Source: Bacteroidia bacterium (GTDB taxonomy: Bacteria > Bacteroidota > Bacteroidia > SpSt-205). Taken from it: DNA of 60,894 nucleotides. The notes beneath the pieces were generated by a model. The model was not told the DNA's origin. It ran no database searches and worked only from the letters and a program-made list of their open reading frames with translations. Below, in pieces: positions 1-60,894 of this stretch. Both the position numbers and the translations under genes were made by a program. The stretch lies in contig JANXAJ010000008.1 in NCBI GenBank assembly GCA_025062295.1, positions 1-60,894 on the forward strand, read 5' to 3'. Position 1 is the first letter of the stretch; each line of letters opens with the position of its first letter.

Positions 1-101
1 TTTTTTGCTGTGTATTTTTTGGGGTTAATTTTTTTGGTCGTTTGATTTTTTGGGTGCCTGGGCGTTTGGGGGTGGCACGCTAAATCACAGCTATTCTCCT
101 T
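1..101. other. T/G-rich low-complexity left edge
   Basis: The first hundred bases are runs of T and G with almost no C or A on the + strand. They lie downstream of the stop codon of the minus-strand gene that follows. I see no gene, hairpin or known element. The skew could be a natural low-complexity intergenic stretch or poor sequence at the end of an assembly. Confidence 0.4.
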
Positions 102-1556
102 TTAGTGTAGGACAGTTACCTCAAAAGCAGCTCTCGCCAATTCACTCTCCACTCGGAGAATGTAAGTACCACTCGGAATATCATGTACATCAACGGAGAG
201 CTGAGCTTCGCCGGCAGGTATAGCAAAGGGCGACCAGGCTTTGACTATTCTTCCCTCCAGCGAGTACAGGGTCAGGCGAATCTCACTGGCGCGCTGGCTC
301 TCAAAGCGCAGATTCAAACATTCTGTCGTCGGATTGGGGTAAGGGGTCATGATCGATTGAGTTCCGCCATTGATCCATGTACCTGACGCAGTTTGATCTT
401 CGTAGGCATAAATGATAGGAAAGAGAACAAAGTTGAGCTGAGCCGCTATCCCACCCACTGGTGCCCAATCTACTATGAACCCTCCCTGCAAAACAGGAGC
501 TCCTTCATAGACTCCAGTAGAGGCATTGTATAGGCCAACAGAAAAGACACTTCGACCTGCGAAAAGCGTGTCTCCTGTGAGACACGGATGGCTCTCAATA
601 TCCCCCGAAGTCCTCGGTCCCATGAAGAAATACAAGGTGTCCGCAAGGTTGAAAGTGTTCCGATTGAATACTTCGCTTTCCAGGGCAATATAGTACGAAC
701 CAGAATCACGAACAACTACTGGTGACTCAAAGTAGGCAAAGTCAAATACTTCCAAGAAGCTCTGCGAAACTTCTGGACAGTTCGGTCCTTCCTCGTCTAA
801 GAGTCGGTTAATAAGCCTGACTTGAGAAAGAGGCTTTGTAACTTCTGCGATAATGCTGTCTGAAGAGGGCTTCGCTCCTGCTCGGGGTGGATCGTAGAGA
901 GGCCACATTACCCTCTCAGCGGGGTAAATCCGATAAAAGAGGGTGTAAGCCCCATCAGCCACAGGGTCTGGGGAAGGGGCAGATGTTGCTGGCTCACACG
1001 GCTGACTCCCTGCAAAATTGATAATAGCTGTTGCGACTCCCTTGATACCCACTCGCCATGCTGAGCCTGCTCGACGGGGCACAATGTCATAGCGCTCTGC
1101 CACGCCCCCATTTGTGCATAAATAATACAGAGTTCCTTGAATATCGAGTCTAAGGATTGTATCCCTTTCAATCCCGAATACGGGATATGCAAACGCCGAC
1201 AAAAGGGAATCAAAAAATGTCCCCACACAAGCAGCTGGCGGATTCTGACGAGTGTTAGGCCCCACCCCGTTACTGATAAGAGTATCTTCAGCGAAATCAG
1301 GTTCAGTAGAAGGAGTGGCAGGAATCGTTACATAGTCCTGATTCGGAAGTAGCCATGCAAGGTTGGCTGTCCTAAAGTTTAGATTAATAAGGGGCGACCA
1401 CTCGACCCTTCGCTGAAAAGCATTCAGCGTTTGCCTCGTGGAATAGGTTTCTAACGCCCGAAGAAGGGGACTGGTTGCTTCGGCAGGTAGGGCAATTCTC
1501 TGCTGAGCCCATGCACAGGCACAAATGACGGTTACAATCCAACTTCTCGGTCTCAT
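102..1556 (-). CDS. Secreted protein with T9SS type A C-terminal sorting domain
   Basis: About 484 residues. It opens with a short signal peptide (MRPRSWIVTVICACAWAQ) and ends with a typical type IX secretion sorting domain: a YPNPTTE-like motif about 80 residues from the end, then LTLYSLEGRIV and PSGTYILRV strands. This predicts Sec export, outer-membrane passage by T9SS and release or anchoring at the surface. The middle (roughly residues 30-395) has no domain I recognise. I chose the start at 1556 rather than an upstream codon because it puts the signal peptide at the N-terminus and leaves a TATCTTAG element 7 nt upstream. Function of the exported part is unknown. Confidence 0.75.
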   Translation of the reverse strand: MRPRSWIVTVICACAWAQQRIALPAEATSPLLRALETYSTRQTLNAFQRRVEWSPLINLNFRTANLAWLLPNQDYVTIPATPSTEPDFAEDTLISNGVGPNTRQNPPAACVGTFFDSLLSAFAYPVFGIERDTILRLDIQGTLYYLCTNGGVAERYDIVPRRAGSAWRVGIKGVATAIINFAGSQPCEPATSAPSPDPVADGAYTLFYRIYPAERVMWPLYDPPRAGAKPSSDSIIAEVTKPLSQVRLINRLLDEEGPNCPEVSQSFLEVFDFAYFESPVVVRDSGSYYIALESEVFNRNTFNLADTLYFFMGPRTSGDIESHPCLTGDTLFAGRSVFSVGLYNASTGVYEGAPVLQGGFIVDWAPVGGIAAQLNFVLFPIIYAYEDQTASGTWINGGTQSIMTPYPNPTTECLNLRFESQRASEIRLTLYSLEGRIVKAWSPFAIPAGEAQLSVDVHDIPSGTYILRVESELARAAFEVTVLH

Positions 1557-1563
1557 ACAAGAG

Positions 1564-1571
1564 CTAAGATA
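1564..1571 (-). promoter_or_regulatory. Candidate -7 element (TATCTTAG) before the T9SS cargo gene
   Basis: Reads TATCTTAG on the minus strand, two mismatches to TAnnTTTG, 7 nt before the ATG at 1556. Weaker than the other examples in this window but at the same type of position. Confidence 0.35.
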
Positions 1572-1613
1572 CAACTTTTTCAGAGATCAAGCTCCTAAAC
1601 GGCAAATACCTGC

Positions 1614-2516
1614 CTAAGTACTGAATCGTATCCACAAAAGCTCCCCTATCCATGCAGTAAAAGCGAGGGGTATTCCTTTTCGCCATGCCAACGAGAGTGT
1701 TTGATCTGGACGCCAGCGAGGCCAAGTCCATCGCAGTATCATCTGTAAGAGAATCAGACAAGGAGTGAACAAAAGCAAAAGACCGCCGAAGAAGACATAA
1801 CTCATCCAAACCGCTTGGAAAAGCATCACACAATATTCAGCAAGCATGAATAGGGCGAATCGGAAACCACTATATTCCGTCAGCGTACCTGCAACAAGCT
1901 CTGATTCTGTTTCTGGAAGGTCAAAAGGAGCTCGGTGGGCGACCATCAAACCAGCTCCTACCCATATTAGTCCAGCCATGAAAAGTCCCGGGCTCTGAAA
2001 AAGACCCCACAAAGTCCTTTGCGATTCAACGATTGCCTTAAAGCTGAGGGTTCCATAGTGGGTGAGTACAGTCAGAAATAGGAGTCCCAGGATTAGTTCA
2101 TATGCTAGTAAAAGAGCAAGCAAGCGATAGGCGCCTAGCAGAGCGTATTTACTTCCGCTGGACCATCCTCCCAGCAAGAGGGCTACAGCTTCTAAGGAAA
2201 GGGTAGCTCCAGCTAACCACAGAGCGTACTCGTGGTCTGCATTCGGCTCGGCAGCCGGAATCCATGCAAGGGTACCTATGACAGCTCCAAAGGCGAGGAG
2301 AGGGGCAAACAAGAAGGCTCCCTTGAATGCTGTCTCAGGTATGCTTTCCGCCTTGCGCAGGAGCTTGAGAAGATCAGCAAAGGTCTGGAGAAGTCCAAAA
2401 GGGCCTGTTTCTTCTGGTCCCCTTCGGTCCTGAACCCAGGCTGCAAGCTTGCGCTCTATATAAACGGCCAGAAGGCCATAAAGAAGCACTCCACTCACTA
2501 CAAAGAATCCTGTCAC
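1614..2516 (-). CDS. nuoH: NADH-quinone oxidoreductase subunit H (NuoH)
   Basis: Membrane subunit of respiratory complex I lining the quinone-binding cavity. Family signatures are clear: YIERKLAAWVQDRRGP, GPFGLLQTFADLLKLL, GWSSGSKYALLGAYR, and FDLPETESELVAGTLTEYSG, the acidic quinone-site loop. At 300 residues with about eight hydrophobic segments it is slightly shorter than the usual 320-350, mostly at the N-terminus. The GTG start overlaps the stop of the upstream comA-like gene by 4 nt (GTGA), so the two are translationally coupled. Unusually, no other nuo gene is adjacent; the rest of complex I must be encoded elsewhere. Confidence 0.93.
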   Translation of the reverse strand: MTGFFVVSGVLLYGLLAVYIERKLAAWVQDRRGPEETGPFGLLQTFADLLKLLRKAESIPETAFKGAFLFAPLLAFGAVIGTLAWIPAAEPNADHEYALWLAGATLSLEAVALLLGGWSSGSKYALLGAYRLLALLLAYELILGLLFLTVLTHYGTLSFKAIVESQRTLWGLFQSPGLFMAGLIWVGAGLMVAHRAPFDLPETESELVAGTLTEYSGFRFALFMLAEYCVMLFQAVWMSYVFFGGLLLLFTPCLILLQMILRWTWPRWRPDQTLSLAWRKGIPLAFTAWIGELLWIRFST

Positions 2517-3283
2517 TCTTGTCGGATGAAGGTCCAGAAGGTATCCCCACGGAGCCCAAGCCGCAGAGTCTCCACACTCAAAATGTCCTCAGGGGAGATA
2601 TTGCCCAGATTGGTATTGGCGCCAAATCGCCGAATGAACCATACTTGCTGACTGCGCTGAGGAGCCTCAAAAATGAGCTTATGATGAGGAATCACATGAA
2701 CGACCTCCTCCACAAGCCCTTCCCGAACCTCTCCCGTGGAGCGATACATCCCTACTGTGCCACTCTCCCGAGCCTCAGCAATCACCCACAGCGAACCGGC
2801 TTCTAATTCAGCCTGAATAAGTTCTATCCAGCGAAAAGGAGGCAGCACTTTCGCAGCATCCTTACTCCCTACCTCGGAGAGCACAACATATCCACGCTGA
2901 CGAAAATCGGCTATCCACCGCAGCTTCTCCTCATGAGGTACTTCTACGCTTCCATCTGAAACTTCCACTACCTGAATCTGATATCGGTCTAAGAGGCGAT
3001 AAAATTCACTGGTAGCTCCTCTCACATAGAGAGCTTCCCACAAAGTCCCTCCGAAGTAGGGCTCCACTCCCCCTTCCTTGTAGAGCCTGACCTTTGATTC
3101 CAAAGACCCCGTTACATACGCTGTCGTCCATCCCAGCTTGACAAAGTCTATATAAGGGGCGGCAATCGTTAGTAGATCCTCCACAGCGTGAGGACCTAAG
3201 CCCTTATCCATTATCATGGTAAGGCCCTCTCGGCGCGGCTTGGAAGTACGAGAGGGCAGATTAGGCAAAGGAAAGTTGCCCAT
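2513..3283 (-). CDS. comA: Phosphosulfolactate synthase, ComA family
   Basis: Predicted to add sulfite to phosphoenolpyruvate giving (R)-2-phospho-3-sulfolactate, the first step of the coenzyme M and sulfolactate/sulfopyruvate routes. The match to archaeal ComA runs the whole length: MDKGLGPHAVEDLL, YIDFVKLGWTTAYV, GGTLWEAL, VVEVSDGSVEVP, VLSEVGSKD, IFEAPQRSQQVWFI and the terminal SVETLRLGLRGDTF. Length 256 residues, normal for the family. Its start overlaps the end of the TPR gene by 23 nt and its stop overlaps nuoH by 4 nt, so it is the middle gene of a three-gene operon. In a bacterium the product more likely feeds sulfolactate or cysteate than coenzyme M; that is inference. Confidence 0.85.
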   Translation of the reverse strand: MGNFPLPNLPSRTSKPRREGLTMIMDKGLGPHAVEDLLTIAAPYIDFVKLGWTTAYVTGSLESKVRLYKEGGVEPYFGGTLWEALYVRGATSEFYRLLDRYQIQVVEVSDGSVEVPHEEKLRWIADFRQRGYVVLSEVGSKDAAKVLPPFRWIELIQAELEAGSLWVIAEARESGTVGMYRSTGEVREGLVEEVVHVIPHHKLIFEAPQRSQQVWFIRRFGANTNLGNISPEDILSVETLRLGLRGDTFWTFIRQE

Positions 3284-4721
3284 ACCTATAGCGATGAAGA
3301 AGAACTCGAAAAGGGTGAGGTAGACTAAGACCCTCTGTCAAGCGATGAAAGAGCTCTACTTGAGTTGAGTCCGTCAGTAGCGCTAGCTCTAAACTCACGA
3401 GGGCTGCGTCATATTGGCGCTGATAAACTAAGAGGGCGGCATGCCAGTAAAAAGCTGCCGCAGGTAGAACAAGCCCCTTCAGCCGAAAAGCTCGCTCCAG
3501 TAGATGTAAGGCAAAGGCATGCTCCCCAGCAGCAAAAGCCATCTCCACCCATTCAAGCCATGCCTGAGGTGTTCGAGCCATGTGCCGCATGGCATACCGT
3601 AGGACCCCTCTGAGACGAGAAAACTCTCTCACCTTGATAAGACTCACCATTAGCCGACCCAGCGCATGAATCCGATGCTTCTCATGCTTGATGAGGGTTC
3701 TATACTGGAAGATAGCCCGAACGTAACTTCCCTCTTCCCAGTGAAAGTCTGCAATCTGGCGCCGAATCCGAGGAGAATGCAAACCATATTTGTACAAGCT
3801 CTCCACATATCGGCGGGCACTCTGAAGATCTCCCAACCTTTGATAATGGAGCACGAGATGAGAGAGAATAATAGCCTTCCGGGGAAGATAGTGTCGAGCC
3901 CATAACCATGAGCGGAAGGCTTCTTCTCTATGGCCTTGAGCTTCATGCCAAAGGGCCCAAAGAATATGCAACTCTCCCATCCATCTATCCTCAGGCTCCT
4001 CTGTGCTCTCTAAGAGCGAAGCGGCTTGATGCAAAGCCTGGGCAGCTTGATTGTATGCGAACTTACTCAGGAAAAGGCGGGCTAAACCCAGCCATAAAGT
4101 AGGCTCAAGCGGCGATTCCCACAGCTGCTGAGAAAACGCATGAAGGCCTTCGTGTAGCTTTTCTGAGCGGCGATAGGCTCCAACCAGATATTGAATAAAA
4201 GTCATTTGGCGAGGGGGAGATGCAACACTCCACCCTTTCCACAAGTAGGGAATGGCTTTCTCCCATTCACCCCGAAAAAGATAACCTTCAGCTAACAACC
4301 GAGCCCCCCAACTGCGCGCTGCCCCTGACTCAGTCTCCTCCCACCACAGCTCAAAAAGCCACTCAGCTGCTTCCCCTCGTCCCGCTGCTAAACTCACTTC
4401 TATTAAATGTTCATAAACTTCTGGGGTTAAAGGCATCCGCTCAAAGGCTTCCATCCCTTGTACGTACGCTTCTAAATATCGCTCCTCCTCATAGGCTATT
4501 CGGCTCCGCCACCATTTTACCTGCTCCCAATCAGGGTACAAATAACTAGCATGATCTATCAGCAAACGCGCAGCTGAAAAGCGACTCTCCTCCATATACC
4601 ACTCAAAAAGCTCCTTAAGCTCACTCTGACTGTAGTAGGTGAGCCGCCCCGCCTGCCACTCCCCCTCAAACCGCTGGCGCAGGCCTTCTACATCTATTTC
4701 ATCTTCTTCATACCAAAACAT
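3261..4721 (-). CDS. TPR-repeat protein
   Basis: About 486 residues of helical repeats (for example AAQALHQAASLLE, AFRSWLWARHYLP, AALVSLELALLTDSTQVELF), rich in Trp, Leu and Arg, with no signal peptide or membrane segment, so probably a cytoplasmic scaffold. The start is uncertain. A GTG at 4760 extends the frame, but I prefer the ATG at 4721 because TATTTTCG lies exactly 4 nt upstream, the same geometry as other genes here. It is the first gene of the operon with comA-like and nuoH and overlaps comA by 23 nt. Specific role unknown. Confidence 0.75.
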   Translation of the reverse strand: MFWYEEDEIDVEGLRQRFEGEWQAGRLTYYSQSELKELFEWYMEESRFSAARLLIDHASYLYPDWEQVKWWRSRIAYEEERYLEAYVQGMEAFERMPLTPEVYEHLIEVSLAAGRGEAAEWLFELWWEETESGAARSWGARLLAEGYLFRGEWEKAIPYLWKGWSVASPPRQMTFIQYLVGAYRRSEKLHEGLHAFSQQLWESPLEPTLWLGLARLFLSKFAYNQAAQALHQAASLLESTEEPEDRWMGELHILWALWHEAQGHREEAFRSWLWARHYLPRKAIILSHLVLHYQRLGDLQSARRYVESLYKYGLHSPRIRRQIADFHWEEGSYVRAIFQYRTLIKHEKHRIHALGRLMVSLIKVREFSRLRGVLRYAMRHMARTPQAWLEWVEMAFAAGEHAFALHLLERAFRLKGLVLPAAAFYWHAALLVYQRQYDAALVSLELALLTDSTQVELFHRLTEGLSLPHPFRVLLHRYRYGQLSFA

Positions 4722-4725
4722 GAAA

Positions 4726-4733
4726 CGAAAATA
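4726..4733 (-). promoter_or_regulatory. Candidate -7 element TATTTTCG before the TPR gene
   Basis: Minus-strand TATTTTCG, one mismatch to TAnnTTTG, ending 4 nt before the ATG at 4721. The same variant sits upstream of rnhB, and TACTTTCG before the small helical gene. Confidence 0.45.
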
Positions 4734-4830
4734 CAAGTTTGTCTCAAAGAGATAATCCACACATCTGCAAAAGGTGATGCGTTTTTAGCTGCGGTAGCGT
4801 GCAGCCTACCCTCAGAGAACCAAGACTATC

Positions 4831-5505
4831 CTAAACTGGCGGAAGAAGCCGAGCTTCTTTCACCCATGGTAGAGTCTGAATATAAGTCAGACTTTCAGGA
4901 CGGAGGGACTCATCCATCTCGTAAACTTGGAGAGCTATGTCTTCCTTCGCTCGACGACTCACGGTAAGGGTGGCAATATTCACCATGTCAGATGCAATGA
5001 TAGCTGACAGAAAGGCCACTGCCCCCCGAATATCTTTCGCTTGAACTACGAGGGTAGGGAGCTGCCCTGTGAAATTCGTATGTAGTCCGTTGATAGCTGT
5101 AATTAGGATAAGCCCACCTCCCCTTGAGATACCCTCCACTTCTACTTCTTTACCTTCTCGGGAGGCACGAATGCGAAGCGTATTTGGATGACCTTTAGCT
5201 GAGCTGATAACAGGGTCAAACTCATATTTCAACCCTAATTCCTCTGCGAGTGTAAGAGCCTCCCGAATTCGCTCATCATCCACAGTTAGTCCCATCAGTC
5301 CCGCAAGGACTGCCTTATCACTGCCATGCCCTCTATGGGTCATAGCCAGCGAATTGTAAAAGGTTATCCAAGCCTGGGAAGGCATACCTCCCAAGAGATG
5401 ATAAACAACGCGAGCAATTCGCACCACACCTGCGGTATGAGAACTACTCGGGCCAATCATGATGGGACCCAACATGTCAAAAACACCACTCGGTTCTTGA
5501 CTCAT
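4831..5505 (-). CDS. sdaAB: L-serine dehydratase, beta subunit
   Basis: Beta subunit of the two-subunit iron-sulfur L-serine dehydratase that deaminates serine to pyruvate. The N-terminus has the family hallmark DMLGPIMIGPSSSHTAGVVR, followed by the GHGSDKAVLAGLMG region, and the last 75 residues form an ACT-like regulatory domain (PTLVVQAKDIRGAVAFLSAI...NIATLTVSR). Length about 224 residues fits a separate beta subunit; the alpha subunit is not in the window. I use the ATG at 5505: it overlaps the upstream gene's stop as TGATG, a reinitiation arrangement. A TTG one codon upstream is less likely. Confidence 0.9.
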   Translation of the reverse strand: MSQEPSGVFDMLGPIMIGPSSSHTAGVVRIARVVYHLLGGMPSQAWITFYNSLAMTHRGHGSDKAVLAGLMGLTVDDERIREALTLAEELGLKYEFDPVISSAKGHPNTLRIRASREGKEVEVEGISRGGGLILITAINGLHTNFTGQLPTLVVQAKDIRGAVAFLSAIIASDMVNIATLTVSRRAKEDIALQVYEMDESLRPESLTYIQTLPWVKEARLLPPV

Positions 5506-6071
5506 CAAAAGCGTGAAGTAGAAGGCTGGGGTGGCAGGAAAAGGAGAGCAAACTGTCCGAAGAAACCTTCTATACGGTCTCGGGCTGCACCGTCTATCCC
5601 TTCCAACAGAGTGGTCTGAGGTCGACGGCGAAAGTACAGAAGGCTTATCTCACTCCACGGATTAGGACGCCATGAGAAACCTATACCCCATCCAACTCCA
5701 TTCACCGAAAAGGAAGCGGGTATCCCTGAAATCGGCTGCCGCTGAGAAGAGCGAGGCATAGCTGTCAGACGAAAGACATTCCCCTCAACTATGGGAGAGA
5801 GGCTTTTCTTGAGAGGCCTCAGCCGCAGGCTTAGCCCCAGACTGTTCCAACGGGTCTGGGTGAGGCGAGCCTGACGACGGTCCTGGCTGACAAAGCGTCC
5901 CATTTCAAAAAAAAGTCCAGGCTGAAGGCGGCGCTGCCCTCCAAATCGCACGCCACACCCTCCTGCTCCATAAAACCGATGCCACACTTCATCAGAGGCT
6001 ACTAAATCATTCTGGCTTGTGTGTCCGCCCCACCCACCAAAAAGAACTACTTGAAGCCATATCCATCCCAT
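5505..6071 (-). CDS. Hypothetical outer-membrane beta-barrel-like protein
   Basis: 188 residues with a hydrophobic, Trp/Gly-rich N-terminus and alternating aromatic/polar strands in the second half (GVGWGIGFSWRP, EISLLYFRRR, FFGQFALLFLPP), suggesting a small membrane barrel. No specific family recognised. TATCTTTG lies 5 nt before the ATG, giving a nearly leaderless start. Its TGA overlaps the sdaAB ATG by one base, so sdaAB is probably expressed from the same mRNA, a surprising pairing of an envelope protein with serine catabolism. Confidence 0.6.
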   Translation of the reverse strand: MGWIWLQVVLFGGWGGHTSQNDLVASDEVWHRFYGAGGCGVRFGGQRRLQPGLFFEMGRFVSQDRRQARLTQTRWNSLGLSLRLRPLKKSLSPIVEGNVFRLTAMPRSSQRQPISGIPASFSVNGVGWGIGFSWRPNPWSEISLLYFRRRPQTTLLEGIDGAARDRIEGFFGQFALLFLPPQPSTSRF

Positions 6072-6073
6072 CT

Positions 6074-6274
6074 TTACAAAGATAAAAGCTTTTCTACTTT
6101 GTGCAGGGCAGTCTGAAGGCGTCGGAGACGCTTCTCCATCTGCTGAAGTTGAATCAGACGCTGCATCTCATGAGCTCGGAGGGCATCTCCCATCTCCGAC
6201 CGGAGCGCCTCTTCATAGTCTGAAAGGGCCGACCGAAACCTATCCCATGCTTCTATCACCTTTTCCCAATCCAC
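6074..6274 (-). CDS. Small helical (coiled-coil) protein
   Basis: About 66 residues, highly charged and predicted all-helical (VIEAWDRFRSALSDYEEALR, MQRLIQLQQMEKRLRRLQTA). No family recognised. The GTG at 6274 is preferred over the GTG at 6292 because TACTTTCG sits exactly 4 nt upstream of it. It runs head to tail with the barrel-like gene and sdaAB. Codon phase and composition look coding, but the protein is short. Confidence 0.5.
   Translation of the reverse strand: MDWEKVIEAWDRFRSALSDYEEALRSEMGDALRAHEMQRLIQLQQMEKRLRRLQTALHKVEKLLSL
6077..6084 (-). promoter_or_regulatory. -7 element TATCTTTG before the barrel-like gene
   Basis: Perfect TAnnTTTG match on the minus strand, 5 nt before the ATG at 6071. 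It overlaps the last codons of the upstream small helical gene. Confidence 0.65.
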
Positions 6275-6278
6275 CTTC

Positions 6279-6286
6279 CGAAAGTA
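6279..6286 (-). promoter_or_regulatory. Candidate -7 element TACTTTCG before the small helical gene
   Basis: Minus-strand TACTTTCG, one mismatch to the consensus, 4 nt before the GTG at 6274. Confidence 0.4.
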
Positions 6287-6532
6287 CAGCACGGTGGGGA
6301 TAATTCATAAAGCTGTAGGGAGTATTTACCTTTGCCAATCCGTGTTTGAGCAGAAAGATTATTTATCCCGACCTTTTAGGAGGTGTAGAATTCAAAGGTT
6401 GGGATACTCCATCAAGGGAGCGTTCCTTAGGGCTTCCCAATCTCTTTGGAGAGAAAGGGAGGCCTTTTCTGACCCCAGCAGGGCAGCTTCTCTCTTCCTC
6501 CCCTTTCTTGGGAGACAAATCCTTATAGACTC
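6287..6532 (+). promoter_or_regulatory. Upstream region of the cell-wall cluster with promoter at 6327-6334
   Basis: This stretch separates the divergent small helical gene from rsmH. TACCTTTG at 6327-6334 is a perfect -7 element and would drive the rsmH-to-TPR operon with a leader of about 190 nt. A GTG at 6342 opens a reading frame to 6548 that overlaps the start of rsmH, but the peptide is Arg/Ser-rich without recognisable similarity, so I do not call it a gene. The mraZ regulator that usually precedes rsmH is absent. Confidence 0.55.
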
Positions 6533-7420
6533 ATGGAATCTGTGGTGAAAACCTACCATGTCCCTGTCTTGTGCGATGAAGCAGTGGAAGGACTAATCAC
6601 AGATTTAGATGGTATTTATGTAGATGCGACCTATGGGGGAGGTGGGCATGCTCGGGCGATTTTGAAGAAGCTAAGCGGGAAAGGACGCCTCTATGCTATA
6701 GATAAGGACCCAGCTGCCCCGCTTTCTGTCCTGCAAGATGAACGGTTTCAAGGAATCAGAGGAGACTTCAGGGACATAAAGGAGCTACTGGCAAGATGGG
6801 AAGTAGAGCGGGTCCATGGGATTTTGGCAGATTTAGGAGTCTCTTGGCATCAGTTAGATACGCCCGAAAGGGGTTTCAGCTACCGATGGATAGCGCCGCT
6901 GGACCTACGAATGAACCCTTCAATCGGTGAGCCAGCGTGGGTCTGGATCGGCAAACAAACGATTTCTTCCTTGGCTAAAATCCTTCGGCTTTATGGCAAC
7001 CTGCCCAAGAGTCATCGTCTGGCTAAAGCTATCCTGAAAAATTGGCACAGCGAATTCACCACGGGGGAACTGGTCGCCTGTGCTGAAGCTGTCTTTGGTC
7101 CGAAAGCTTCGCATTACAGTGCTCCTCTGTTTCAAGCCATTCGAATAGCAGTAAATGCAGAACTTGAGGCATTAGAGAGACTTCTGCGTGCCGCAGAAGC
7201 CCTCATTGTCCCAGGGGGACGATTGGTGATCCTTACTTATCATAGTGGAGAGGCTCGACTGGTAAAAGCCTTTATCCGAACCCCCTATCGCTGGGATCCA
7301 GTTACAGGTCATCAGCAATTCCAGTGGCGCCTTCTTCGTAAGGTCAGACCCTCTCCAACCGAAGTAGCCCGAAATCCTAGAAGCCGCTCAGCCATTCTCT
7401 GGGTTGCAGAGAAGACATGA
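6533..7420 (+). CDS. rsmH: 16S rRNA (cytosine(1402)-N4)-methyltransferase RsmH
   Basis: SAM-dependent methyltransferase modifying C1402 in the ribosomal P site. Motifs: YHVPVLCDEAVEGL, the SAM-binding VDATYGGGGHARAIL, YAIDKDPAA, GILADLGVSWHQLDTPERGFSY, and the terminal NPRSRSAILWVAEK. The usual HSLEDR stretch reads HSGEAR here. Length 295 residues is normal. It is the first gene of the division/cell-wall cluster and overlaps the FtsL-like gene by 4 nt. Confidence 0.95.
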   Translation: MESVVKTYHVPVLCDEAVEGLITDLDGIYVDATYGGGGHARAILKKLSGKGRLYAIDKDPAAPLSVLQDERFQGIRGDFRDIKELLARWEVERVHGILADLGVSWHQLDTPERGFSYRWIAPLDLRMNPSIGEPAWVWIGKQTISSLAKILRLYGNLPKSHRLAKAILKNWHSEFTTGELVACAEAVFGPKASHYSAPLFQAIRIAVNAELEALERLLRAAEALIVPGGRLVILTYHSGEARLVKAFIRTPYRWDPVTGHQQFQWRLLRKVRPSPTEVARNPRSRSAILWVAEKT

Positions 7421-7710
7421 AGGCGCCCCCTTTTCTTTTCTTCCTTCGCTGGATACCTCGAGGCGTCGCTCTCTGGCTATATATTGCCTTCTGGATAGTC
7501 GTGTATGTAGCCACACAATATCGGGCAGAGATGAAGGTAAGACAACTCCACCAACTTCGGAAAGTTCTCTCGGAAAGACGTGCTGAATACCTCCAACTCA
7601 ATGCGAGCGTCAGCCAGAAGCGCAGCTACTCTGCCCTGAAGCCAATGCTTGATAGTCTTGGCTTAGAACTGCCAAAAGAAGCGCCAATCCTTGTTCCCAT
7701 CTATGAGTAA
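7417..7710 (+). CDS. ftsL: FtsL-like divisome protein
   Basis: 97 residues: short cytoplasmic N-terminus, one membrane segment (about residues 18-35, ALWLYIAFWIVVYVAT), then a periplasmic helical/coiled-coil stretch. Size, topology and position between rsmH and ftsI identify it as FtsL-like although sequence conservation in this family is low. FtsL bridges early and late divisome proteins and helps activate FtsI. Starts in the ATGA overlap with rsmH and overlaps the ftsI start. Confidence 0.75.
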   Translation: MKAPPFLFFLRWIPRGVALWLYIAFWIVVYVATQYRAEMKVRQLHQLRKVLSERRAEYLQLNASVSQKRSYSALKPMLDSLGLELPKEAPILVPIYE

Positions 7711-9754
7711 GACCCTCAAGCGCTTTTATCTCATCCTTATTGGATCTGTCATCGCATGGATAGGATTAGCAGGTCGGTTGATGTACCTACAGTGGAAGTA
7801 TCGTGAAGCCTCTCCCTACGAGCCTTATGCTCAGCGCCCTTACCTCCGCCGAGTGGCAGGGGAGCGAGGTAGCATTTTTGCTCGGGATTATACTCTCTTA
7901 GCCACCAGCATGCCTCTCTTCCGAGTCGCAGTAGACCCTACCGCATGGGAAAAAGCAGAAATCCAAGATTCTCTTCATCTCTTAGCAGAAGGGCTGAGTC
8001 GGCTCTTTCCCGATATTTATCCTCATGCTGCGAAAGTTTGGTCTCTATTATACGAACGATGGAAAGCAGGGGATCGCCATGTCTATCTTTTGCCTTATAA
8101 GGTCCTTCTGACCTACCAGCAGCAGAAAGCTATCGCTGAACTGCCTCTTCTGCGAAATAAGTTAGGTAGAAAGGCCCTTATCATAGAAAAGATCACACAT
8201 AAAAGATCATATCCCTATGGAGGTTTAGCGCGGGCTACTCTGGGGTACTTAGTAAATGACTCTGTGGCTTGGCGAGGACTTGAGAGTGCTTTTCATGAAG
8301 TTTTACGCGGAGAGGAGCGTTGGATACTCGTTCGGCGCCTTCCGAATGGAATTGAGATCCCTTTAGAAGACTTAGCGGAATATGAGCCCCAGCCAGGGGC
8401 TGATATCTTCACTACAATAGACCCTCACCTTCAGGATATTGTGAGCGACGCTTTAGAGCGAGCAGTGAAGCGTCATCGTGCTCAAGAAGGAGTGGCTATC
8501 TTGATGGAAGTAAAGAGTGGTGAGATTCTGGCTATAGCTAATGCAGGAGAGACGTTCAATCATGCTGTGAGTACTCTCTGGGAACCTGGATCTACTTTTA
8601 AGGTAGCGACGGCAGCAGCTCTCTTAGAGGAAGGTGCGATTGAAGTGAGACAGCGTCTGCTGGTCCCCGCCACGCTTATGGTGGCGGATCGAAGCCTCTC
8701 CGATGGCTATGGTACGACTATCATGACCTTTGCAGAGGCGCTAGCTCGCTCAAGTAATGTAGCTTTTGCTAGCCTTGCCTTCAAAGTATTTGGACATCAG
8801 CCAAGGAAGTTTTATGCCTATTTAGAGAGATTTGGGCTCCTACAACGATCAGGTATCTCCCTCCATTCAGAGCCGCGTCCTACCTATATCCCCCTGCAAA
8901 GCTCTCACTTCAATCCAACGACCCTCCCTTGGATGGCGATTGGGTATAATATTCAGCTTACCCCTCTTCAGCTTTTGACTTTCTACAACATGATTGCAAA
9001 TGATGGACGATGGGTTCCTCCCAAGTTAGTGCGAGAGATAAGATACCCTGACGGGCGATGTGAAGAGCCGCCTCTGCCTCCGAGCCGACTTGTCATGAAA
9101 CCTCCTACAGCTCAGACCCTTCGTCGGCTGATGGAAGAAGTGGTAGAGAAAGGAACTGCTCGCACGATTGCGACCTCGCTTTATAGGATTGCGGGCAAAA
9201 CGGGTACAGCCAAAAAAGTAGAAGGAGGAGTGTATGTGAATCGGTATCGGGCTTCATTCGTAGGGTTTTTTCCAGTGGAGCATCCACGCTACTCCTGCAT
9301 CGTGGTGATAGATGAGCCGCAGGATGGCAGTATCCATGGCGGCGAAGTAGCAGCCCCAGTTTTTCGGGAAATAGCTGATGCTGTGGTATTTAGAGACTTG
9401 GGCGTAGCTCCTCGGTCGCTGGAACCTGTAATGCCTCGCTCGCAGCCCTCCCTACCGGTCATGGTGCAGCGGCGAGTGATCCCCCTCTATAATGCTCTGA
9501 GCATTTCTACCCCCGACCGTCCCCCCACGCCATGGGTACGCACCCATTCAACCCCTTACTATGTACAATTTCTCCCTCATAACCGCTCCCTTCCAGAGAG
9601 CACTATCGGGATGAGCTTACGCAGTGCTCTCTATGAGCTTGAACAAGCAGGATACACTGTTTATTGGAAGGGGAAAGGCCCCCTTGTAGTGGAAGTAGAA
9701 CGCCGAACTCCTGAAGAAGTTCTCTTGAAGCTCGGTTATGAAGCGCCTCTCTAA
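7703..9754 (+). CDS. ftsI: Penicillin-binding protein 3 / FtsI with C-terminal PASTA domain
   Basis: Septal peptidoglycan transpeptidase. One N-terminal membrane anchor (residues about 8-30), dimerisation domain beginning RGSIFARDYTLLATS, then the transpeptidase with SxxK at 297-300 (GSTFK), SSN at 350-352 and KTGT at 499-502. The last ~60 residues form a single PASTA-like domain (ESTIGMSLRSALYELEQAGY), as in other Bacteroidota FtsI proteins. I use the ATG at 7703, inside the end of ftsL, which gives a normal membrane anchor; an ATG 12 nt upstream is also possible. Its end overlaps murE by 17 nt. Confidence 0.95.
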   Translation: MSKTLKRFYLILIGSVIAWIGLAGRLMYLQWKYREASPYEPYAQRPYLRRVAGERGSIFARDYTLLATSMPLFRVAVDPTAWEKAEIQDSLHLLAEGLSRLFPDIYPHAAKVWSLLYERWKAGDRHVYLLPYKVLLTYQQQKAIAELPLLRNKLGRKALIIEKITHKRSYPYGGLARATLGYLVNDSVAWRGLESAFHEVLRGEERWILVRRLPNGIEIPLEDLAEYEPQPGADIFTTIDPHLQDIVSDALERAVKRHRAQEGVAILMEVKSGEILAIANAGETFNHAVSTLWEPGSTFKVATAAALLEEGAIEVRQRLLVPATLMVADRSLSDGYGTTIMTFAEALARSSNVAFASLAFKVFGHQPRKFYAYLERFGLLQRSGISLHSEPRPTYIPLQSSHFNPTTLPWMAIGYNIQLTPLQLLTFYNMIANDGRWVPPKLVREIRYPDGRCEEPPLPPSRLVMKPPTAQTLRRLMEEVVEKGTARTIATSLYRIAGKTGTAKKVEGGVYVNRYRASFVGFFPVEHPRYSCIVVIDEPQDGSIHGGEVAAPVFREIADAVVFRDLGVAPRSLEPVMPRSQPSLPVMVQRRVIPLYNALSISTPDRPPTPWVRTHSTPYYVQFLPHNRSLPESTIGMSLRSALYELEQAGYTVYWKGKGPLVVEVERRTPEEVLLKLGYEAPL

Positions 9755-11276
9755 GCTCCTCAAAGGCATCAAGGGAGTCTATCGGATTCAGGGTGAGATG
9801 GACATAGACATTACCCATCTTACTGCCGATAGTCGGGAAGTGCGGCCAGGGTCCCTATTTGTTGCCTGGAAAGGACGTACGAATGATGGGCATCGCTTCG
9901 CTCACGAAGCCGTCGCTCGGGGCGCCCGAGCAATCCTTGTAGAGACTCCTATTGAGATTGACTCCTCCGTTACCCTCCTTCAGACTCAAAACAGCCGAGA
10001 AGCCTACGCTCATTTATGTGCTGCCTGGTTTGAATACCCCGCCTATCATCTCAAAACGATTGGTATCACAGGCACTAATGGTAAAAGCTCCACAGCCTAT
10101 TATATCTATCAGCTTCTAAAAGGATTAGGACGGCGTGTAGGCCTTATTGGCACTGTCTTTTGCTTAGCAGAAGAAGAAATACTTCCCGCCACCTTGACAA
10201 CGCCTGACAGCTATGAGCTCCATCGCCTTTTGAGCTACTACCTCCAGAAGGGCATCTCTCATGTGGTGATGGAAGTGAGTTCTATCGCTTTAGATCAGAG
10301 GCGGACCGAAGGCATTCCTTTCTCCGGCGCTATTTTTACAAACCTCTCTCACGACCACTTAGATTATCACGGGTCGTTTGCTGCTTATCGTGATGCAAAG
10401 AAGCGCTTATTTGATAACCTCTCTCAGACAGCTTTTGCTCTCACAAATGCGGATGATAAGCATGGACTCTTCATGCTACAGAACACTTCAGCAGTACGGT
10501 ACAGCTACAGCCTTCAAGGAGTAGCTGATTTCTCGCTTCGCTTGCGAGACTTAGGTTTGTGGGGCATAGAATATGAATTGCATCTAAGGTACGGAGAAGC
10601 CCACCCTCATCGAGAGATACCCCTTCTACTGGAGACGAGCCCAACCCTCACTGCCCCTCTGATAGGGCGCTTCCAGGGATATAATCTGTTAGCAGCAGTA
10701 GCAGGGGCTTTTCTGATAGAGGGCGAAGGTGAGATCGCTGAGCTTCGGGCTCGCTGGCATGAACTTGTTCAACTCTCTACTTTACTAAGAACCCTTCCCG
10801 GCCGCTTAGAACCTGTTCCTCTACAAGAAGGGCGAGTAGGACTTGTAGATTATGCCCATTCGCCTGACGCTGTGGAGCAAGTGCTTCAGACGCTGCGTCC
10901 GCTTCTCTCGGGAGAAGGGAAACTCGTCGTCGTGCTTGGAGCGGGCGGCGATCGTGATCGAAAAAAGCGCGCACCGATGGGTCAGATCGCTGCTCGTCTG
11001 GCTGACATAGTCATACTAACGAGCGACAATCCCCGCTCAGAGGATCCACTCTCTATCATTCAGGAGATGATGGAAGGGATACCTCTTACTCTCCGCTCAA
11101 AGGTTTTTGCTATCCCCGATAGGCAAGAAGCCATCCAAACCGCTGTTCAGCTTTCACCGCCCCGTAGCCTCATTGCTGTCCTCGGAAAAGGGCATGAAAC
11201 TTACCAGGAAATTCAAGGCATAAAATATCCTTTTAGCGACAGGGCTGTTTTAGAAGCTTTGGCTTATGCTCACTGA
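9738..11276 (+). CDS. murE: UDP-MurNAc-tripeptide ligase MurE (meso-DAP type)
   Basis: Cytoplasmic ATP-dependent ligase adding the third peptide residue to UDP-MurNAc-L-Ala-D-Glu. Mur ligase features: ITADSR-like N-domain (LTADSREVRPGSLFVA), ATP loop GITGTNGKSST at about 109-119, SHDHLDYHGSF, and the C-domain DYAHSPDAVE. DNPRSEDP at 430-437 contains the DNPR motif that distinguishes meso-diaminopimelate enzymes from lysine enzymes, so the cell wall should be DAP-type. Ends inside mraY (11-nt overlap). Confidence 0.95.
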   Translation: MKRLSKLLKGIKGVYRIQGEMDIDITHLTADSREVRPGSLFVAWKGRTNDGHRFAHEAVARGARAILVETPIEIDSSVTLLQTQNSREAYAHLCAAWFEYPAYHLKTIGITGTNGKSSTAYYIYQLLKGLGRRVGLIGTVFCLAEEEILPATLTTPDSYELHRLLSYYLQKGISHVVMEVSSIALDQRRTEGIPFSGAIFTNLSHDHLDYHGSFAAYRDAKKRLFDNLSQTAFALTNADDKHGLFMLQNTSAVRYSYSLQGVADFSLRLRDLGLWGIEYELHLRYGEAHPHREIPLLLETSPTLTAPLIGRFQGYNLLAAVAGAFLIEGEGEIAELRARWHELVQLSTLLRTLPGRLEPVPLQEGRVGLVDYAHSPDAVEQVLQTLRPLLSGEGKLVVVLGAGGDRDRKKRAPMGQIAARLADIVILTSDNPRSEDPLSIIQEMMEGIPLTLRSKVFAIPDRQEAIQTAVQLSPPRSLIAVLGKGHETYQEIQGIKYPFSDRAVLEALAYAH

Positions 11277-12675
11277 GTTGATGCATTGGTTGGATGAGAC
11301 TTACCAGATTGCTGGGATGGGTCTTTCATCTTATATCAGCTTCCGCACCCTTATGGCGGCGCTGACTGCTGGGGGGGTAGGCTTGGCTGTAGGTCCATTT
11401 CTCCTGCGGTGGCTGCGCCGACACGCTCTGAACGAAACCATTCGGTCAGAAGGACCTCCTACCCACGCCAGCAAGAAGGGCACTCCGACGATGGGAGGAC
11501 TCCTTATCCTTATGAGCTTAGCAGCGGGTGCTCTTTTTTGGGGTGAATGGCGGAGTGCCTATTTGTGGGCTCTATTCGGTCTGGCTCTCTGGCTTGGGGC
11601 GATTGGATTTTTGGATGATTGGCTCAAGCGCCAACGAGGAAAAAAAGGACTCTCCCCTCGCCTCAAGCTATTAGGTCAGATAGGGGGAGCCCTTTGGCTT
11701 ACCACCCTCATGCTGACTGATCCCAGCTTCTACAGCACAAGAGAGCGAGTGCGTCCCGATGGACGGATTCGGATCTCCCCTCTCTTAGCAGAAGTCGGCT
11801 TCCAGAAAGGAGATAAGCTCATAGCCGTTGAAGGGCATCCCTTTCTACTAAGTGAATGGCGATTCCGCTCCACCGACGAGAAGTCTCCGTCTCCTACAAG
11901 CTATACCATTCAGCGAGAAACCACAGTGGTTCATCTACATGTGCCAAAAGGTAAGGAAGCCGCTGTCGCCGCAGAGCTTTTCGGAGAGAAGCGCCCCGAG
12001 TCCCTTTTCCGAACAAACCTTCCCTTCGTCAAGAATCAGGAAATCTCCTATGGTACAATCGGTAATTGGGTGGCCCCCTTATGGATACGCATCTTGATTT
12101 ATGGACTTCTTATTCTTCTCATCCTCACAGCTACAAGCAATGCTTTCAATCTCACTGATGGATTAGATGGGCTTGCTGCTGGCGTAGGGGCAATTGCTTT
12201 TGTCAGCTTGGCAAGTTTCGCCTACTTCTCCAGTAATCGGATATGGGCAGATTACTTTATGATTCTATACCTTCCCCATGCAGAGGAAGTAACGGTCTTT
12301 GCAGGGGCAGCGGCTGGAGCATGTATTGCTTTTCTTTGGTACAATGCCTATCCAGCGCAAGTCTTCATGGGTGACACAGGGAGCCTCATGTTAGGAGGCT
12401 TGATTGGGGCGATGGCCCTCATGGTCAAGAAAGAGCTTCTCCTTCCCCTCATCGCTGGAATCCCTTTTGCAGAAACCCTCTCTGTGATAATTCAAGTGAC
12501 TTATTTCCGCTACACCCGACGAAAGTATGGCGTAGGGCGAAGGATCTTCCGAATGGCTCCTCTTCATCATCATTTTGAACTGGGTGGCTGGCATGAGGTT
12601 AAAGTGGTTATCCGTTTCTGGATAGTAGCCCTCCTTCTAAATGCCCTCTCCTTCATAACCCTCAAGCTCAGATGA
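11266..12675 (+). CDS. mraY: Phospho-MurNAc-pentapeptide transferase MraY with PDZ-like insertion
   Basis: Integral membrane enzyme transferring phospho-MurNAc-pentapeptide to undecaprenyl phosphate (lipid I). Conserved catalytic features are present: FLDDW (Asp 117-118), NLTDGLDGLAAG (about 295-306), FMGDTGS (about 368-373) and HHHFE (434-438). At 469 residues it is far longer than E. coli MraY (360). The extra length lies at residues about 157-258, between hydrophobic segments, and includes GFQKGDKLIAVEGHPF, the typical core of a PDZ domain. Bacteroidota MraY often have a loop here, but a PDZ-like fold is noteworthy. Overlaps murE and murD. Confidence 0.93.
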   Translation: MLTELMHWLDETYQIAGMGLSSYISFRTLMAALTAGGVGLAVGPFLLRWLRRHALNETIRSEGPPTHASKKGTPTMGGLLILMSLAAGALFWGEWRSAYLWALFGLALWLGAIGFLDDWLKRQRGKKGLSPRLKLLGQIGGALWLTTLMLTDPSFYSTRERVRPDGRIRISPLLAEVGFQKGDKLIAVEGHPFLLSEWRFRSTDEKSPSPTSYTIQRETTVVHLHVPKGKEAAVAAELFGEKRPESLFRTNLPFVKNQEISYGTIGNWVAPLWIRILIYGLLILLILTATSNAFNLTDGLDGLAAGVGAIAFVSLASFAYFSSNRIWADYFMILYLPHAEEVTVFAGAAAGACIAFLWYNAYPAQVFMGDTGSLMLGGLIGAMALMVKKELLLPLIAGIPFAETLSVIIQVTYFRYTRRKYGVGRRIFRMAPLHHHFELGGWHEVKVVIRFWIVALLLNALSFITLKLR

Positions 12676-14045
12676 AGAGCACTGTAGGAATCTGGGGACT
12701 GGGAGAGAGTGGAGTAGGAGCAGCTCTCTTAGCTAAAAAATGGGGCTATGATCTCATTTTAGTTGCAGACAAGCCGCCCGCACCGAATTATGCGGCTCGC
12801 CTTCATGAGGAAGGACTTACTTGGCAAGTAACCTCTGATCCAGCCAGCCTTCTCTCTCAGGTAGAGTGGGTCGTGCGAAGCCCAGGAATCCACCCCAATC
12901 ATCAGAGTCTGCGAGTCCTTCAAGAGAGGGGAGTAACTGTTTTTTCAGACTTAGAGTGGGGGTGGCGCCATTTCCCTGCTTCTGCTCAGCTTTGGCTTGT
13001 CACAGGCTCATCTGGCAAAAGCTCTACTACCTCCCTACTCAATCACATGCTGCGTACGGCAGGACGCCACACGGTGGCCTGTGGAAATATCGGTTACAGC
13101 TTCTGCGCAGCGCTGAGTGAGCCTACAGTTTATGAGTACTATGTGGTGGAAGCCAGTTCTTTTCAGCTTTGGGATACTTTCTCTCTCATTCCGCATTTAG
13201 CAGTAATCACAAGTCTGGTACCAAATCACATAGATTGGCATGGAAGCCTCTCCGCCTATGCCGAGGCGAAGCTTCGCTTTGTAGAGCGACTTCCCTCCTC
13301 TTCCCATCTCCTCTACGATTTTGATAGTCAGCTTTTGAACCGTTGGCTTGAGTCCTATAAGATTCAGGCTCAAATATGGCGGTATAGCTTCCATCCAAGT
13401 GAGGGTATCGTTGCATGGATAGAAAAAGATAAACTTATATGCGATATGAAAACAAACGGAGATACCGAAAGATGGGAGATTTCGTATGAGGGAACTCCTT
13501 TAGAGGAGCTTCCTCAGCGTAAAAACAGCTTAGCTGCTGCGATTGCAGGACGCTTGATGGGCTTACGGCGAGCAGATCTGCGCCGCTCCTTTGAAACTTT
13601 AGAAAAAATGCCACATCGGATGGAACGCGTTGAGATCGTGGAAGGCGTCCTATACGTCAATGACTCCAAAGCCACAACGACGGATGCGGTGTGGTATGCC
13701 ATGCAGAGTTTTGAACGGCCCATTATTTGGATTGCGGGGGGCGTGGATAAAGGAAATGACTGGGGCGAGCTATTAGACATTGTTAGAGCGAGGGTAAAGG
13801 CCCTCATACTGATTGGCCAAGACCCTGAGCCGATTTATCGGGCGTTTTGTGATACCGTACCGGTGATCGAGCGTGCTAAGTCTATGAAGGAGGCAGTAGA
13901 AAAAGCTCATGCGTTAGCTCGTCCAGATGATGTAGTTCTCCTTTCACCTGGATGTGCAAGCTTTGACTGGTTTAGAAGCTATGAAGAACGCGGCAATGCC
14001 TTCAAAGAAGCTGTCCGCAACCTCAAGTCCGCCCAAGCGTCGTAA
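12672..14045 (+). CDS. murD: UDP-MurNAc-L-alanine:D-glutamate ligase MurD
   Basis: Adds D-glutamate to UDP-MurNAc-L-Ala. N-terminal Rossmann-like UDP domain (VGIWGLGESGVGAALLAKK), ATP loop at 111-118, EASSFQL, NHIDWHGS, and the C-terminal NDSKATTTDA and LLSPGCASFDWF motifs typical of MurD. The ATP loop reads TGSSGKSS instead of the usual TGTNGKTT; the catalytic Lys is kept. Length 457 is normal. Overlaps mraY by 4 nt. In most Bacteroidota ftsW and murG follow; here an unrelated reading frame begins inside its 3' end. Confidence 0.95.
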   Translation: MKSTVGIWGLGESGVGAALLAKKWGYDLILVADKPPAPNYAARLHEEGLTWQVTSDPASLLSQVEWVVRSPGIHPNHQSLRVLQERGVTVFSDLEWGWRHFPASAQLWLVTGSSGKSSTTSLLNHMLRTAGRHTVACGNIGYSFCAALSEPTVYEYYVVEASSFQLWDTFSLIPHLAVITSLVPNHIDWHGSLSAYAEAKLRFVERLPSSSHLLYDFDSQLLNRWLESYKIQAQIWRYSFHPSEGIVAWIEKDKLICDMKTNGDTERWEISYEGTPLEELPQRKNSLAAAIAGRLMGLRRADLRRSFETLEKMPHRMERVEIVEGVLYVNDSKATTTDAVWYAMQSFERPIIWIAGGVDKGNDWGELLDIVRARVKALILIGQDPEPIYRAFCDTVPVIERAKSMKEAVEKAHALARPDDVVLLSPGCASFDWFRSYEERGNAFKEAVRNLKSAQAS

Positions 14046-14736
14046 CCCTTTTAAGGTGGGGTTGCGTCGCCTGCGCCAATTGACACCCTCAGCGGTCTAT
14101 CGCTTTCGTCGTCGCATCAAGCGACTGCGTGTGTATCTTTCTCTCTATACTTTCCCAGCCGAACCTCCTACTCATCCCTCACTGGATACCCTTTTTCGTC
14201 GAGCTGGCAAACTTCGTCAGGCGTATCTCAATCTGGAATGGATTCAGGCTCATGCACCTCATTGGCGAAAAGCCGCTAAAAAAGAGGTAAAGCGTCGTCG
14301 TCGGCGCCTCAAAAGGGTATATAAGGCAGAGAGACAAACGATACGAGACCTCCTTCGTACATGGAAGGAACGATTTCCTTTTCCATGGCGCTCAGAGGAA
14401 GGTCTGCTTTTTTGGGCTCAGCAGGTCTCTCGTTGGGTCCAAGCTCAAAAGCAGAACGCTCTTAGCTTTCCAGCTCCCCCTTTTGATCCCACTCAGCTGC
14501 ATGAACTGCGAACCATATTGCGCCGTTGGGAGTTAGCAGGGACTTGGGCCCCTCTTCCCGAAACACCGCCTGCAAACCTAACCTCTTTACTGGGTAAGGT
14601 CCGAGACCTCTATCTCCTTCATAAGTGGCTTACTCGTACTGGCGCAGAAGAAGAGCTTCTGCAAAGAGTGGAGCAGCTCCAAAAAGACACAGAGGCGCAA
14701 GCCCTTGCTTTATGGAACGACTGGCGCTTTGGGTAA
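13996..14736 (+). CDS. CHAD-like helical protein
   Basis: About 246 residues, strongly basic and helical. The pattern resembles a CHAD domain: an Arg/Lys-rich first helix (AVYRFRRRIKRLRVYL), RRAGKLRQAYLNLEW, a run of basic residues around 110-125, LHELRTILRRWE and LGKVRDLYLLHKWL. CHAD domains bind inorganic polyphosphate through basic surfaces; polyphosphate binding here is inference. Possible starts at 13954, 13981 and 13996 all lie inside murD; I give the shortest overlap (50 nt). Its end overlaps the next TPR gene by 25 nt. Confidence 0.55.
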   Translation: MPSKKLSATSSPPKRRNPFKVGLRRLRQLTPSAVYRFRRRIKRLRVYLSLYTFPAEPPTHPSLDTLFRRAGKLRQAYLNLEWIQAHAPHWRKAAKKEVKRRRRRLKRVYKAERQTIRDLLRTWKERFPFPWRSEEGLLFWAQQVSRWVQAQKQNALSFPAPPFDPTQLHELRTILRRWELAGTWAPLPETPPANLTSLLGKVRDLYLLHKWLTRTGAEEELLQRVEQLQKDTEAQALALWNDWRFG

Positions 14737-17660
14737 GTCTATGCTGGGCTCAAGCATTACCGCCCCTATGGGGACCTGAATCTTTCCGAACCCAAGCAGA
14801 GCCTGCCCACTTTCACGGTGCCCAGAGCTGGGCTCGTCAGCAAGACCTTCTCTATCAGCACCGCCTACCCCTCCCTCTCCCCCTTAGTCCCCCTCCACCC
14901 CTTGTGCCTCTCTGGGAGAAATACGCTCTCTTTGACCTTCTTCGCGCCAGCACCTCTTATGAATTAGCCCAGTTCAGCCAAGCTACTCATCCCTCCTACA
15001 GAAGCCTTCTGGCTCGCTTCTATGCGGCAAAATATGCCTTCCTGAAAAGAGAATATGAAGCAGTCCTTTCCCATTTGTCGGAACTGAGACCTGAAGAGAT
15101 GCCCCGTCCCATTCGCCAGGAGATGGAATTCATGGAGGGATATGCCGCATATGCCATGGGAGATAAGGTGAAAGCCATCCAGCGTTTGCGTCCTCTCAGT
15201 GAAAAGGTAGGACCCTTTCATGATGCAGCGAACTACTACTTAGGGCTTATATATTATGAGCGGGGGGATTGGCGAGCTGCAGTTTCTCATTTAGAAGCGG
15301 TACAGACACAGGCTCTCTATGCCCAAGCTGCACCCCTCTGGCTGGCATATGCACTGGCTCAGATTCCTGACATTACTCGGCTGGTGGAGTGGGGAGAACG
15401 CTGGCTTACTCAAATGCCTCCGCCTGCCTATGCTGATACCCTCTGGGCATTCCTCGCCATAACCCTGATGCAAGTTCAGCAGTGCGAAAAGGCTGATCTT
15501 TTTGCCAAGCGAGTACCGGAGAATGCCCTTGTGCGTCTCCATCAGGGCATTTGTGCTTATCGGCAAGGCAAAGATACCTTAGCACTGCGACTATGGGAGC
15601 CTCTACTGACTGGAAAAGATTCTATCGCTTCATGGGCTCGGTATGGCTCTGCTTCTGCGCTCTATCGGCTCGGACGAAAAGAGGAGGCTCTCAGCATGCT
15701 GCGAGAGATTGCCCCTTCTCCCACCGCCCCTGCCCCTCAAGCTCTCTGGCTGACTGCCCAAATAGCCTGGGACCTCCGACTCATTGAATCAGGAAAGAAC
15801 GCCCTTTTGCTCTACCTACGGCTTCCTAATCCTCCTAAGCTTCAAGAAGCCCTTCGATACTTAGCTGAATTTTACGCTATAGAAAGGAAGTACACTGAAG
15901 CCATTCATACTCTTGATACAATAAAGGTGGGATCATTTATAGAGCCGATCCAGCGCTTCTGGCTTATGGGAGGGATAGAATTCTTCGCTGAGAAACGCTA
16001 TGCCGCAGCAGAGAGCCTTTTTGCCCGAGGGTGTAGTTTAGAGGGTCCTCATACACCCCTCCTTCTTTTCTGGCGAGGCGAAGCCATCTATCGTCAAGGA
16101 GACCTTGAGCGGGCGATTGAAGCATATAGAGCTTTTCTTAGGCATCCCCAACATAGAGCAACTCCCTATAGGGAAGAAGCCCATCTCGCCATAGCCTGGA
16201 GCTTCCTTCAGCTCAAGCGGCCAGATGAAGCCCTCCAGCACAGCGAACCTCTGCGAAAAGGAGGAAATACTTCCCTCCGCCCCCTTGCTGCCTTCGTCTC
16301 AGCAGGGTCCTACTTTTTGAAAAAAAGGTATAGCGAAGCGCTCAATCTTTATACCGAATTGCTCAAATCCAATCTAAGCCCTGTTCAAGTGCGTTATCAT
16401 CTTGCTCAGACGCTCATGCGGCTGGAGCGGTATAAAGAGGCTGAAGCTGTGCTTTTGGAAGTTCCTCCTACACTTGCGGGAGCCGATGCGGTTCTGTACT
16501 TACGAGCAGAAATATGTGCCCTTTGGTTGAACCAGCCAGCCTGTACAAAAGAAGCGGTTGAGACCCTTTTGAGATATTTTCCTACCTCCTCTAAAGCACC
16601 TTTAGCGAAAGCTCGTTTAGGCTTGGCCCAAGCTGAGTTAGGGGAGAAAGAAGAAGCGATTGCTACCCTTCAGCAGGTCTTGGGAGAATACCCCTCATTC
16701 CCAGAAGCGGCCAGGCTCGCTTTAGAAGGGCTGAGGGCCCTACTACCTGCACCGAGTTATGACAGTACCTATAAGGCATTTCTGCGGCGACTTCCCAGTG
16801 AAAGCGAGACCCGGCTCAGCTTTGAGCGGGAGCGACTTCGGCAATTAGCTGAAGCGGAGCGTTGGACAATCCTCAGCGAAGAAGCTATAGCTTTAGCTCT
16901 TCGTTTTCCTTCTCTGGCAGGCGAAGCCTTAGCTTGGCGGGCATGGGCTGCTGAGAACCTCAAGGACACCCTACGGGCTCTCAGTTACTACGAAGAACTC
17001 CTCCACTACCCAGAGCAACGCAGCCGAGCATGGGAAAGGCTTGCTCGCCTTCATGCTTCTCGCGGTGCTCTTCCAGCTGCTCTGGCAGCTCAGGACTCCT
17101 TTCTTCAATACTTACCTAAAGGAGGATATTTGCGTCTTCAAGGTCTTCTTCTCTGGGCAGACATAGCGACAGCGATAGGGAAGGGCGATACCGCTCTCAA
17201 GGTTCTCACAGGCTTTCTTCAAGATACGCTTCTCAACGAATTCTCCCGTCAGCGACTTCTTCTTGGGATTGCCGGCTTGCAGGAAAAAATGGGGTACCTG
17301 GACTCAGCCCTTCAATACCTGAGTCAAGCGGCTGCTGTCCAAAAAAACCTTCTCACAGCCGAGGCTCTCTCTCAACAAGCCCGACTGCTCTACACTCTTA
17401 AACGATATGGGGAGGCTCGTGCTGCCATCTACCGCCTAAGAGATGAACTTCCCCAGTACATAGAGCCAAGAGCGAGGGCTTACCTCATTTTGGCTCGTAT
17501 TTTGATTGACGAGAATAAGAAAAAGTCTGCTCGGCAGCTTCTTGAGAGCCTTATTGAGAATGCACCTGAAGAAGAGATTCGCCAAGAAGCAAGGGCTCTT
17601 CGGGATAGCTTGACGGCTGAGCCTCCACCTCCGCCTGTTCCAAAGAAGAAGAAACCCTAA
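14712..17660 (+). CDS. Large exported TPR-repeat protein
   Basis: About 982 residues: a signal peptide (MERLALWVSLCWAQA), then TPR-type helix pairs along nearly the whole length (AANYYLGLIYYERGDWRAAV, EAIHTLDTIK, AIEAYRAFLRHP, EALNLYTELLK), ending in a Pro/Lys tail (PPPPPVPKKKKP). Probably a periplasmic scaffold, perhaps for cell-wall or envelope assembly given its place at the end of the cell-wall operon. The start at 14712 is chosen for the signal peptide; the longer frame from 14625 would bury it. A 228-nt gap follows. Confidence 0.75.
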   Translation: MERLALWVSLCWAQALPPLWGPESFRTQAEPAHFHGAQSWARQQDLLYQHRLPLPLPLSPPPPLVPLWEKYALFDLLRASTSYELAQFSQATHPSYRSLLARFYAAKYAFLKREYEAVLSHLSELRPEEMPRPIRQEMEFMEGYAAYAMGDKVKAIQRLRPLSEKVGPFHDAANYYLGLIYYERGDWRAAVSHLEAVQTQALYAQAAPLWLAYALAQIPDITRLVEWGERWLTQMPPPAYADTLWAFLAITLMQVQQCEKADLFAKRVPENALVRLHQGICAYRQGKDTLALRLWEPLLTGKDSIASWARYGSASALYRLGRKEEALSMLREIAPSPTAPAPQALWLTAQIAWDLRLIESGKNALLLYLRLPNPPKLQEALRYLAEFYAIERKYTEAIHTLDTIKVGSFIEPIQRFWLMGGIEFFAEKRYAAAESLFARGCSLEGPHTPLLLFWRGEAIYRQGDLERAIEAYRAFLRHPQHRATPYREEAHLAIAWSFLQLKRPDEALQHSEPLRKGGNTSLRPLAAFVSAGSYFLKKRYSEALNLYTELLKSNLSPVQVRYHLAQTLMRLERYKEAEAVLLEVPPTLAGADAVLYLRAEICALWLNQPACTKEAVETLLRYFPTSSKAPLAKARLGLAQAELGEKEEAIATLQQVLGEYPSFPEAARLALEGLRALLPAPSYDSTYKAFLRRLPSESETRLSFERERLRQLAEAERWTILSEEAIALALRFPSLAGEALAWRAWAAENLKDTLRALSYYEELLHYPEQRSRAWERLARLHASRGALPAALAAQDSFLQYLPKGGYLRLQGLLLWADIATAIGKGDTALKVLTGFLQDTLLNEFSRQRLLLGIAGLQEKMGYLDSALQYLSQAAAVQKNLLTAEALSQQARLLYTLKRYGEARAAIYRLRDELPQYIEPRARAYLILARILIDENKKKSARQLLESLIENAPEEEIRQEARALRDSLTAEPPPPPVPKKKKP

Positions 17661-17875
17661 ACCTCCATCATCTAACGGTTTCCTAAGTACATTTAGGTCT
17701 CACTATGAGAAAATCCAGCCCAGGTGATTAGCCTTGCCACTTCGGAGGAAGAGGGTTTTCCAGAGAGCTTATCTTTCATTTGCTGAGGATGATCCGCTTA
17801 TCTACTGACGCTACCTGCAAGGAAAAGCCAGAAAATCTGAGGTTTTCGTTAAGAGCTTCCATGGGAGACATCGTC

Positions 17876-17883
17876 TATCTTTG
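17876..17883 (+). promoter_or_regulatory. -7 element TATCTTTG before the enoyl-CoA hydratase gene
   Basis: Perfect TAnnTTTG match, 5 nt before the ATG at 17889. The rest of the 17661-17888 gap shows no gene or hairpin I can support. Confidence 0.7.
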
Positions 17884-17888
17884 TCTTC

Positions 17889-18665
17889 ATGTACGAAACC
17901 CTCCTCTACGAGGTCAAGGAGAGTGTAGCCTATATTACTTTGAATCGTCCTGACCGCTACAATGCCTTCAACCAGGCGATGAGCGTAGAGCTTCTGAAAG
18001 CTCTACGAGAGGCTCGGAAAGATAAGTCCATTCGTGCTTTGGTCTTGAGAGGGGCTGGACGAGCCTTCTGTTCTGGACAGGATTTGAAGGACATCGCTGG
18101 CATTGAGCGATCTCTCGGAGAATCGGTAGAAAAGCGCTATAATCCCTTAGTTACTCTTCTCCATGAAATGGAGAAGCCTGTGATAGCGAGTGTAAATGGG
18201 GTTGCTGCTGGCGCAGGGGCTGGTTTAGCCTTAGCTTGCGACTACATAATTGCTGCAAGAAGCGCCTCTTTCGTTATTGCCTTCGTGAATGTAGGGCTCT
18301 CCTTAGATACAGCCACTTCCTTCCATCTGGTGCGCACAGTAGGACTCAAACGCGCTTTCGCTTTAGCTACTTTAGGTGATCGTTTGCCTGCTGAAACGGC
18401 CCTACAATGGGGCCTTATCAATGAGGTGGTAGAGGATGAGAAGTTGGAGGAAGCTACCCACGCTATTGCTACTCGCTTAGCTGCCCAGGCTCCGCGAGCC
18501 ATCGCCCTCATAAAGAAACTGCTTTTGAGGAGCTTCGAGCGGAGCTATGAGGAAGCCCTCAAATACGAGCTGTATTATCAGGAGATTGCAGGAAGGACTA
18601 AGGACTATAAGGAAGGAGTACAAGCCTTTGTAGAGAAAAGGAAACCCCAATTCGTTGGGGAATGA
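17889..18665 (+). CDS. Enoyl-CoA hydratase/isomerase, PaaG-like
   Basis: Crotonase-fold enzyme of 258 residues. Signatures: YITLNRPDRYNAFN, FCSGQDLKD, the oxyanion-hole stretch KPVIASVNGVAAGAGAGLALACDY, ALQWGLINEV and the terminal EGVQAFVEKRKPQF. The overall pattern, including SGQDL and EKPVIASVNG, is closest to PaaG-type ring-oxepin isomerases, but no phenylacetate genes are nearby, so a general hydratase role in beta-oxidation is equally likely. Overlaps kdsA by 4 nt. Confidence 0.85.
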   Translation: MYETLLYEVKESVAYITLNRPDRYNAFNQAMSVELLKALREARKDKSIRALVLRGAGRAFCSGQDLKDIAGIERSLGESVEKRYNPLVTLLHEMEKPVIASVNGVAAGAGAGLALACDYIIAARSASFVIAFVNVGLSLDTATSFHLVRTVGLKRAFALATLGDRLPAETALQWGLINEVVEDEKLEEATHAIATRLAAQAPRAIALIKKLLLRSFERSYEEALKYELYYQEIAGRTKDYKEGVQAFVEKRKPQFVGE

Positions 18666-19510
18666 ATGCTAAATGGCAGAGCTGGTTTCCAGATGCACAA
18701 GATAAAAAGAAGTGTATCGTCGCAGGTCCCTGTGTAGTGGAGTCCTATGATATCTGCATGCGAGTTGCGGAGGCTATGGCAGAGGCATGTCAGAAGGCAA
18801 GTTTCTTTTATATCTTCAAAGCCTCCTATCGAAAGGCGAACCGCACCCGAGCAACCTCCTTTCAGGGAATAGGAGATGCCCAAGCCCTTGAAATCTTACG
18901 GCAAGTTCGGGAAAAAGGAGGGGTACCCATTCTTACAGATGTTCATGAAACGATAGAGGTAGAAGCAGCCGCTCAAGTGGCGGATGTGCTTCAAGTCCCA
19001 GCATTCCTCGCCCGTCAAACTAGCCTCTTACAAGCAGTTGGGAGAACGGGGAAGGTCATCAATATCAAGAAGGGACAATTCATGAGTGCGGAGGCCATCC
19101 TCTTTGCTGCAGAGAAAGTGGCCTTGACAGGCAACCGACGAGTCTTTCTAACAGAAAGGGGAACTTTTTTTGGCTACGATGACTTGGTAGTGGATTTCCG
19201 AAATATCCCCAAGATGCGGCAGGGGGGCTACCCCGTTTTGATGGATGCTACACACGCGGTCCAGCGTCCGAACACAGGAGTGGGTATGACCCTGGGCGAT
19301 CGGATGTTCGTGAGCTTATATGCTCGGCTGGGGCTTGTTGCTGGGGCCGATGGGGTCTTCATGGAGGTCCATCCTTTTCCCGATGCTTCACCAAGCGATG
19401 CCGCCACCATGCTATCCATAGGAATGGCTGTGCAACTGATTGCTGAACTTTATCATCTCTCTGATGTATCTGCGACTCTGGAGCCAACCGGCAGGAGCAG
19501 CTCTCTTTGA
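18662..19510 (+). CDS. kdsA: 3-deoxy-8-phosphooctulonate (KDO8P) synthase, metal-dependent type
   Basis: Condenses phosphoenolpyruvate with arabinose 5-phosphate to KDO 8-phosphate for lipopolysaccharide. Motifs: IVAGPCVVES, FKASYRKANRT, TDVHET, VPAFLARQT, NIKKGQFM, LTERGTFFGYDDLVVDFR and FMEVHPFPDASPSD. Cys24 in AGPCVVES together with His198, Glu235 and Asp246 correspond to the metal ligands of the class II enzyme of Aquifex, whereas the E. coli enzyme has Asn at the Cys position. This supports an LPS-bearing organism. Confidence 0.93.
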   Translation: MNAKWQSWFPDAQDKKKCIVAGPCVVESYDICMRVAEAMAEACQKASFFYIFKASYRKANRTRATSFQGIGDAQALEILRQVREKGGVPILTDVHETIEVEAAAQVADVLQVPAFLARQTSLLQAVGRTGKVINIKKGQFMSAEAILFAAEKVALTGNRRVFLTERGTFFGYDDLVVDFRNIPKMRQGGYPVLMDATHAVQRPNTGVGMTLGDRMFVSLYARLGLVAGADGVFMEVHPFPDASPSDAATMLSIGMAVQLIAELYHLSDVSATLEPTGRSSSL

Positions 19511-20507
19511 TGAAAAAGGTCTGTATTGGACTCAGATAGATGGATTTCCTGTATATCGCCTACCTATCCAGACTACAGGACCCCGAGCTATTGGACTCTT
19601 GAGGTCACTACTCAAGGAGTGCGGAGAAGAGCTTCAACAATTTTCTCCTCAGGCACTCTACTTAGGCTCAGCTCGCGGTGAAATAGAGATGCTTATTCAG
19701 GCTGTTGAGGGCTGGAAGGAGAATGGTTCTCTATCTCCCATACTCTCACCCATGAGCAGTTTCGGTACATTAGCTACTCTCATTGCCAGAGAGATAGGAA
19801 TAGAGGGACCAGCCGTATTAATTAGCCAAGCCTGCATTAGCGGCCTTTTAGCTCTCTATCAGGCGAGGCTCTTTCTCAGAGCAGGAGAGGGAAAAGCCGC
19901 CATCTTTGGAGCGGTAGAAGCTCCTCTTACTCCATTTTTTGTGCAGGTTATGGCTAGACTTCGGATTTACACCGCTGCTGCTTCTATGCCATATGTGCGA
20001 CCTGGCTCATCAGAGGGACGAAATACCTTTGCTTTGGGAGAAGGAGTAGCTTTAGGGATTCTTTCCTTGGAACCCATAAGCCCTTTCTATGTAGAGGAGC
20101 TCAGGATTCATACCGCCCCCGCCCGAGAGGGAGTGGCTTTCACGGCAGTAGATAGAGACTATCTTGAATCCCTTCTACAGACGATGAAGGAGCCAGCTCC
20201 TGACTTTGTAGTTCTCCACGCACCCGGAACAAAGCAAGGAGACTTAGCTGAATGGCAAGCAGTCCAAGCAGTATGGGGGGAAGTTCCTGTGGTATCTCCT
20301 AAAGCCTACATTGGACATAGTTTAGGCGCAGCTCCTCTTCTGGGGTTAGCGGCTGCTTTGCACCTCATGCAAACTGAGGACTGGCCTCCGAGTCTTTATT
20401 CGCCTTTCTGGTCTACTCGGGTTCCCCCTCGGAGAGAAAGAGCAGTTGTGATCGGACTGGCTTATGGCGGGGCAATGGGGGCAATTCGCCTGAGATATGG
20501 AGCTTGA
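19464..20507 (+). CDS. Ketosynthase-like (beta-ketoacyl synthase) protein
   Basis: 347 residues, thiolase fold, shorter than FabF (about 410). The catalytic triad appears intact: Cys124 in ISQACISGL, His252 in LHAPGTKQGD (counterpart of HGTGT) and His285 with Lys280 in PKAYIGHSLGAA. It should therefore condense an acyl thioester with a malonyl unit. The partner is the BioF-like enzyme downstream (11-nt overlap), so it may build the acyl chain used there, for example a pimeloyl precursor for biotin; this is inference. The ATG at 19464 overlaps kdsA by 47 nt. Confidence 0.75.
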   Translation: MYLRLWSQPAGAALFDEKGLYWTQIDGFPVYRLPIQTTGPRAIGLLRSLLKECGEELQQFSPQALYLGSARGEIEMLIQAVEGWKENGSLSPILSPMSSFGTLATLIAREIGIEGPAVLISQACISGLLALYQARLFLRAGEGKAAIFGAVEAPLTPFFVQVMARLRIYTAAASMPYVRPGSSEGRNTFALGEGVALGILSLEPISPFYVEELRIHTAPAREGVAFTAVDRDYLESLLQTMKEPAPDFVVLHAPGTKQGDLAEWQAVQAVWGEVPVVSPKAYIGHSLGAAPLLGLAAALHLMQTEDWPPSLYSPFWSTRVPPRRERAVVIGLAYGGAMGAIRLRYGA

Positions 20508-21540
20508 AAAACGGCTTCGTCAGAGACTCCATACCTTGCCTGAACGACCGTTTTGGAGTAGGCCTGCCGAAAAACCAGACTTCACAACGAATGATTATCT
20601 GGGTCTCATTCATGATGGGATCATTCATCGGATTTTGTCCGAAGCTCCCCGAGAATGGCTTCGCGGAAGCGGTGCCTCTCGGTATCTTGGAGGGGATGCC
20701 TTCCCCTTCCATGAAGTAGAAAGATTAGCTGAGGTCCTCTGGGGTCGTCCGCATGAGAAAGCTCTCTTTTTTCCAAGTGGTCTCATCGCTAATCTTACTT
20801 TTTGGGCTACAGTTCCTCAAAGAGGGGATACCATTCTCTTTGATAGAGAGGTGCATGCTTCCATCCGATATGGTATCCGACTCAGTGGAGCTACGGCATG
20901 GGGCTTTCCTCATAATGATTGGGATGCGGCTGAAGTTCGGCTTCGCCGAGCTAAAGGCGTGACCTTCCTCGTCATAGAATCCCTCTACTCCATGCGAGGC
21001 ACGAGCCCTGATGTAGAAGCTCTTCTATCTCTTCAGAGCCGTTATGATTTTCACCTCATTGTAGATGAAGCTCACACGACTTTCATCCTTTCCCAAGGAC
21101 GGTCATGGAGCGAGACAGTAGGGTTGAATCCCTTGGCTCGCCTTCTCACCTTTGGCAAAGCGGTCGGTTTGGTGGGTGCTGTATGGATAGGCCCTGATTG
21201 GCTCGTAGCTTACCTTCAACGCAAAGGATTTGGGGGCATCTACACAACTGCTCTACCTCCATTTTTGGGCTGGGCAATCAAAGAGATCCTAACCCATCCC
21301 TTAGAATGGGAGCCCCGACGAGTAAAACTCTGGCACCTCATACACCAAGTCAGAGAAACTCTGGAAAAAGCTCAAAGACCTTATCAGGGACTGGTCGGAC
21401 CGATAGCTCTCCTCCCTGTGGGTCAGCAGCCACTTCCGCTGAAAAAGCTTCACCCACCCACAGTCCCATCGCCCGCCTATCGCATGAGTCTCCATGCCTA
21501 CAATACACTTAGGGAAGTATGTGAGTTATTAGGCCTATAG
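20497..21540 (+). CDS. bioF: Alpha-oxoamine synthase, BioF-like (PLP-dependent acyltransferase)
   Basis: PLP enzyme condensing an amino acid with an acyl thioester with loss of CO2. Family features: DFTTNDYLGL, GSGASRYLGG, His120 in EVHASIRYG, IVDEAHTT at 188-195, and the PLP Lys221 in LTFGKAVGLVGA. BioF (8-amino-7-oxononanoate synthase, biotin pathway) is the best call because of the TFGKAVG and GSGASR patterns and the adjacent ketosynthase, but serine palmitoyltransferase or cysteate acyltransferase activity cannot be excluded from sequence. Length 347 is slightly short for BioF (380-390). Confidence 0.65.
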   Translation: MELEKRLRQRLHTLPERPFWSRPAEKPDFTTNDYLGLIHDGIIHRILSEAPREWLRGSGASRYLGGDAFPFHEVERLAEVLWGRPHEKALFFPSGLIANLTFWATVPQRGDTILFDREVHASIRYGIRLSGATAWGFPHNDWDAAEVRLRRAKGVTFLVIESLYSMRGTSPDVEALLSLQSRYDFHLIVDEAHTTFILSQGRSWSETVGLNPLARLLTFGKAVGLVGAVWIGPDWLVAYLQRKGFGGIYTTALPPFLGWAIKEILTHPLEWEPRRVKLWHLIHQVRETLEKAQRPYQGLVGPIALLPVGQQPLPLKKLHPPTVPSPAYRMSLHAYNTLREVCELLGL

Positions 21541-21736
21541 CAAATACCCTTGAGCTAATGGGGAAGGATCGCAGCCCAATTGCGGCAGAGCCTCCATAGG
21601 GGTTTCTAACTTAGCTTCTCTCCACACAATCAGAAGGGTTCGTCAATAAGACGCCTTCCGCTGGATTGGTTCTCTTCACTCGTCCCCTCTCATTGTATCT
21701 CTTTAGAGGATGGAGATTTTTTTTTCAGAAAAGATA

Positions 21737-21744
21737 TACCTTTG
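21737..21744 (+). promoter_or_regulatory. -7 element TACCTTTG before the YqaE-like gene
   Basis: Perfect match, 11 nt before the ATG at 21756 (17 nt before a second in-frame ATG). The rest of the 21541-21736 gap holds a T-run at about 21718-21725 but nothing else I can name. Confidence 0.6.
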
Positions 21745-21755
21745 CGAAAATCCAA

Positions 21756-22130
21756 ATGCGTATGAAGGGCGTCGTAGCGATACTCGGACTTCTCGTCCTT
21801 GGGACGAGTGCAGAAACGAACGGCGGTGGGAAGGCCACAGCCGTGTCAATTCATTCAAGTGTGAATGCAGCTCATGTAGTTGCCCCCACAAAGCCCCAAA
21901 AACAGGGGTTTCTCCACAGACTTTCCACCTTCTTCACAGCCCTGTGGGAAAAAGCGACTTCAGGGGTCGCTCCATTCTCTCTCTGGGTGCTGGCTATCCT
22001 TACACCTACTTTAGCCGTAGGTATTGCCACAAACTGGGACCCTGATAAGGTTCTTCTCTCTATGCTCCTGACAGCCCTCTGTTTCATACCAGGGCTTATC
22101 TATGCACTCATTCAAGTAGGCAGGAGCTAA
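21756..22130 (+). CDS. YqaE/Pmp3-family small membrane protein with exported N-terminal extension
   Basis: 124 residues. A signal-peptide-like start (MRMKGVVAILGLLVLGTSA) is followed by a polar linker and then two hydrophobic segments, LWVLAILTPTLAVGI and LLSMLLTALCFIPGLIYALI, which match the YqaE/Pmp3 (UPF0057) hairpin, including the PxLAV and FIPGLIYAL motifs. The family occurs in stress-induced membrane hyperpolarisation proteins of fungi, plants and bacteria. Followed directly by a strong terminator. Confidence 0.7.
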   Translation: MRMKGVVAILGLLVLGTSAETNGGGKATAVSIHSSVNAAHVVAPTKPQKQGFLHRLSTFFTALWEKATSGVAPFSLWVLAILTPTLAVGIATNWDPDKVLLSMLLTALCFIPGLIYALIQVGRS

Positions 22131-22149
22131 GCCTCACCCAGCTTTTTTT

Positions 22150-22184
22150 GCAGGAAGGTGGAAAGATTTCCGCCTTCCTGCTTT
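22150..22184 (+). terminator. Rho-independent terminator after the YqaE-like gene
   Basis: A 15-bp near-perfect stem (GCAGGAAGGTGGAAA against TTTCCGCCTTCCTGC, one G-U pair) runs to 22181 and is followed by TTTT. The T tract runs straight into the TATATTTG promoter of the next gene. Confidence 0.85.
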
Positions 22185-22192
22185 TATATTTG
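22185..22192 (+). promoter_or_regulatory. -7 element TATATTTG before the first PorE-like gene
   Basis: Perfect match, 7 nt before the ATG at 22200, and fused to the T tract of the preceding terminator. Confidence 0.75.
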
Positions 22193-22199
22193 TCAAGCT

Positions 22200-24059
22200 A
22201 TGAGAAGCCTGAAGTGGGTTTCGTGCCTTCTGGTTATTAGTTCTCTCTTTGCGCAGCGTTCAGCTCGGGCTGTGGAGCGTCAATACTATCTCGGCTATTA
22301 CCAAGCCCTCGCAGATGATGCTATTGATCCAGAAATCCTTTCACCGTCTTTGCTCTTATACTATGCCAGCAGCTATTACCAAGTCGGAGAGAAAAAACTG
22401 GCATATTCACTCTATCAAAAAGCGTTTCAGACACTTGACATGAATAAAGTAGAGCATCCTTTCTTAGTGGAGTATGGGCGACTAAATTTGGAGTCAGAGA
22501 ATGCCGATTTGGCGATAGAATGCTTCAATCAGGCTCTGACTCAGGTTCGCTCCCGAGACTCTATAGAGCTTATCCATTTGTATCTTAGTTATGCTCAGCA
22601 TTTGAAAAAAGCAGAAGATCCTGAACCTACAGACTTTCGCTGGAGAGTTTATAATTTAGATGAGCTCAACACACCTGAACATGAGTACTCTCTCTACATT
22701 CATAAGGGTAAGATCTACTTTATTACTCGCTGGGACCCTGGACGTGGTAGAGACCCAATTGATTTTCTACCGTATGAGGCTCTCTACTGGAAAAAGAATA
22801 TAAGTCAAAAACCAGAGCACATAGGCTTTTTTAGTGAAAAGCACGAAGGCATAGCTGGATTTGTCAAAGACACTCTCATTGTATATCGTTCTGCTCGGAG
22901 ACGCGGAGATTTTTACATCGCTTTACCGAAAGGAGAAGGTTGGGAACAGCCTGTCTTTTGGAAGGAGTTTCCGAATTCTCGCAGAGGCAGCGAGCACGCA
23001 ATCTGGCAAGACCCAAAGACAGGAGATATCATCTTTAGCTCAGATCGCCAAGGGACAAAGGGTAGTAAGGACTTGTGGATTACTCGCCGACTTCCTGATG
23101 GGAAGTTTTCTGAGCCGCAGAACTTAGAGACGCTCAACACACCTCACAATGAAGATGCGCCCTTCATCACAGGGGATTCTCTCTTTTTCTCGCATGATGG
23201 ACCGAGTTCTATTGGAGGTTATGACATTTTCTATAGTGTGCGTCAGAGTAATGGACAGTGGGGACCGCCTCGGCGTCTTCCTCGCCCCTTCAATTCTCCC
23301 GCTCATGACAGCTACATCTATTTCCATACCCCAGATTCAGTGTATCTTTCCTCCATGCGCTCAGGAGGGAAAGGTAAAATGGATCTCTATCTGATTGTCA
23401 AAGAGCCTATTTCTCCTCCTTCCCCACCTGCATCCCTGACTCGGATCTATACTTTCTCAGGGAAAGCTTATGATAAAAATACGAAACAACCGCTCAGTGT
23501 CAAAGTTTTCCTCTACCCTTTAGAAAGCGATAGTGTAATAGCGCTGATTAGCGATAAAAATGGCTCTTTTGCTCAACCAAAGCCAGCTGGGGGTAAGTAT
23601 CTTCTGCGTGCCTCCTGTCAGGGATATGCTGAATTTATTAAGCTTATTGTGCTCCCAGATTCTTCGGATGCTGAAGAAGAGATACCTATGTTCTCAAGCG
23701 CAGCTTTGAGTGAGATTCGATTCCCCAGGATTAACTTTGATTTTGATAAATACCATCTGCGACCAGAAGGACCCTCTAAAATAGATACTGTCGTACGACT
23801 TCTGAATGAATACCCTACTTTGATTGTAGAAATAGCTGGTCATACAGATAGCATTGGCACTAACGCCTACAACCAAAGGCTCTCCGAGAGGCGAGCCCAC
23901 ACTGTCTATCGCCACTTGATAGAGCGGGGCATTCCTGCCTATCGGCTCAAGCCCGTAGGGTATGGCGAGGAACGTCCTGCCCGTCCAAATGATTCTCCCT
24001 ACCACCGCTTTATCAATCGTCGCGTGGAGTTTGGAATCCTAGTTGAAAAAACTGAGTAG
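22200..24059 (+). CDS. PorE-like TPR / beta-propeller / OmpA-C protein (copy 1)
   Basis: 619 residues in four parts: signal peptide (MRSLKWVSCLLVISSLFAQ), TPR-like helices (about 25-140), PD40/WD40-type propeller strands (GDIIFSSDRQGTKGSKDLWI, DSLFFSHDGPSSIGGYDIFY), a carboxypeptidase-regulatory-like domain (TFSGKAYDKNTKQPLSVKVF) and a C-terminal OmpA peptidoglycan-binding domain (GHTDSIGTNAYNQRLSERRA, NRRVEF). This is the architecture of PorE, a T9SS component of Porphyromonas thought to tie the machine to peptidoglycan. No lipobox is visible. Start set at 22200, giving the signal peptide and matching the promoter. Confidence 0.8.
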   Translation: MRSLKWVSCLLVISSLFAQRSARAVERQYYLGYYQALADDAIDPEILSPSLLLYYASSYYQVGEKKLAYSLYQKAFQTLDMNKVEHPFLVEYGRLNLESENADLAIECFNQALTQVRSRDSIELIHLYLSYAQHLKKAEDPEPTDFRWRVYNLDELNTPEHEYSLYIHKGKIYFITRWDPGRGRDPIDFLPYEALYWKKNISQKPEHIGFFSEKHEGIAGFVKDTLIVYRSARRRGDFYIALPKGEGWEQPVFWKEFPNSRRGSEHAIWQDPKTGDIIFSSDRQGTKGSKDLWITRRLPDGKFSEPQNLETLNTPHNEDAPFITGDSLFFSHDGPSSIGGYDIFYSVRQSNGQWGPPRRLPRPFNSPAHDSYIYFHTPDSVYLSSMRSGGKGKMDLYLIVKEPISPPSPPASLTRIYTFSGKAYDKNTKQPLSVKVFLYPLESDSVIALISDKNGSFAQPKPAGGKYLLRASCQGYAEFIKLIVLPDSSDAEEEIPMFSSAALSEIRFPRINFDFDKYHLRPEGPSKIDTVVRLLNEYPTLIVEIAGHTDSIGTNAYNQRLSERRAHTVYRHLIERGIPAYRLKPVGYGEERPARPNDSPYHRFINRRVEFGILVEKTE

Positions 24060-24080
24060 GTAAATCAGAGGAATCCGCTT

Positions 24081-24088
24081 TATATTTG
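24081..24088 (+). promoter_or_regulatory. -7 element TATATTTG before the second PorE-like gene
   Basis: Perfect match, 5 nt before the ATG at 24094. The second copy thus has its own promoter. Confidence 0.75.
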
Positions 24089-24093
24089 CAGGG

Positions 24094-25959
24094 ATGACTT
24101 TTACGCCCCTTTGGGCTATTGTAGGCACATTAGGTCTCTCTATTTGGGCTCAATCTTCTTTGCCAAATTCCCGACGCTTAGAGCGATGGTGGGAGTTGGG
24201 AATGTACGAGCGCATTATCCAGTTGTATGAACGGTATCCCAGTGCCTTCATAGGTGATCAAGTATTATATGTTGCAGGCTCTTACGCAGAGTTGGGAGAA
24301 AGTGAAAAAGCCTTTCATTTGTATGAGCAGGCAGCTTCTCGACCCATAGAAGGATGGAAGGCGGAACATCTCTTACGCTTTGGTTCTTTATTGCACATGC
24401 GAGGCGATATTGAACAAGCTAAGCGCCTTTTTGGTGCCTATGCAGAAAAGGTACAATCCCCCTCTTCGGCAGATCATGCGGCGCAGCTTGAAAGATGCGC
24501 AACTTTACCGCACTCCTCAAACTGGAGAATAGAGCGAGTTGAAGGATTAGCTGCATGGGCGCCCGTATATGCTGCATGGCGTGTAGGAGACGAGCTGTAT
24601 GCAGTCTCTCGTGCCCGACGACCCGGTGCCCGATATGACCATCATGGGCTTCCTTATGAATGGATAGTTCCCCGCAGCCCTACCTCCTATCCATACCATC
24701 ATGCGCTGATTGGTCTGGTTCCTCCCGATACTCTCCTCCTCTACATCTCACGGGGTAAGGGGGACATTTACTATACCGTTCCTACACCTCAAGGCTATAC
24801 CCGACCCAAGCTATGGAAACGAATTCCTACTCGCCCGAGAGGCAGAGTAAGCGTGTGTATAGACCCAAAAACTCAAGACATTTATTTTACCTACACTGGC
24901 GGTTCGTCCTCCTCTTACAAGAGAGATATTTATCGCTGCATATATACCAGTGGTCAGTACAGCGAACCTCAGCGGTTACCTCCCCCTATCAATACAGAGG
25001 CTGACGAAGATGCCCCTTTCATCTTTGGAGATACACTCTATTTCGCCTCCAATGGAGCCCGAAGTGCTGGAGGCTATGATATATTCTTTTCTGTACGAAG
25101 CGGTGAGCGCGACTGGACAGCGCCTCAAGCTCTACCTGCCCCTATCAACTCCTGTGCGAATGACATTTACTTTTACCCGTTCTCTCCAGATCACATCTAC
25201 TTTTCATCCGATAGAGGAGGGAAATTTTTCGTATATAGGGCTATACCTGTAGAATCTACTCCTTCTACAGTCTCACCCACTCCAGTGGTGGAAGCACCTC
25301 CTCCCACCCATCTTATCATCAAGGGCTACATTTATGATAAGCAAAGTAGTAAGCGCATCTCTGGTGAAGCCATTCTCGTTGATCCCATTACTCAGAAGGA
25401 AATTTTAGCATCTTTCGCGTCTGATAATGGTGATTTTCAATTCTTTCTCCCTAAAAAGGGTGGATCTTTTTATCTTTATGTGCAGTCGCCGGGGTACATT
25501 ACACATGTTCAACTTCTTCAAGTGTCTCCTGACTCTCTGGTTCCACCTCTTTCCATACCTCTGCTGCCGATTGAGATGGAGGCGACCTTTGCTCTGCGCA
25601 ATATCTACTTTGATTTCAATAGTGATCAGTTGCGTCCTGAGTCCATACCTGAACTTCAGCGCCTGAGGCGCTTACTTCAGGAGAATCCAAATATTCGTGT
25701 CCGGTTTTCTGGTCATACGGATGCCATAGGGAGCGATGAATATAACCAGAAGCTTTCTGAGCGCAGAGCCCGAGCGGTGTATAACTGGCTCAGACAAGCG
25801 GGGATTCACCCCATACAAATGGAGTATGTGGGATATGGGAAGAGTCGTCCTTTGGCTTCTAATGCGACGGAAGAGGGACGAGCTTTGAATCGGCGGATAG
25901 AGATGGAGGTGGTGGGGATTCGGAAAGCTCCATCTGGTGCCTCTGCCGCACGAGATTAG
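24094..25959 (+). CDS. PorE-like TPR / beta-propeller / OmpA-C protein (copy 2)
   Basis: 621 residues with the same domain order as the gene before it: signal peptide (MTFTPLWAIVGTLGLSIWAQ), TPR-like helices (ERIIQLYERYPSAF, GESEKAFHLYEQAAS), propeller strands (DTLYFASNGARSAGGYDIFF), regulatory-like domain (IIKGYIYDKQSSKRISGEAI) and OmpA-C domain (GHTDAIGSDEYNQKLSERRA, ALNRRIEMEVV). The two clearly arose by tandem duplication but have diverged widely, so they probably do different jobs. A role at the T9SS or another envelope machine is inferred from PorE. Confidence 0.78.
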   Translation: MTFTPLWAIVGTLGLSIWAQSSLPNSRRLERWWELGMYERIIQLYERYPSAFIGDQVLYVAGSYAELGESEKAFHLYEQAASRPIEGWKAEHLLRFGSLLHMRGDIEQAKRLFGAYAEKVQSPSSADHAAQLERCATLPHSSNWRIERVEGLAAWAPVYAAWRVGDELYAVSRARRPGARYDHHGLPYEWIVPRSPTSYPYHHALIGLVPPDTLLLYISRGKGDIYYTVPTPQGYTRPKLWKRIPTRPRGRVSVCIDPKTQDIYFTYTGGSSSSYKRDIYRCIYTSGQYSEPQRLPPPINTEADEDAPFIFGDTLYFASNGARSAGGYDIFFSVRSGERDWTAPQALPAPINSCANDIYFYPFSPDHIYFSSDRGGKFFVYRAIPVESTPSTVSPTPVVEAPPPTHLIIKGYIYDKQSSKRISGEAILVDPITQKEILASFASDNGDFQFFLPKKGGSFYLYVQSPGYITHVQLLQVSPDSLVPPLSIPLLPIEMEATFALRNIYFDFNSDQLRPESIPELQRLRRLLQENPNIRVRFSGHTDAIGSDEYNQKLSERRARAVYNWLRQAGIHPIQMEYVGYGKSRPLASNATEEGRALNRRIEMEVVGIRKAPSGASAARD

Positions 25960-25960
25960 C

Positions 25961-25968
25961 TATATTTG
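25961..25968 (+). promoter_or_regulatory. -7 element TATATTTG before the site-2 protease gene
   Basis: Perfect match, directly after the stop of the preceding gene and 4 nt before GTG 25973. It decides the start codon: the ATG at 25937 would lie upstream of this promoter and overlap the previous gene. Confidence 0.75.
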
Positions 25969-25972
25969 CTGT

Positions 25973-27091
25973 GTGAGCCGATTTACCCTTCACATAGCTA
26001 CCATTTCAGGAATCCCCATCTATTTACATTGGAGTTTCTGGCTCTTACTGCTGTGGGTGGGACTTAGTGCTGCCTTTTCACCTCACGCCACGATAGAGTT
26101 CGTATTTTGGCGACTCTTGCTTTTGGTAGGGCTTGTAGTCAGCGTTATTCTTCATGAGCTGGGTCATGCCTTTGCAGCGAAAGCTTATGGGATTCCGACT
26201 CGAGATATTACGATGTATCCTTTCGGTGGGGTGGCTTCCGTGGCGCGCATTCCAGAGAAGCCGCTCCAAGAGCTTGTAGTCGCCTTAGCTGGTCCTTTAG
26301 TGAATTTCCTTCTGATTGGCGTTTTATTTGTCATCCTTTTATTAATGGGAGAGCCAGCTTTTTTCTCCTTGGAGGCTTTGTTTCAGCTGGGACATGGCTT
26401 TAATTCCTTCTCCGTATGGCTCTACAGTTTAGCCACGATGAATGGAATTCTGGCCCTTTTCAATCTTTTACCTGCTTTCCCCATGGACGGGGGACGAGTA
26501 CTAAGAGCTCTATTAGCGGCAAAGCTCCCATATGTACGCGCTACTCAAATTGCGGCTCTCATAGGACAGGGATTTGCTGTCATTTTCATCCTACTGGGAA
26601 TCTATAGCAATCCTTTTCTTATTCTCATAGGCTTTTTCGTGTTTGTTGCTGCGGCTCAAGAGCGGCAGCAAGCTGAGCAGCGCAATGCGATGCAGGGCTT
26701 CACTGTTGCTCACGCCCTTCTGCGTCAGGTACCTACCCTTTCTGTGAATCAAACCCTTGACGACGCTATTCGCCTGCTGCTCAACTCGCAGGCACGCTCT
26801 TTCCTTGTGTTAGATCCTCTGGGAGAGCCAGTCGGTAGTCTCTCCCGAGAGCAGATCATTGAAGCCCTTAGCGAGGGAAAAACCCGAACAACTGCCCTGA
26901 GCCATGTGATGGATACACAACTTCTTACTGTCTCCCCTCTCTTCCCTCTTCATGAGGCTTTTCGTCTCTTGAGTGAGCAGCACAAGCCTTTCCTCGTTGT
27001 AACGGAGGGACGACGAATCTTGGGGATTGTAGATACTGAAAATATTGCCGAATTTCTTCTTATTCAGCGAGCGGAGCAGCTGAGGGCTTGA
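25973..27091 (+). CDS. Site-2 protease family metalloprotease with CBS domains
   Basis: 372 residues, M50 intramembrane zinc protease. Several hydrophobic segments carry HELGH at 61-65 and NLLPAFPMDGGR (about 164-175), which supply the zinc ligands; the C-terminal 125 residues form a CBS pair (FTVAHALLRQVPTLSVNQTL, LSHVMDTQLLTVSPLFPLHE). Such proteases cleave membrane-anchored regulators; CBS domains usually sense adenine nucleotides. GTG start chosen from the promoter position. Its 3' end was duplicated downstream (see 27399-27658). Confidence 0.88.
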   Translation: MSRFTLHIATISGIPIYLHWSFWLLLLWVGLSAAFSPHATIEFVFWRLLLLVGLVVSVILHELGHAFAAKAYGIPTRDITMYPFGGVASVARIPEKPLQELVVALAGPLVNFLLIGVLFVILLLMGEPAFFSLEALFQLGHGFNSFSVWLYSLATMNGILALFNLLPAFPMDGGRVLRALLAAKLPYVRATQIAALIGQGFAVIFILLGIYSNPFLILIGFFVFVAAAQERQQAEQRNAMQGFTVAHALLRQVPTLSVNQTLDDAIRLLLNSQARSFLVLDPLGEPVGSLSREQIIEALSEGKTRTTALSHVMDTQLLTVSPLFPLHEAFRLLSEQHKPFLVVTEGRRILGIVDTENIAEFLLIQRAEQLRA

Positions 27092-27108
27092 GGTATCCTT
27101 GTATGCTG

Positions 27109-27116
27109 TATATTTG
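27109..27116 (+). promoter_or_regulatory. Promoter of tRNA-Phe copy 1 (TTG at 27088, TATATTTG)
   Basis: TATATTTG ends 8 nt before the mature tRNA. TTG at 27088-27090, 18 nt upstream, fits the -33 TTTG-type element of Bacteroidota promoters. Confidence 0.7.
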
Positions 27117-27124
27117 CAGGGCGT

Positions 27125-27197
27125 GGTGATGTAGCTCAGTCGGTAGAGCACCAGACTGAAAATCTGGGGGTCGGCGGTTCGATTCCGCCCGTCACCA
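27125..27197 (+). tRNA. tRNA-Phe (GAA), copy 1
   Basis: 73 nt cloverleaf: acceptor GGTGATG/CGTCACC (one G-U), D-arm GCTC/GAGC, anticodon stem CCAGA/TCTGG with loop CTGAAAA (anticodon GAA), 5-nt variable loop, T-arm GGCGG/CCGCC with TTCGATT loop, discriminator A. CCA is not encoded; CGA follows. Confidence 0.95.
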
Positions 27198-27398
27198 CGA
27201 GCGCATATCTTCTCCCCTTGGAGACTTATCGATACAGGTCATCTACTCATACGGCTACTAGGGTATGCACATGTTGAACTCTCTGTCGGAAATCTCGTCT
27301 CAAAGTCCTTATCTATACTTGCCCTCACGAGCCTCGGACTTGCCACTGGTTATACATACAAGCTCCGCTCTCATCATGAACTCATGGGCTATGCCAGC

Positions 27399-27658
27399 AG
27401 GCAGTTTATCTCAGGAACAGATCATTTCAGTCTCTGAGTAAAGGAAGACCACGCTTGACCTCGCTGGTTCCGGTGATGTATTCAGAGCTTCTTCTTGCCC
27501 CACCTACTATGCCACTCAATAAGAGTTATCAGCTTATGAATGAGCATCAGAAGCCTTTCTTGATGGTGGTTCAAGATAATTCCCTATTGGGCATAGTAGA
27601 TGCAGAGAATATCGCCGAGTTTCTTTTGGTTCGTAGGGCAACTCAAGTTGCAAGGTGA
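27399..27658 (+). pseudogene. Decayed duplicate of the site-2 protease CBS region
   Basis: The reading GSLSQEQII and, after an in-frame stop and frame disruption, LNKSYQLMNEHQKPFLMVV...LLGIVDAENIAEFLLVRRA match the end of the protease upstream (GSLSREQII; LHEAFRLLSEQHKPFLVV...ILGIVDTENIAEFLLIQRA). DNA similarity is also visible, for example CAGATCATT and GAGCA(G/T)CA stretches. Only the last CBS part remains, with no start or catalytic domain. The frame from 27455 to 27658 stays open and could still be translated, but I read it as a remnant. 27198-27398 before it holds nothing I recognise. Confidence 0.75.
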
Positions 27659-27757
27659 AAAATACCCATCCTAAAAGAGCTAACAAGAGCTACTTGAGCT
27701 AATCTCTCCCGCAAAGGTAGCCGCCTACCTGAAAATCGTATTTTCGCATCCCTTTTG

Positions 27758-27765
27758 TACATTTG
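27758..27765 (+). promoter_or_regulatory. -7 element TACATTTG before the beta-barrel-like gene
   Basis: Perfect match, 4 nt before the ATG at 27770. Confidence 0.65.
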
Positions 27766-27769
27766 CCGC

Positions 27770-28489
27770 ATGCTACTCAAAAGAAGCATGCTACATGAAA
27801 ATCGTACTTTCATATTCATGAGGAAGTGTGTAGTTTCGGCATTGGTAGGCATTTTCTCATTCTCCTACCTCAAAGCCCAGACCAAAAATGTCTGGGGTGG
27901 TGCCGGCTGGTTTGCTGCAGGTTACACAGTTCTGACTGGTCATGAAAGCCTCAGAGAAGCGTTGGAAGCTAAGGGGCTATCTCTCTCTCGTTCCTTATCA
28001 GGCTTTCTGATAGGAGGCGGAGGAGGGGCATATTTGGGTCGCGTATTTGTCGGAGGATATGGAGAGGCAGTTTCTGGGGAAAAGCTGAATGGAGGCTACG
28101 GATTTTTCCGCATGGGATATTTCTGGCGATTGGGTAATCGTTTTATACTTCTACCCATGATAGGCATAGGAGGAGGTGGATATACTTTCACAGTTTCTGG
28201 TCGCCCTGCGCAGGTGGATTTTTCGCAGGCAATAGAGCCGGGCAGCGGGATACCGCCTCGTAGCTTGTCAGCTGGTGGAGCGAAAGGGAGTGTCAGTCTC
28301 GCTTTGCAGTATTTCAATAAAGCCTTCATGATAGGCTTTGAGGCAGGATACGGACGAAGCCTATCTGAATTTCAAGAGTGGGAAACGGCGGGGATCAGCC
28401 TCCAGAACGGCCCTAACATTACTCCTCAGCAACTGTATTTCCGTCTTCTCATCGGGGGGGGCGGGTTCGTACTGGAAGGGAAGAACTGA
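27770..28489 (+). CDS. Hypothetical exported beta-barrel-like protein
   Basis: 239 residues from the promoter-matched ATG. A second ATG at 27818 begins an ideal signal peptide (MRKCVVSALVGIFSFSYLKAQ) and may be the true start. The mature part is Gly-rich with amphipathic strands of alternating hydrophobic residues (GGGGAYLGRVFVGGYGEAV, FILLPMIGIGGGGYTF, AFMIGFEAGYG, LYFRLLIGGGGFVL), typical of an outer-membrane barrel. No family recognised. Confidence 0.65.
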   Translation: MLLKRSMLHENRTFIFMRKCVVSALVGIFSFSYLKAQTKNVWGGAGWFAAGYTVLTGHESLREALEAKGLSLSRSLSGFLIGGGGGAYLGRVFVGGYGEAVSGEKLNGGYGFFRMGYFWRLGNRFILLPMIGIGGGGYTFTVSGRPAQVDFSQAIEPGSGIPPRSLSAGGAKGSVSLALQYFNKAFMIGFEAGYGRSLSEFQEWETAGISLQNGPNITPQQLYFRLLIGGGGFVLEGKN

Positions 28490-28618
28490 ATCTTTGTTCA
28501 GCTTCTCCTCTTGAGAGAGGTAGAGGCATACAAAGGCTAGTAAGGCATTTGTATATTTTGGGCGAGTAAGCTCAGGAAAGGGAAGCATAAATCAGAGAGG
28601 TTATACCCTCGCACTGCT

Positions 28619-28692
28619 GGTGATGTAGCTCAGCCGGTAGAGCACCGGACTGAAAATCTGGGGGGTCGGCGGTTCGACTCCGCCCGTCACCA
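28619..28692 (+). tRNA. tRNA-Phe (GAA), copy 2
   Basis: 74 nt, nearly identical to copy 1: same acceptor stem and anticodon loop CTGAAAA. Differences include CCGGA for CCAGA in the anticodon stem (now a G-U pair), a C in the D-loop, and one extra G making a 6-nt variable loop. CCA not encoded. The mature 3' end lies 3 nt (CGA) before the ATG of the next gene. Its promoter is unclear; TATATTTTG at about 28552-28560 is a candidate. Confidence 0.9.
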
Positions 28693-28695
28693 CGA

Positions 28696-30399
28696 ATGAC
28701 TTACTTTTTATTCTGTGGATGGATATGGGGACAGGTCATAGTGGGGGGAGTCTCCGAGCATGTCGCCCATTTTTGCATCTGGGACACCAGTGCTGAGCTT
28801 TCCATTTCCACTTTTGAGAAAAAGCAGGTCCAAACAGCAGAGCCCCCTATTTGCCTTACACTAACTGATCTCAATCCTTCCACCCTTTATGAGTATAGAG
28901 TGCGCCTCTCCACAGGCCGCATCGTATGTGGGACTTTTCATACTCCCCCTCTTTTGCCTTTGCGGGTTGCTTTTCTTTCCTGTCACGACATTTCCCCCAA
29001 AAGCAAGGACCAGCTTCAGCTTTATCGGCTCATTGCAGAGCAGAAACCTCATCTAATCATCCACTTAGGGGATTGGGGATATCCTGACACTACAGAGAAG
29101 GCATTTCCCCCTCACACCCGCTTCTTCCCTATGAGATGGGAGCATCTTCATCGCCTCTATCAGCAGCGTTACACGGATCCAGCCATCGGTCCGCTCTATG
29201 CCCTTGCCCCATGGGCATATATCTACGATGATCATGACTATGTCGCTGATAATACTGGGCGAGATTATCGGGCACAGTATCGGACCCTCGCTTTACCTGT
29301 TGGTGATTACCCTTTTGATCCCCTTCTCCGCCAGAATGCTATGCGAGCTTATCAGCGATATTTCCCTCACTACCCCCTGATAGACTCCACGGAAGGCCTT
29401 TTTCAACGCTTCCGCTGGGGAGATGTAGAATTTTTTCTCATTGATAACCGTAGCAGTCGAACGGGCACCATGCGAGTCTTTGAGTTAGGTGAATTGGGGC
29501 GGTATTATTTTCGTCCAAGACCTGAGATTTCTATTTTGGGGGAGGCGCAGCGTCGATGGCTTCTTCAGGCGCTCTCCCAAAGCACCGCTCGCTGGAAAGT
29601 TATCCTTTCTGGGGTTACTTACAATCGTAATCTCCAGCTTTTCATCCAACAGCTTCTCACTCTGCCAGGTCAGGTGCTCTCGTTAGGGGCTGGGATAGTT
29701 AAGATCCCCTCTATCTTCTTAGCTGGTTTTATTGCTGACACGTGGGCAGGATATCCAGCAGACCAAGACACCCTCCTCTCCTGGTGCTGGTCTAAAGGCA
29801 TCTCTGGTGTCATCGTAGTGAGTGGTGATACACATATTGGCACTCTGGAGGATGGTACGATGGGAGGACTCCCAGAATTGATGACAGGCGGCGCAGGCAA
29901 GACAGAAAAGCGCTCCTATCGCTTGGCTCGACTCCTCGGAATCAGTATCTTCAATCGAGGCGGACAAGGCATTTCCCAGAAACACTTTCGTCCAGCTTTT
30001 GGATTGATAGAGTTTGCTGGAGACTCAGCTCAGGTAAAGCTTATCGGTGTAAGGCGCGGCATAATTGCTCAGATGACCTGCAGAGCTCAGGATAGCGTCC
30101 TGCCTCCTCCATTGTGGCACCGACTTAGTACTCCCAACCTTAGCCTTATGTTCGACCTAAAGTCAAGAGGAAGCTATCTCTATACTCTTCGTTGGCGCTT
30201 TCCGAAAAAGCTCCCTCAGCAGCTCACCCTCGTCTTGTATGACTCACAAGGAAATGTCGTTTGGAAGGCTCCTAATGCCGATGCAGCTTATTGGCGACGC
30301 CAACGCCAGATAACGCTCCCACCCCACCTAACCGGAACCTACTTCCTGCGAGCTGAGGCTTCAGGCGCTTATTACGGGCTCAAGCTTCACTTGCCCTAA
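28696..30399 (+). CDS. PhoD-like alkaline phosphatase / metallophosphatase
   Basis: 567 residues. Very short signal-peptide-like start (MTYFLFCGWIWGQ), an N-terminal fibronectin-like PhoD domain (VIVGGVSEHVAHFCIW, LNPSTLYEYRVRLSTG), then the metallophosphatase core: FLSCHD (94-98), HLGDWGYPD (123-131), YDDHDY (177-182) and VSGDTH (375-380). PhoD enzymes release phosphate from diesters and monoesters outside the cytoplasm. The last ~75 residues (LVLYDSQGNVVWK, TGTYFLRAEASGAYYGLKL) resemble a T9SS sorting domain, suggesting surface display. The start codon lies 3 nt after tRNA-Phe copy 2. Confidence 0.82.
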   Translation: MTYFLFCGWIWGQVIVGGVSEHVAHFCIWDTSAELSISTFEKKQVQTAEPPICLTLTDLNPSTLYEYRVRLSTGRIVCGTFHTPPLLPLRVAFLSCHDISPKSKDQLQLYRLIAEQKPHLIIHLGDWGYPDTTEKAFPPHTRFFPMRWEHLHRLYQQRYTDPAIGPLYALAPWAYIYDDHDYVADNTGRDYRAQYRTLALPVGDYPFDPLLRQNAMRAYQRYFPHYPLIDSTEGLFQRFRWGDVEFFLIDNRSSRTGTMRVFELGELGRYYFRPRPEISILGEAQRRWLLQALSQSTARWKVILSGVTYNRNLQLFIQQLLTLPGQVLSLGAGIVKIPSIFLAGFIADTWAGYPADQDTLLSWCWSKGISGVIVVSGDTHIGTLEDGTMGGLPELMTGGAGKTEKRSYRLARLLGISIFNRGGQGISQKHFRPAFGLIEFAGDSAQVKLIGVRRGIIAQMTCRAQDSVLPPPLWHRLSTPNLSLMFDLKSRGSYLYTLRWRFPKKLPQQLTLVLYDSQGNVVWKAPNADAAYWRRQRQITLPPHLTGTYFLRAEASGAYYGLKLHLP

Positions 30400-30407
30400 A
30401 GTTTTTA

Positions 30408-30415
30408 TACCTTTG
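30408..30415 (+). promoter_or_regulatory. -7 element TACCTTTG before rpsA
   Basis: Perfect match, 7 nt before the ATG at 30423. Confidence 0.7.
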
Positions 30416-30422
30416 CACCCAC

Positions 30423-32129
30423 ATGACTGAAACTTCGGAGCTTGACCTTCACCAGTTGTACGAGGCCTACTCGCCCCCTCGTATCCAGAATGCAATTGTG
30501 AAGGGGCGGATAATCGCTGTAGACAAAAACGAGGTGTTGATCTCTATTGGTCACAAAGCAGAGGGGCGAATCCCCCTTTCAGAATGGGCCTCAGATGAAC
30601 CTCCGCCGCAAGCTGGTCAAGAGATTGAAGTTTACATAGAGACAGCAGATGCGCAAGAAGGAGGACTACGAGTCTCTCGTCGTTTGGCACACTCTCTCCG
30701 CACATGGGAATTTATCCAGCATGCCATGCAGAATGACATCCCAATTGAAGGGGTGATCCGTCGGCGCACTAAAGGAGGTTTCGTGGTAGACATCAGTGGC
30801 ATTGAGGCTTTCTTACCTGGATCCCAAGTAGACCTCAAGCCTTTACGAGCTTCTGATTCTTATGAAGAGCTTTTAGGCCGACGCATGCGCTTCAAGGTGG
30901 TCAAAATCAACCCTGCTCAGTATAATGTCGTCGTATCTCATAAAGCCCTATTGGAAGAAGAACTTGCTCGTCAGAAAGAGCGAATCCTCAACATCTTAGA
31001 GCGAGGACAGGTTTTGGAGGGAACTGTGAAGAATGTAGCCTCTTTCGGCATATTTGTTGATTTAGGAGGTGTCATGGATGGGCTGGTCCATGTAAGTGAT
31101 CTGTCATGGGGACGAGTTTCTCATCCTGAAGAGTTGTATAAGCCTGGAGATAAGGTTCAAGTAGTGGTATTGGATTATGACTCCGAGAGTGGGCGAGTCA
31201 ATTTAGGTATCAAACAACTGCAGCCTAATCCCTGGGAAGTCCCACCAGAGTGGCTTCAAGTGGGTGCTGTGGTTGAAGGAACTGTCGTCAGTGTCGCCGA
31301 TTACGGGCTTGTAGTGGAGGTTATTCCTGGCATTGAGGGGCTGTTACCTGTATTTGAACTTTCATGGTCTACCACGCCCGTAGAAGTTACAAAGCTCTAC
31401 AAGGTGGGCGATAAAATTCAAGCTAAGGTCATCCAGTTTGAGCCTGAGGCTCAGCGGCTAACCCTCAGTCTGAAACAGCTCTCTCCGGATCCATGGCTTC
31501 ATGCAGAGGAGCGGTATCCTGTGGGCTCTACCCACAAGGGAATCGTCAAAAATTATACCATGATCGGCGCCTTTGTTGAGTTAGAGCCTGGGGTAGAAGG
31601 CTTCGTCAATGTAAGAGACCTCTCGTGGATTCGGCGAGTACGCCATCCCTCCGAGATTCTCCAACGAGGTCAAGAGGTAGAGGTGGTAGTTCTGGACATA
31701 GATGCCCAAAATAAACGGCTGCGTTTAGGGTATAAACAACTCTCAGAAGACCCATGGGAGATGATCCGGGCTGTCTTTCAGCCTGAATCCTATCATGAAG
31801 GAGTCATCGCTCGTATTACAGATGCAGGGGCTCAGGTAGAATTAGCCTTCGGGGTGGAGGGCTTCTGCCCAATGCACTACCTCAAATCACCCACAGGAGA
31901 AGCTCCCAAAGAAGGTGAAACCATGCTCTTTAGAGTTATAGAACTGGATGAGCAGAACCGAACTATTGTGCTGGCCCAAGCCTCTTCCCGCCCAACACGC
32001 AAAGGCAAAAAGAAAGGCGAGGAGGGAGGAGAAGCCCATCTACCCGAACCGAAAACCCGTGTCACTACTCGCCAAAAGATTGGGGACCTAGAAGCAATTT
32101 CCCAACTAAGAGCCCTTCTCTCCAAATAA
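30423..32129 (+). CDS. rpsA: 30S ribosomal protein S1
   Basis: 568 residues with six S1/OB-fold RNA-binding repeats; the best are GQVLEGTVKNVASFGIFVDL...GLVHVSDLSW (about 195-265), GAVVEGTVVSVADYGLVVEV (about 285), GSTHKGIVKNYTMIGAFVEL (about 370) and SYHEGVIARITDAGAQVEL (about 455). S1 binds mRNA upstream of start codons and helps the 30S subunit initiate. The C-terminus is a Lys-rich tail. tRNA-Val begins 3 nt after the stop. Confidence 0.95.
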   Translation: MTETSELDLHQLYEAYSPPRIQNAIVKGRIIAVDKNEVLISIGHKAEGRIPLSEWASDEPPPQAGQEIEVYIETADAQEGGLRVSRRLAHSLRTWEFIQHAMQNDIPIEGVIRRRTKGGFVVDISGIEAFLPGSQVDLKPLRASDSYEELLGRRMRFKVVKINPAQYNVVVSHKALLEEELARQKERILNILERGQVLEGTVKNVASFGIFVDLGGVMDGLVHVSDLSWGRVSHPEELYKPGDKVQVVVLDYDSESGRVNLGIKQLQPNPWEVPPEWLQVGAVVEGTVVSVADYGLVVEVIPGIEGLLPVFELSWSTTPVEVTKLYKVGDKIQAKVIQFEPEAQRLTLSLKQLSPDPWLHAEERYPVGSTHKGIVKNYTMIGAFVELEPGVEGFVNVRDLSWIRRVRHPSEILQRGQEVEVVVLDIDAQNKRLRLGYKQLSEDPWEMIRAVFQPESYHEGVIARITDAGAQVELAFGVEGFCPMHYLKSPTGEAPKEGETMLFRVIELDEQNRTIVLAQASSRPTRKGKKKGEEGGEAHLPEPKTRVTTRQKIGDLEAISQLRALLSK

Positions 32130-32131
32130 GC

Positions 32132-32206
32132 GGGCTGTTAGCTCAGATGGTTCAGAGCGCTGCTTTGACAGAGCAGAGGTCGGAGGTTCGAATCCTCCAC
32201 AGCCCA
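32132..32206 (+). tRNA. tRNA-Val (GAC)
   Basis: 75 nt cloverleaf: acceptor GGGCTGT/ACAGCCC, D-arm GCTC/GAGC, anticodon stem CTGCT/AGCAG with loop TTGACAG (anticodon GAC), T-arm GGAGG/CCTCC with TTCGAAT loop, discriminator A, no encoded CCA. It starts 2 nt after the rpsA stop, so it is probably cut from the rpsA transcript. Confidence 0.93.
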
Positions 32207-32382
32207 CTTCTGCTTTTGCTTTAATTAAGTGAGCTTTTCAACTAAGACCAGAGCTCACCAAACATAACCGCAAACTCACCCTTCCCGAAAAGCATAGAAG
32301 TTATGCCGAAAACTTGAGAAATTGAGCGAAGCGCACTTGGTTTGCACCGATAATGCAGTGTCATGTTTTTCCTCCGTCAAGC

Positions 32383-32390
32383 TATTTTCG
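32383..32390 (+). promoter_or_regulatory. Candidate -7 element TATTTTCG before rnhB
   Basis: One mismatch to TAnnTTTG, 6 nt before the GTG at 32397. The gap 32207-32382 is otherwise empty as far as I can see. Confidence 0.45.
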
Positions 32391-32396
32391 TAGCCT

Positions 32397-32957
32397 GTGC
32401 TTCCCGGTAGGCAATCCTTTCTTATTGCTGGCGTAGACGAAGCCGGGCGAGGCTGTTTAGCAGGGCCTGTAGTGGCTGGGGCAGTCATTCTGCCCCCTCA
32501 CTTCTCTCATCCGTTTCTTAGGGATAGCAAACAGCTTTCTCCCAATCAACGCCTCTCAGTCTTCGAGGCCCTTTTAGAGAGAAGGGCTTTGATAGGAATT
32601 GGTATGCAGGGACCTCAAGCGGTAGATGCCTCTAACATTTTGCAGGCTACTCTTGAAGCGATGAAAGAAGCTGTAGAAAGTCTCCCTCTTCTTCCCGATT
32701 GCATACGCGTGGACGGACCCTATGCCCCATCCTTCCAGAACTGTGTCGAGACCTACATCAAAGGCGATCAACTCCTTCCCGAGATTGCAGCCGCAGCTAT
32801 TGTAGCTAAGGTGGTCCGCGACCAGCTCATGCATCATCTTCATCGGCACTATCCAGTCTATAGGTGGGATAAAAATAAAGGCTACCCCACAGCTGAACAC
32901 AAAAGAGCTTTGCGAATATATGGACCCTCTCCCTATCATCGGCTGAGCTTCCTCTGA
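32397..32957 (+). CDS. rnhB: Ribonuclease HII
   Basis: Removes ribonucleotides and RNA primers from DNA-RNA hybrids. 186 residues with the catalytic signature AGVDEAGRGCLAGPVVAGAV, LRDSKQLSPNQR, the acidic CIRVDGPYAP and IAAAAIVAKVVRDQLM, ending in KGYPTAEHKRAL. The GTG start is set just before the conserved DEAGRG region and fits the upstream promoter-like element. Confidence 0.93.
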   Translation: MLPGRQSFLIAGVDEAGRGCLAGPVVAGAVILPPHFSHPFLRDSKQLSPNQRLSVFEALLERRALIGIGMQGPQAVDASNILQATLEAMKEAVESLPLLPDCIRVDGPYAPSFQNCVETYIKGDQLLPEIAAAAIVAKVVRDQLMHHLHRHYPVYRWDKNKGYPTAEHKRALRIYGPSPYHRLSFL

Positions 32958-32968
32958 GTAGGCTTTCA

Positions 32969-32976
32969 CATTTTTG
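32969..32976 (+). promoter_or_regulatory. -7-like element CATTTTTG before pheT
   Basis: One mismatch (C for T at position 1), 4 nt before the ATG at 32981. Confidence 0.5.
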
Positions 32977-32980
32977 CCAC

Positions 32981-35368
32981 ATGCGGATTTTGTGGAACTG
33001 GCTCTTGGAATTAGTGAATATCCCAGAGAGCCCCGAAGCCTTCGCAGATAGGCTAACAAGAGCTGGTTTAGAAGTGGAGTCTATTTATTCGTATCGGCGC
33101 TTATCCCCGGCCCTCTCGCGCATTTTCGTAGGGGAGATATTGACACTTGAACCTCATCCAGAGGGAAAAAAGCTCTGGATAGCTCAAGTTCGCTTGGCTC
33201 CAGAGAAAGTCGTTTCTGTTATTACCGCTGCCTCAAATATCCAGATCGGGGATAAAGTTCCAGTAGCTTTGCCAGGTAGTCAGGTCTGGAAGGATGGACG
33301 ATGGACTACAATTGAACCTCGGACCTTTGGAGGCATCCGTTCTGAAGGCATGCTCTGCTCTGAAGTGGAACTTAATGTGGGGGAGGATTCAGGAGGCATT
33401 CTGCATTTACCGCCAGAGACTACGATAGGTCTACCCCTGAGCCAGGTGCTGGAAGACTATACAGATGTGGTATTGGAGATCAACCCCACCCCTAATCGGG
33501 GCGATGCTCTCAGCCATTGGGGTATCGCCCGAGAATACGCAGCACTCACTGGGGCAACTCTCTCTTTGCCCTCATGGCAAGTCCAGAAAGAGAGGATTCC
33601 ATTCCCTCTACGCATTCAAGTGGAGGATTTGGAAGCCTGTCCGCGTTACGGCGGGGTGTATATTGAAGGGATAGAGGAGAAGGGTGTCCTTCCCTCCCTG
33701 CTGCGCTATCGCTTGGAAGCAGTGGGAATGCGTCTCATCCACCCCGTGGTGGATATCACAAACTACATTCTCATAGGCTTTGGACAGCCACTTCACGCAT
33801 TTGACGCAGAAAGAATCTCAGGAAAGATTCTTCGAGTCTCCCTTCTCTCCGAATCTGTGATGATGGAGGGTATTGGAGAGCAGATACTGAAACTTCAAAA
33901 AAACGATTTAGTAATCGCCGACGAGGAGGGACCTGCTTGTTTAGCAGGACTCTTGGGAGCTAAACGAACAGCAATCACCGCTTCCACTAGAAGGGTCTTT
34001 ATTGAATCAGCCTATTTTTCCCCCTTGTATATTCGGCGAACTGGGCGACGATTACAACTTCATACCGAAAGTGGATACCGCTTCATGCGGGGTACAGATC
34101 CTGACAAGGTTCCATGGGCAGCTGAAGCTGCTGCTGCGCTCATTCAGCAGGTCTATCCTGGGGCTTTCGTCTCTCAGTATGAGGAAATTCACGACCGACA
34201 GCGCACAGCACCCCGTCAATTTTCCATTAGCCTTCCTCTTCTTCGCCAATGGACATCACTTCCTCTCCCTTCCCATACTCTCAAACTCTTTCTCTCTCGA
34301 CTGGAGATTCAGGTACATCCCCGATCCTCCGAGGAGTGGGAAGTAGCTGTACCTCTCTACCGTTTGGATATTACTCGTCCCGCCGATATTGCGGAGGAGC
34401 TTCTGCGACTTTCGGGATGGGAGACACTCGTCTCTCTCCCTCATTCATTTGTACCCTACGCAAGGCCCTCTGAAATAGACATGCGATTTGAACTTCGTCG
34501 CTTCCTCTCAGAAGTGCTCACGGGAATGGGATTTTGGGAGATACGTACTCCTTCTTTAGTCGGGGCTCATCATCTCCTTCCGAATTCTACCACTCAACTC
34601 GTGAAGCTAGCCAATCCTCTCTATGAGGGAGTAGCTTATTTGCGACCTTCTCTTATCGGTAGTGGATTAGAGGTCATTTCCCACAATCGCAAACACGGGG
34701 TATCAGGCCTCTGGGCATTTGAATGGGGGCGAGTCTATTCTAAGGAGGGAGAGGAGGAACGGCTTGCTCTGTGGGGATGGGGCAGACCTCCTTTTCAAGA
34801 CCTTCAACATAAGGTAGATCCTTCAAGCTACTTCTTCTCAGCCCTTCGTGCCCTTTTTCATCGAGTCGGTATATCGTATTTAGAAAAGCCCCTCCCTCCT
34901 ACCGAGGTATGGCAGGAGGGTCTTTGCTTCTACGACGAGGAAGGAGCTTTCGCCGAGGCTGGGGCGCTCTCCAGACCCTTTTTGAAGAAATTTGACCTCC
35001 AAAACGAGCGAGTATGGGCAGCCGAAATTAGCTTCCATTTTTATCGCAAGGCTTTATTTCAGGTGCCTCTTTTCAAGAAATTTTCCTATCATCCTGTAGT
35101 AGTCAAGGACATTAGCTTTTACATGCCATCCGATCTAAGCTATGCCGACGTAATCGCAACTATCAGGGATTTGAAGCACCCCTACCTTCAAAGAATAGAG
35201 CCTTTTGACTGGTACAGGGATGAAGAGGGACGGCTCAGTTATGGATTGCGCTTTTACCTCCAAGGAGACCATACGCTGACCGATACAGAGATTCATGAAT
35301 TTTTAGCAGAAGTAGTAAGAGCTCTGGAAAAGAAGGGGGCACAAGTTCGCAAGGCAGAGACAATATAA
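32981..35368 (+). CDS. pheT: Phenylalanyl-tRNA synthetase beta subunit
   Basis: 795 residues, full length. Domains in order: N-terminal tRNA-binding domain (FVGEILTLEPHPEGKKLWIAQV), B3/B4 editing region with NPTPNRGDALSHWGIARE and HPVVDITNYILIGFGQPLHAFD, B5 domain, catalytic-like core, and C-terminal anticodon-binding FDX-ACB domain (FKKFSYHPVVVKDISFYMP). Works with PheS, which is not in this window. Interestingly it lies downstream of the two tRNA-Phe genes, about 4 kb away. Confidence 0.95.
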   Translation: MRILWNWLLELVNIPESPEAFADRLTRAGLEVESIYSYRRLSPALSRIFVGEILTLEPHPEGKKLWIAQVRLAPEKVVSVITAASNIQIGDKVPVALPGSQVWKDGRWTTIEPRTFGGIRSEGMLCSEVELNVGEDSGGILHLPPETTIGLPLSQVLEDYTDVVLEINPTPNRGDALSHWGIAREYAALTGATLSLPSWQVQKERIPFPLRIQVEDLEACPRYGGVYIEGIEEKGVLPSLLRYRLEAVGMRLIHPVVDITNYILIGFGQPLHAFDAERISGKILRVSLLSESVMMEGIGEQILKLQKNDLVIADEEGPACLAGLLGAKRTAITASTRRVFIESAYFSPLYIRRTGRRLQLHTESGYRFMRGTDPDKVPWAAEAAAALIQQVYPGAFVSQYEEIHDRQRTAPRQFSISLPLLRQWTSLPLPSHTLKLFLSRLEIQVHPRSSEEWEVAVPLYRLDITRPADIAEELLRLSGWETLVSLPHSFVPYARPSEIDMRFELRRFLSEVLTGMGFWEIRTPSLVGAHHLLPNSTTQLVKLANPLYEGVAYLRPSLIGSGLEVISHNRKHGVSGLWAFEWGRVYSKEGEEERLALWGWGRPPFQDLQHKVDPSSYFFSALRALFHRVGISYLEKPLPPTEVWQEGLCFYDEEGAFAEAGALSRPFLKKFDLQNERVWAAEISFHFYRKALFQVPLFKKFSYHPVVVKDISFYMPSDLSYADVIATIRDLKHPYLQRIEPFDWYRDEEGRLSYGLRFYLQGDHTLTDTEIHEFLAEVVRALEKKGAQVRKAETI

Positions 35369-35380
35369 AAACTTGCGCTT

Positions 35381-35388
35381 TACCTTTG
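35381..35388 (+). promoter_or_regulatory. -7 element TACCTTTG before the acyl-CoA synthetase gene
   Basis: Perfect match, 4 nt before the ATG at 35393. Confidence 0.75.
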
Positions 35389-35392
35389 CTAT

Positions 35393-37195
35393 ATGGAAAT
35401 CAGGAGGCTGCATGATCTCCTCGCCGAGCAGCTCTCTAAGGGGGGGCGTCCAGATGCTATTGCTGCAAAGAAAGGAGGACGCTGGCAGACTTATAGCACC
35501 CAAGAAGTCGCTCACTTGGCTGATGTCGTGAGCCGAGCTTTGCTCAAGTTTGGGCTTCAAAAGGGCGATCGGATCGCTCTCGTCTCGCCGAATTGCCCAG
35601 AATGGAATTTTGTAGATTTAGGAGCAGTCCAAATCGGGATCGTCGTAGTCCCCCTCTATGCAAATGCCATCGCCACAGACTACGAATACATCATTCAACA
35701 TTCAGAGAGCCGACTCCTCTTCTGTTCGGGAGGCGAAGTATGGGAAAAAGTTAAAAGTATCCTCCCCCGATGTCCTACGATAGAAAAAGTGTATGTCTTT
35801 GATCCAGAGCCTGATGCGACTTCGTGGAAGGATTTTCTCGCCATAGGTAAAGGCGACGCCACAGACCTTACCCCTTATAAGGAAAATGTAAAGCCTGAGG
35901 ATTGGGCCACTTTTCTCTATACTTCAGGCACCACTGGGGTTCCCAAAGGGGTCATCCTTACCCATCACAATATTGTTTCCAATGTGCTTGCAGTTCGGGA
36001 GCTTAATCTGATGCCTCGGGGCTCAGAACCCCTTAGAGCCTTGAGTTTTCTCCCTCTCAATCACAGCTTTGAGCGAATGGTCTTTTATACTTATCTAAGC
36101 ATGGGTATAGGCATCTACTATGCCGAGAGCTTAGACACTATTCGCGACAATCTATTGGAAGTAAAGCCTCATGTTTTCACTTCAGTTCCTCGTCTGCTAG
36201 AAAAAATGTATGAGCGTATCATAGCTACTGGACAAACGCTGACAGGGATTAAGCGGGTTCTCTTTTTCTGGGCATTAGACCTGGTAAAAGCCTATGACCC
36301 AGAGAAGTCTTATCCTCTCAGCTATAGAATACAGCTTTGGTTAGCTCGGGCGCTTGTCTTTCGGAAGTGGAAAGAGGCCTTAGGAGGGAATGTGCAGCTC
36401 ATCGTCACAGGAGCTGCTGCTCTGCCAAAGCATCTGGCTCACACTTTCTGGGGGGCTGGTTTCTTTATCATGGAAGGATACGGCCTTACTGAAACTTCCC
36501 CAGTGATTTCCGTCAATACTTTTGATGCTTATCGTTTAGGCTCAGTAGGCAAACCTATCCCGAATGTAGAGGTTCGGATAGAGCCCCTGGAGGGCTATAC
36601 GGAAGGGGAAGGTGAAATCATCGTGCGAGGTCCTAATGTGATGCAGGGATATTACAAAAATCCCGAGGCAACCGCTGAGGTCCTTCAAGATGGGTGGCTT
36701 CGTACAGGAGATGTGGGCAAAATAGACCAAGATGGATTTCTGTATATTACTGACCGTAAGAAAGAACTTTTTAAGACAGCAGGGGGGAAATATATTGCTC
36801 CCCAGCCTATTGAGTCTGCCCTCAAGAGCTCTATCTACATTGAACAGGCGATGGTCGTCGGTGAGTACCGAAAGTTTCCTGCAGCCCTCCTTGTTCCTGC
36901 CTTTCCCGCTTTAGAGAAGTGGGCTCAAGAAAAGGGTATTTCCTTCGCCAGTCGGGAAGAGCTGATTCACCATCCGCAAGTGATCGAGCTGATTGACAGT
37001 GAGATCAATCGAATCAATCAACAGTTCTCGCAATTTGAACGGGTCAAAAAGTTTATTCTCTTGCCAAAGGAATGGACAATAGAAGGAGGTGAGCTTACAC
37101 CGACCCTCAAGCTCAAGCGGCGAGTGATCCTGGCTCAATATCAAAAGGCTATTGATGCCCTCTACGCTGAAGCCGAGACGCCAGTGGCGCGGTGA
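35393..37195 (+). CDS. Long-chain acyl-CoA synthetase (AMP-forming)
   Basis: 600 residues of the ANL superfamily; activates fatty acids to acyl-CoA through an acyl-AMP. Signatures: ATP loop FLYTSGTTGVPKGV, VTGAAALPKHLAHTFWGAG, EGYGLTETSPVISVN, GWLRTGDVGKIDQDG and DRKKELFKTAGGKYIAPQPIE. Closest by pattern to FadD15-type long-chain enzymes. The 3' end overlaps the small AtpZ-like gene by 41 nt. Confidence 0.92.
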   Translation: MEIRRLHDLLAEQLSKGGRPDAIAAKKGGRWQTYSTQEVAHLADVVSRALLKFGLQKGDRIALVSPNCPEWNFVDLGAVQIGIVVVPLYANAIATDYEYIIQHSESRLLFCSGGEVWEKVKSILPRCPTIEKVYVFDPEPDATSWKDFLAIGKGDATDLTPYKENVKPEDWATFLYTSGTTGVPKGVILTHHNIVSNVLAVRELNLMPRGSEPLRALSFLPLNHSFERMVFYTYLSMGIGIYYAESLDTIRDNLLEVKPHVFTSVPRLLEKMYERIIATGQTLTGIKRVLFFWALDLVKAYDPEKSYPLSYRIQLWLARALVFRKWKEALGGNVQLIVTGAAALPKHLAHTFWGAGFFIMEGYGLTETSPVISVNTFDAYRLGSVGKPIPNVEVRIEPLEGYTEGEGEIIVRGPNVMQGYYKNPEATAEVLQDGWLRTGDVGKIDQDGFLYITDRKKELFKTAGGKYIAPQPIESALKSSIYIEQAMVVGEYRKFPAALLVPAFPALEKWAQEKGISFASREELIHHPQVIELIDSEINRINQQFSQFERVKKFILLPKEWTIEGGELTPTLKLKRRVILAQYQKAIDALYAEAETPVAR

Positions 37196-37373
37196 GGAGC
37201 GCAAGCTGCTTAGCTTAGGATTAGAGACTGTTGCTATCTTGGGAATTTGGCTTGGATTGGGATATGCCGCGAATGTATATTTGGGATGGCATCCCTATGG
37301 TATGCTGGCAGGCGGTGTGATAGGGGTACTTCATGTTTTGTGGCGGCTCATCCGCTCAGGAAAAGAAATGTAA
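37155..37373 (+). CDS. AtpZ/AtpI-like small membrane protein
   Basis: 72 residues with two hydrophobic segments (LLSLGLETVAILGIWLGLGY, YGMLAGGVIGVLHVLWRLI) in the pattern of AtpZ/AtpI proteins, which assist assembly or ion supply of F-type ATP synthase. The ATG at 37155 lies inside the acyl-CoA synthetase gene. No ATP synthase gene follows; the next genes are on the other strand. The 121-nt gap after it shows no terminator I can identify. Confidence 0.65.
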   Translation: MPSTLKPRRQWRGEERKLLSLGLETVAILGIWLGLGYAANVYLGWHPYGMLAGGVIGVLHVLWRLIRSGKEM

Positions 37374-37494
37374 GGAAAAAAAGCTATCCTCCATCCCTTT
37401 TCGTCACAAGATACAAAGCACTAAAGCTCAGAACATGACCTTCCGTCCCTTCCCCCCTTGGATCTGCTCTAATACAGCGCTATTTCCCCCACTC

Positions 37495-38520
37495 TCATAT
37501 ACGGGTAGGAAGGTCTGGAAATTTGATGGCGTAGGGTTCAATAGAGGGGGGACGCTGGCCTTGAGCATTCATTTCCATGATTTCTTGAACGGCTGAGGCT
37601 GGAAGGCACACCTGGCGCCCCTCACCTACTTTCTCAAACCAAAGCCGCTCCAACAAAAGCTCAGTTCGGAGATATCGCCATTCCCCATCATCAGTCAAAA
37701 GATACCTAACTTGAGGGATTCGCTGGCTGATTTCCTTGTAAATATCCAGCTCATAGCTGAGGCAGCATTTGAGTTTTCCACACAAGCCCAGCAGCTTTGA
37801 GCTATTGAGGGAGAGTCCTTGATACCGAGCTGTTTCCGCAGTAATCGTGAGAGAAGCGGTGATCCAAGTACTACAGCATAGCTCACGCCCACAGGCTCCA
37901 ATCCCGCCTATGCGCCCACTTTCCTCTCTTGCAGAAATCTGCCGCAAATCGGGGCGAACCTTGTACTTTTCGCCGATGCGACGGACAAGCTCTCGGAAAT
38001 CTACTCTTTCGTCCGCTGTGAAGTAACAAATAAGGCTACGCCCATCCCCATAGAATTCCACATCTGTTACTTTCATTTGATGCTGAGTATCTAACCCGAG
38101 TTCTCGGACCATCTCCCGGATTTCAAGGAGGATGCGAGGCTCTTGCTGACGCCATTTCATGAGTTGAGCGAGCTCTTCCCGAGAAGGACGACGCAGCACC
38201 TTTTGTTGAGGGGGAATGTCTCGCTTGAGGCTGCGGCGACGCGCCTCTGCCAAATGTCCAGTAAGCTGTACAATCCCAATATCATATCCCCGTCCATATT
38301 GAGGAGGCGATTCTGGGCTGCGACGAATCACCTCAGTAACTACGACCCATTCTCCTGTCGTAAGAGGGGGCTCTATACGGCTCCAGAAAAGCTCTCGCCG
38401 AGTAGCTTTAAAGCGAACCTCCACAAGCGGCGGAGCCTCTGCAGGCGGCGCTACCCCTGCAAGCCAATCTCCTACAAATACACTGTTTTTACAACCCTTA
38501 CACTTCTCGCCGCACCCCAT
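37495..38520 (-). CDS. ricT: PSP1-domain protein, RicT/YaaT-like
   Basis: 341 residues. A Cys-rich N-terminus (MGCGEKCKGC), then the PSP1 domain with GRIGGIGACGRELCCSTW and LLGLCGKLKCCLSYE, the conserved cysteine clusters of RicT. In Bacillus, RicT joins RicA and RicF in an iron-sulfur complex that stimulates RNase Y-dependent mRNA processing; in Bacteroidota the gene is widespread but its role is less clear. It overlaps gltX by 23 nt and ends the three-gene minus-strand operon. Confidence 0.85.
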   Translation of the reverse strand: MGCGEKCKGCKNSVFVGDWLAGVAPPAEAPPLVEVRFKATRRELFWSRIEPPLTTGEWVVVTEVIRRSPESPPQYGRGYDIGIVQLTGHLAEARRRSLKRDIPPQQKVLRRPSREELAQLMKWRQQEPRILLEIREMVRELGLDTQHQMKVTDVEFYGDGRSLICYFTADERVDFRELVRRIGEKYKVRPDLRQISAREESGRIGGIGACGRELCCSTWITASLTITAETARYQGLSLNSSKLLGLCGKLKCCLSYELDIYKEISQRIPQVRYLLTDDGEWRYLRTELLLERLWFEKVGEGRQVCLPASAVQEIMEMNAQGQRPPSIEPYAIKFPDLPTRI

Positions 38521-40027
38521 ACTCTGCCAAGAACCGTTCCAATCGCCGCCTCGTCTCTACTCTCCCTAAAAGCTCTATGATCACATACAGAGAAGGGCCC
38601 ATTTCCTCCCCCGTGAGAGCCAAGCGAAGGGCTGGAAGGACCTGCGAGAGGGTCATCTTCTCACTTTTTGCCTGAGATTTGATAAAAGCTTCAATAGAAG
38701 CGGCATTCCATGGCTCCAATGCCCAGAGATGGTCCATCCATTGCGGCAGCTTTTCTACAAGATTAGGGTTGAGCTTAGACTCTTTCTCAGGAGGGAGTGG
38801 AAAAGTAGGTGCCTCATAAAAAAATCGCACCGCTTCTATCAGCTCTGGCAGGAGAGCACCGCGCTCCCGAGCTAAGGCCATGAGCTGCATGAGCTGTACC
38901 TCAGAGATAGAAGGTAGTCCCCGAGCCATCCATAATGGATGCACGAGCGCAGTGAGACGCTCTAAAGGCAGCTTCCGAATATGTTGCTGATTGACCCACC
39001 GAGCCTTTTCAAAGTCAAACCGAGCGCCCGACTTGCTGACCCGCTCAAGGGAGAACGCCTGAATCAGTTCCTCCATTGTAAATATCTCCCTCTCCTCCGC
39101 TGGATGCCACCCCAAAAGGGCTAAATAATTAGTCAAGCCCTCAGGCAGGAAGCCCCTCTCTCTGTAGCCTTCCGAAACTTCGCCAGTAAAAGGGTCTCGC
39201 CACCGCAAAGGAAACACGGGAAAGCCCAGCTGATCGCCATCTCTTTTGCTGAGCTTACCACCCCCATCTGGACGCAGGAGAAGCGGAAGATGAGCAAACT
39301 TTGGCATCTCCCATCCAAATCCCTCATAGAGAAGGACATGGAGAGGGGTAGAAGGTAGCCATTCTTCCCCCCGAATTACATGAGTAATCCCCATCAGATG
39401 ATCATCTACCACATTCGCTAAGTGATAGGTGGGCATGCCATCGCTTTTGAGGAGAACCTTGTCATCCATTTCTTTGGTATGGACACTGACCCAACCTCGA
39501 ATCTCATCATAAAACCGCACTTCTCGTCCCCTGGGTACTAAAAATCGGATCACGTATGGCTGAGAACGCAACCGTTCCTGCACCTCTTCGGGAGGTAGAG
39601 TCAAGCTATTCTTCATGTAAGAGCGAGTAATGGCATTATACTGGGGAGCACTCATGCCCGCAGCTTCAAATCGCCTCCGCATCTCTTCTAACTCCTCCTC
39701 GGTATCAAAAGCATAATACGCCCAGCCCCGCTCCACCAGCAGATGAGCGTACTCGGCATAAATGGCTTTTCGTTCGCTTTGTCGGTAGGGGGCATGGGGA
39801 CCGCCAATGTGAGGGCCATAGTCAAAGGTGATCCCACACCACGAGAGCGATTCAATAATATACTCCTCAGCCCCAGGAACAAAGCGCGTCTGGTCAGTAT
39901 CTTCTATTCTGAGAATAAAGATGCCTCCATATTTTCGGGCTAGAAGATAGTTATACAAAGCTGTGCGTACCCCCCCAATATGAAGCGGACCCGTAGGGCT
40001 CGGAGCAAACCGAAGGACTACCTTCAC
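38498..40027 (-). CDS. gltX: Glutamyl-tRNA synthetase
   Basis: 509 residues, class I synthetase. HIGH motif in RFAPSPTGPLHIGGVRTALY (residues 6-25), ILRIEDTDQTR, GMPTYHLANVVDDHLMGITH, HVIRGEEWLPSTP and KMSKS equivalent KLSKRDGDQ. A C-terminal anticodon-binding helical region follows. It overlaps the UPF0173 gene by 4 nt and ricT by 23 nt, so all three are co-transcribed. Confidence 0.95.
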   Translation of the reverse strand: MKVVLRFAPSPTGPLHIGGVRTALYNYLLARKYGGIFILRIEDTDQTRFVPGAEEYIIESLSWCGITFDYGPHIGGPHAPYRQSERKAIYAEYAHLLVERGWAYYAFDTEEELEEMRRRFEAAGMSAPQYNAITRSYMKNSLTLPPEEVQERLRSQPYVIRFLVPRGREVRFYDEIRGWVSVHTKEMDDKVLLKSDGMPTYHLANVVDDHLMGITHVIRGEEWLPSTPLHVLLYEGFGWEMPKFAHLPLLLRPDGGGKLSKRDGDQLGFPVFPLRWRDPFTGEVSEGYRERGFLPEGLTNYLALLGWHPAEEREIFTMEELIQAFSLERVSKSGARFDFEKARWVNQQHIRKLPLERLTALVHPLWMARGLPSISEVQLMQLMALARERGALLPELIEAVRFFYEAPTFPLPPEKESKLNPNLVEKLPQWMDHLWALEPWNAASIEAFIKSQAKSEKMTLSQVLPALRLALTGEEMGPSLYVIIELLGRVETRRRLERFLAEYGVRREV

Positions 40028-40749
40028 GATTTTGCCAAGCTCTCTTGAATCACAGCTGAAAGGTCAAACTCTTGACCAATCTCTAAAAGATGAAGCGTGC
40101 AGTCATTGTCCTTGAAGTGCTTCTTTGCCTCTTCACCATCAATCTGAATGGGTGGAAAAGTATTGTAATGCATGCCAATCACATGTTCTACATCTAAGAG
40201 AAGGGCTGCTTCCGCCGCATCTTCCACATCCATAGTGAAAGTGCCTCCAATGGGAAGAAACGCCGCTCCTAACATGTATCTCTCAGAGAGAAGCTCCATG
40301 TCTAAGAAGAGTGAAGTATCACCCGCATAGTACACTGTGTGACCCTCATCGGAGATGATAAAACCCACTGGCACACCTCCATACCGCCCATCAGGAAAGC
40401 TACTGGTATGCACCGCTGGCACAAGCTTAACCCAGAGGGACTTATTCTGAGGGGAGCGCCAAGTGCCACCTACATTCATAGGAACGGTCGGACAGCCCCT
40501 TTCAGAAAAGTAGGAGTGAATCTCCCAGACCCCAATGATAGGTGCATTGGATGTTTTAGAGATGGCTTCCGCATCCGCAATATGATCAAAGTGAGCATGT
40601 GAAAGGAAGATATAATCAGGATGGAGCCCCTCCACAGAAACTTTCCCTTTGGCAAGTTCGTTAGGTGTGATAAAAGGGTCAAAAAGGAGCTTTTCCCCAC
40701 TTTTGGTCGTGATAAGGAAGGCAGAGTGCCCCAAGTATTGGACTCGCAT
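40024..40749 (-). CDS. UPF0173 metal-dependent hydrolase (beta-lactamase fold)
   Basis: 241 residues. Starts MRVQYLGHSAFLITTKSGEKLLFDPFIT and contains the metal-binding LSHAHFDHIADA motif, plus VYYAGDTSLF and HVIGMHYNTFPPIQ, diagnostic of the UPF0173 family of metallo-beta-lactamase-fold hydrolases. Substrate unknown. First gene of the operon with gltX and ricT; its promoter element lies 4 nt upstream and diverges from glutamate dehydrogenase. Confidence 0.9.
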   Translation of the reverse strand: MRVQYLGHSAFLITTKSGEKLLFDPFITPNELAKGKVSVEGLHPDYIFLSHAHFDHIADAEAISKTSNAPIIGVWEIHSYFSERGCPTVPMNVGGTWRSPQNKSLWVKLVPAVHTSSFPDGRYGGVPVGFIISDEGHTVYYAGDTSLFLDMELLSERYMLGAAFLPIGGTFTMDVEDAAEAALLLDVEHVIGMHYNTFPPIQIDGEEAKKHFKDNDCTLHLLEIGQEFDLSAVIQESLAKS

Positions 40750-40753
40750 AAAG

Positions 40754-40761
40754 CAAAGGTA
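40754..40761 (-). promoter_or_regulatory. -7 element TACCTTTG (minus strand) before the UPF0173 gene
   Basis: Perfect match, 4 nt before the ATG at 40749. It faces away from an identical octamer at 40793-40800, forming a compact divergent promoter pair. Confidence 0.75.
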
Positions 40762-40792
40762 CGAGATTAGTATAAGCTTTGGGGGGGAGTAT

Positions 40793-40800
40793 TACCTTTG
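40793..40800 (+). promoter_or_regulatory. -7 element TACCTTTG before glutamate dehydrogenase
   Basis: Perfect match, 4 nt before the ATG at 40805. It fixes the start: the in-frame extension back to 40649 runs through both promoters and into the divergent gene. Confidence 0.75.
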
Positions 40801-40804
40801 CTCT

Positions 40805-42103
40805 ATGAGCCGCAAGAAAGAGGATACTACCCTTGCGTCAGAGAGCAAGCCTGTAATCCAGTCTGATGCGTATGCTTCCATGCTCAGTCGGTTTCATGCC
40901 GCAGCAGAGAAGATAGGCCTTGCTCCAGAAGAGATAGAAATCTTGAGCCGCCCAGCTGAAATTCATATCGCGTATTTGCCCGTAGCGATGGATGATGGAC
41001 AAGTGCGGGTATTTGAAGCCTATCGGGTCATTCACTCTCGTGCCCTTGGTCCAGGAAAAGGAGGCATCCGCTATGCGCCTGAAGTAAATATGCGGGAAGT
41101 GATGGCTCTGGCTGCTTGGATGACGTGGAAGTGTGCCGTGGTCAATATTCCCTATGGCGGCGCTAAAGGGGGTATCACTTGTGAGCCTAAAAAAATGTCA
41201 GTGGGAGAGCTAGAACGACTGACCCGAGCCTACACCCGAGCCATGTCCGAGGTCTTCGGACCAGATAAAGACATCCCTGCGCCTGACATGGGCACCAGTG
41301 CACGGGAAATGGCTTGGATCGTAGATGAATATTCTCGCTTGAATAAAGGTAACTTCATTCCAGCTGTAGTTACAGGCAAGCCCTTAGAGCTGGGAGGCTC
41401 CAAGGGGCGAGTAGAAGCTACGGGACGAGGCGTCACTACGGTTATCCTTCAAGCTCTTCAGCGATTAGGGCGTCGACCCGAAGGTCTTACAGCTGCTGTC
41501 CAAGGCTTTGGTAATGTGGGCTCTATCACCGCCAAATACCTCTCTCAAAGTGGAATCCGAGTCATCGCCATCTCTGACAAAAGTGGAGGTTTCTACAACG
41601 AAAATGGCATCCTCATTCATCAAGCCATCCAGTACCGCGACACCCACGGCGGAAGCTTGGAGGGCTTTAAGGGAGGCGATCGCATCACAAATGAGCAGTT
41701 GCTGACGCTGGAGACTGACATCTTAGTCCCAGCTGCGATCGAGGATCAAATCACCCCTCAAAATGCGCCTCATATCAAAGCCTGGCTCATTGCCGAGGGA
41801 GCCAATGGACCCACTACCGCAGAAGCCGACCCCATCCTCAATGAAAAAGGCATCACTGTTATCCCTGATATCCTTGCAAATGCGGGAGGAGTCATTGTCT
41901 CTTACTATGAATGGGTACAAAATCGTCGCGGGCACTACTATACCGAAAGCGAAGTCCAAGAACGAGCTGATAATACCATCAAGCAGGCGTTTGATGATGT
42001 ATTTGCTCGAGCAGCTGCCCATCGCGTATCCCTCCGAGAAGCGGCCTACCTCCTCGCCGTAGAAAGGGTGGTTAAGGCCCTTCGTATGCATGGCAAGTAC
42101 TGA
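40805..42103 (+). CDS. gdhA: Glutamate dehydrogenase (Glu/Leu/Phe/Val family)
   Basis: 432 residues; interconverts glutamate and 2-oxoglutarate plus ammonium. Features: VIHSRALGPGKGGIRYAP, CAVVNIPYGGAKGGI with the catalytic Lys, DIPAPDMGTSAREMAW, the dinucleotide-binding VQGFGNVGSITAKYL, and PDILANAGGVIVSYYEWVQN. Cofactor preference cannot be read safely. Length is normal for hexameric type I enzymes of this group. An 86-nt gap follows. Confidence 0.93.
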   Translation: MSRKKEDTTLASESKPVIQSDAYASMLSRFHAAAEKIGLAPEEIEILSRPAEIHIAYLPVAMDDGQVRVFEAYRVIHSRALGPGKGGIRYAPEVNMREVMALAAWMTWKCAVVNIPYGGAKGGITCEPKKMSVGELERLTRAYTRAMSEVFGPDKDIPAPDMGTSAREMAWIVDEYSRLNKGNFIPAVVTGKPLELGGSKGRVEATGRGVTTVILQALQRLGRRPEGLTAAVQGFGNVGSITAKYLSQSGIRVIAISDKSGGFYNENGILIHQAIQYRDTHGGSLEGFKGGDRITNEQLLTLETDILVPAAIEDQITPQNAPHIKAWLIAEGANGPTTAEADPILNEKGITVIPDILANAGGVIVSYYEWVQNRRGHYYTESEVQERADNTIKQAFDDVFARAAAHRVSLREAAYLLAVERVVKALRMHGKY

Positions 42104-42189
42104 TTGAAGCACTTCCTAAGGCCAACCTAAGGTTTGAGAAAGCCCAGCAGTGGTATTTTGCCTTACTTTTGTTCAAAATGAGATGAAGT

Positions 42190-43401
42190 ATGCAGCAAGT
42201 TACAGCTGGCGAGCTAATAGAAGTTTTTGATCATCTCTCCCGTAACCTCGCCCAGTATGAGGGGACTTATGCAGCTTTAGAGGAGCGATTGAGGAGCTTA
42301 GAACGGGAGTTCCGAGACAGGCAAGCCATCCTTGACAAGTTTGCTATCATCAGCGAGACTGATACTAGAGGGGTCATCACCTATGCTAACTCAAAGTTCT
42401 GTGAAGTATCGGGTTATACCTTGGAAGAGCTCGTGGGAAAGCCTCACAATATTATTCGCCATCCGGATATGCCTCGGGAAGCCTTCAAAGAATTATGGGA
42501 CACGATTAAAGCGGGCCAAATCTGGCAAGGCGAGGTGAAAAACCGCCGAAAGGATGGTTCCGCCTACTGGGTCTTAGCCACGGTAGGGCCCCTTCTGGAT
42601 GCTGAAGGGTATCCTTACCGCTACGTGTCCATGCGAATAGATATAACCAAGCTTAAAGAATTGGAGGCCAAGCTTCGTCAGGAGCGGGATCAGCTCGCTC
42701 ACGAGCTAGAAGAGAATTTCAAACTGGCAGGTGCTATCCAACAGGCTCTATTACCACCAACGGAAACTAGTCCCTCCTCTTCTTCATTTCCTCTTCCTTA
42801 CTTCGTCATCCTTCATTCTCAACAAAAGGTAAAGGGAACTTTTTACTGGCTTCATGCAACGCGCGGGCGCTGTCTCATTTTTGTAGGCGATATTCGCAAG
42901 GGTGGCATTGCCAGAGGGCTCCTCTCCGTCCTCTGCATCCAGCTGCTTCGGCACCTCGTGAAAGACAGAGGTATTCTTTCTCCCGAAAGAGTGGTAGAGG
43001 AATTAGATAACCATTTAGCAAGATTTTTTCAATCCAAGCCCCCCTTTCCGATCGAGGGCATGGTCATCTTAGTGGATTTTCTCAGACTCAAGCTCTCCTA
43101 CTTAGCCTTAGGCACGCAGGCTGTCCTCTTTCGTCAGGGAAGCGTTATCCCGCTCACAAGTTATCCCCACCATTTTGGTGAAATGACCAGCCGATACGCT
43201 CGTGAGACTACTATAGCCCTTGCCCCAGCAGATCGACTGTATGTGTATGCTGGAGAGTCTTTTCATCCTGATATGAAGGCGGAATTTCAGACCTTTTATC
43301 CTTTAGATTTTGCTCGGCAACGAGAAGCATTTTCTCAAGCGCTCTCTCCTCACTTCTCTGGAGAGCTTCTCATTCTGGGAATAGAAATTCCCTCAGCTTA
43401 G
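42190..43401 (+). CDS. Aer-type PAS domain plus degenerate PP2C/SpoIIE phosphatase domain
   Basis: 403 residues: a coiled-coil N-terminus (1-50), an Aer-type PAS domain (about 50-155; HNIIRHPDMPREAFKELW, IWQGEVKNRRKDGSAYW), a helical linker, and a C-terminal domain homologous to the SpoIIE/RsbU phosphatase of the next gene. Key acidic metal ligands are missing: GT at 216-217 where the paralogue has GD, VGDIRKGG for VGDSVGHG, AGES for SDGI and GEL for DDI. Probably catalytically dead, acting as sensor or regulator of its neighbour. TACTTTTG at 42164-42171 lies 18 nt upstream of the ATG. Confidence 0.8.
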   Translation: MQQVTAGELIEVFDHLSRNLAQYEGTYAALEERLRSLEREFRDRQAILDKFAIISETDTRGVITYANSKFCEVSGYTLEELVGKPHNIIRHPDMPREAFKELWDTIKAGQIWQGEVKNRRKDGSAYWVLATVGPLLDAEGYPYRYVSMRIDITKLKELEAKLRQERDQLAHELEENFKLAGAIQQALLPPTETSPSSSSFPLPYFVILHSQQKVKGTFYWLHATRGRCLIFVGDIRKGGIARGLLSVLCIQLLRHLVKDRGILSPERVVEELDNHLARFFQSKPPFPIEGMVILVDFLRLKLSYLALGTQAVLFRQGSVIPLTSYPHHFGEMTSRYARETTIALAPADRLYVYAGESFHPDMKAEFQTFYPLDFARQREAFSQALSPHFSGELLILGIEIPSA

Positions 43402-43402
43402 G

Positions 43403-44695
43403 ATGGCCTCCTTTTTTTCTCCCCAGGAATTGAGCCGTTTCCTCTCTGAGATAGCGGCTCATTTGGCTCAGTACGAAGCGATGGAGGCTTCTCTCCGAGA
43501 AAGGCTGTCCTCCTTAGAGCGAGAGTTTGGGGACCGCATGCGCATAGTGGATCGCTTTGCCCTCATCAGTGAGACGGATACTCGTGGAGTCATTACCTAT
43601 GCAAATCCTAAGTTTTGCGAGGTTTCTGGCTATAGCCTTTCAGAGCTCCTCAATAAGCCTCATAATATTATTCGGCATCCGGACATGCCGCGAGAAGTTT
43701 TCAAAGATTTATGGGAAACCATCAAAGCTGGAAAGATTTGGCAGGGCGAGATTAAGAACCGACGCAAAGATGGAAGTGCCTATTGGGTACTATCGACAAT
43801 CGGTCCGCTTTTAGATGCGGATGGAGTACCCTACCGGTATGTCTCCATGCGGGTAGATATTACTTCTCAGAAGGAGTTAGAACAGAAGCTCCGATTAGAA
43901 CGGGATCAGCTTGCTCATGAGCTCTATGAAGACCTCCAATGGGCACAATCCATCCAGACGGCTCTGCTTTCTCAAGCGAATTTGGACGAAGGAACCCTTC
44001 GGATTTCCCTCCCTTATTTCCTTATCTGGAAGCCTTTGCAGCTGGTGAGCGGGGATTTTGTGTGGGCGATGGAAGAGAAGGGACGAATTCTCATCTTTGT
44101 GGGAGATAGCGTGGGACATGGGTTAGCTGGTGGGCTGATAAGCACCCTCTTTCTTCAAGAGATTTATCATCAAGTGATGGAGCGGGGAATCTGGCGCCCT
44201 GAACAGCTTGCTGAAGAGCTGGATGAAAGATTAGGCTACCTTTTCCGGCATAAATTCCCCCTCCCTATCACAGTGGATGGCACTCTCCTCTTAATAGATC
44301 GCCTTCGAATGAAGATGGAATATGTAGCTATGGGCGGAAAAGGAGGTATCGTCCGAAATGGACAATTTATACCCTTTGAGCGGTATCGTTTCAGTTTCGG
44401 TGATCTTTTGGGACATACTGTACAAGAAGAGACTCTTTTTCTGGAAGAAGGAGATCAAATCTATCTATATAGCGATGGAATTGCTGACCAGCTAAATCCT
44501 GAGGGGAAAAAGTTTGGACATAGGCGATTAGAGGAGATGTTGATTCAGATGGCAAAATTCCCTCTCACCGATCGCAAAGAGGAAGGGGAGCGCATACTAA
44601 AAGAATGGCGAGCCGATGCCCCTCAAGCTGATGATATCATTCTTTTGGGCATAGAAATTTCTAATGAACCCCTTGTGGATTCTAACTCCCAGTGA
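43403..44695 (+). CDS. Aer-type PAS domain plus PP2C/SpoIIE serine phosphatase
   Basis: 430 residues with the same layout as the preceding gene, 1 nt away. The PAS domain (about 52-155) keeps HNIIRHPDMP and KNRRKDGSAYW of the Aer class, which often binds FAD. The phosphatase domain looks active: VSGDF (D218), VGDSVGHG (D235), YSDGIADQ (D358) and ADDIILLG (D410-D411). Such proteins usually dephosphorylate anti-anti-sigma or related STAS proteins; no such partner is in the window. Overlaps the mqnB-like gene by 32 nt. Confidence 0.85.
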   Translation: MASFFSPQELSRFLSEIAAHLAQYEAMEASLRERLSSLEREFGDRMRIVDRFALISETDTRGVITYANPKFCEVSGYSLSELLNKPHNIIRHPDMPREVFKDLWETIKAGKIWQGEIKNRRKDGSAYWVLSTIGPLLDADGVPYRYVSMRVDITSQKELEQKLRLERDQLAHELYEDLQWAQSIQTALLSQANLDEGTLRISLPYFLIWKPLQLVSGDFVWAMEEKGRILIFVGDSVGHGLAGGLISTLFLQEIYHQVMERGIWRPEQLAEELDERLGYLFRHKFPLPITVDGTLLLIDRLRMKMEYVAMGGKGGIVRNGQFIPFERYRFSFGDLLGHTVQEETLFLEEGDQIYLYSDGIADQLNPEGKKFGHRRLEEMLIQMAKFPLTDRKEEGERILKEWRADAPQADDIILLGIEISNEPLVDSNSQ

Positions 44696-45323
44696 GATAG
44701 AACGAAGGGCTGTAGAGAGGATTCTGCCTTATCCTCCTCTCGTCACGGGGATAGGAGCTTTAGCTACATTGAATACCCTATGGCGACTGTACTCTCAGAG
44801 TCAAGCTCGTCCGATTGCTCTTATTGTTTTGGGCATAGCTGGGAGTTATACTCGCTCTTATCCTCTCCTCTCAGTGGTGTATGTTCAGCGAGAGATATGG
44901 GGCGATTTAGGGCGACGAGGTCGCTTCTTCCATCCTACTCCACCAGCGCTTCGCGGAGACCAGCCAGTGGAATGGGTGGCCCCTATTTCTCCTCTTTCTA
45001 TGCCTTCTGTCATCGGATTGACCCTACATACTGTGAGCGCCAGCTTGCGCGAGGCACGCTATTGGCGTCGAGCTTACCCTCATGCTCACATAGAGACCCA
45101 AGAAGGCGCTGCTTACTTTCTATTCGGAGCAGCTCTTCAAATCCCCGTCTATGCTTTCAGAGTGCTGTCAAACTATGCAGGTCATCGCCACTGGCAAAAG
45201 GAAGCCGCCTTAGACGCTCTCGCTACATTCACGGAAACTCATGTGGTACCTCTATGTAAATGGATCTTGGATACCCACTCCTGCCCCTACACGAGGCGAG
45301 CTTTTCGGGGATGGGCTATTTGA
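44664..45323 (+). CDS. mqnB: Futalosine hydrolase (MqnB-like nucleosidase)
   Basis: 219 residues of the purine nucleoside phosphorylase fold. IVLGIAGSYTR near the N-terminus and the IETQEGAAYFLFGAALQIPVYAFRVLSNYAGHR stretch (about 142-175) match MqnB, which removes the adenine from futalosine in the alternative menaquinone pathway. No other mqn gene is nearby, so a related nucleosidase role is possible. The last 27 codons overlap the next gene by 83 nt in another frame; the conserved core ends just before the overlap. Confidence 0.75.
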   Translation: MNPLWILTPSEIERRAVERILPYPPLVTGIGALATLNTLWRLYSQSQARPIALIVLGIAGSYTRSYPLLSVVYVQREIWGDLGRRGRFFHPTPPALRGDQPVEWVAPISPLSMPSVIGLTLHTVSASLREARYWRRAYPHAHIETQEGAAYFLFGAALQIPVYAFRVLSNYAGHRHWQKEAALDALATFTETHVVPLCKWILDTHSCPYTRRAFRGWAI

Positions 45324-46056
45324 AACCATCCGCTTCTGGCGAGGACAACCTCTCTTTCTTTCCGATCACCTCCATCGGCTGATAGAGGGCGCTCGCATCT
45401 TATCTTTGCAGCTCCCCTTACCTCCTCAATTCCTGATTGGAGAGATTCATCGTTTAGCCCAAGCATACCCAGAAGCCCGCCTCAAGCTGCTCCTCTACCG
45501 AATAGGGGAAGGAGCTTATACTCCTTCCACTTCTCACTCTCATCTCCGATTATGTATTACTCCCCTAAGTGAGACACCTTTTCCTTTAGGTCCGCCACAA
45601 CTTGCCGTTAGATTTCCCGTGAATTTCATCGTTCCCACCCCTTGGAGTCCTTACAAAACCCTAAGTGCCTTGGGATATGTGCAAGCTGCCAGCTATGCTC
45701 AAGCCCGAGGATGTCACGAAGCGATTCTGGTCTCTGCAGGAGGTCTCCTTTCAGAGACGAGCCGAGCCAATCTGTTTTTTTGGGATGGGAAAGTTCTTCG
45801 CACACCCGCTTTGGGAACAGGCTGCATCGCCGGCATCTGCCGTCTGCAGGTGATTCGGACAGCTCATCGGCTGGGCATCCCAGTAGAAGAAGGCTTCTAC
45901 CCTCCTGATGCCCTTCTTAGCGCTGTGGAAAGCTTCACAACAAACGTTGTCCAAGGGATCGTCCCTCTTCTTGAGCTTCGTGATGTAAGAAGAACCTTTC
46001 ATGTAGGTGAGAGAAGCATCGCAGCCCACATAGCTAAACACTTACATCTGAGCTAA
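45241..46056 (+). CDS. Aminotransferase class IV (aminodeoxychorismate lyase / branched-chain aminotransferase-like)
   Basis: 271 residues, fold type IV PLP enzyme. YVNGSWIPTP and GELFGDGLFETIRF at the N-terminus, the PLP Lys in WSPYKTLSALGYVQA (about residue 140), GGLLSETSRANLFFWDGK, and FTTNVVQGIVPL. Short length (271) and lack of a clear DRGF motif favour PabC-like aminodeoxychorismate lyase or a D-amino acid transaminase over IlvE; I cannot decide. Start ATG lies within mqnB. Confidence 0.82.
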   Translation: MWYLYVNGSWIPTPAPTRGELFGDGLFETIRFWRGQPLFLSDHLHRLIEGARILSLQLPLPPQFLIGEIHRLAQAYPEARLKLLLYRIGEGAYTPSTSHSHLRLCITPLSETPFPLGPPQLAVRFPVNFIVPTPWSPYKTLSALGYVQAASYAQARGCHEAILVSAGGLLSETSRANLFFWDGKVLRTPALGTGCIAGICRLQVIRTAHRLGIPVEEGFYPPDALLSAVESFTTNVVQGIVPLLELRDVRRTFHVGERSIAAHIAKHLHLS

Positions 46057-46471
46057 GGATGGAAAGCCTTAATTGATAACAAGATTACACTGAAAGTTTC
46101 TCTACCCTTGTGCAGGTAGGCTTTAGAGCATAAAAGAGAGGCTTCCGATCATTCTAAAGGAGAGCTAATCGCTTGATTTGGCATACATTAGTTTGTCAGC
46201 ATTTCCCTATGAACTCTTATGACACACTAAGTGTCATCCGATAGAGACAGGATAAGAATCCAGGCTCAAGACCCGTTTTTGAGGTTTGCGGCAGCTAATC
46301 CTAAACCTCTGTATGCTTTTTAGACTTAACCCTATGTAGCAGAAGGAATTACATCTAAAAGCTGGATAAGTCAAAACATTCCAAGCACAAGTAGGCATGA
46401 TTATTGTACCTCATCTTAGTACCATGTTCAATTTCGTTTCCCGTCCTGTGGCAGGCTCCGGGACACTCAGA
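46057..46471. other. 415-nt intergenic region with a short palindromic hairpin
   Basis: No coding frame I trust. It contains ATGACAC-ACTAA-GTGTCAT at 46219-46237, a perfect 7-bp stem that could be an operator or small hairpin, and a weaker 7-bp inverted repeat (GAGGTTT / AAACCTC) at 46281-46309. The reading frame of the next gene extends back to 46397, but its signal peptide begins at 46472. No clear TAnnTTTG promoter is seen just upstream of that ATG. Confidence 0.4.
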
Positions 46472-49123
46472 ATGAAGAGCTTGCAGTATTATGTGCAGGC
46501 ATGGACCTGCTTACTAATTGTATTTACCGTAGGTAGTAGGATTTACGCCCAGCAGCCATCTCTCCAAGTAAACCCCAGTACCCCCACTCAGGTGTGCGGT
46601 CCAGACCTCACTATCGACGTACATTTTACCGCCTCTGGTTTTAGTCCGACCGACGAGTTTTTCGTTGAGCTTCAGGACGACCAAGGAACCCCCGTTGCTT
46701 CCTCCTTAAACTCTGTCTCTGCCAGCCCCGCGCAAATCTACTTCTCCTCTGGCTTGAGTACAGGTACTTACTTCATCGTAGTGAAATGCACCACTGCCAC
46801 TCCTGTGGTGGAGAGCCCACCGTATCAAGTGGAGCTGCTTCAGCAGGCAAGAATTAATAGTGTGAGCTGTACCCCACCGACTAACAATTTAGCAACGGCT
46901 GGAATACCCGTGACTTTTATAGTAGATCAACCAATGTTGATGGGTAACTACACAGGCGATTACCAGATCATTTTTGATCCTGGTGATGGTAGCACACCCA
47001 TTACTTACTCACCCGTTTCTCCGGCTTCATTTCCCTACTTTATCAATCACACCTACAATCTTGCCACTGCCACGGGACAATTCTACACCTACAGTATCAC
47101 GGTAGCATTTGCCTCTGTAAACTCGCCTGCTTCATCAGCTGGATGCCATTTTACCTGCACAGGAAATATGCGAGTAGAACCTATTATCAGCATAGGCCCG
47201 AATGCTCCCACAGCCTTGTGTGCTGGAAGCGGTGGTAACACCGTCACCGTACCCTTCAACCCTCAGGGCTTCCCAGCAGGTACGCAGTTCACCGCTCAAG
47301 TAACAGGTCCAGGAGGTGCGCTCCCCAGTAGTAACATCACAGTCAGTAGCAACAACGTAATTATAAACTTTGCAGGTCAAAGCCCCGGTACTTACACGCT
47401 CATTGTCTCCAGCAGTAACCTCAACTTTCCTGCATCCAGCCAGCCCCATCAAATAGATCTGGTTGATATTATTTGCCGAGTTAATCCCAACCCTGTCCTT
47501 GCAGGAAATCCAGTGAATTTCACCGTGTCTGTCATCCCCTCAAGCTATCAAGTCCACCAAGTAATTTTCTCCCCAGGAGGAGGCTTGCCCATACAAAACC
47601 ATAATACTTCTTTAACTTGGAGCTACACCTACCCTGCCGGGGGCTCCTATACCTATTCAATTCAGGTACAGCTCTTGGATGTAACAGGGGGACCTCTGTG
47701 TGAGATAGAGTGCTCTGGACAGATAGATGTCCTCCAAAGCATTACAATAGACCCGAGTGCTCCCACAGCCTTGTGTGCTGGAAGCGGTGGTAACACCGTC
47801 ACCGTACCCTTCAACCCTCAGGGCTTCCCAGCAGGTACGCAGTTCACCGCTCAAGTAACAGGTCCAGGAGGCGCACTCCCCAGTAGTAGCATCACAGTCA
47901 ATAGTAACAACACCGTGACTATAGACTTTACAGGTCAGAGCCCAGGCTCTTACACCCTCACCATTTCCAGTAATACTAACCCGCCTGTATCCAGTCCCCC
48001 CCATCAGATAGACCTAATCGATATCACTTGCCGAGCTAATCCTAACCCTGTCCTTGCAGGAAACCCAGTAGACTTCACCGTGTCTGTTATCCCCTCAACT
48101 TACCAAGTCCAACAGGTAACTTTCTCTCCAGGAGGGGGCTTGCCCCAACAGACCTATAACTCTTCAACCTGGAGCTACACCTACCCCGCCGGGGGCTCCT
48201 ACACCTATTCAATTCAGGCACAAATCTTGGCTCCAACAGGAGGCCCTCTTTGTGCGATAACATGCTCAGGTGATATAGAGGTCCAACAGCCTATCCCTCC
48301 TTCCATTTCCATAGACCCCAATCTCCCCCTCGCAATATGTGATACTAATGCTACTATACCTGTAAGCTTCACCACGCAGGGTAACTTTGGTTCTGGCAAT
48401 CAGTTTTTTGTTACGCTATTAGACTCAAATAACAATCCTGTCTTCACCAGCGCCCCTGTTACCTCCAGCCCAGCTCAGGTTACCTTCTCGGGAAGCAGCC
48501 TACAACCTGGTGCTTATCAGGTCGTAGTCCAAAGCACTAACCCACAGGTATCCAGCCAGCCCCAGTCTATACTTTTCATTCCCTTCGGTGGTATTAAGTG
48601 CATCCTGCCGGATACCGTGGTGAGTGCAGGCACTAATCTCTCTATCAGCATACAACCTAACAACAACTTGCCTAGCCTTCCCAGTGGCGTTAGTCTTCAG
48701 GTTACTTTCAACCCCGGTGGGAGCTTATCCCCTCAGACCCAAACTTTCACCAGCCTGCCTATCAATCTGAGCTATACCTACAACAGTGTAGGTTACTACC
48801 AGTACTCCATACAAGCCGTATTGCTAGTGAATACGCCTGGAGGTTCGCGCCCTGCCTGCGATTGGGTTTGCTCAGGTAACATACGGGTTACGCCCCGTAC
48901 TGCTCTCTCCTCTCTTAATGAGGTTCCTGCACTGAGCCGAGTCGGAGACTTTTACTGTGTCCGCAGCTCAGAAGCAGGACAGGTTCGAGTCTTTGATAGC
49001 GTAGGTCGGCTCCTACTCACTGCTTCTACGGGGGAATTTTTCGCCATCCCCACCAGAGGAGTATATCTGGTGCAAGTTTCCACCACTGGGAGCAGTCATA
49101 CTTTCCGCCTCTTTATACCCTGA
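46472..49123 (+). CDS. T9SS-exported protein of repeated Ig-like/PKD-like modules
   Basis: About 883 residues: signal peptide (MKSLQYYVQAWTCLLIVFTV...YAQ), then four tandem modules of about 185 residues, each an Ig-like half (LCAGSGGNTVTVPFNPQGF...SPGTYTL) followed by a PKD-like half (NPNPVLAGNPV...TYPAGGSYTYSIQ), and a C-terminal T9SS-type domain (VRVFDSVGRLLL...TRGVYLVQVS). Modules 2 and 3 are almost identical. Probably a surface adhesin or extracellular structural protein. Ser/Thr/Asn/Pro-rich composition differs from its Leu/Arg-rich neighbours. Followed by a strong terminator. Confidence 0.8.
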   Translation: MKSLQYYVQAWTCLLIVFTVGSRIYAQQPSLQVNPSTPTQVCGPDLTIDVHFTASGFSPTDEFFVELQDDQGTPVASSLNSVSASPAQIYFSSGLSTGTYFIVVKCTTATPVVESPPYQVELLQQARINSVSCTPPTNNLATAGIPVTFIVDQPMLMGNYTGDYQIIFDPGDGSTPITYSPVSPASFPYFINHTYNLATATGQFYTYSITVAFASVNSPASSAGCHFTCTGNMRVEPIISIGPNAPTALCAGSGGNTVTVPFNPQGFPAGTQFTAQVTGPGGALPSSNITVSSNNVIINFAGQSPGTYTLIVSSSNLNFPASSQPHQIDLVDIICRVNPNPVLAGNPVNFTVSVIPSSYQVHQVIFSPGGGLPIQNHNTSLTWSYTYPAGGSYTYSIQVQLLDVTGGPLCEIECSGQIDVLQSITIDPSAPTALCAGSGGNTVTVPFNPQGFPAGTQFTAQVTGPGGALPSSSITVNSNNTVTIDFTGQSPGSYTLTISSNTNPPVSSPPHQIDLIDITCRANPNPVLAGNPVDFTVSVIPSTYQVQQVTFSPGGGLPQQTYNSSTWSYTYPAGGSYTYSIQAQILAPTGGPLCAITCSGDIEVQQPIPPSISIDPNLPLAICDTNATIPVSFTTQGNFGSGNQFFVTLLDSNNNPVFTSAPVTSSPAQVTFSGSSLQPGAYQVVVQSTNPQVSSQPQSILFIPFGGIKCILPDTVVSAGTNLSISIQPNNNLPSLPSGVSLQVTFNPGGSLSPQTQTFTSLPINLSYTYNSVGYYQYSIQAVLLVNTPGGSRPACDWVCSGNIRVTPRTALSSLNEVPALSRVGDFYCVRSSEAGQVRVFDSVGRLLLTASTGEFFAIPTRGVYLVQVSTTGSSHTFRLFIP
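47203..47316 (+). repeat. 114-bp exact direct repeat, copy A
   Basis: Identical base for base to 47758-47871, offset 555 nt (one module). Similarity continues with scattered differences on both sides over most of the module. Confidence 0.9.
47758..47871 (+). repeat. 114-bp exact direct repeat, copy B
   Basis: Second copy of the repeat at 47203-47316, in the third module of the same gene, in the same frame. Points to recent duplication or gene conversion between modules. Confidence 0.9.
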
Positions 49124-49147
49124 GAGTAGAGCCTGCTCTTGACTCAG

Positions 49148-49177
49148 AGAGCCCCGCTTCTCCAGCGGGGCTCTTTT
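49148..49177 (+). terminator. Rho-independent terminator after the repeat protein
   Basis: Perfect 11-bp GC-rich stem AGAGCCCCGCT / AGCGGGGCTCT with a 5-nt loop, followed by TTT. It lies 24 nt after the stop codon, and before the convergent TonB receptor gene. Confidence 0.92.
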
Positions 49178-49237
49178 GCTTATGAGCAAGCCTTAGCAGT
49201 CATAAACCTGAAAACCTACCCCACACGCTTCCCCTTT

Positions 49238-52069
49238 CTAATACACTCTGTATCGTAAAGTGATGTAGCCTCTATACGCCCAGCGCTCCCAGAGGGGCGT
49301 AGCATCCCGACCTGAGCGATAAATATCTTGATTGCCCACGCGCTGGGTACGACGATAGGGCATATTGATAAAATCTCCAATAGCCAGTCTAAGCTCCCAG
49401 CGAGCGCCTATGCGATACGAGACTTGCGCCTCTCCCAGTAGACGCTTCTCTTCTACAAGATGCGGGTAGATGTAGGGATCAAATCCCATCGCCCAAATCT
49501 GATCATGCGTATAGTTAGCAAAAATCGCCGCCTCCCATTGGGGTCTCTGATAGATGAGCCCAAGGTTTCCTACGACAGGTGCATGCCCCTGCAGACGCCC
49601 CTCCAAGCGTCCGAGCTTCTGCCACACAGACTGTTCCAAAGCACTTTCACTCATTGTAAGGGTGAGATAGCTCCACAAGCGGGCTTTCCCACCTTCCCAT
49701 AAAGTGCGCCGAGCCTCTACCTCTAAGCCCATGATTTCTCCCCAGCGCCGCTGCCGATTAGAGTAAGTGAAGACGGCAGTATAGCTGGCAGGCACGAGAT
49801 AGATTTCAGGCAAATTCGCCAAACGCTTGTAGAAAAGCCCCAAGGCAATTAAGTTATCTTTATCTCTGAGCCATTCATACCGAAGCTCAGCGTTGAAGCT
49901 ACGCCCTGTACGAAGGCTCGTATCCCCCCTCCAGTAATAAGCCAGGAGAAAGTCAAAATATCGCAAGGGTATGTGTGAGGGAAAAGGCGGTCGAATAAGG
50001 GTAATATTCCCACCGAGGCGAAGGGTATGCTGCTCAGCAAAGCGATACTTCACAAGAACAGCTGGGAGGAGGTGCTGATCCTGAAAACCCCTTAGAAAGG
50101 CTTCCTGTTCCGTAGCTATAGGAATATGCCACAAGCGTCGCTGCCAAAGCTCGTACCGCAGCCCCAAAAGCGCTTCCCACTGCTCATTCCATGATCCCCG
50201 CAGCCAAGTATAGGCCGCTGCCAGCGTGGTGCGGCCCCGATGCCGATGAAAATCTTCCGTCCGATCTATGAGATACCAGCCCCCTGGACGGATGTGTGCT
50301 GGTGCATAGACCTCTCGGATGAAATTCAGGCTATACACGGTAGGGTCTAAGACATTCGGCGCGCCGCCCGCCGTATCCGGCATAAATCCCAACTGTCGCC
50401 CCCGCAATCCCTGCATCTCCTGCGAGTACCATCCCCCCAATCGCCACTGTAGCCAGCCTCCCCCTCCCTCCCACCGCTTCTCTACCCATGGATGGACATA
50501 TCCCTGCTGAGCTCTCACTTGAGAGGACCACACTTGCGCATAAATCTCGTAGTCTTCATACAGCTCCAATTCATAAGAGAAGTCTGCTTGCCCTGGATAT
50601 TGCAAATAATTCATTGCTCCTGCCTGAGGTATCTCCTGCGTCTGGAAAAGTCCGCCAAGCTGAAGCGCACTTTGCCAACCCCTAAAGCCTGAAAAGCGCC
50701 AGGTGGGACGCACAAGCAGAAGGGATTGCCGCTGGAGGAGAAAAGTGGGATAATAGCTTAGGGAAGGCTCTAAGGCAATTCTCGGATTGATATAACCTGC
50801 CTCTTCCAAACTAATCCTCTGAAGTCCTGTGGTAATGCCTATCCCTTCCACTGAAAGAGTATGGGCTGCGCTTGGTTGATAGCTAAAGCTCCAAGATAAA
50901 CCGCCACTCCGAATATTCCAAGTAATAGGATTTGGGGACTCATCCCGATAGGTAGGGATGAAAATCCACTGCTCTCCCTGTTCCTCAAAGTACCCGTCCC
51001 CAAAGAGGATACTTGAGTGTAGGAATCGCTGGATGAAGGCACTGCGAATAGCTAACCGCCATCTTTCTCTACTCTTATCATAGGCGACCGATAGAAAACC
51101 TCCGGGCAGCGACCATCTCATCGTATCTGGCACCGTATACCGCTTCACCTGACGCCCATAGGCAAAGTTTTCAGGCAGTGGTTGACCGCCATTTTCTGAG
51201 GCTTGAACTTGAGCCGGAGAGGGGAAATCCTTCGGCACTGGAGCTTGAATCGGAGAGCGGAAGCGGGGGAATGCTCGACCCACTGCCTGAAAATCAACTT
51301 CTGTCGTATAGGCGATTTGTAGTCCCTCCCCACCACCACTGGGCAGCTGAAAATCTATTAGTCCTCCACCAAAATGCCCCAAAAGCTCCGGCGTCCAAAA
51401 TTTCCGCACTTCCACTTTTCCTAAAAGGTTAGAAAGAAGCTGGTCCGCTTCTGCAAATGATCCATCATAACTCACCCAACTTGGATAAGCTCCCCCAAAT
51501 GCAAAAGCATTATATCTCTCACTCAAACCTCGAATGGAGACAAAGCGCCCAGAGAGCAAGGAAACCCCTGGCAAGCGCCGAAGCACGTTCGGGGCGTAAA
51601 AGTCCGTACTGCGCTTAGCTATCTGCTCCTGCGAGTAAAGCTCCGCTATCTCCAAGCTTCGCATTCGCTCCACAAATACACCTGCTTCTGTCTCCTTCTC
51701 TACATCTGCTATGATCTGAACAGGCTCTGTCTCTACCTCCAATGGAAAGAGCCGAAAAACAAGTCCTGCTTGTGGACGATTTACAAAAACTTTCAGCAGT
51801 CGATACTCCGCTAAGAAAATCGTGAGGGTCTCTGGCTCAGAGAAAGGCAGACTAAAACTTCCCTTCTCTGAAGTGTAGATGCCCTTATTTCGCGTACGCA
51901 CTAAAACCCCTGGCAGTGGCTCGCCGGTTTTGCCATCTATCACCTTGCCTTCTACCTGATTAGCGAAAGCCGGGAGAGTAGGCCTTTTTATGCGAGCAGT
52001 CCTCCGAAGCAGAAGGTCCTGAGCCCAAGCCATCCCCGTCATCACCGCCAAGAATACGATGATGCGCAT
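49238..52069 (-). CDS. TonB-dependent outer-membrane receptor
   Basis: About 943 residues: signal peptide (MRIIVFLAVMTGMAWAQ), carboxypeptidase-regulatory-like domain (VEGKVIDGKTGEPLPGVLVR, about 30-110), TonB plug (DFYAPNVLRRLPGVSLLSGR, FVSIRGLSERYNAF, FGGGLIDFQLPSGGG) and a long beta-barrel ending in GYITLRYRVY with a terminal aromatic residue. Ligand unknown; no SusD-like partner is adjacent. I use the ATG at 52069 rather than 52162: it gives a clean signal peptide and has TATCTTTA 4 nt upstream. Confidence 0.88.
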   Translation of the reverse strand: MRIIVFLAVMTGMAWAQDLLLRRTARIKRPTLPAFANQVEGKVIDGKTGEPLPGVLVRTRNKGIYTSEKGSFSLPFSEPETLTIFLAEYRLLKVFVNRPQAGLVFRLFPLEVETEPVQIIADVEKETEAGVFVERMRSLEIAELYSQEQIAKRSTDFYAPNVLRRLPGVSLLSGRFVSIRGLSERYNAFAFGGAYPSWVSYDGSFAEADQLLSNLLGKVEVRKFWTPELLGHFGGGLIDFQLPSGGGEGLQIAYTTEVDFQAVGRAFPRFRSPIQAPVPKDFPSPAQVQASENGGQPLPENFAYGRQVKRYTVPDTMRWSLPGGFLSVAYDKSRERWRLAIRSAFIQRFLHSSILFGDGYFEEQGEQWIFIPTYRDESPNPITWNIRSGGLSWSFSYQPSAAHTLSVEGIGITTGLQRISLEEAGYINPRIALEPSLSYYPTFLLQRQSLLLVRPTWRFSGFRGWQSALQLGGLFQTQEIPQAGAMNYLQYPGQADFSYELELYEDYEIYAQVWSSQVRAQQGYVHPWVEKRWEGGGGWLQWRLGGWYSQEMQGLRGRQLGFMPDTAGGAPNVLDPTVYSLNFIREVYAPAHIRPGGWYLIDRTEDFHRHRGRTTLAAAYTWLRGSWNEQWEALLGLRYELWQRRLWHIPIATEQEAFLRGFQDQHLLPAVLVKYRFAEQHTLRLGGNITLIRPPFPSHIPLRYFDFLLAYYWRGDTSLRTGRSFNAELRYEWLRDKDNLIALGLFYKRLANLPEIYLVPASYTAVFTYSNRQRRWGEIMGLEVEARRTLWEGGKARLWSYLTLTMSESALEQSVWQKLGRLEGRLQGHAPVVGNLGLIYQRPQWEAAIFANYTHDQIWAMGFDPYIYPHLVEEKRLLGEAQVSYRIGARWELRLAIGDFINMPYRRTQRVGNQDIYRSGRDATPLWERWAYRGYITLRYRVY

Positions 52070-52073
52070 GAAA

Positions 52074-52081
52074 TAAAGATA
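52074..52081 (-). promoter_or_regulatory. -7 element TATCTTTA before the TonB receptor gene
   Basis: One mismatch to TAnnTTTG (final A), 4 nt before the ATG at 52069 on the minus strand. Confidence 0.55.
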
Positions 52082-52316
52082 GCAGGTCATCACTGAGGGG
52101 AATGGAATACCACTCCCCTGGGGCTGATTCATTACAGTAGCTCTCATAGGCTTGCATGACACTTCTCACAGGCTCAAAAGCGATAAGAACAAAATACCCT
52201 TAGATTTAGTTCAGAGTTTCATAAAGGGAACTAAAGTACACCGATCCAAATGAGAAAAAAACTGACATGCGCTTCTTTTCTTATACTTTTCTTCTCTCAC
52301 AAGTAAGGAAGGAGAT

Positions 52317-52324
52317 TATGTTTA
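52317..52324 (+). promoter_or_regulatory. Candidate -7 element TATGTTTA before the epimerase gene
   Basis: One mismatch to TAnnTTTG, 7 nt before the GTG at 52332. The divergent gap 52082-52316 shows nothing else I can name. Confidence 0.4.
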
Positions 52325-52331
52325 GGCAAGT

Positions 52332-53228
52332 GTGCGCCGAGTGATTCTGACAGGTGGAACGGGTCTAATTGGCAGTGCTCTCTTTCCCGCTCTTCGGGCA
52401 GCGGGCTACACTCCCCTTGTGCTGAGTCGGCGGCCAGGAAAGGAGCCCGACAGACTGAAATGGGATGGACAGCATATACCTTCTACCTTGTCAGGAGAAG
52501 GAGTAGTAGCAGCTATCAATTTAGTGGGAGCCAGTATCGCTGACCGTCGATGGACAGAGAGCTACAAACGCGAACTGTGGGAGAGCCGAGTCATACCTAC
52601 TCAAAACTTGAGTGCGTGGCTCAGCCGTTACGCCCCCACTGCTCGTCTGATTTCAGCCTCAGCAATCGGGTATTATGGTGCGACTCTTTCGTCAGATATT
52701 CTGACAGAGGAGAGCCCACCAGGCACAGACTTTTTAGCGGGACTGGCTCAAGCATGGGAAGAAGCGGCTCAAGAAGCTCCCACTCCTCCTACCATCTTCC
52801 GAATAGGGATTGTGCTCTCTCCCGCTGGAGGAGCATGGAAACAGCTGAGACGGGCTTTTATTGATGGGGTAGGAGCTTACTTTTCTCCAGGGCAGCAGGG
52901 CTTCTCATGGATACACATTACGGATGTAGTTCGGGCATTTTTATGGGCTCTTGAGGACGAGAGTCGGCGAGGAGTATATAATCTTACAGCGCCTTATCCT
53001 CTCAGCGCAAGGGAATTTGCTCAAGCAGTCCTTCAACGGAGAGGAGGAGGTCTTCTCTTGCCCATTCCCTCAGGGCTAATCCGTTTTTTCATGGGTGAAA
53101 TGGCTGAAGCTCTGGTGAGAGGAGCATTCGTTCGGCCTCAGAGGCTTCTCAAGGAAGGATTTACCTTCCAGTATCCCACGATTGAAGAGGCTTTGACGCA
53201 ACTTTTACCTTCGTCCCATGATTCGTGA
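52332..53228 (+). CDS. TIGR01777-family SDR epimerase-like protein
   Basis: 298 residues. Rossmann start RVILTGGTGLIGSALFPALRAAG, then AINLVGASIADRRWTESYKRELWESR, SASAIGYYG, FRIGIVLSPAGGAW, FSWIHITDVVRAF and GVYNLTAPYPLSAREF, the signature of the SDR39U1/YfcH (TIGR01777) family of NAD(P)-dependent epimerase-like proteins. Substrate unknown. GTG start; the 3' end overlaps mfd by 11 nt. Confidence 0.88.
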   Translation: MRRVILTGGTGLIGSALFPALRAAGYTPLVLSRRPGKEPDRLKWDGQHIPSTLSGEGVVAAINLVGASIADRRWTESYKRELWESRVIPTQNLSAWLSRYAPTARLISASAIGYYGATLSSDILTEESPPGTDFLAGLAQAWEEAAQEAPTPPTIFRIGIVLSPAGGAWKQLRRAFIDGVGAYFSPGQQGFSWIHITDVVRAFLWALEDESRRGVYNLTAPYPLSAREFAQAVLQRRGGGLLLPIPSGLIRFFMGEMAEALVRGAFVRPQRLLKEGFTFQYPTIEEALTQLLPSSHDS

Positions 53229-56200
53229 GGTATCCCTTTCATCCCTTGAGGATAAAGGTCGTCCGCTTCATATTCAAGGGCTGCGCGGCAGTGCGTATGC
53301 GCTTTGGGCGGCTCATCTTTTTTTAGAGCGAGGGGTACCGCTCTTGATGGTGCTACCCTCTGTAGAAAGCGGACGGGTGGCTCTCGCTGACCTCCAAGTC
53401 TTCCTTGGAGAGAGCACCAATCTTGTCCTTCTTCCACCCTTAGAAGAGGCTCCAGCAGCTGTGATGAGGGCTACCCTTCTGGAGCGAGGTTACTATCTTA
53501 CTTTACTCCTCTCAGGAAGGGCTCTCTGCCTCATAGTTCCGGCTCCTTTTTTAGCTGAAGCCCTTCCAGCCCCTCAGCGTTGGAAAGACCACATTTTCCA
53601 ACTGGTTCCTCAAAGCACCATAGATCGCGAATTTCTTGTAGAGCTTTTGCGCACCTATGAGTTTTCAGAAACAGAGACGGTGAGCATGCCTGGCGAATTT
53701 GCTTGGCGCGGCTCGGTAGTAGATGTATTTAGCTATGCCCATCCTTTCCCTTTGCGATTGAGGTTTGAGGGGGACAAGCTCACCCGACTTCATCGCTTCA
53801 ACCCAGAGACCCAACTCTCTGAAGAAGAGCTCAGCGAGGCTTTTCTGCTACCACCGACCTCAGCAATCGAAGAGTTTCCTTCAGCTACCCTTCTTGATTT
53901 TCTTCCACCCTCTACCGAAATCATCATAAAAGAGGGACAGGCCTGCTTAGCTCAGCTTCGCCGACTCCGAGCCGAGACGGGAGAAACAGTCTTCCTCAAA
54001 TTAGCCGAACAAGCTATAGAGGTCGGACATGAGGCCGCTATCCCCCCAGCAGAGGTCCTTTCATATCCCACTCATCCACAACCCAGCTTCCCTCATAACC
54101 TTCATCTCTTTTATGAGCACCTACGAAGCCTTCCTGTCAATACCCTTTATCTCTACTCAGAAAATGAAAGACAGCAACTACGCCTTCAGAAGCTTCTCTC
54201 TCAAGTGGAAGTGCCTTACAGAGTTGTACACCACGTGGGGAGCTTGTCAGAGGGCTTCTATGATCCTCAAGAAAAGATTGCCTGTTATACGGATCATCAA
54301 ATATTTCGGCGATTTTATGCCCCCCCTGTTCATCGGACTTTCCGTCGGAGCGAGGCTTTAGCCCTGCGAGAGCTATACGAGCTTCAGCCAGGGGACCTTG
54401 TGGTACATAAGCGGCATGGGATTGCCCGCTTTGGGGGGCTGGTTCAAATCCCGAAAAGTGAGCCACCGCAAGAAGGGTTACGACTTCTCTTTGCGGACGA
54501 TGCTGTGCTATATGTTCCTATTTCACAAATCAGTGATGTAGGGCGATATCGGGGGATAGGTGAGGCTGAGCCTAAGCTAAGCCGCTTGGGAAGTCCTGAC
54601 TGGCAGCGAACGCTTCAACGGGTCCGCCGCCGCCTCCAAGAAATGGCTATTGACCTTGTGCGTCTGTATGCCAAGCGCTCCATGCAAAAAGGACATGCAT
54701 TCAGTCAGGACACCCTCCTCCAAGTAGAGATGGAGTCTCGCTTTCCCTACGAGGAAACTCCAGATCAACTCCAAGCCCTGATGGAAATCAAGAAGGACAT
54801 GGAAAGTTCTCAGCCAATGGATCGCCTTTTGTGTGGAGATGTAGGGTTTGGCAAGACGGAGGTGGCCCTGCGCGCGGCTTTCAAAGCGGTACAAGATGGC
54901 AAGCAGGTCGCCTTCTTAGCTCCGACCACAGTCCTTGTAATGCAACACCTGCGTACATTTGAAGCCCGATTAGAGGGCTTCCCCGTTCGGCTGGCCGCCT
55001 TAAGCCGACTCCAATCGCCAAAAGAACAAAAAGCTATTCTCCAACGCTTAGCGGCAGGTGAAATAGACCTCATCATTGGCACTCACAGGCTCCTTTCAGA
55101 TGATGTGCATTTTCACGATTTAGGTCTGCTCATTATAGATGAAGAGCATAAGTTCGGCGTCATGGCAAAAGAAAAACTCAGATCTAAGCATCCCACTGTA
55201 GATACTCTTTCTATGAGTGCCACACCTATTCCTCGTACTCTTCAATTAGCCCTCCATGGGATTCGGGCCATTTCACTGATGGTTACTCCCCCCAAGAATC
55301 GCCTGCCTGTAGAGACAAAAGTTCGCCCATTTTCATGGGATTTGGTAAAAGAGGTATTAGAAAAAGAATTGGCGCGTGGGGGTCAAGCCTTTTTCGTACA
55401 TAATATTATCCGAGACCTGCCCAAGCTTACTCAAAAGCTTCGGTCTCTCCTTCCCCAGGCAGAGATCGCGTTTGTCCATGCTCAAATGCCGACTAAACAA
55501 GTGGAAGATATTCTACTTGCCTTTGTCTATCAGCAGATTGACGTGCTTGTTACAACGAACTTAGTAGAGTCTGGATTGGATATCCCAAATGTCAATACCA
55601 TCATTGTAAATCAAGCGCACCGATTTGGTCTGAGTGATTTGCATCAGCTACGGGGTCGGGTGGGTCGGAGTGGGCGTCAGGCGTATTGCTACTTCCTCAT
55701 TCCCAGCTTAGATGCACTGACTCCGGAAGCTCTGCGTCGGCTAGAGGCTCTGGAAGAGTTTAGTGACTTGGGTAGCGGCTTTCAGATTGCCATGCGTGAC
55801 TTAGAGCTAAGGGGGGCTGGGAACCTATTCGGACGGGAACAAAGCGGCTTTATTGCTGAGATTGGATATGATTTGTACAGGCAGTACTTAGAAGAAGCTA
55901 TCAATCGCATCAGAGAAGAAGAAGGATTTGAACCTTTGCCACTTCCCCCTTCTGAGCCCCAATGCACTGTGGAATGTGACTGGGAGGTCCGACTGCCAGA
56001 GGAGTGGATTCCCTATCCAGCGACCCGATTGGAAATCTATCGCAAACTCGGAGCGACTTCTTGTGAGGCTGAACTCCAGGCAGTCTTGAGAGAACTATTA
56101 GACCGCTTTGGTCCCCTTCCTCCGTCAGTCTTGACTTTAGCAGATGTGATGCGACTGCGATGGGTAGGAGATAAATTAGGATTGCCCTATATCTTTGTAC

Positions 56201-56415
56201 GGCGCCAGAAGGCTCGTCTCCCCCTCCCCCTCTCCACTCCCTTGGACGCAGTCATAGCTTATTTGGACAATCTCCAGCCACGACCGAAATTTCAATTCGT
56301 CCCTTCAGAACAGGGACTTAACCTTGAGATAGAAGGTATCTCCTCTTCCAAATCCCTCTTGAGCATTCTAGAGGGACTCCAAGGAGTTCTCAACAACCTA
56401 CAAGCCGTAGTATGA
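53218..56415 (+). CDS. mfd: Transcription-repair coupling factor Mfd
   Basis: 1065 residues. Displaces stalled RNA polymerase and recruits UvrA. Order: UvrB-like N-terminal modules (GEFAWRGSVVDVFSYAHPFPLR), RNA polymerase interaction domain (LQPGDLVVHKRHGIARFGGL), and the RecG-like translocase with Walker A CGDVGFGKTEVA (about 540-550), DEEHKFGV (about 640), SATPIPRTLQL, VATTNLVESGLDIP-like VTTNLVESGLDIPNVN and QLRGRVGRSGRQ, then the C-terminal TRCF domain. Slightly shorter than E. coli Mfd (1148). Overlaps holA by 4 nt. Confidence 0.95.
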   Translation: MIREVSLSSLEDKGRPLHIQGLRGSAYALWAAHLFLERGVPLLMVLPSVESGRVALADLQVFLGESTNLVLLPPLEEAPAAVMRATLLERGYYLTLLLSGRALCLIVPAPFLAEALPAPQRWKDHIFQLVPQSTIDREFLVELLRTYEFSETETVSMPGEFAWRGSVVDVFSYAHPFPLRLRFEGDKLTRLHRFNPETQLSEEELSEAFLLPPTSAIEEFPSATLLDFLPPSTEIIIKEGQACLAQLRRLRAETGETVFLKLAEQAIEVGHEAAIPPAEVLSYPTHPQPSFPHNLHLFYEHLRSLPVNTLYLYSENERQQLRLQKLLSQVEVPYRVVHHVGSLSEGFYDPQEKIACYTDHQIFRRFYAPPVHRTFRRSEALALRELYELQPGDLVVHKRHGIARFGGLVQIPKSEPPQEGLRLLFADDAVLYVPISQISDVGRYRGIGEAEPKLSRLGSPDWQRTLQRVRRRLQEMAIDLVRLYAKRSMQKGHAFSQDTLLQVEMESRFPYEETPDQLQALMEIKKDMESSQPMDRLLCGDVGFGKTEVALRAAFKAVQDGKQVAFLAPTTVLVMQHLRTFEARLEGFPVRLAALSRLQSPKEQKAILQRLAAGEIDLIIGTHRLLSDDVHFHDLGLLIIDEEHKFGVMAKEKLRSKHPTVDTLSMSATPIPRTLQLALHGIRAISLMVTPPKNRLPVETKVRPFSWDLVKEVLEKELARGGQAFFVHNIIRDLPKLTQKLRSLLPQAEIAFVHAQMPTKQVEDILLAFVYQQIDVLVTTNLVESGLDIPNVNTIIVNQAHRFGLSDLHQLRGRVGRSGRQAYCYFLIPSLDALTPEALRRLEALEEFSDLGSGFQIAMRDLELRGAGNLFGREQSGFIAEIGYDLYRQYLEEAINRIREEEGFEPLPLPPSEPQCTVECDWEVRLPEEWIPYPATRLEIYRKLGATSCEAELQAVLRELLDRFGPLPPSVLTLADVMRLRWVGDKLGLPYIFVRRQKARLPLPLSTPLDAVIAYLDNLQPRPKFQFVPSEQGLNLEIEGISSSKSLLSILEGLQGVLNNLQAVV

Positions 56416-57383
56416 TATGGATTCTCTACGGAGAGGAGGAATTTCGCCGCACGCAGCGGCGCCAATCTCTCATAAAGGACCTACTTGGAGAGATGCTGCC
56501 CGATTTGACCCTCACTGTTTTCAAGGGAAAAGCATTCACAGAATCTGCTTTTCAGGAGTTATATGAGCCACCGTTTTTAGCTCCCCATAAAGTCGTTGTC
56601 ATCTCTGACGCGGAAACTCTCAGTAAAAGCCAGCTCAATTTGCTCATCCGATACTGTCAGAATCCTGCCCCTCATACCCGATTGATTTTAGATTTTGCTC
56701 AGCCTGAAAAGCCCCCTCTTCCAAGTGAGGGCGAGATATTTTACGAAGAATTCAGACCTCTGCGTCCTAATGAGGTCGTAGAATGGGTCTTTGAGCAGGC
56801 AAAGAGCCTCCAGCTTCGCTTGATGCCCGAAGCTGCTGCGTCTTTAGTTGAGATTGTGGGAAGGGACCTCAGACTTCTGAGGTCTTATTTAGAGATGCTT
56901 CAAATCTATAGGCACCCTTCACCCGAAGCGCCATTGACAATAGAAGAAATCACGGAAGCATTAGGCATGGACCCCCAGTATCCCCTATACAAGCTCACAG
57001 ATGCATTGGCGGCTGGTAACTTTTCAGAGGCCTTGCGAATTGGTTCGGCTTTTGCGGAAGATGTGCGAAGCTATCCCCTATCTCAAGTTATTGGACACCT
57101 GCGCTTTTTTTACCAGCAGCTCGCCTACCTCCACATAAGCCAAACTCCCCCCGCCCTAAAAGCGATCCAGCAGCGGCTCCAATTACGATTTGCCTTCCAA
57201 GCAAAGACATATGAACAAGCCTTGCGCCACATAGATCTTGAAGCCTGCAGGCGAGCTCTTTCTCTTCTTAGGTTGGCTGATGCTCGTCAGAAAGGGGTGA
57301 TTCCCTCTCGGCAGACAGAACGGCAGCTCCTGATAGGACTCATTCAAAACCTTGTTATCTCAAAAAACCTTGAGCTGAAATGA
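56412..57383 (+). CDS. holA: DNA polymerase III delta subunit
   Basis: 323 residues. Clamp-loader subunit that opens the sliding clamp. WILYGEEEFRR at the N-terminus, ELYEPPFLAPHKVVVISDAE, an ATPase-like fold without catalytic motifs, LVEIVGRDLRLLRSYLEML, and the C-terminal LADARQKGV stretch near the end, all typical of HolA. ATGA overlap with mfd indicates coupling. A 191-nt gap between convergent genes follows with no clear terminator. Confidence 0.85.
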   Translation: MIWILYGEEEFRRTQRRQSLIKDLLGEMLPDLTLTVFKGKAFTESAFQELYEPPFLAPHKVVVISDAETLSKSQLNLLIRYCQNPAPHTRLILDFAQPEKPPLPSEGEIFYEEFRPLRPNEVVEWVFEQAKSLQLRLMPEAAASLVEIVGRDLRLLRSYLEMLQIYRHPSPEAPLTIEEITEALGMDPQYPLYKLTDALAAGNFSEALRIGSAFAEDVRSYPLSQVIGHLRFFYQQLAYLHISQTPPALKAIQQRLQLRFAFQAKTYEQALRHIDLEACRRALSLLRLADARQKGVIPSRQTERQLLIGLIQNLVISKNLELK

Positions 57384-57574
57384 GGGGAAACTTACCACTC
57401 CATAGTTGAATGGAAATTCATTTGTTCTGCATCTTGCATGCTACCCTATCTTCCTTTGAAGAATACCACCCAAGCCTTCACCTAAAGGGTAGACGGATGA
57501 GCTACTGACCACTCCGGAGGCAAAAAGAGAAGGGGATTTCAATAAGCTAAGCTCGCTCTCGGGATGGTTAGCCT

Positions 57575-58123
57575 TCAGTTCCGAGCCGCTCCTGTTATAG
57601 GTCTATCTATACGAGGACGCGAGGGGATTGCAGGACGCTTATCAGCAGGAGCGTAGGAGCATTCACTCTCGCCCTCATAGTAAAAAGTACCCTGCTTCAT
57701 GACCGTTCGTTGCCGAGAGATGAGCTTGCCGCCCTGCATTATCACTGTACCTTCTCGGGTGTCTCCCATCACTCCTGTCTGTGGAGGAATGCGCAGCTCG
57801 GTAGAGGAGATTACATCAGCTACAAGGGAGTCCTCAACAGACGCAGAAGCGCTGCCGCCCGCACCGCTTGAGCTGCCCTGCATGCGACTGAGTAGGATGA
57901 GGCGTTTCGGATTTTGGGGGTCCTTACGGATAGTCAGAGTCCCGCTGGTGCTCCCACTACCTGTATTCTCCATAGGCTCGGAGCTTTTGATAACCCGATT
58001 CTTACAGGGACCTTCCAGTCGCCAGGTGCCGACAAAGGCATCCCGTGCATCTTGGGCCCACAGAGGGATCATACCTACCACTCCGCCCCAAAGGGCAGAG
58101 TGAGCAAGAAAGTGTCGTATCAT
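57575..58123 (-). CDS. Hypothetical exported protein
   Basis: 182 residues: signal peptide (MIRHFLAHSALWGGVVGMIPLWAQ), then a domain starting DAFVGTWRLEGPCKN, a lipocalin-like opening, with a Ser/Gly-rich middle (MQGSSSGAGGSASASVEDS) and predicted beta strands. Two Cys (GPCKN and SECSY) could form a disulfide. No family assigned. Last gene of the minus-strand exported-protein operon, 16 nt after its neighbour. Confidence 0.65.
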   Translation of the reverse strand: MIRHFLAHSALWGGVVGMIPLWAQDARDAFVGTWRLEGPCKNRVIKSSEPMENTGSGSTSGTLTIRKDPQNPKRLILLSRMQGSSSGAGGSASASVEDSLVADVISSTELRIPPQTGVMGDTREGTVIMQGGKLISRQRTVMKQGTFYYEGESECSYAPADKRPAIPSRPRIDRPITGAARN

Positions 58124-58139
58124 AGGCGAAAGGATTTTT

Positions 58140-58922
58140 TCACCATTCTATCAGATAAACCAAGGGAGTAGACTGACCTTTTGCGTCTCTCGGGCAGGCA
58201 TCGCCCCGAATCTCTACGAGACAGGCATTAGAGCGGCCCGGAACGCCGCGTACGCTGATTGTGCCGCAAAAACGCAGGCCCATCTTAGGGTCTTCCTGGA
58301 TAGCGCCTGCTTTTCGCAGCAGCTCTCCTACGCCTGCATCGGCCCGCTTCCCCCTATCGAACCAGCTCTGTCCCAAGTTAGCTACGATGATGGGTTCTCT
58401 GGGATTGGGCACGAGGGCCAGCACCTCTCGGTTGGGCCCGATAAAGTAGGTTACGGTCGTTCCACGCGGATGGTCTATTTGCAGAGAGAAATCCCCCTCA
58501 CTGCGCAGAAGGCTTACCTGACGTACCTTGTCCCCTTCACAGCCGCGGTCATAAGAGAGCCCCTGGGCTAAGACGAGCTGAGTCCCGCCTGCAGCCCCCT
58601 GCTGAAAGGTTTCCCACTTCGTAGCCACATACGGCACGGGAGGCGGTGTCGGATCAGAGACCCGCTGCTCGTTATCGGGGAAGGCGACCTCTTTGCTGGG
58701 CAGGCGAATCGCATGTTCTCGGCGCGGCTGCCCCGCTAAGCAACGTATAGCGTAGGTGCCCGTGGAGCGCTGAGTGGGCGTTACAGGTCTAAGCGAAAGG
58801 CTCTGCCACGACGTGCCTGAGAGCTGCTGAAGCTCCGATGCACTTACCGACCGAATGCGCACTTGTGCTGACAAAAGGGCAGTAATAGCCCCTACATACC
58901 CTACAAATCGAATGAAGCGCAT
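58140..58922 (-). CDS. Hypothetical exported protein
   Basis: 260 residues: signal peptide (MRFIRFVGYVGAITALLSAQ) and a beta-rich mature part with several cysteines (IRCLAG, DRGCEG, RFCGTI, NACLVEI, GDACPR) that could form disulfides in the periplasm or outside the cell. No family recognised. Between the lipoprotein triplet (26 nt upstream) and the previous hypothetical gene. Confidence 0.65.
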   Translation of the reverse strand: MRFIRFVGYVGAITALLSAQVRIRSVSASELQQLSGTSWQSLSLRPVTPTQRSTGTYAIRCLAGQPRREHAIRLPSKEVAFPDNEQRVSDPTPPPVPYVATKWETFQQGAAGGTQLVLAQGLSYDRGCEGDKVRQVSLLRSEGDFSLQIDHPRGTTVTYFIGPNREVLALVPNPREPIIVANLGQSWFDRGKRADAGVGELLRKAGAIQEDPKMGLRFCGTISVRGVPGRSNACLVEIRGDACPRDAKGQSTPLVYLIEW

Positions 58923-58948
58923 AGCCTTTTATCTGATTTTGAGGTTTT

Positions 58949-59494
58949 TCATTGAAAGGTTACTCTAAAGCTTCCTTCAGTTACTCGGACTGAATCCGTA
59001 GGATTGAAGGCGCTTTCTTGCCCGGGGCCGCCATAGAGCATCCCTTCAAAGGTGCCTTCGGCTCGGCTGCCCTGTATATTGACGGTGAGGGTGAGATACG
59101 CATCAGCCGTAGTGGGATGAGGAGCAGAATAAACCCGCCTTCCCTGCACACCATGATGACCGTAAAGGAGCTGAGGGCGCCGAGCCACACTGGAGCCCCG
59201 ATAGGTCGCCGTATAAGAAGTATCCGAACGAGTAGTAGGCAGTATGAGATCACTTATGCTGATAGAGAAGGTATCACTGCCAGCATACAGTATCCCTATT
59301 AAGGTGCCGTAGTTACCCGAGCGCACCGCAGATACCATGGGAAACTGCCGCAGCGTCTCTTGGACTCGGGCTTGAAGAGAGCTACCGCTCCCCGGCATGC
59401 CACCACCAGAAGAAGGGGAATCTTTATCCTTCTTACAGGCAGTGAAAGCCAATAGACTAAGTACTACCGCCATGCTTGTGATGTGCCTTCGCAT
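58949..59494 (-). CDS. Lipoprotein, tandem paralogue 3
   Basis: About 181 residues. Lipoprotein signal peptide MRRHITSMAVVLSLLAFTAC with the lipid Cys followed by KKDKD, a Ser/Gly linker (SPSSGGGMPGSGSS), and a beta-rich domain ending SRAEGTFEGMLYGG...DSVRVTEGSFRVTF, shared with the next two genes. Start at 59494 gives the lipobox a correct distance; a longer frame to 59560 would not. It begins 1 nt after the upstream stop (TGATATG), so it is coupled. Confidence 0.75.
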   Translation of the reverse strand: MRRHITSMAVVLSLLAFTACKKDKDSPSSGGGMPGSGSSLQARVQETLRQFPMVSAVRSGNYGTLIGILYAGSDTFSISISDLILPTTRSDTSYTATYRGSSVARRPQLLYGHHGVQGRRVYSAPHPTTADAYLTLTVNIQGSRAEGTFEGMLYGGPGQESAFNPTDSVRVTEGSFRVTFQ

Positions 59495-59495
59495 A

Positions 59496-60056
59496 TCAGA
59501 ATCGGATTTGGAACTGTCCATCCGTGATCTGGAGTGAGTCATCCAGGTATGCAGCATCATATACCCATCCAGAAAAAGTGCCCTGCGCTTGATTATTGGA
59601 CACTGACACGCTCATGGTGAGGCGGGGCGACTTGGAGATCGTCTGGGAACTGTACACAGAATCGCCTCTTGAGCGGTAGATATTGAAAATGAAAATAAAC
59701 ATGTCACTCATCGTGGTAACATTAGCAGTGTAGGAAGTGTCGGGACGACTCGTAGGGTAGGCAAAAGAGATAACGCACCCCAAGGTATCGGAGGGACGAT
59801 TGAGCCTGTGAGAGAAGGCTTGAGCCCGACCATACATGTAGGAAGTTTCCCTTACAGGAAACTGAAGCAGTTCTCCCCGCAGCCGAAACTGGATAGTTCC
59901 CAGGGAAGCATCTCCACCGCCGCCTCCGCCACCCCCACCACCGCCTCCAGAGTTTTGTCCAGAACCTGGATCATCTTTGTCTTTCTTCTTGCAGGCAGGG
60001 GCGCTTATCACAAGAAGGCTAAATAGCCCCCAGATAAGTATGTTTGAGTATCGCAT
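59496..60056 (-). CDS. Lipoprotein, tandem paralogue 2
   Basis: 186 residues. Signal peptide MRYSNILIWGLFSLLVISAPAC, lipid Cys followed by KKKDKDD, then a Gly linker with a run of about twelve Gly, and a domain containing SRPDTSYTANV and ending QAQGTFSGWVYDA...DSLQITDGQFQIRF, homologous to its neighbours. The acidic/lysine tract after Cys resembles Bacteroidota surface-lipoprotein export signals. Function unknown. Confidence 0.78.
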   Translation of the reverse strand: MRYSNILIWGLFSLLVISAPACKKKDKDDPGSGQNSGGGGGGGGGGGGDASLGTIQFRLRGELLQFPVRETSYMYGRAQAFSHRLNRPSDTLGCVISFAYPTSRPDTSYTANVTTMSDMFIFIFNIYRSRGDSVYSSQTISKSPRLTMSVSVSNNQAQGTFSGWVYDAAYLDDSLQITDGQFQIRF

Positions 60057-60070
60057 ATCTTATCAAGAAC

Positions 60071-60613
60071 TTAGAAGCGTAGGCGAAATTCTCCATCCGT
60101 GATGCGGATAGAGTCAGAGGCCTCCCAGTAGTTGTATAGCAAGCCGCTGAAAGTCCCCTGGGCTACATTCCCTCCAGAAGTGCTGAGCTGCACGTTGAGG
60201 TAAGAATACCGATTTCCATGGCGGGCACTGGTGACATAGAATGCGCGTGTACGGTAATAGGTCACCCGGAACTCTCCTCCAGGGACATCATTCTGGGAAT
60301 GGATTTGATAAGAGGTGTCCGTACGAGTCATTGGGAGGGGGAAAAGAATACCAAACTCAATCGTGTCGACCCCTGTAATGAGGGTATCAACAGAGCTGAG
60401 AGAACGCCTTTCGAATCCCCCACTGAAGCTTACGAGGGGAGTGTATTCCAAGAGCCGCCCATTCACTTTGAAGCTGACGCGATTGTCGGTAGGGAGGCCT
60501 CCACCGGATCCTCCACCGCCACTCGGATTGTCTTTGTCTTTCTTCTTACACGAGACAAATCCGAAAGCCCCTATGAAAAGTACTACGGATGGGATTAATG
60601 CCTGTCTGCACAT
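60071..60613 (-). CDS. Lipoprotein, tandem paralogue 1
   Basis: About 180 residues. Signal peptide MCRQALIPSVVLFIGAFGFVSC, lipid Cys followed by KKKDKDN, linker GGGGSGGG, and a domain with MTRTDTSYQIHS and a C-terminus VAQGTFSGLLYNY...DSIRITDGEFRLRF. The frame extends to 60664, but the ATG at 60613 gives a proper signal peptide and starts 7 nt after the upstream stop. Confidence 0.77.
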   Translation of the reverse strand: MCRQALIPSVVLFIGAFGFVSCKKKDKDNPSGGGGSGGGLPTDNRVSFKVNGRLLEYTPLVSFSGGFERRSLSSVDTLITGVDTIEFGILFPLPMTRTDTSYQIHSQNDVPGGEFRVTYYRTRAFYVTSARHGNRYSYLNVQLSTSGGNVAQGTFSGLLYNYWEASDSIRITDGEFRLRF

Positions 60614-60620
60614 AGGCGGC

Positions 60621-60894
60621 TCATTTTGGGTTCTTGTTCGAAGAAGGGTTACACTCGCCCACATGCTCGCCTATCATCCGAAAGCCCATGACCTCGGTTT
60701 CACCCCGCCGCATTTTGTATTCGCCTTCAAACTTTGTCTCAGAGAATTTAATATCCACCTCAGCGCGCATGTCGGGGCAAACCAGATCATACTGCATCCG
60801 CCCGTCTTTGATGCGCAGATTCTCAAACTTACAGTCGGGCATAGGAGACTGTCCTTCGGTTGGCACTCCGCCGAAGGGAGCCCGCTTAGCCTGT
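60621..60894 (-). CDS. DUF3617-like protein, partial (runs off the window)
   Basis: At least 90 residues; the frame is open to the right edge, so the N-terminus is missing. The visible part (DCKFENLRIKDGRMQYDLVC, FSETKFEGEYKMR, MGFRMIGEHVGEC) matches the C-terminal half of DUF3617-type exported proteins, with paired cysteines. It heads the operon of lipoproteins. Only the assignment to this loose family is supported; function unknown. Confidence 0.6.
   Translation of the reverse strand, partial: QAKRAPFGGVPTEGQSPMPDCKFENLRIKDGRMQYDLVCPDMRAEVDIKFSETKFEGEYKMRRGETEVMGFRMIGEHVGECNPSSNKNPK

Follow-up and report, generated by a model that had tools for sequence, protein, structure and literature searches.

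RsbP, the energy-stress phosphatase of Bacillus subtilis, is among the described systems closest to the gene pair analysed here. It combines a PAS domain, a coiled coil and a PPM domain in one polypeptide. It senses energy and controls its PPM domain through the linker (PMC3183031, PMC12143880). RsbU-type PPM phosphatases are described as becoming active once coiled-coil linkers have joined two PPM domains and the M2 metal site has been completed by the switch helices (excerpts of PMC12143880 and PMC5468089). Activation in this class is believed to occur when crossing linker helices bring two phosphatase domains into contact.

RssB from Escherichia coli provides a second comparison. The PPM-fold domain of this bacterial signalling protein has lost active-site residues, according to excerpts of PMC7226468. 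RssB carries a receiver domain and works as the sigma-S adapter for ClpXP. To our knowledge, it has no live twin in tandem. PAS/coiled-coil/PPM sensors (RsbP, PMC3183031) and bacterial PPM pseudophosphatases (RssB, PMC7226468) were both already known. Pseudophosphatases that regulate active relatives are reported in eukaryotes (excerpts of PMC10211241). For bacteria, the literature searched, by titles and the first lines of abstracts, described no tandem dead-live pair of PPM sensors.

The window (the whole stretch of DNA analysed, 60,894 nucleotides) contains two tandem paralogues, copy A and copy B, placed head to tail. In each one, a long helix at the N-terminus is followed by a PAS domain with the DIT motif at its end, then by a helical linker and, at the C-terminus, by a PPM domain (Table 1). 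Both frames are intact, with matches to PAS_3 and SpoIIE, and the sequence-only reading of tandem paralogues with coiled coil, Aer-type PAS and SpoIIE/PP2C domains holds. The architecture of each copy is like that of RsbP. However, the PAS domain of RsbP lacks the DIT motif, according to excerpts of PMC3183031, and the two copies conserve it. Moreover, RsbP is active and has the hydrolase RsbQ as partner, whereas the partner proposed here is a dead twin. Like RssB, copy A has a PPM-fold domain without its active-site residues, although RssB has a receiver domain where A has PAS. The junction between both genes makes their co-translation likely. The two downstream frames, putatively mqnB (44664..45323) and pabC (45241..46056), are also neighbours of the pair in relatives. 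Further downstream, a frame of 908 amino acids (46397-49123) presents repeated modules. Its C-terminal tail, judged by eye, presumably resembles a type IX secretion sorting signal.

Table 1. Features of the gene pair and of its downstream neighbours, in positions of the window.
Feature	Position	Strand	Basis
Copy A, 403 aa: coiled coil, PAS, coiled-coil linker, dead PPM/PP2C (SpoIIE-type) domain; predicted pseudophosphatase	42190..43401	+	ORF, Pfam, site alignment, AF2
Copy B, 430 aa: coiled coil, PAS, coiled-coil linker, PPM/PP2C with intact metal site; predicted active phosphatase	43403..44695	+	ORF, Pfam, 6k4e alignment, AF2
PAS domain of A, residues 53-151	42346..42642	+	sequence matches and model
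PAS domain of B, residues 54-152	43562..43858	+	sequence matches and model
Linker helix of A (model residues 153-187), as long as that of B	42646..42750	+	AF2
Linker helix of B (model residues 154-188)	43862..43966	+	AF2
PP2C domain of A, degenerate (residues 200-403): T in place of D218, GDxxGHG without its HG, SDG replaced or deleted, GE in place of DD	42787..43398	+	site alignment
PP2C domain of B, intact (residues 202-419)	44006..44659	+	Pfam and 6k4e alignment
A/B junction TAG-G-ATG (stop of A, one base, ATG of B)	43399..43405	+	
Downstream ORF sharing 32 bases with B; conserved next to the pair	44664..45323	+	
Second downstream ORF; likewise a conserved neighbour	45241..46056	+	

The phosphatase domain of B matches the Pfam family SpoIIE (PF07228) with E=1.7e-19 and 71 bits, over profile positions 2-191. 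In A, the match reaches E=2.8e-4 and 21.3 bits over positions 2-129, below the curated cut-off of 25 bits. Copy B conserves the five metal aspartates that had been read from its sequence (D218, D235, D358, D410 and D411). They align to the motifs GGDF, DCAGHG, STDG and QRDDI of 6k4e, the PP2C domain of SiaA from Pseudomonas aeruginosa. At the same columns, copy A shows T217, D234, a gap, G391 and E392. Thus, four of the five aspartates are gone, D234 (equivalent to D235) is the sole survivor, and deletions adjoin two of the lost sites. The losses had been listed as GT, DIRKGG, AGES and GEL. This list is right except in one detail: the aspartate that opens DIRKGG is kept, and the HG that follows is lost. 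Judged by these sites, A is a catalytically dead pseudophosphatase and B is a predicted active phosphatase.

The surviving D234, together with the acidic E356 and E392 near two of the lost sites, might let A work as a phosphatase through rearranged residues. We give this residual activity very little credence, since both species that carry a dead copy have lost the metal-ligand motifs, and the residues replacing them differ.

The SiaA domain is the best PP2C sequence match of B and the best fold match of both copies. Nevertheless, SiaA is a different and longer sensor. Its family NF038263 (NCBIfam) has length 658 and a cut-off of 700 bits, and B scores 85.9. The PP2C segment of A alone gave no match at E<=1 among PDB sequences.

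At least 14 SpoIIE domains above the Pfam cut-off are present in the 2.05 Mb genome of the window (G000). Besides B, 13 of them pass it individually; a two-piece match on contig C22 (14336-14842) passes only jointly. Eleven of the 13 aligned over all four motifs, with the aspartates kept in 11/11. In L173 the aspartates are seen in two separate pieces, and in L002 the last two motifs aligned and both are present. Copy A is the only clearly dead SpoIIE domain seen in this genome, leaving aside the weak matches L174 to L177, in a search that can miss weak dead domains (A itself is absent from its list).

The AF2 model of A has a mean pLDDT of 79.8 and a pTM of 0.58, with block pLDDT values of 71-93 in the PP2C part. 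Its best structural match (VIA-align) is 6k4e, with Z 25.3 and 229 residues aligned at 2.8 A. The next ones are P. aeruginosa RssB (Z 22.3), Rv1364c (21.8) and RsbX (21.2); E. coli RssB (6od1, 8t85) is lower, with Z 15.8. The modelled A keeps the PPM fold, which may come partly from the other five of the six rows in its alignment, all with intact site motifs. The model of B has a mean pLDDT of 82.0, with 6k4e also as top match. The linker helix measures 35 residues in both models, and 46 amino acids separate DIT from the PP2C start in both copies, without indels. In the alpha3/4 region, two helices span 373-383 and 388-403 in the model of B, and 362-369 and 374-384 in that of A.

The PAS domain matches PAS_3 of Pfam with E=2.6e-20 in A and 3.7e-20 in B. 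The PAS of A matches that of Aer (8dik) with E=2e-31 and that of MmoS (3ewk) with E=2.9e-40, and in the structural alignment it is 48-50% identical to Aer. The Aer-type assignment made earlier is therefore supported, and by sequence the PAS of both copies is of the Aer/NifL/MmoS type. In Aer, the flavin is surrounded by His53, R57, M69, W70, Asn85 and Arg115, according to excerpts of PMC9668731. H53, R57, W70, N85 and R115 correspond to H86, R90, W103, N118 and R149 in A, and the same residues are kept in B. These five of the six flavin-site residues are invariant in 16/16 rows of the family alignment. The exception is M69, which is leucine in 15 rows, A and B among them, and methionine in one. 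Because the flavin-site residues of Aer are kept, both copies likely bind flavin. On the other hand, the FAD-PAS proteins Aer, NifL and MmoS have as outputs a chemoreceptor, NifL and a histidine kinase, in contrast with the PPM phosphatase pair of A and B.

We compared 13 genomes of the order, 11 of them in the genus. A family member (E<=1e-60) occurs in 9/13. Tandem pairs precede the frames labelled mqnB and pabC in G000, G005, G004 and G006; single copies precede them in G003, G008, G002 and G011. The single copy of G010 lies on a contig where these neighbours were not found. The first copy is dead in two of the four tandem pairs (G000 and G005) and intact in the other two (G004 and G006). 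All second and single copies have an intact metal site, including the singles of the first-copy group in G008 and G011. Hence the dead twin proposed as conserved beside its live partner is so in G000 and G005, but this is not general. Apparently active first copies in relatives, which the sequence-only reading had considered contrary to its proposal, exist in the genus and are absent from the G000/G005 sub-lineage. The genes lie 1 nt apart in G000 and 3 nt apart in G005, whereas the live-live pairs have gaps of 26 and 31 nt, with the start codons of B picked by alignment.

G002 and G003 have no separate A, yet they group with G000 and G005 on rpoB (82/100). Since these close relatives do without it, A is dispensable. 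Either loss or recombination removed the dead copy from them. Beside the single genes, in pieces of G002, G003, G010, G008 and G011, a tblastn search for remnants of A or B returned only two matches of 11 residues, both in the upstream piece of G008 (E 0.56 and 0.70). In a scan of genome contigs, only L075 among the 80 loci listed belonged closely to the family, judged by identity and coverage, and no further dead copy appeared. The L075 record is Bacteroidia bacterium KatS3mg026, a MAG presumably of hot-spring type.

In the full-length tree, the two dead copies group together (99/98). The second copies form a group (86/87), and so do the active first copies with single copies (80/83). The six-row clade of first copies that includes the dead pair is weakly supported (70/66), although the position in the operon also favours it. 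Nine PP2C columns are deleted in both dead copies, four after the SDG site and five before the DD site. They are present in 13/13 active rows, a comparison without the incomplete G004b row. The replacements at the lost sites differ between G000 and G005: T/A, IRKGG/TGTIG, a deletion/VGRL and GE/SD. Parallel losses alone are thus no proof of a single event. For the common deletions, we favour an inactivation of the metal site before the split of G000 and G005.

Between these two species, the coiled coil and PAS are 83% identical in A and 78% in B. The PP2C domain shows 42% in A and 62% in B. The sensor half of A is thus no less conserved than that of the live B. In the dead PP2C domains, the codon positions differ at 88/64/135 of 202 codons, and 30/44 four-fold sites differ. 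A pairwise codon model rejects ω=1, with 2ΔlnL=65.5 for the dead PP2C pair and 127 to 149 for three active pairs. Synonymous sites are saturated, which makes the ω values unreliable, and only the rejection of ω=1 was used. A branch ω model on the 13-row tree was dropped for the same saturation, and because its ω=1 null fits looked unconverged (one 2ΔlnL of 700). The constraint on the dead PP2C domain appears relaxed but real, and undiminished on the sensor half. With this rejection of neutrality and the common deletions, A seems to have been maintained by selection after the loss of catalysis, in two species.

The faster evolution of PP2C in A than in B, and the lack of A in G002 and G003, would also fit an inactivated gene heading for loss, which persists for the moment only thanks to its PAS half or by chance. 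Other family members do decay visibly. A distant third group of paralogues (b) is present in G004 (cut by a contig end), G008, G010, G005 and G009, and it is broken in three of them: G009b is a frameshifted piece at a contig end, G005b (L065, G005:C155, near 5596-6783 of the contig) has internal stops, and in G010b (L064, G010:C113) a TGA precedes the open part. Copy A, however, has no frameshifts and its frame is open in both species despite their saturated synonymous divergence, as the sequence-only reading required of a gene that is not decaying. Its model also folds, the common deletions suggest an inactivation older than the split, and neutrality is rejected. We set plain decay aside for the deletions and the codon tests. 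It stays as a rather unlikely rival, given that the dead A occurs in two species only. Taken together, the results suggest an old tandem duplication in which one copy lost catalysis in one sub-lineage, where it was kept but is dispensable.

In G003, a single gene (L056, G003:C71, 9492-10781) looks as if the N-terminal half of an A-type gene had been fused to a live phosphatase of B type. Up to residue 165, its diagnostic columns are A-like in six cases, B-like in two and neither in three; beyond it, one, seven and three. Its coiled coil and PAS are 85% identical to those of A from G000 and 72% to those of B. An origin by recombination is suggestive only, in a PAS-only tree that was mostly unresolved. 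In G006 (L060, G006:C1), the two live copies (9411-10727 and 8111-9421) have sensor halves, coiled coil plus PAS, that are 90% identical. Four-fold sites differ at 11/46 in PAS versus 37/69 in PP2C (Fisher p=0.002), a pattern as if gene conversion had acted on the sensor half.

The likeliest role of A, to which we would give slightly less than an even chance, is the heterodimeric control of B through the PAS domain and the coiled coil. An A:B dimer is the simplest reading in view of the similar PAS domains, the linkers of equal length and the adjoining genes with gaps of 1 and 3 nt. The proposed history begins with an old tandem duplication, within this order of Bacteroidia, that would have produced two Aer-type PAS/coiled-coil/PPM phosphatases. 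Copy A would then have lost its metal site in the ancestors of G000 and G005 and stayed as a pseudophosphatase. It may pair with B via PAS and the coiled-coil linker, and both may jointly sense the redox state of the flavin. The dead PPM domain of A would set the state of the switch helices, hence the activity, of B. In such a dimer, A would supply sensor and interface, and B catalysis. The complete proposal is a flavin redox sensor in which the live PPM domain is allosterically gated by its dead twin, with relatives that are live-live (ancestral) or back to a single sensor. We advance it tentatively.

Several observations stand against the heterodimer. They are the active first copies in G004 and G006, the absence of A from G002 and G003, the presence of the dead copy in two species only, and the absence of STAS or RsbW matches beside the pair in the loci searched. 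In addition, the switch helices are not specially kept. In the dead domain, the counts are 24/44 for these helices versus 61/158 for the remainder (Fisher p=0.08), with no preferential conservation beyond that of active pairs (35/44 versus 102/176, and 33/44 versus 118/177).

Copy A could instead act independently of B, as a homodimer with its own output, where PAS controls target binding by the dead PPM fold. RssB gives a precedent: the E. coli protein is a PPM-fold adapter without active-site residues, which keeps one of three metal aspartates according to excerpts of PMC7226468 and PMC5468089. P. aeruginosa RssB is also among the best structural matches of A. Nevertheless, A is kept only beside B, tightly coupled to it, in both species with a dead copy, and its PP2C domain evolves fast, unlike a conserved docking surface. 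We consider this RssB-like role unlikely.

It is also conceivable that A is a decoy, a competitive antagonist that captures the phosphorylated STAS substrate of B and leaves it uncleaved. This mode is known for pseudophosphatases such as STYX (excerpts of PMC10211241), and A arose as a paralogue from an active copy. However, substrate docking in PPM phosphatases involves the switch loop, the flap and the alpha3/4 loop, according to excerpts of PMC11418112. Deletions in A, both the common and further ones, shorten the alpha3/4 region, and we regard a decoy as quite improbable.

If heterodimeric control by A is true, a heteromeric, pseudoenzyme-based mode would be added to the bacterial partner-switching sensors. 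It would parallel, in bacteria, pseudokinase-kinase pairs such as FAM20A-FAM20C. The dead-live pair, the live-live pairs and the single copies within one genus offer a natural comparison for asking whether the second domain contributes to catalysis or just shapes the interface.

Under the heterodimeric reading, B would dephosphorylate a protein of the STAS anti-anti-sigma type encoded elsewhere. A tblastn search with the genome's own proteins found no STAS or RsbW genes beside the pair, in the window and 12 loci of relatives. The genome of the window has two matches to HATPase_c_2 (RsbW-type kinase) and three to STAS above the cut-off, and its STAS proteins, on contigs C4, C14 and C5, would be the likely substrates. 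On contig C14 of G000 (12906-14201; L002, L068, L073), neighbouring genes for a protein with a SpoIIE domain, a STAS protein and an RsbW-type kinase form a partner-switching cluster. This cluster is a candidate downstream module. Another STAS-domain protein of the same genome (C5:17365-17655, L074) has a C-terminal tail that consists of a long stretch of low complexity, made up of Glu, Asp and Trp.
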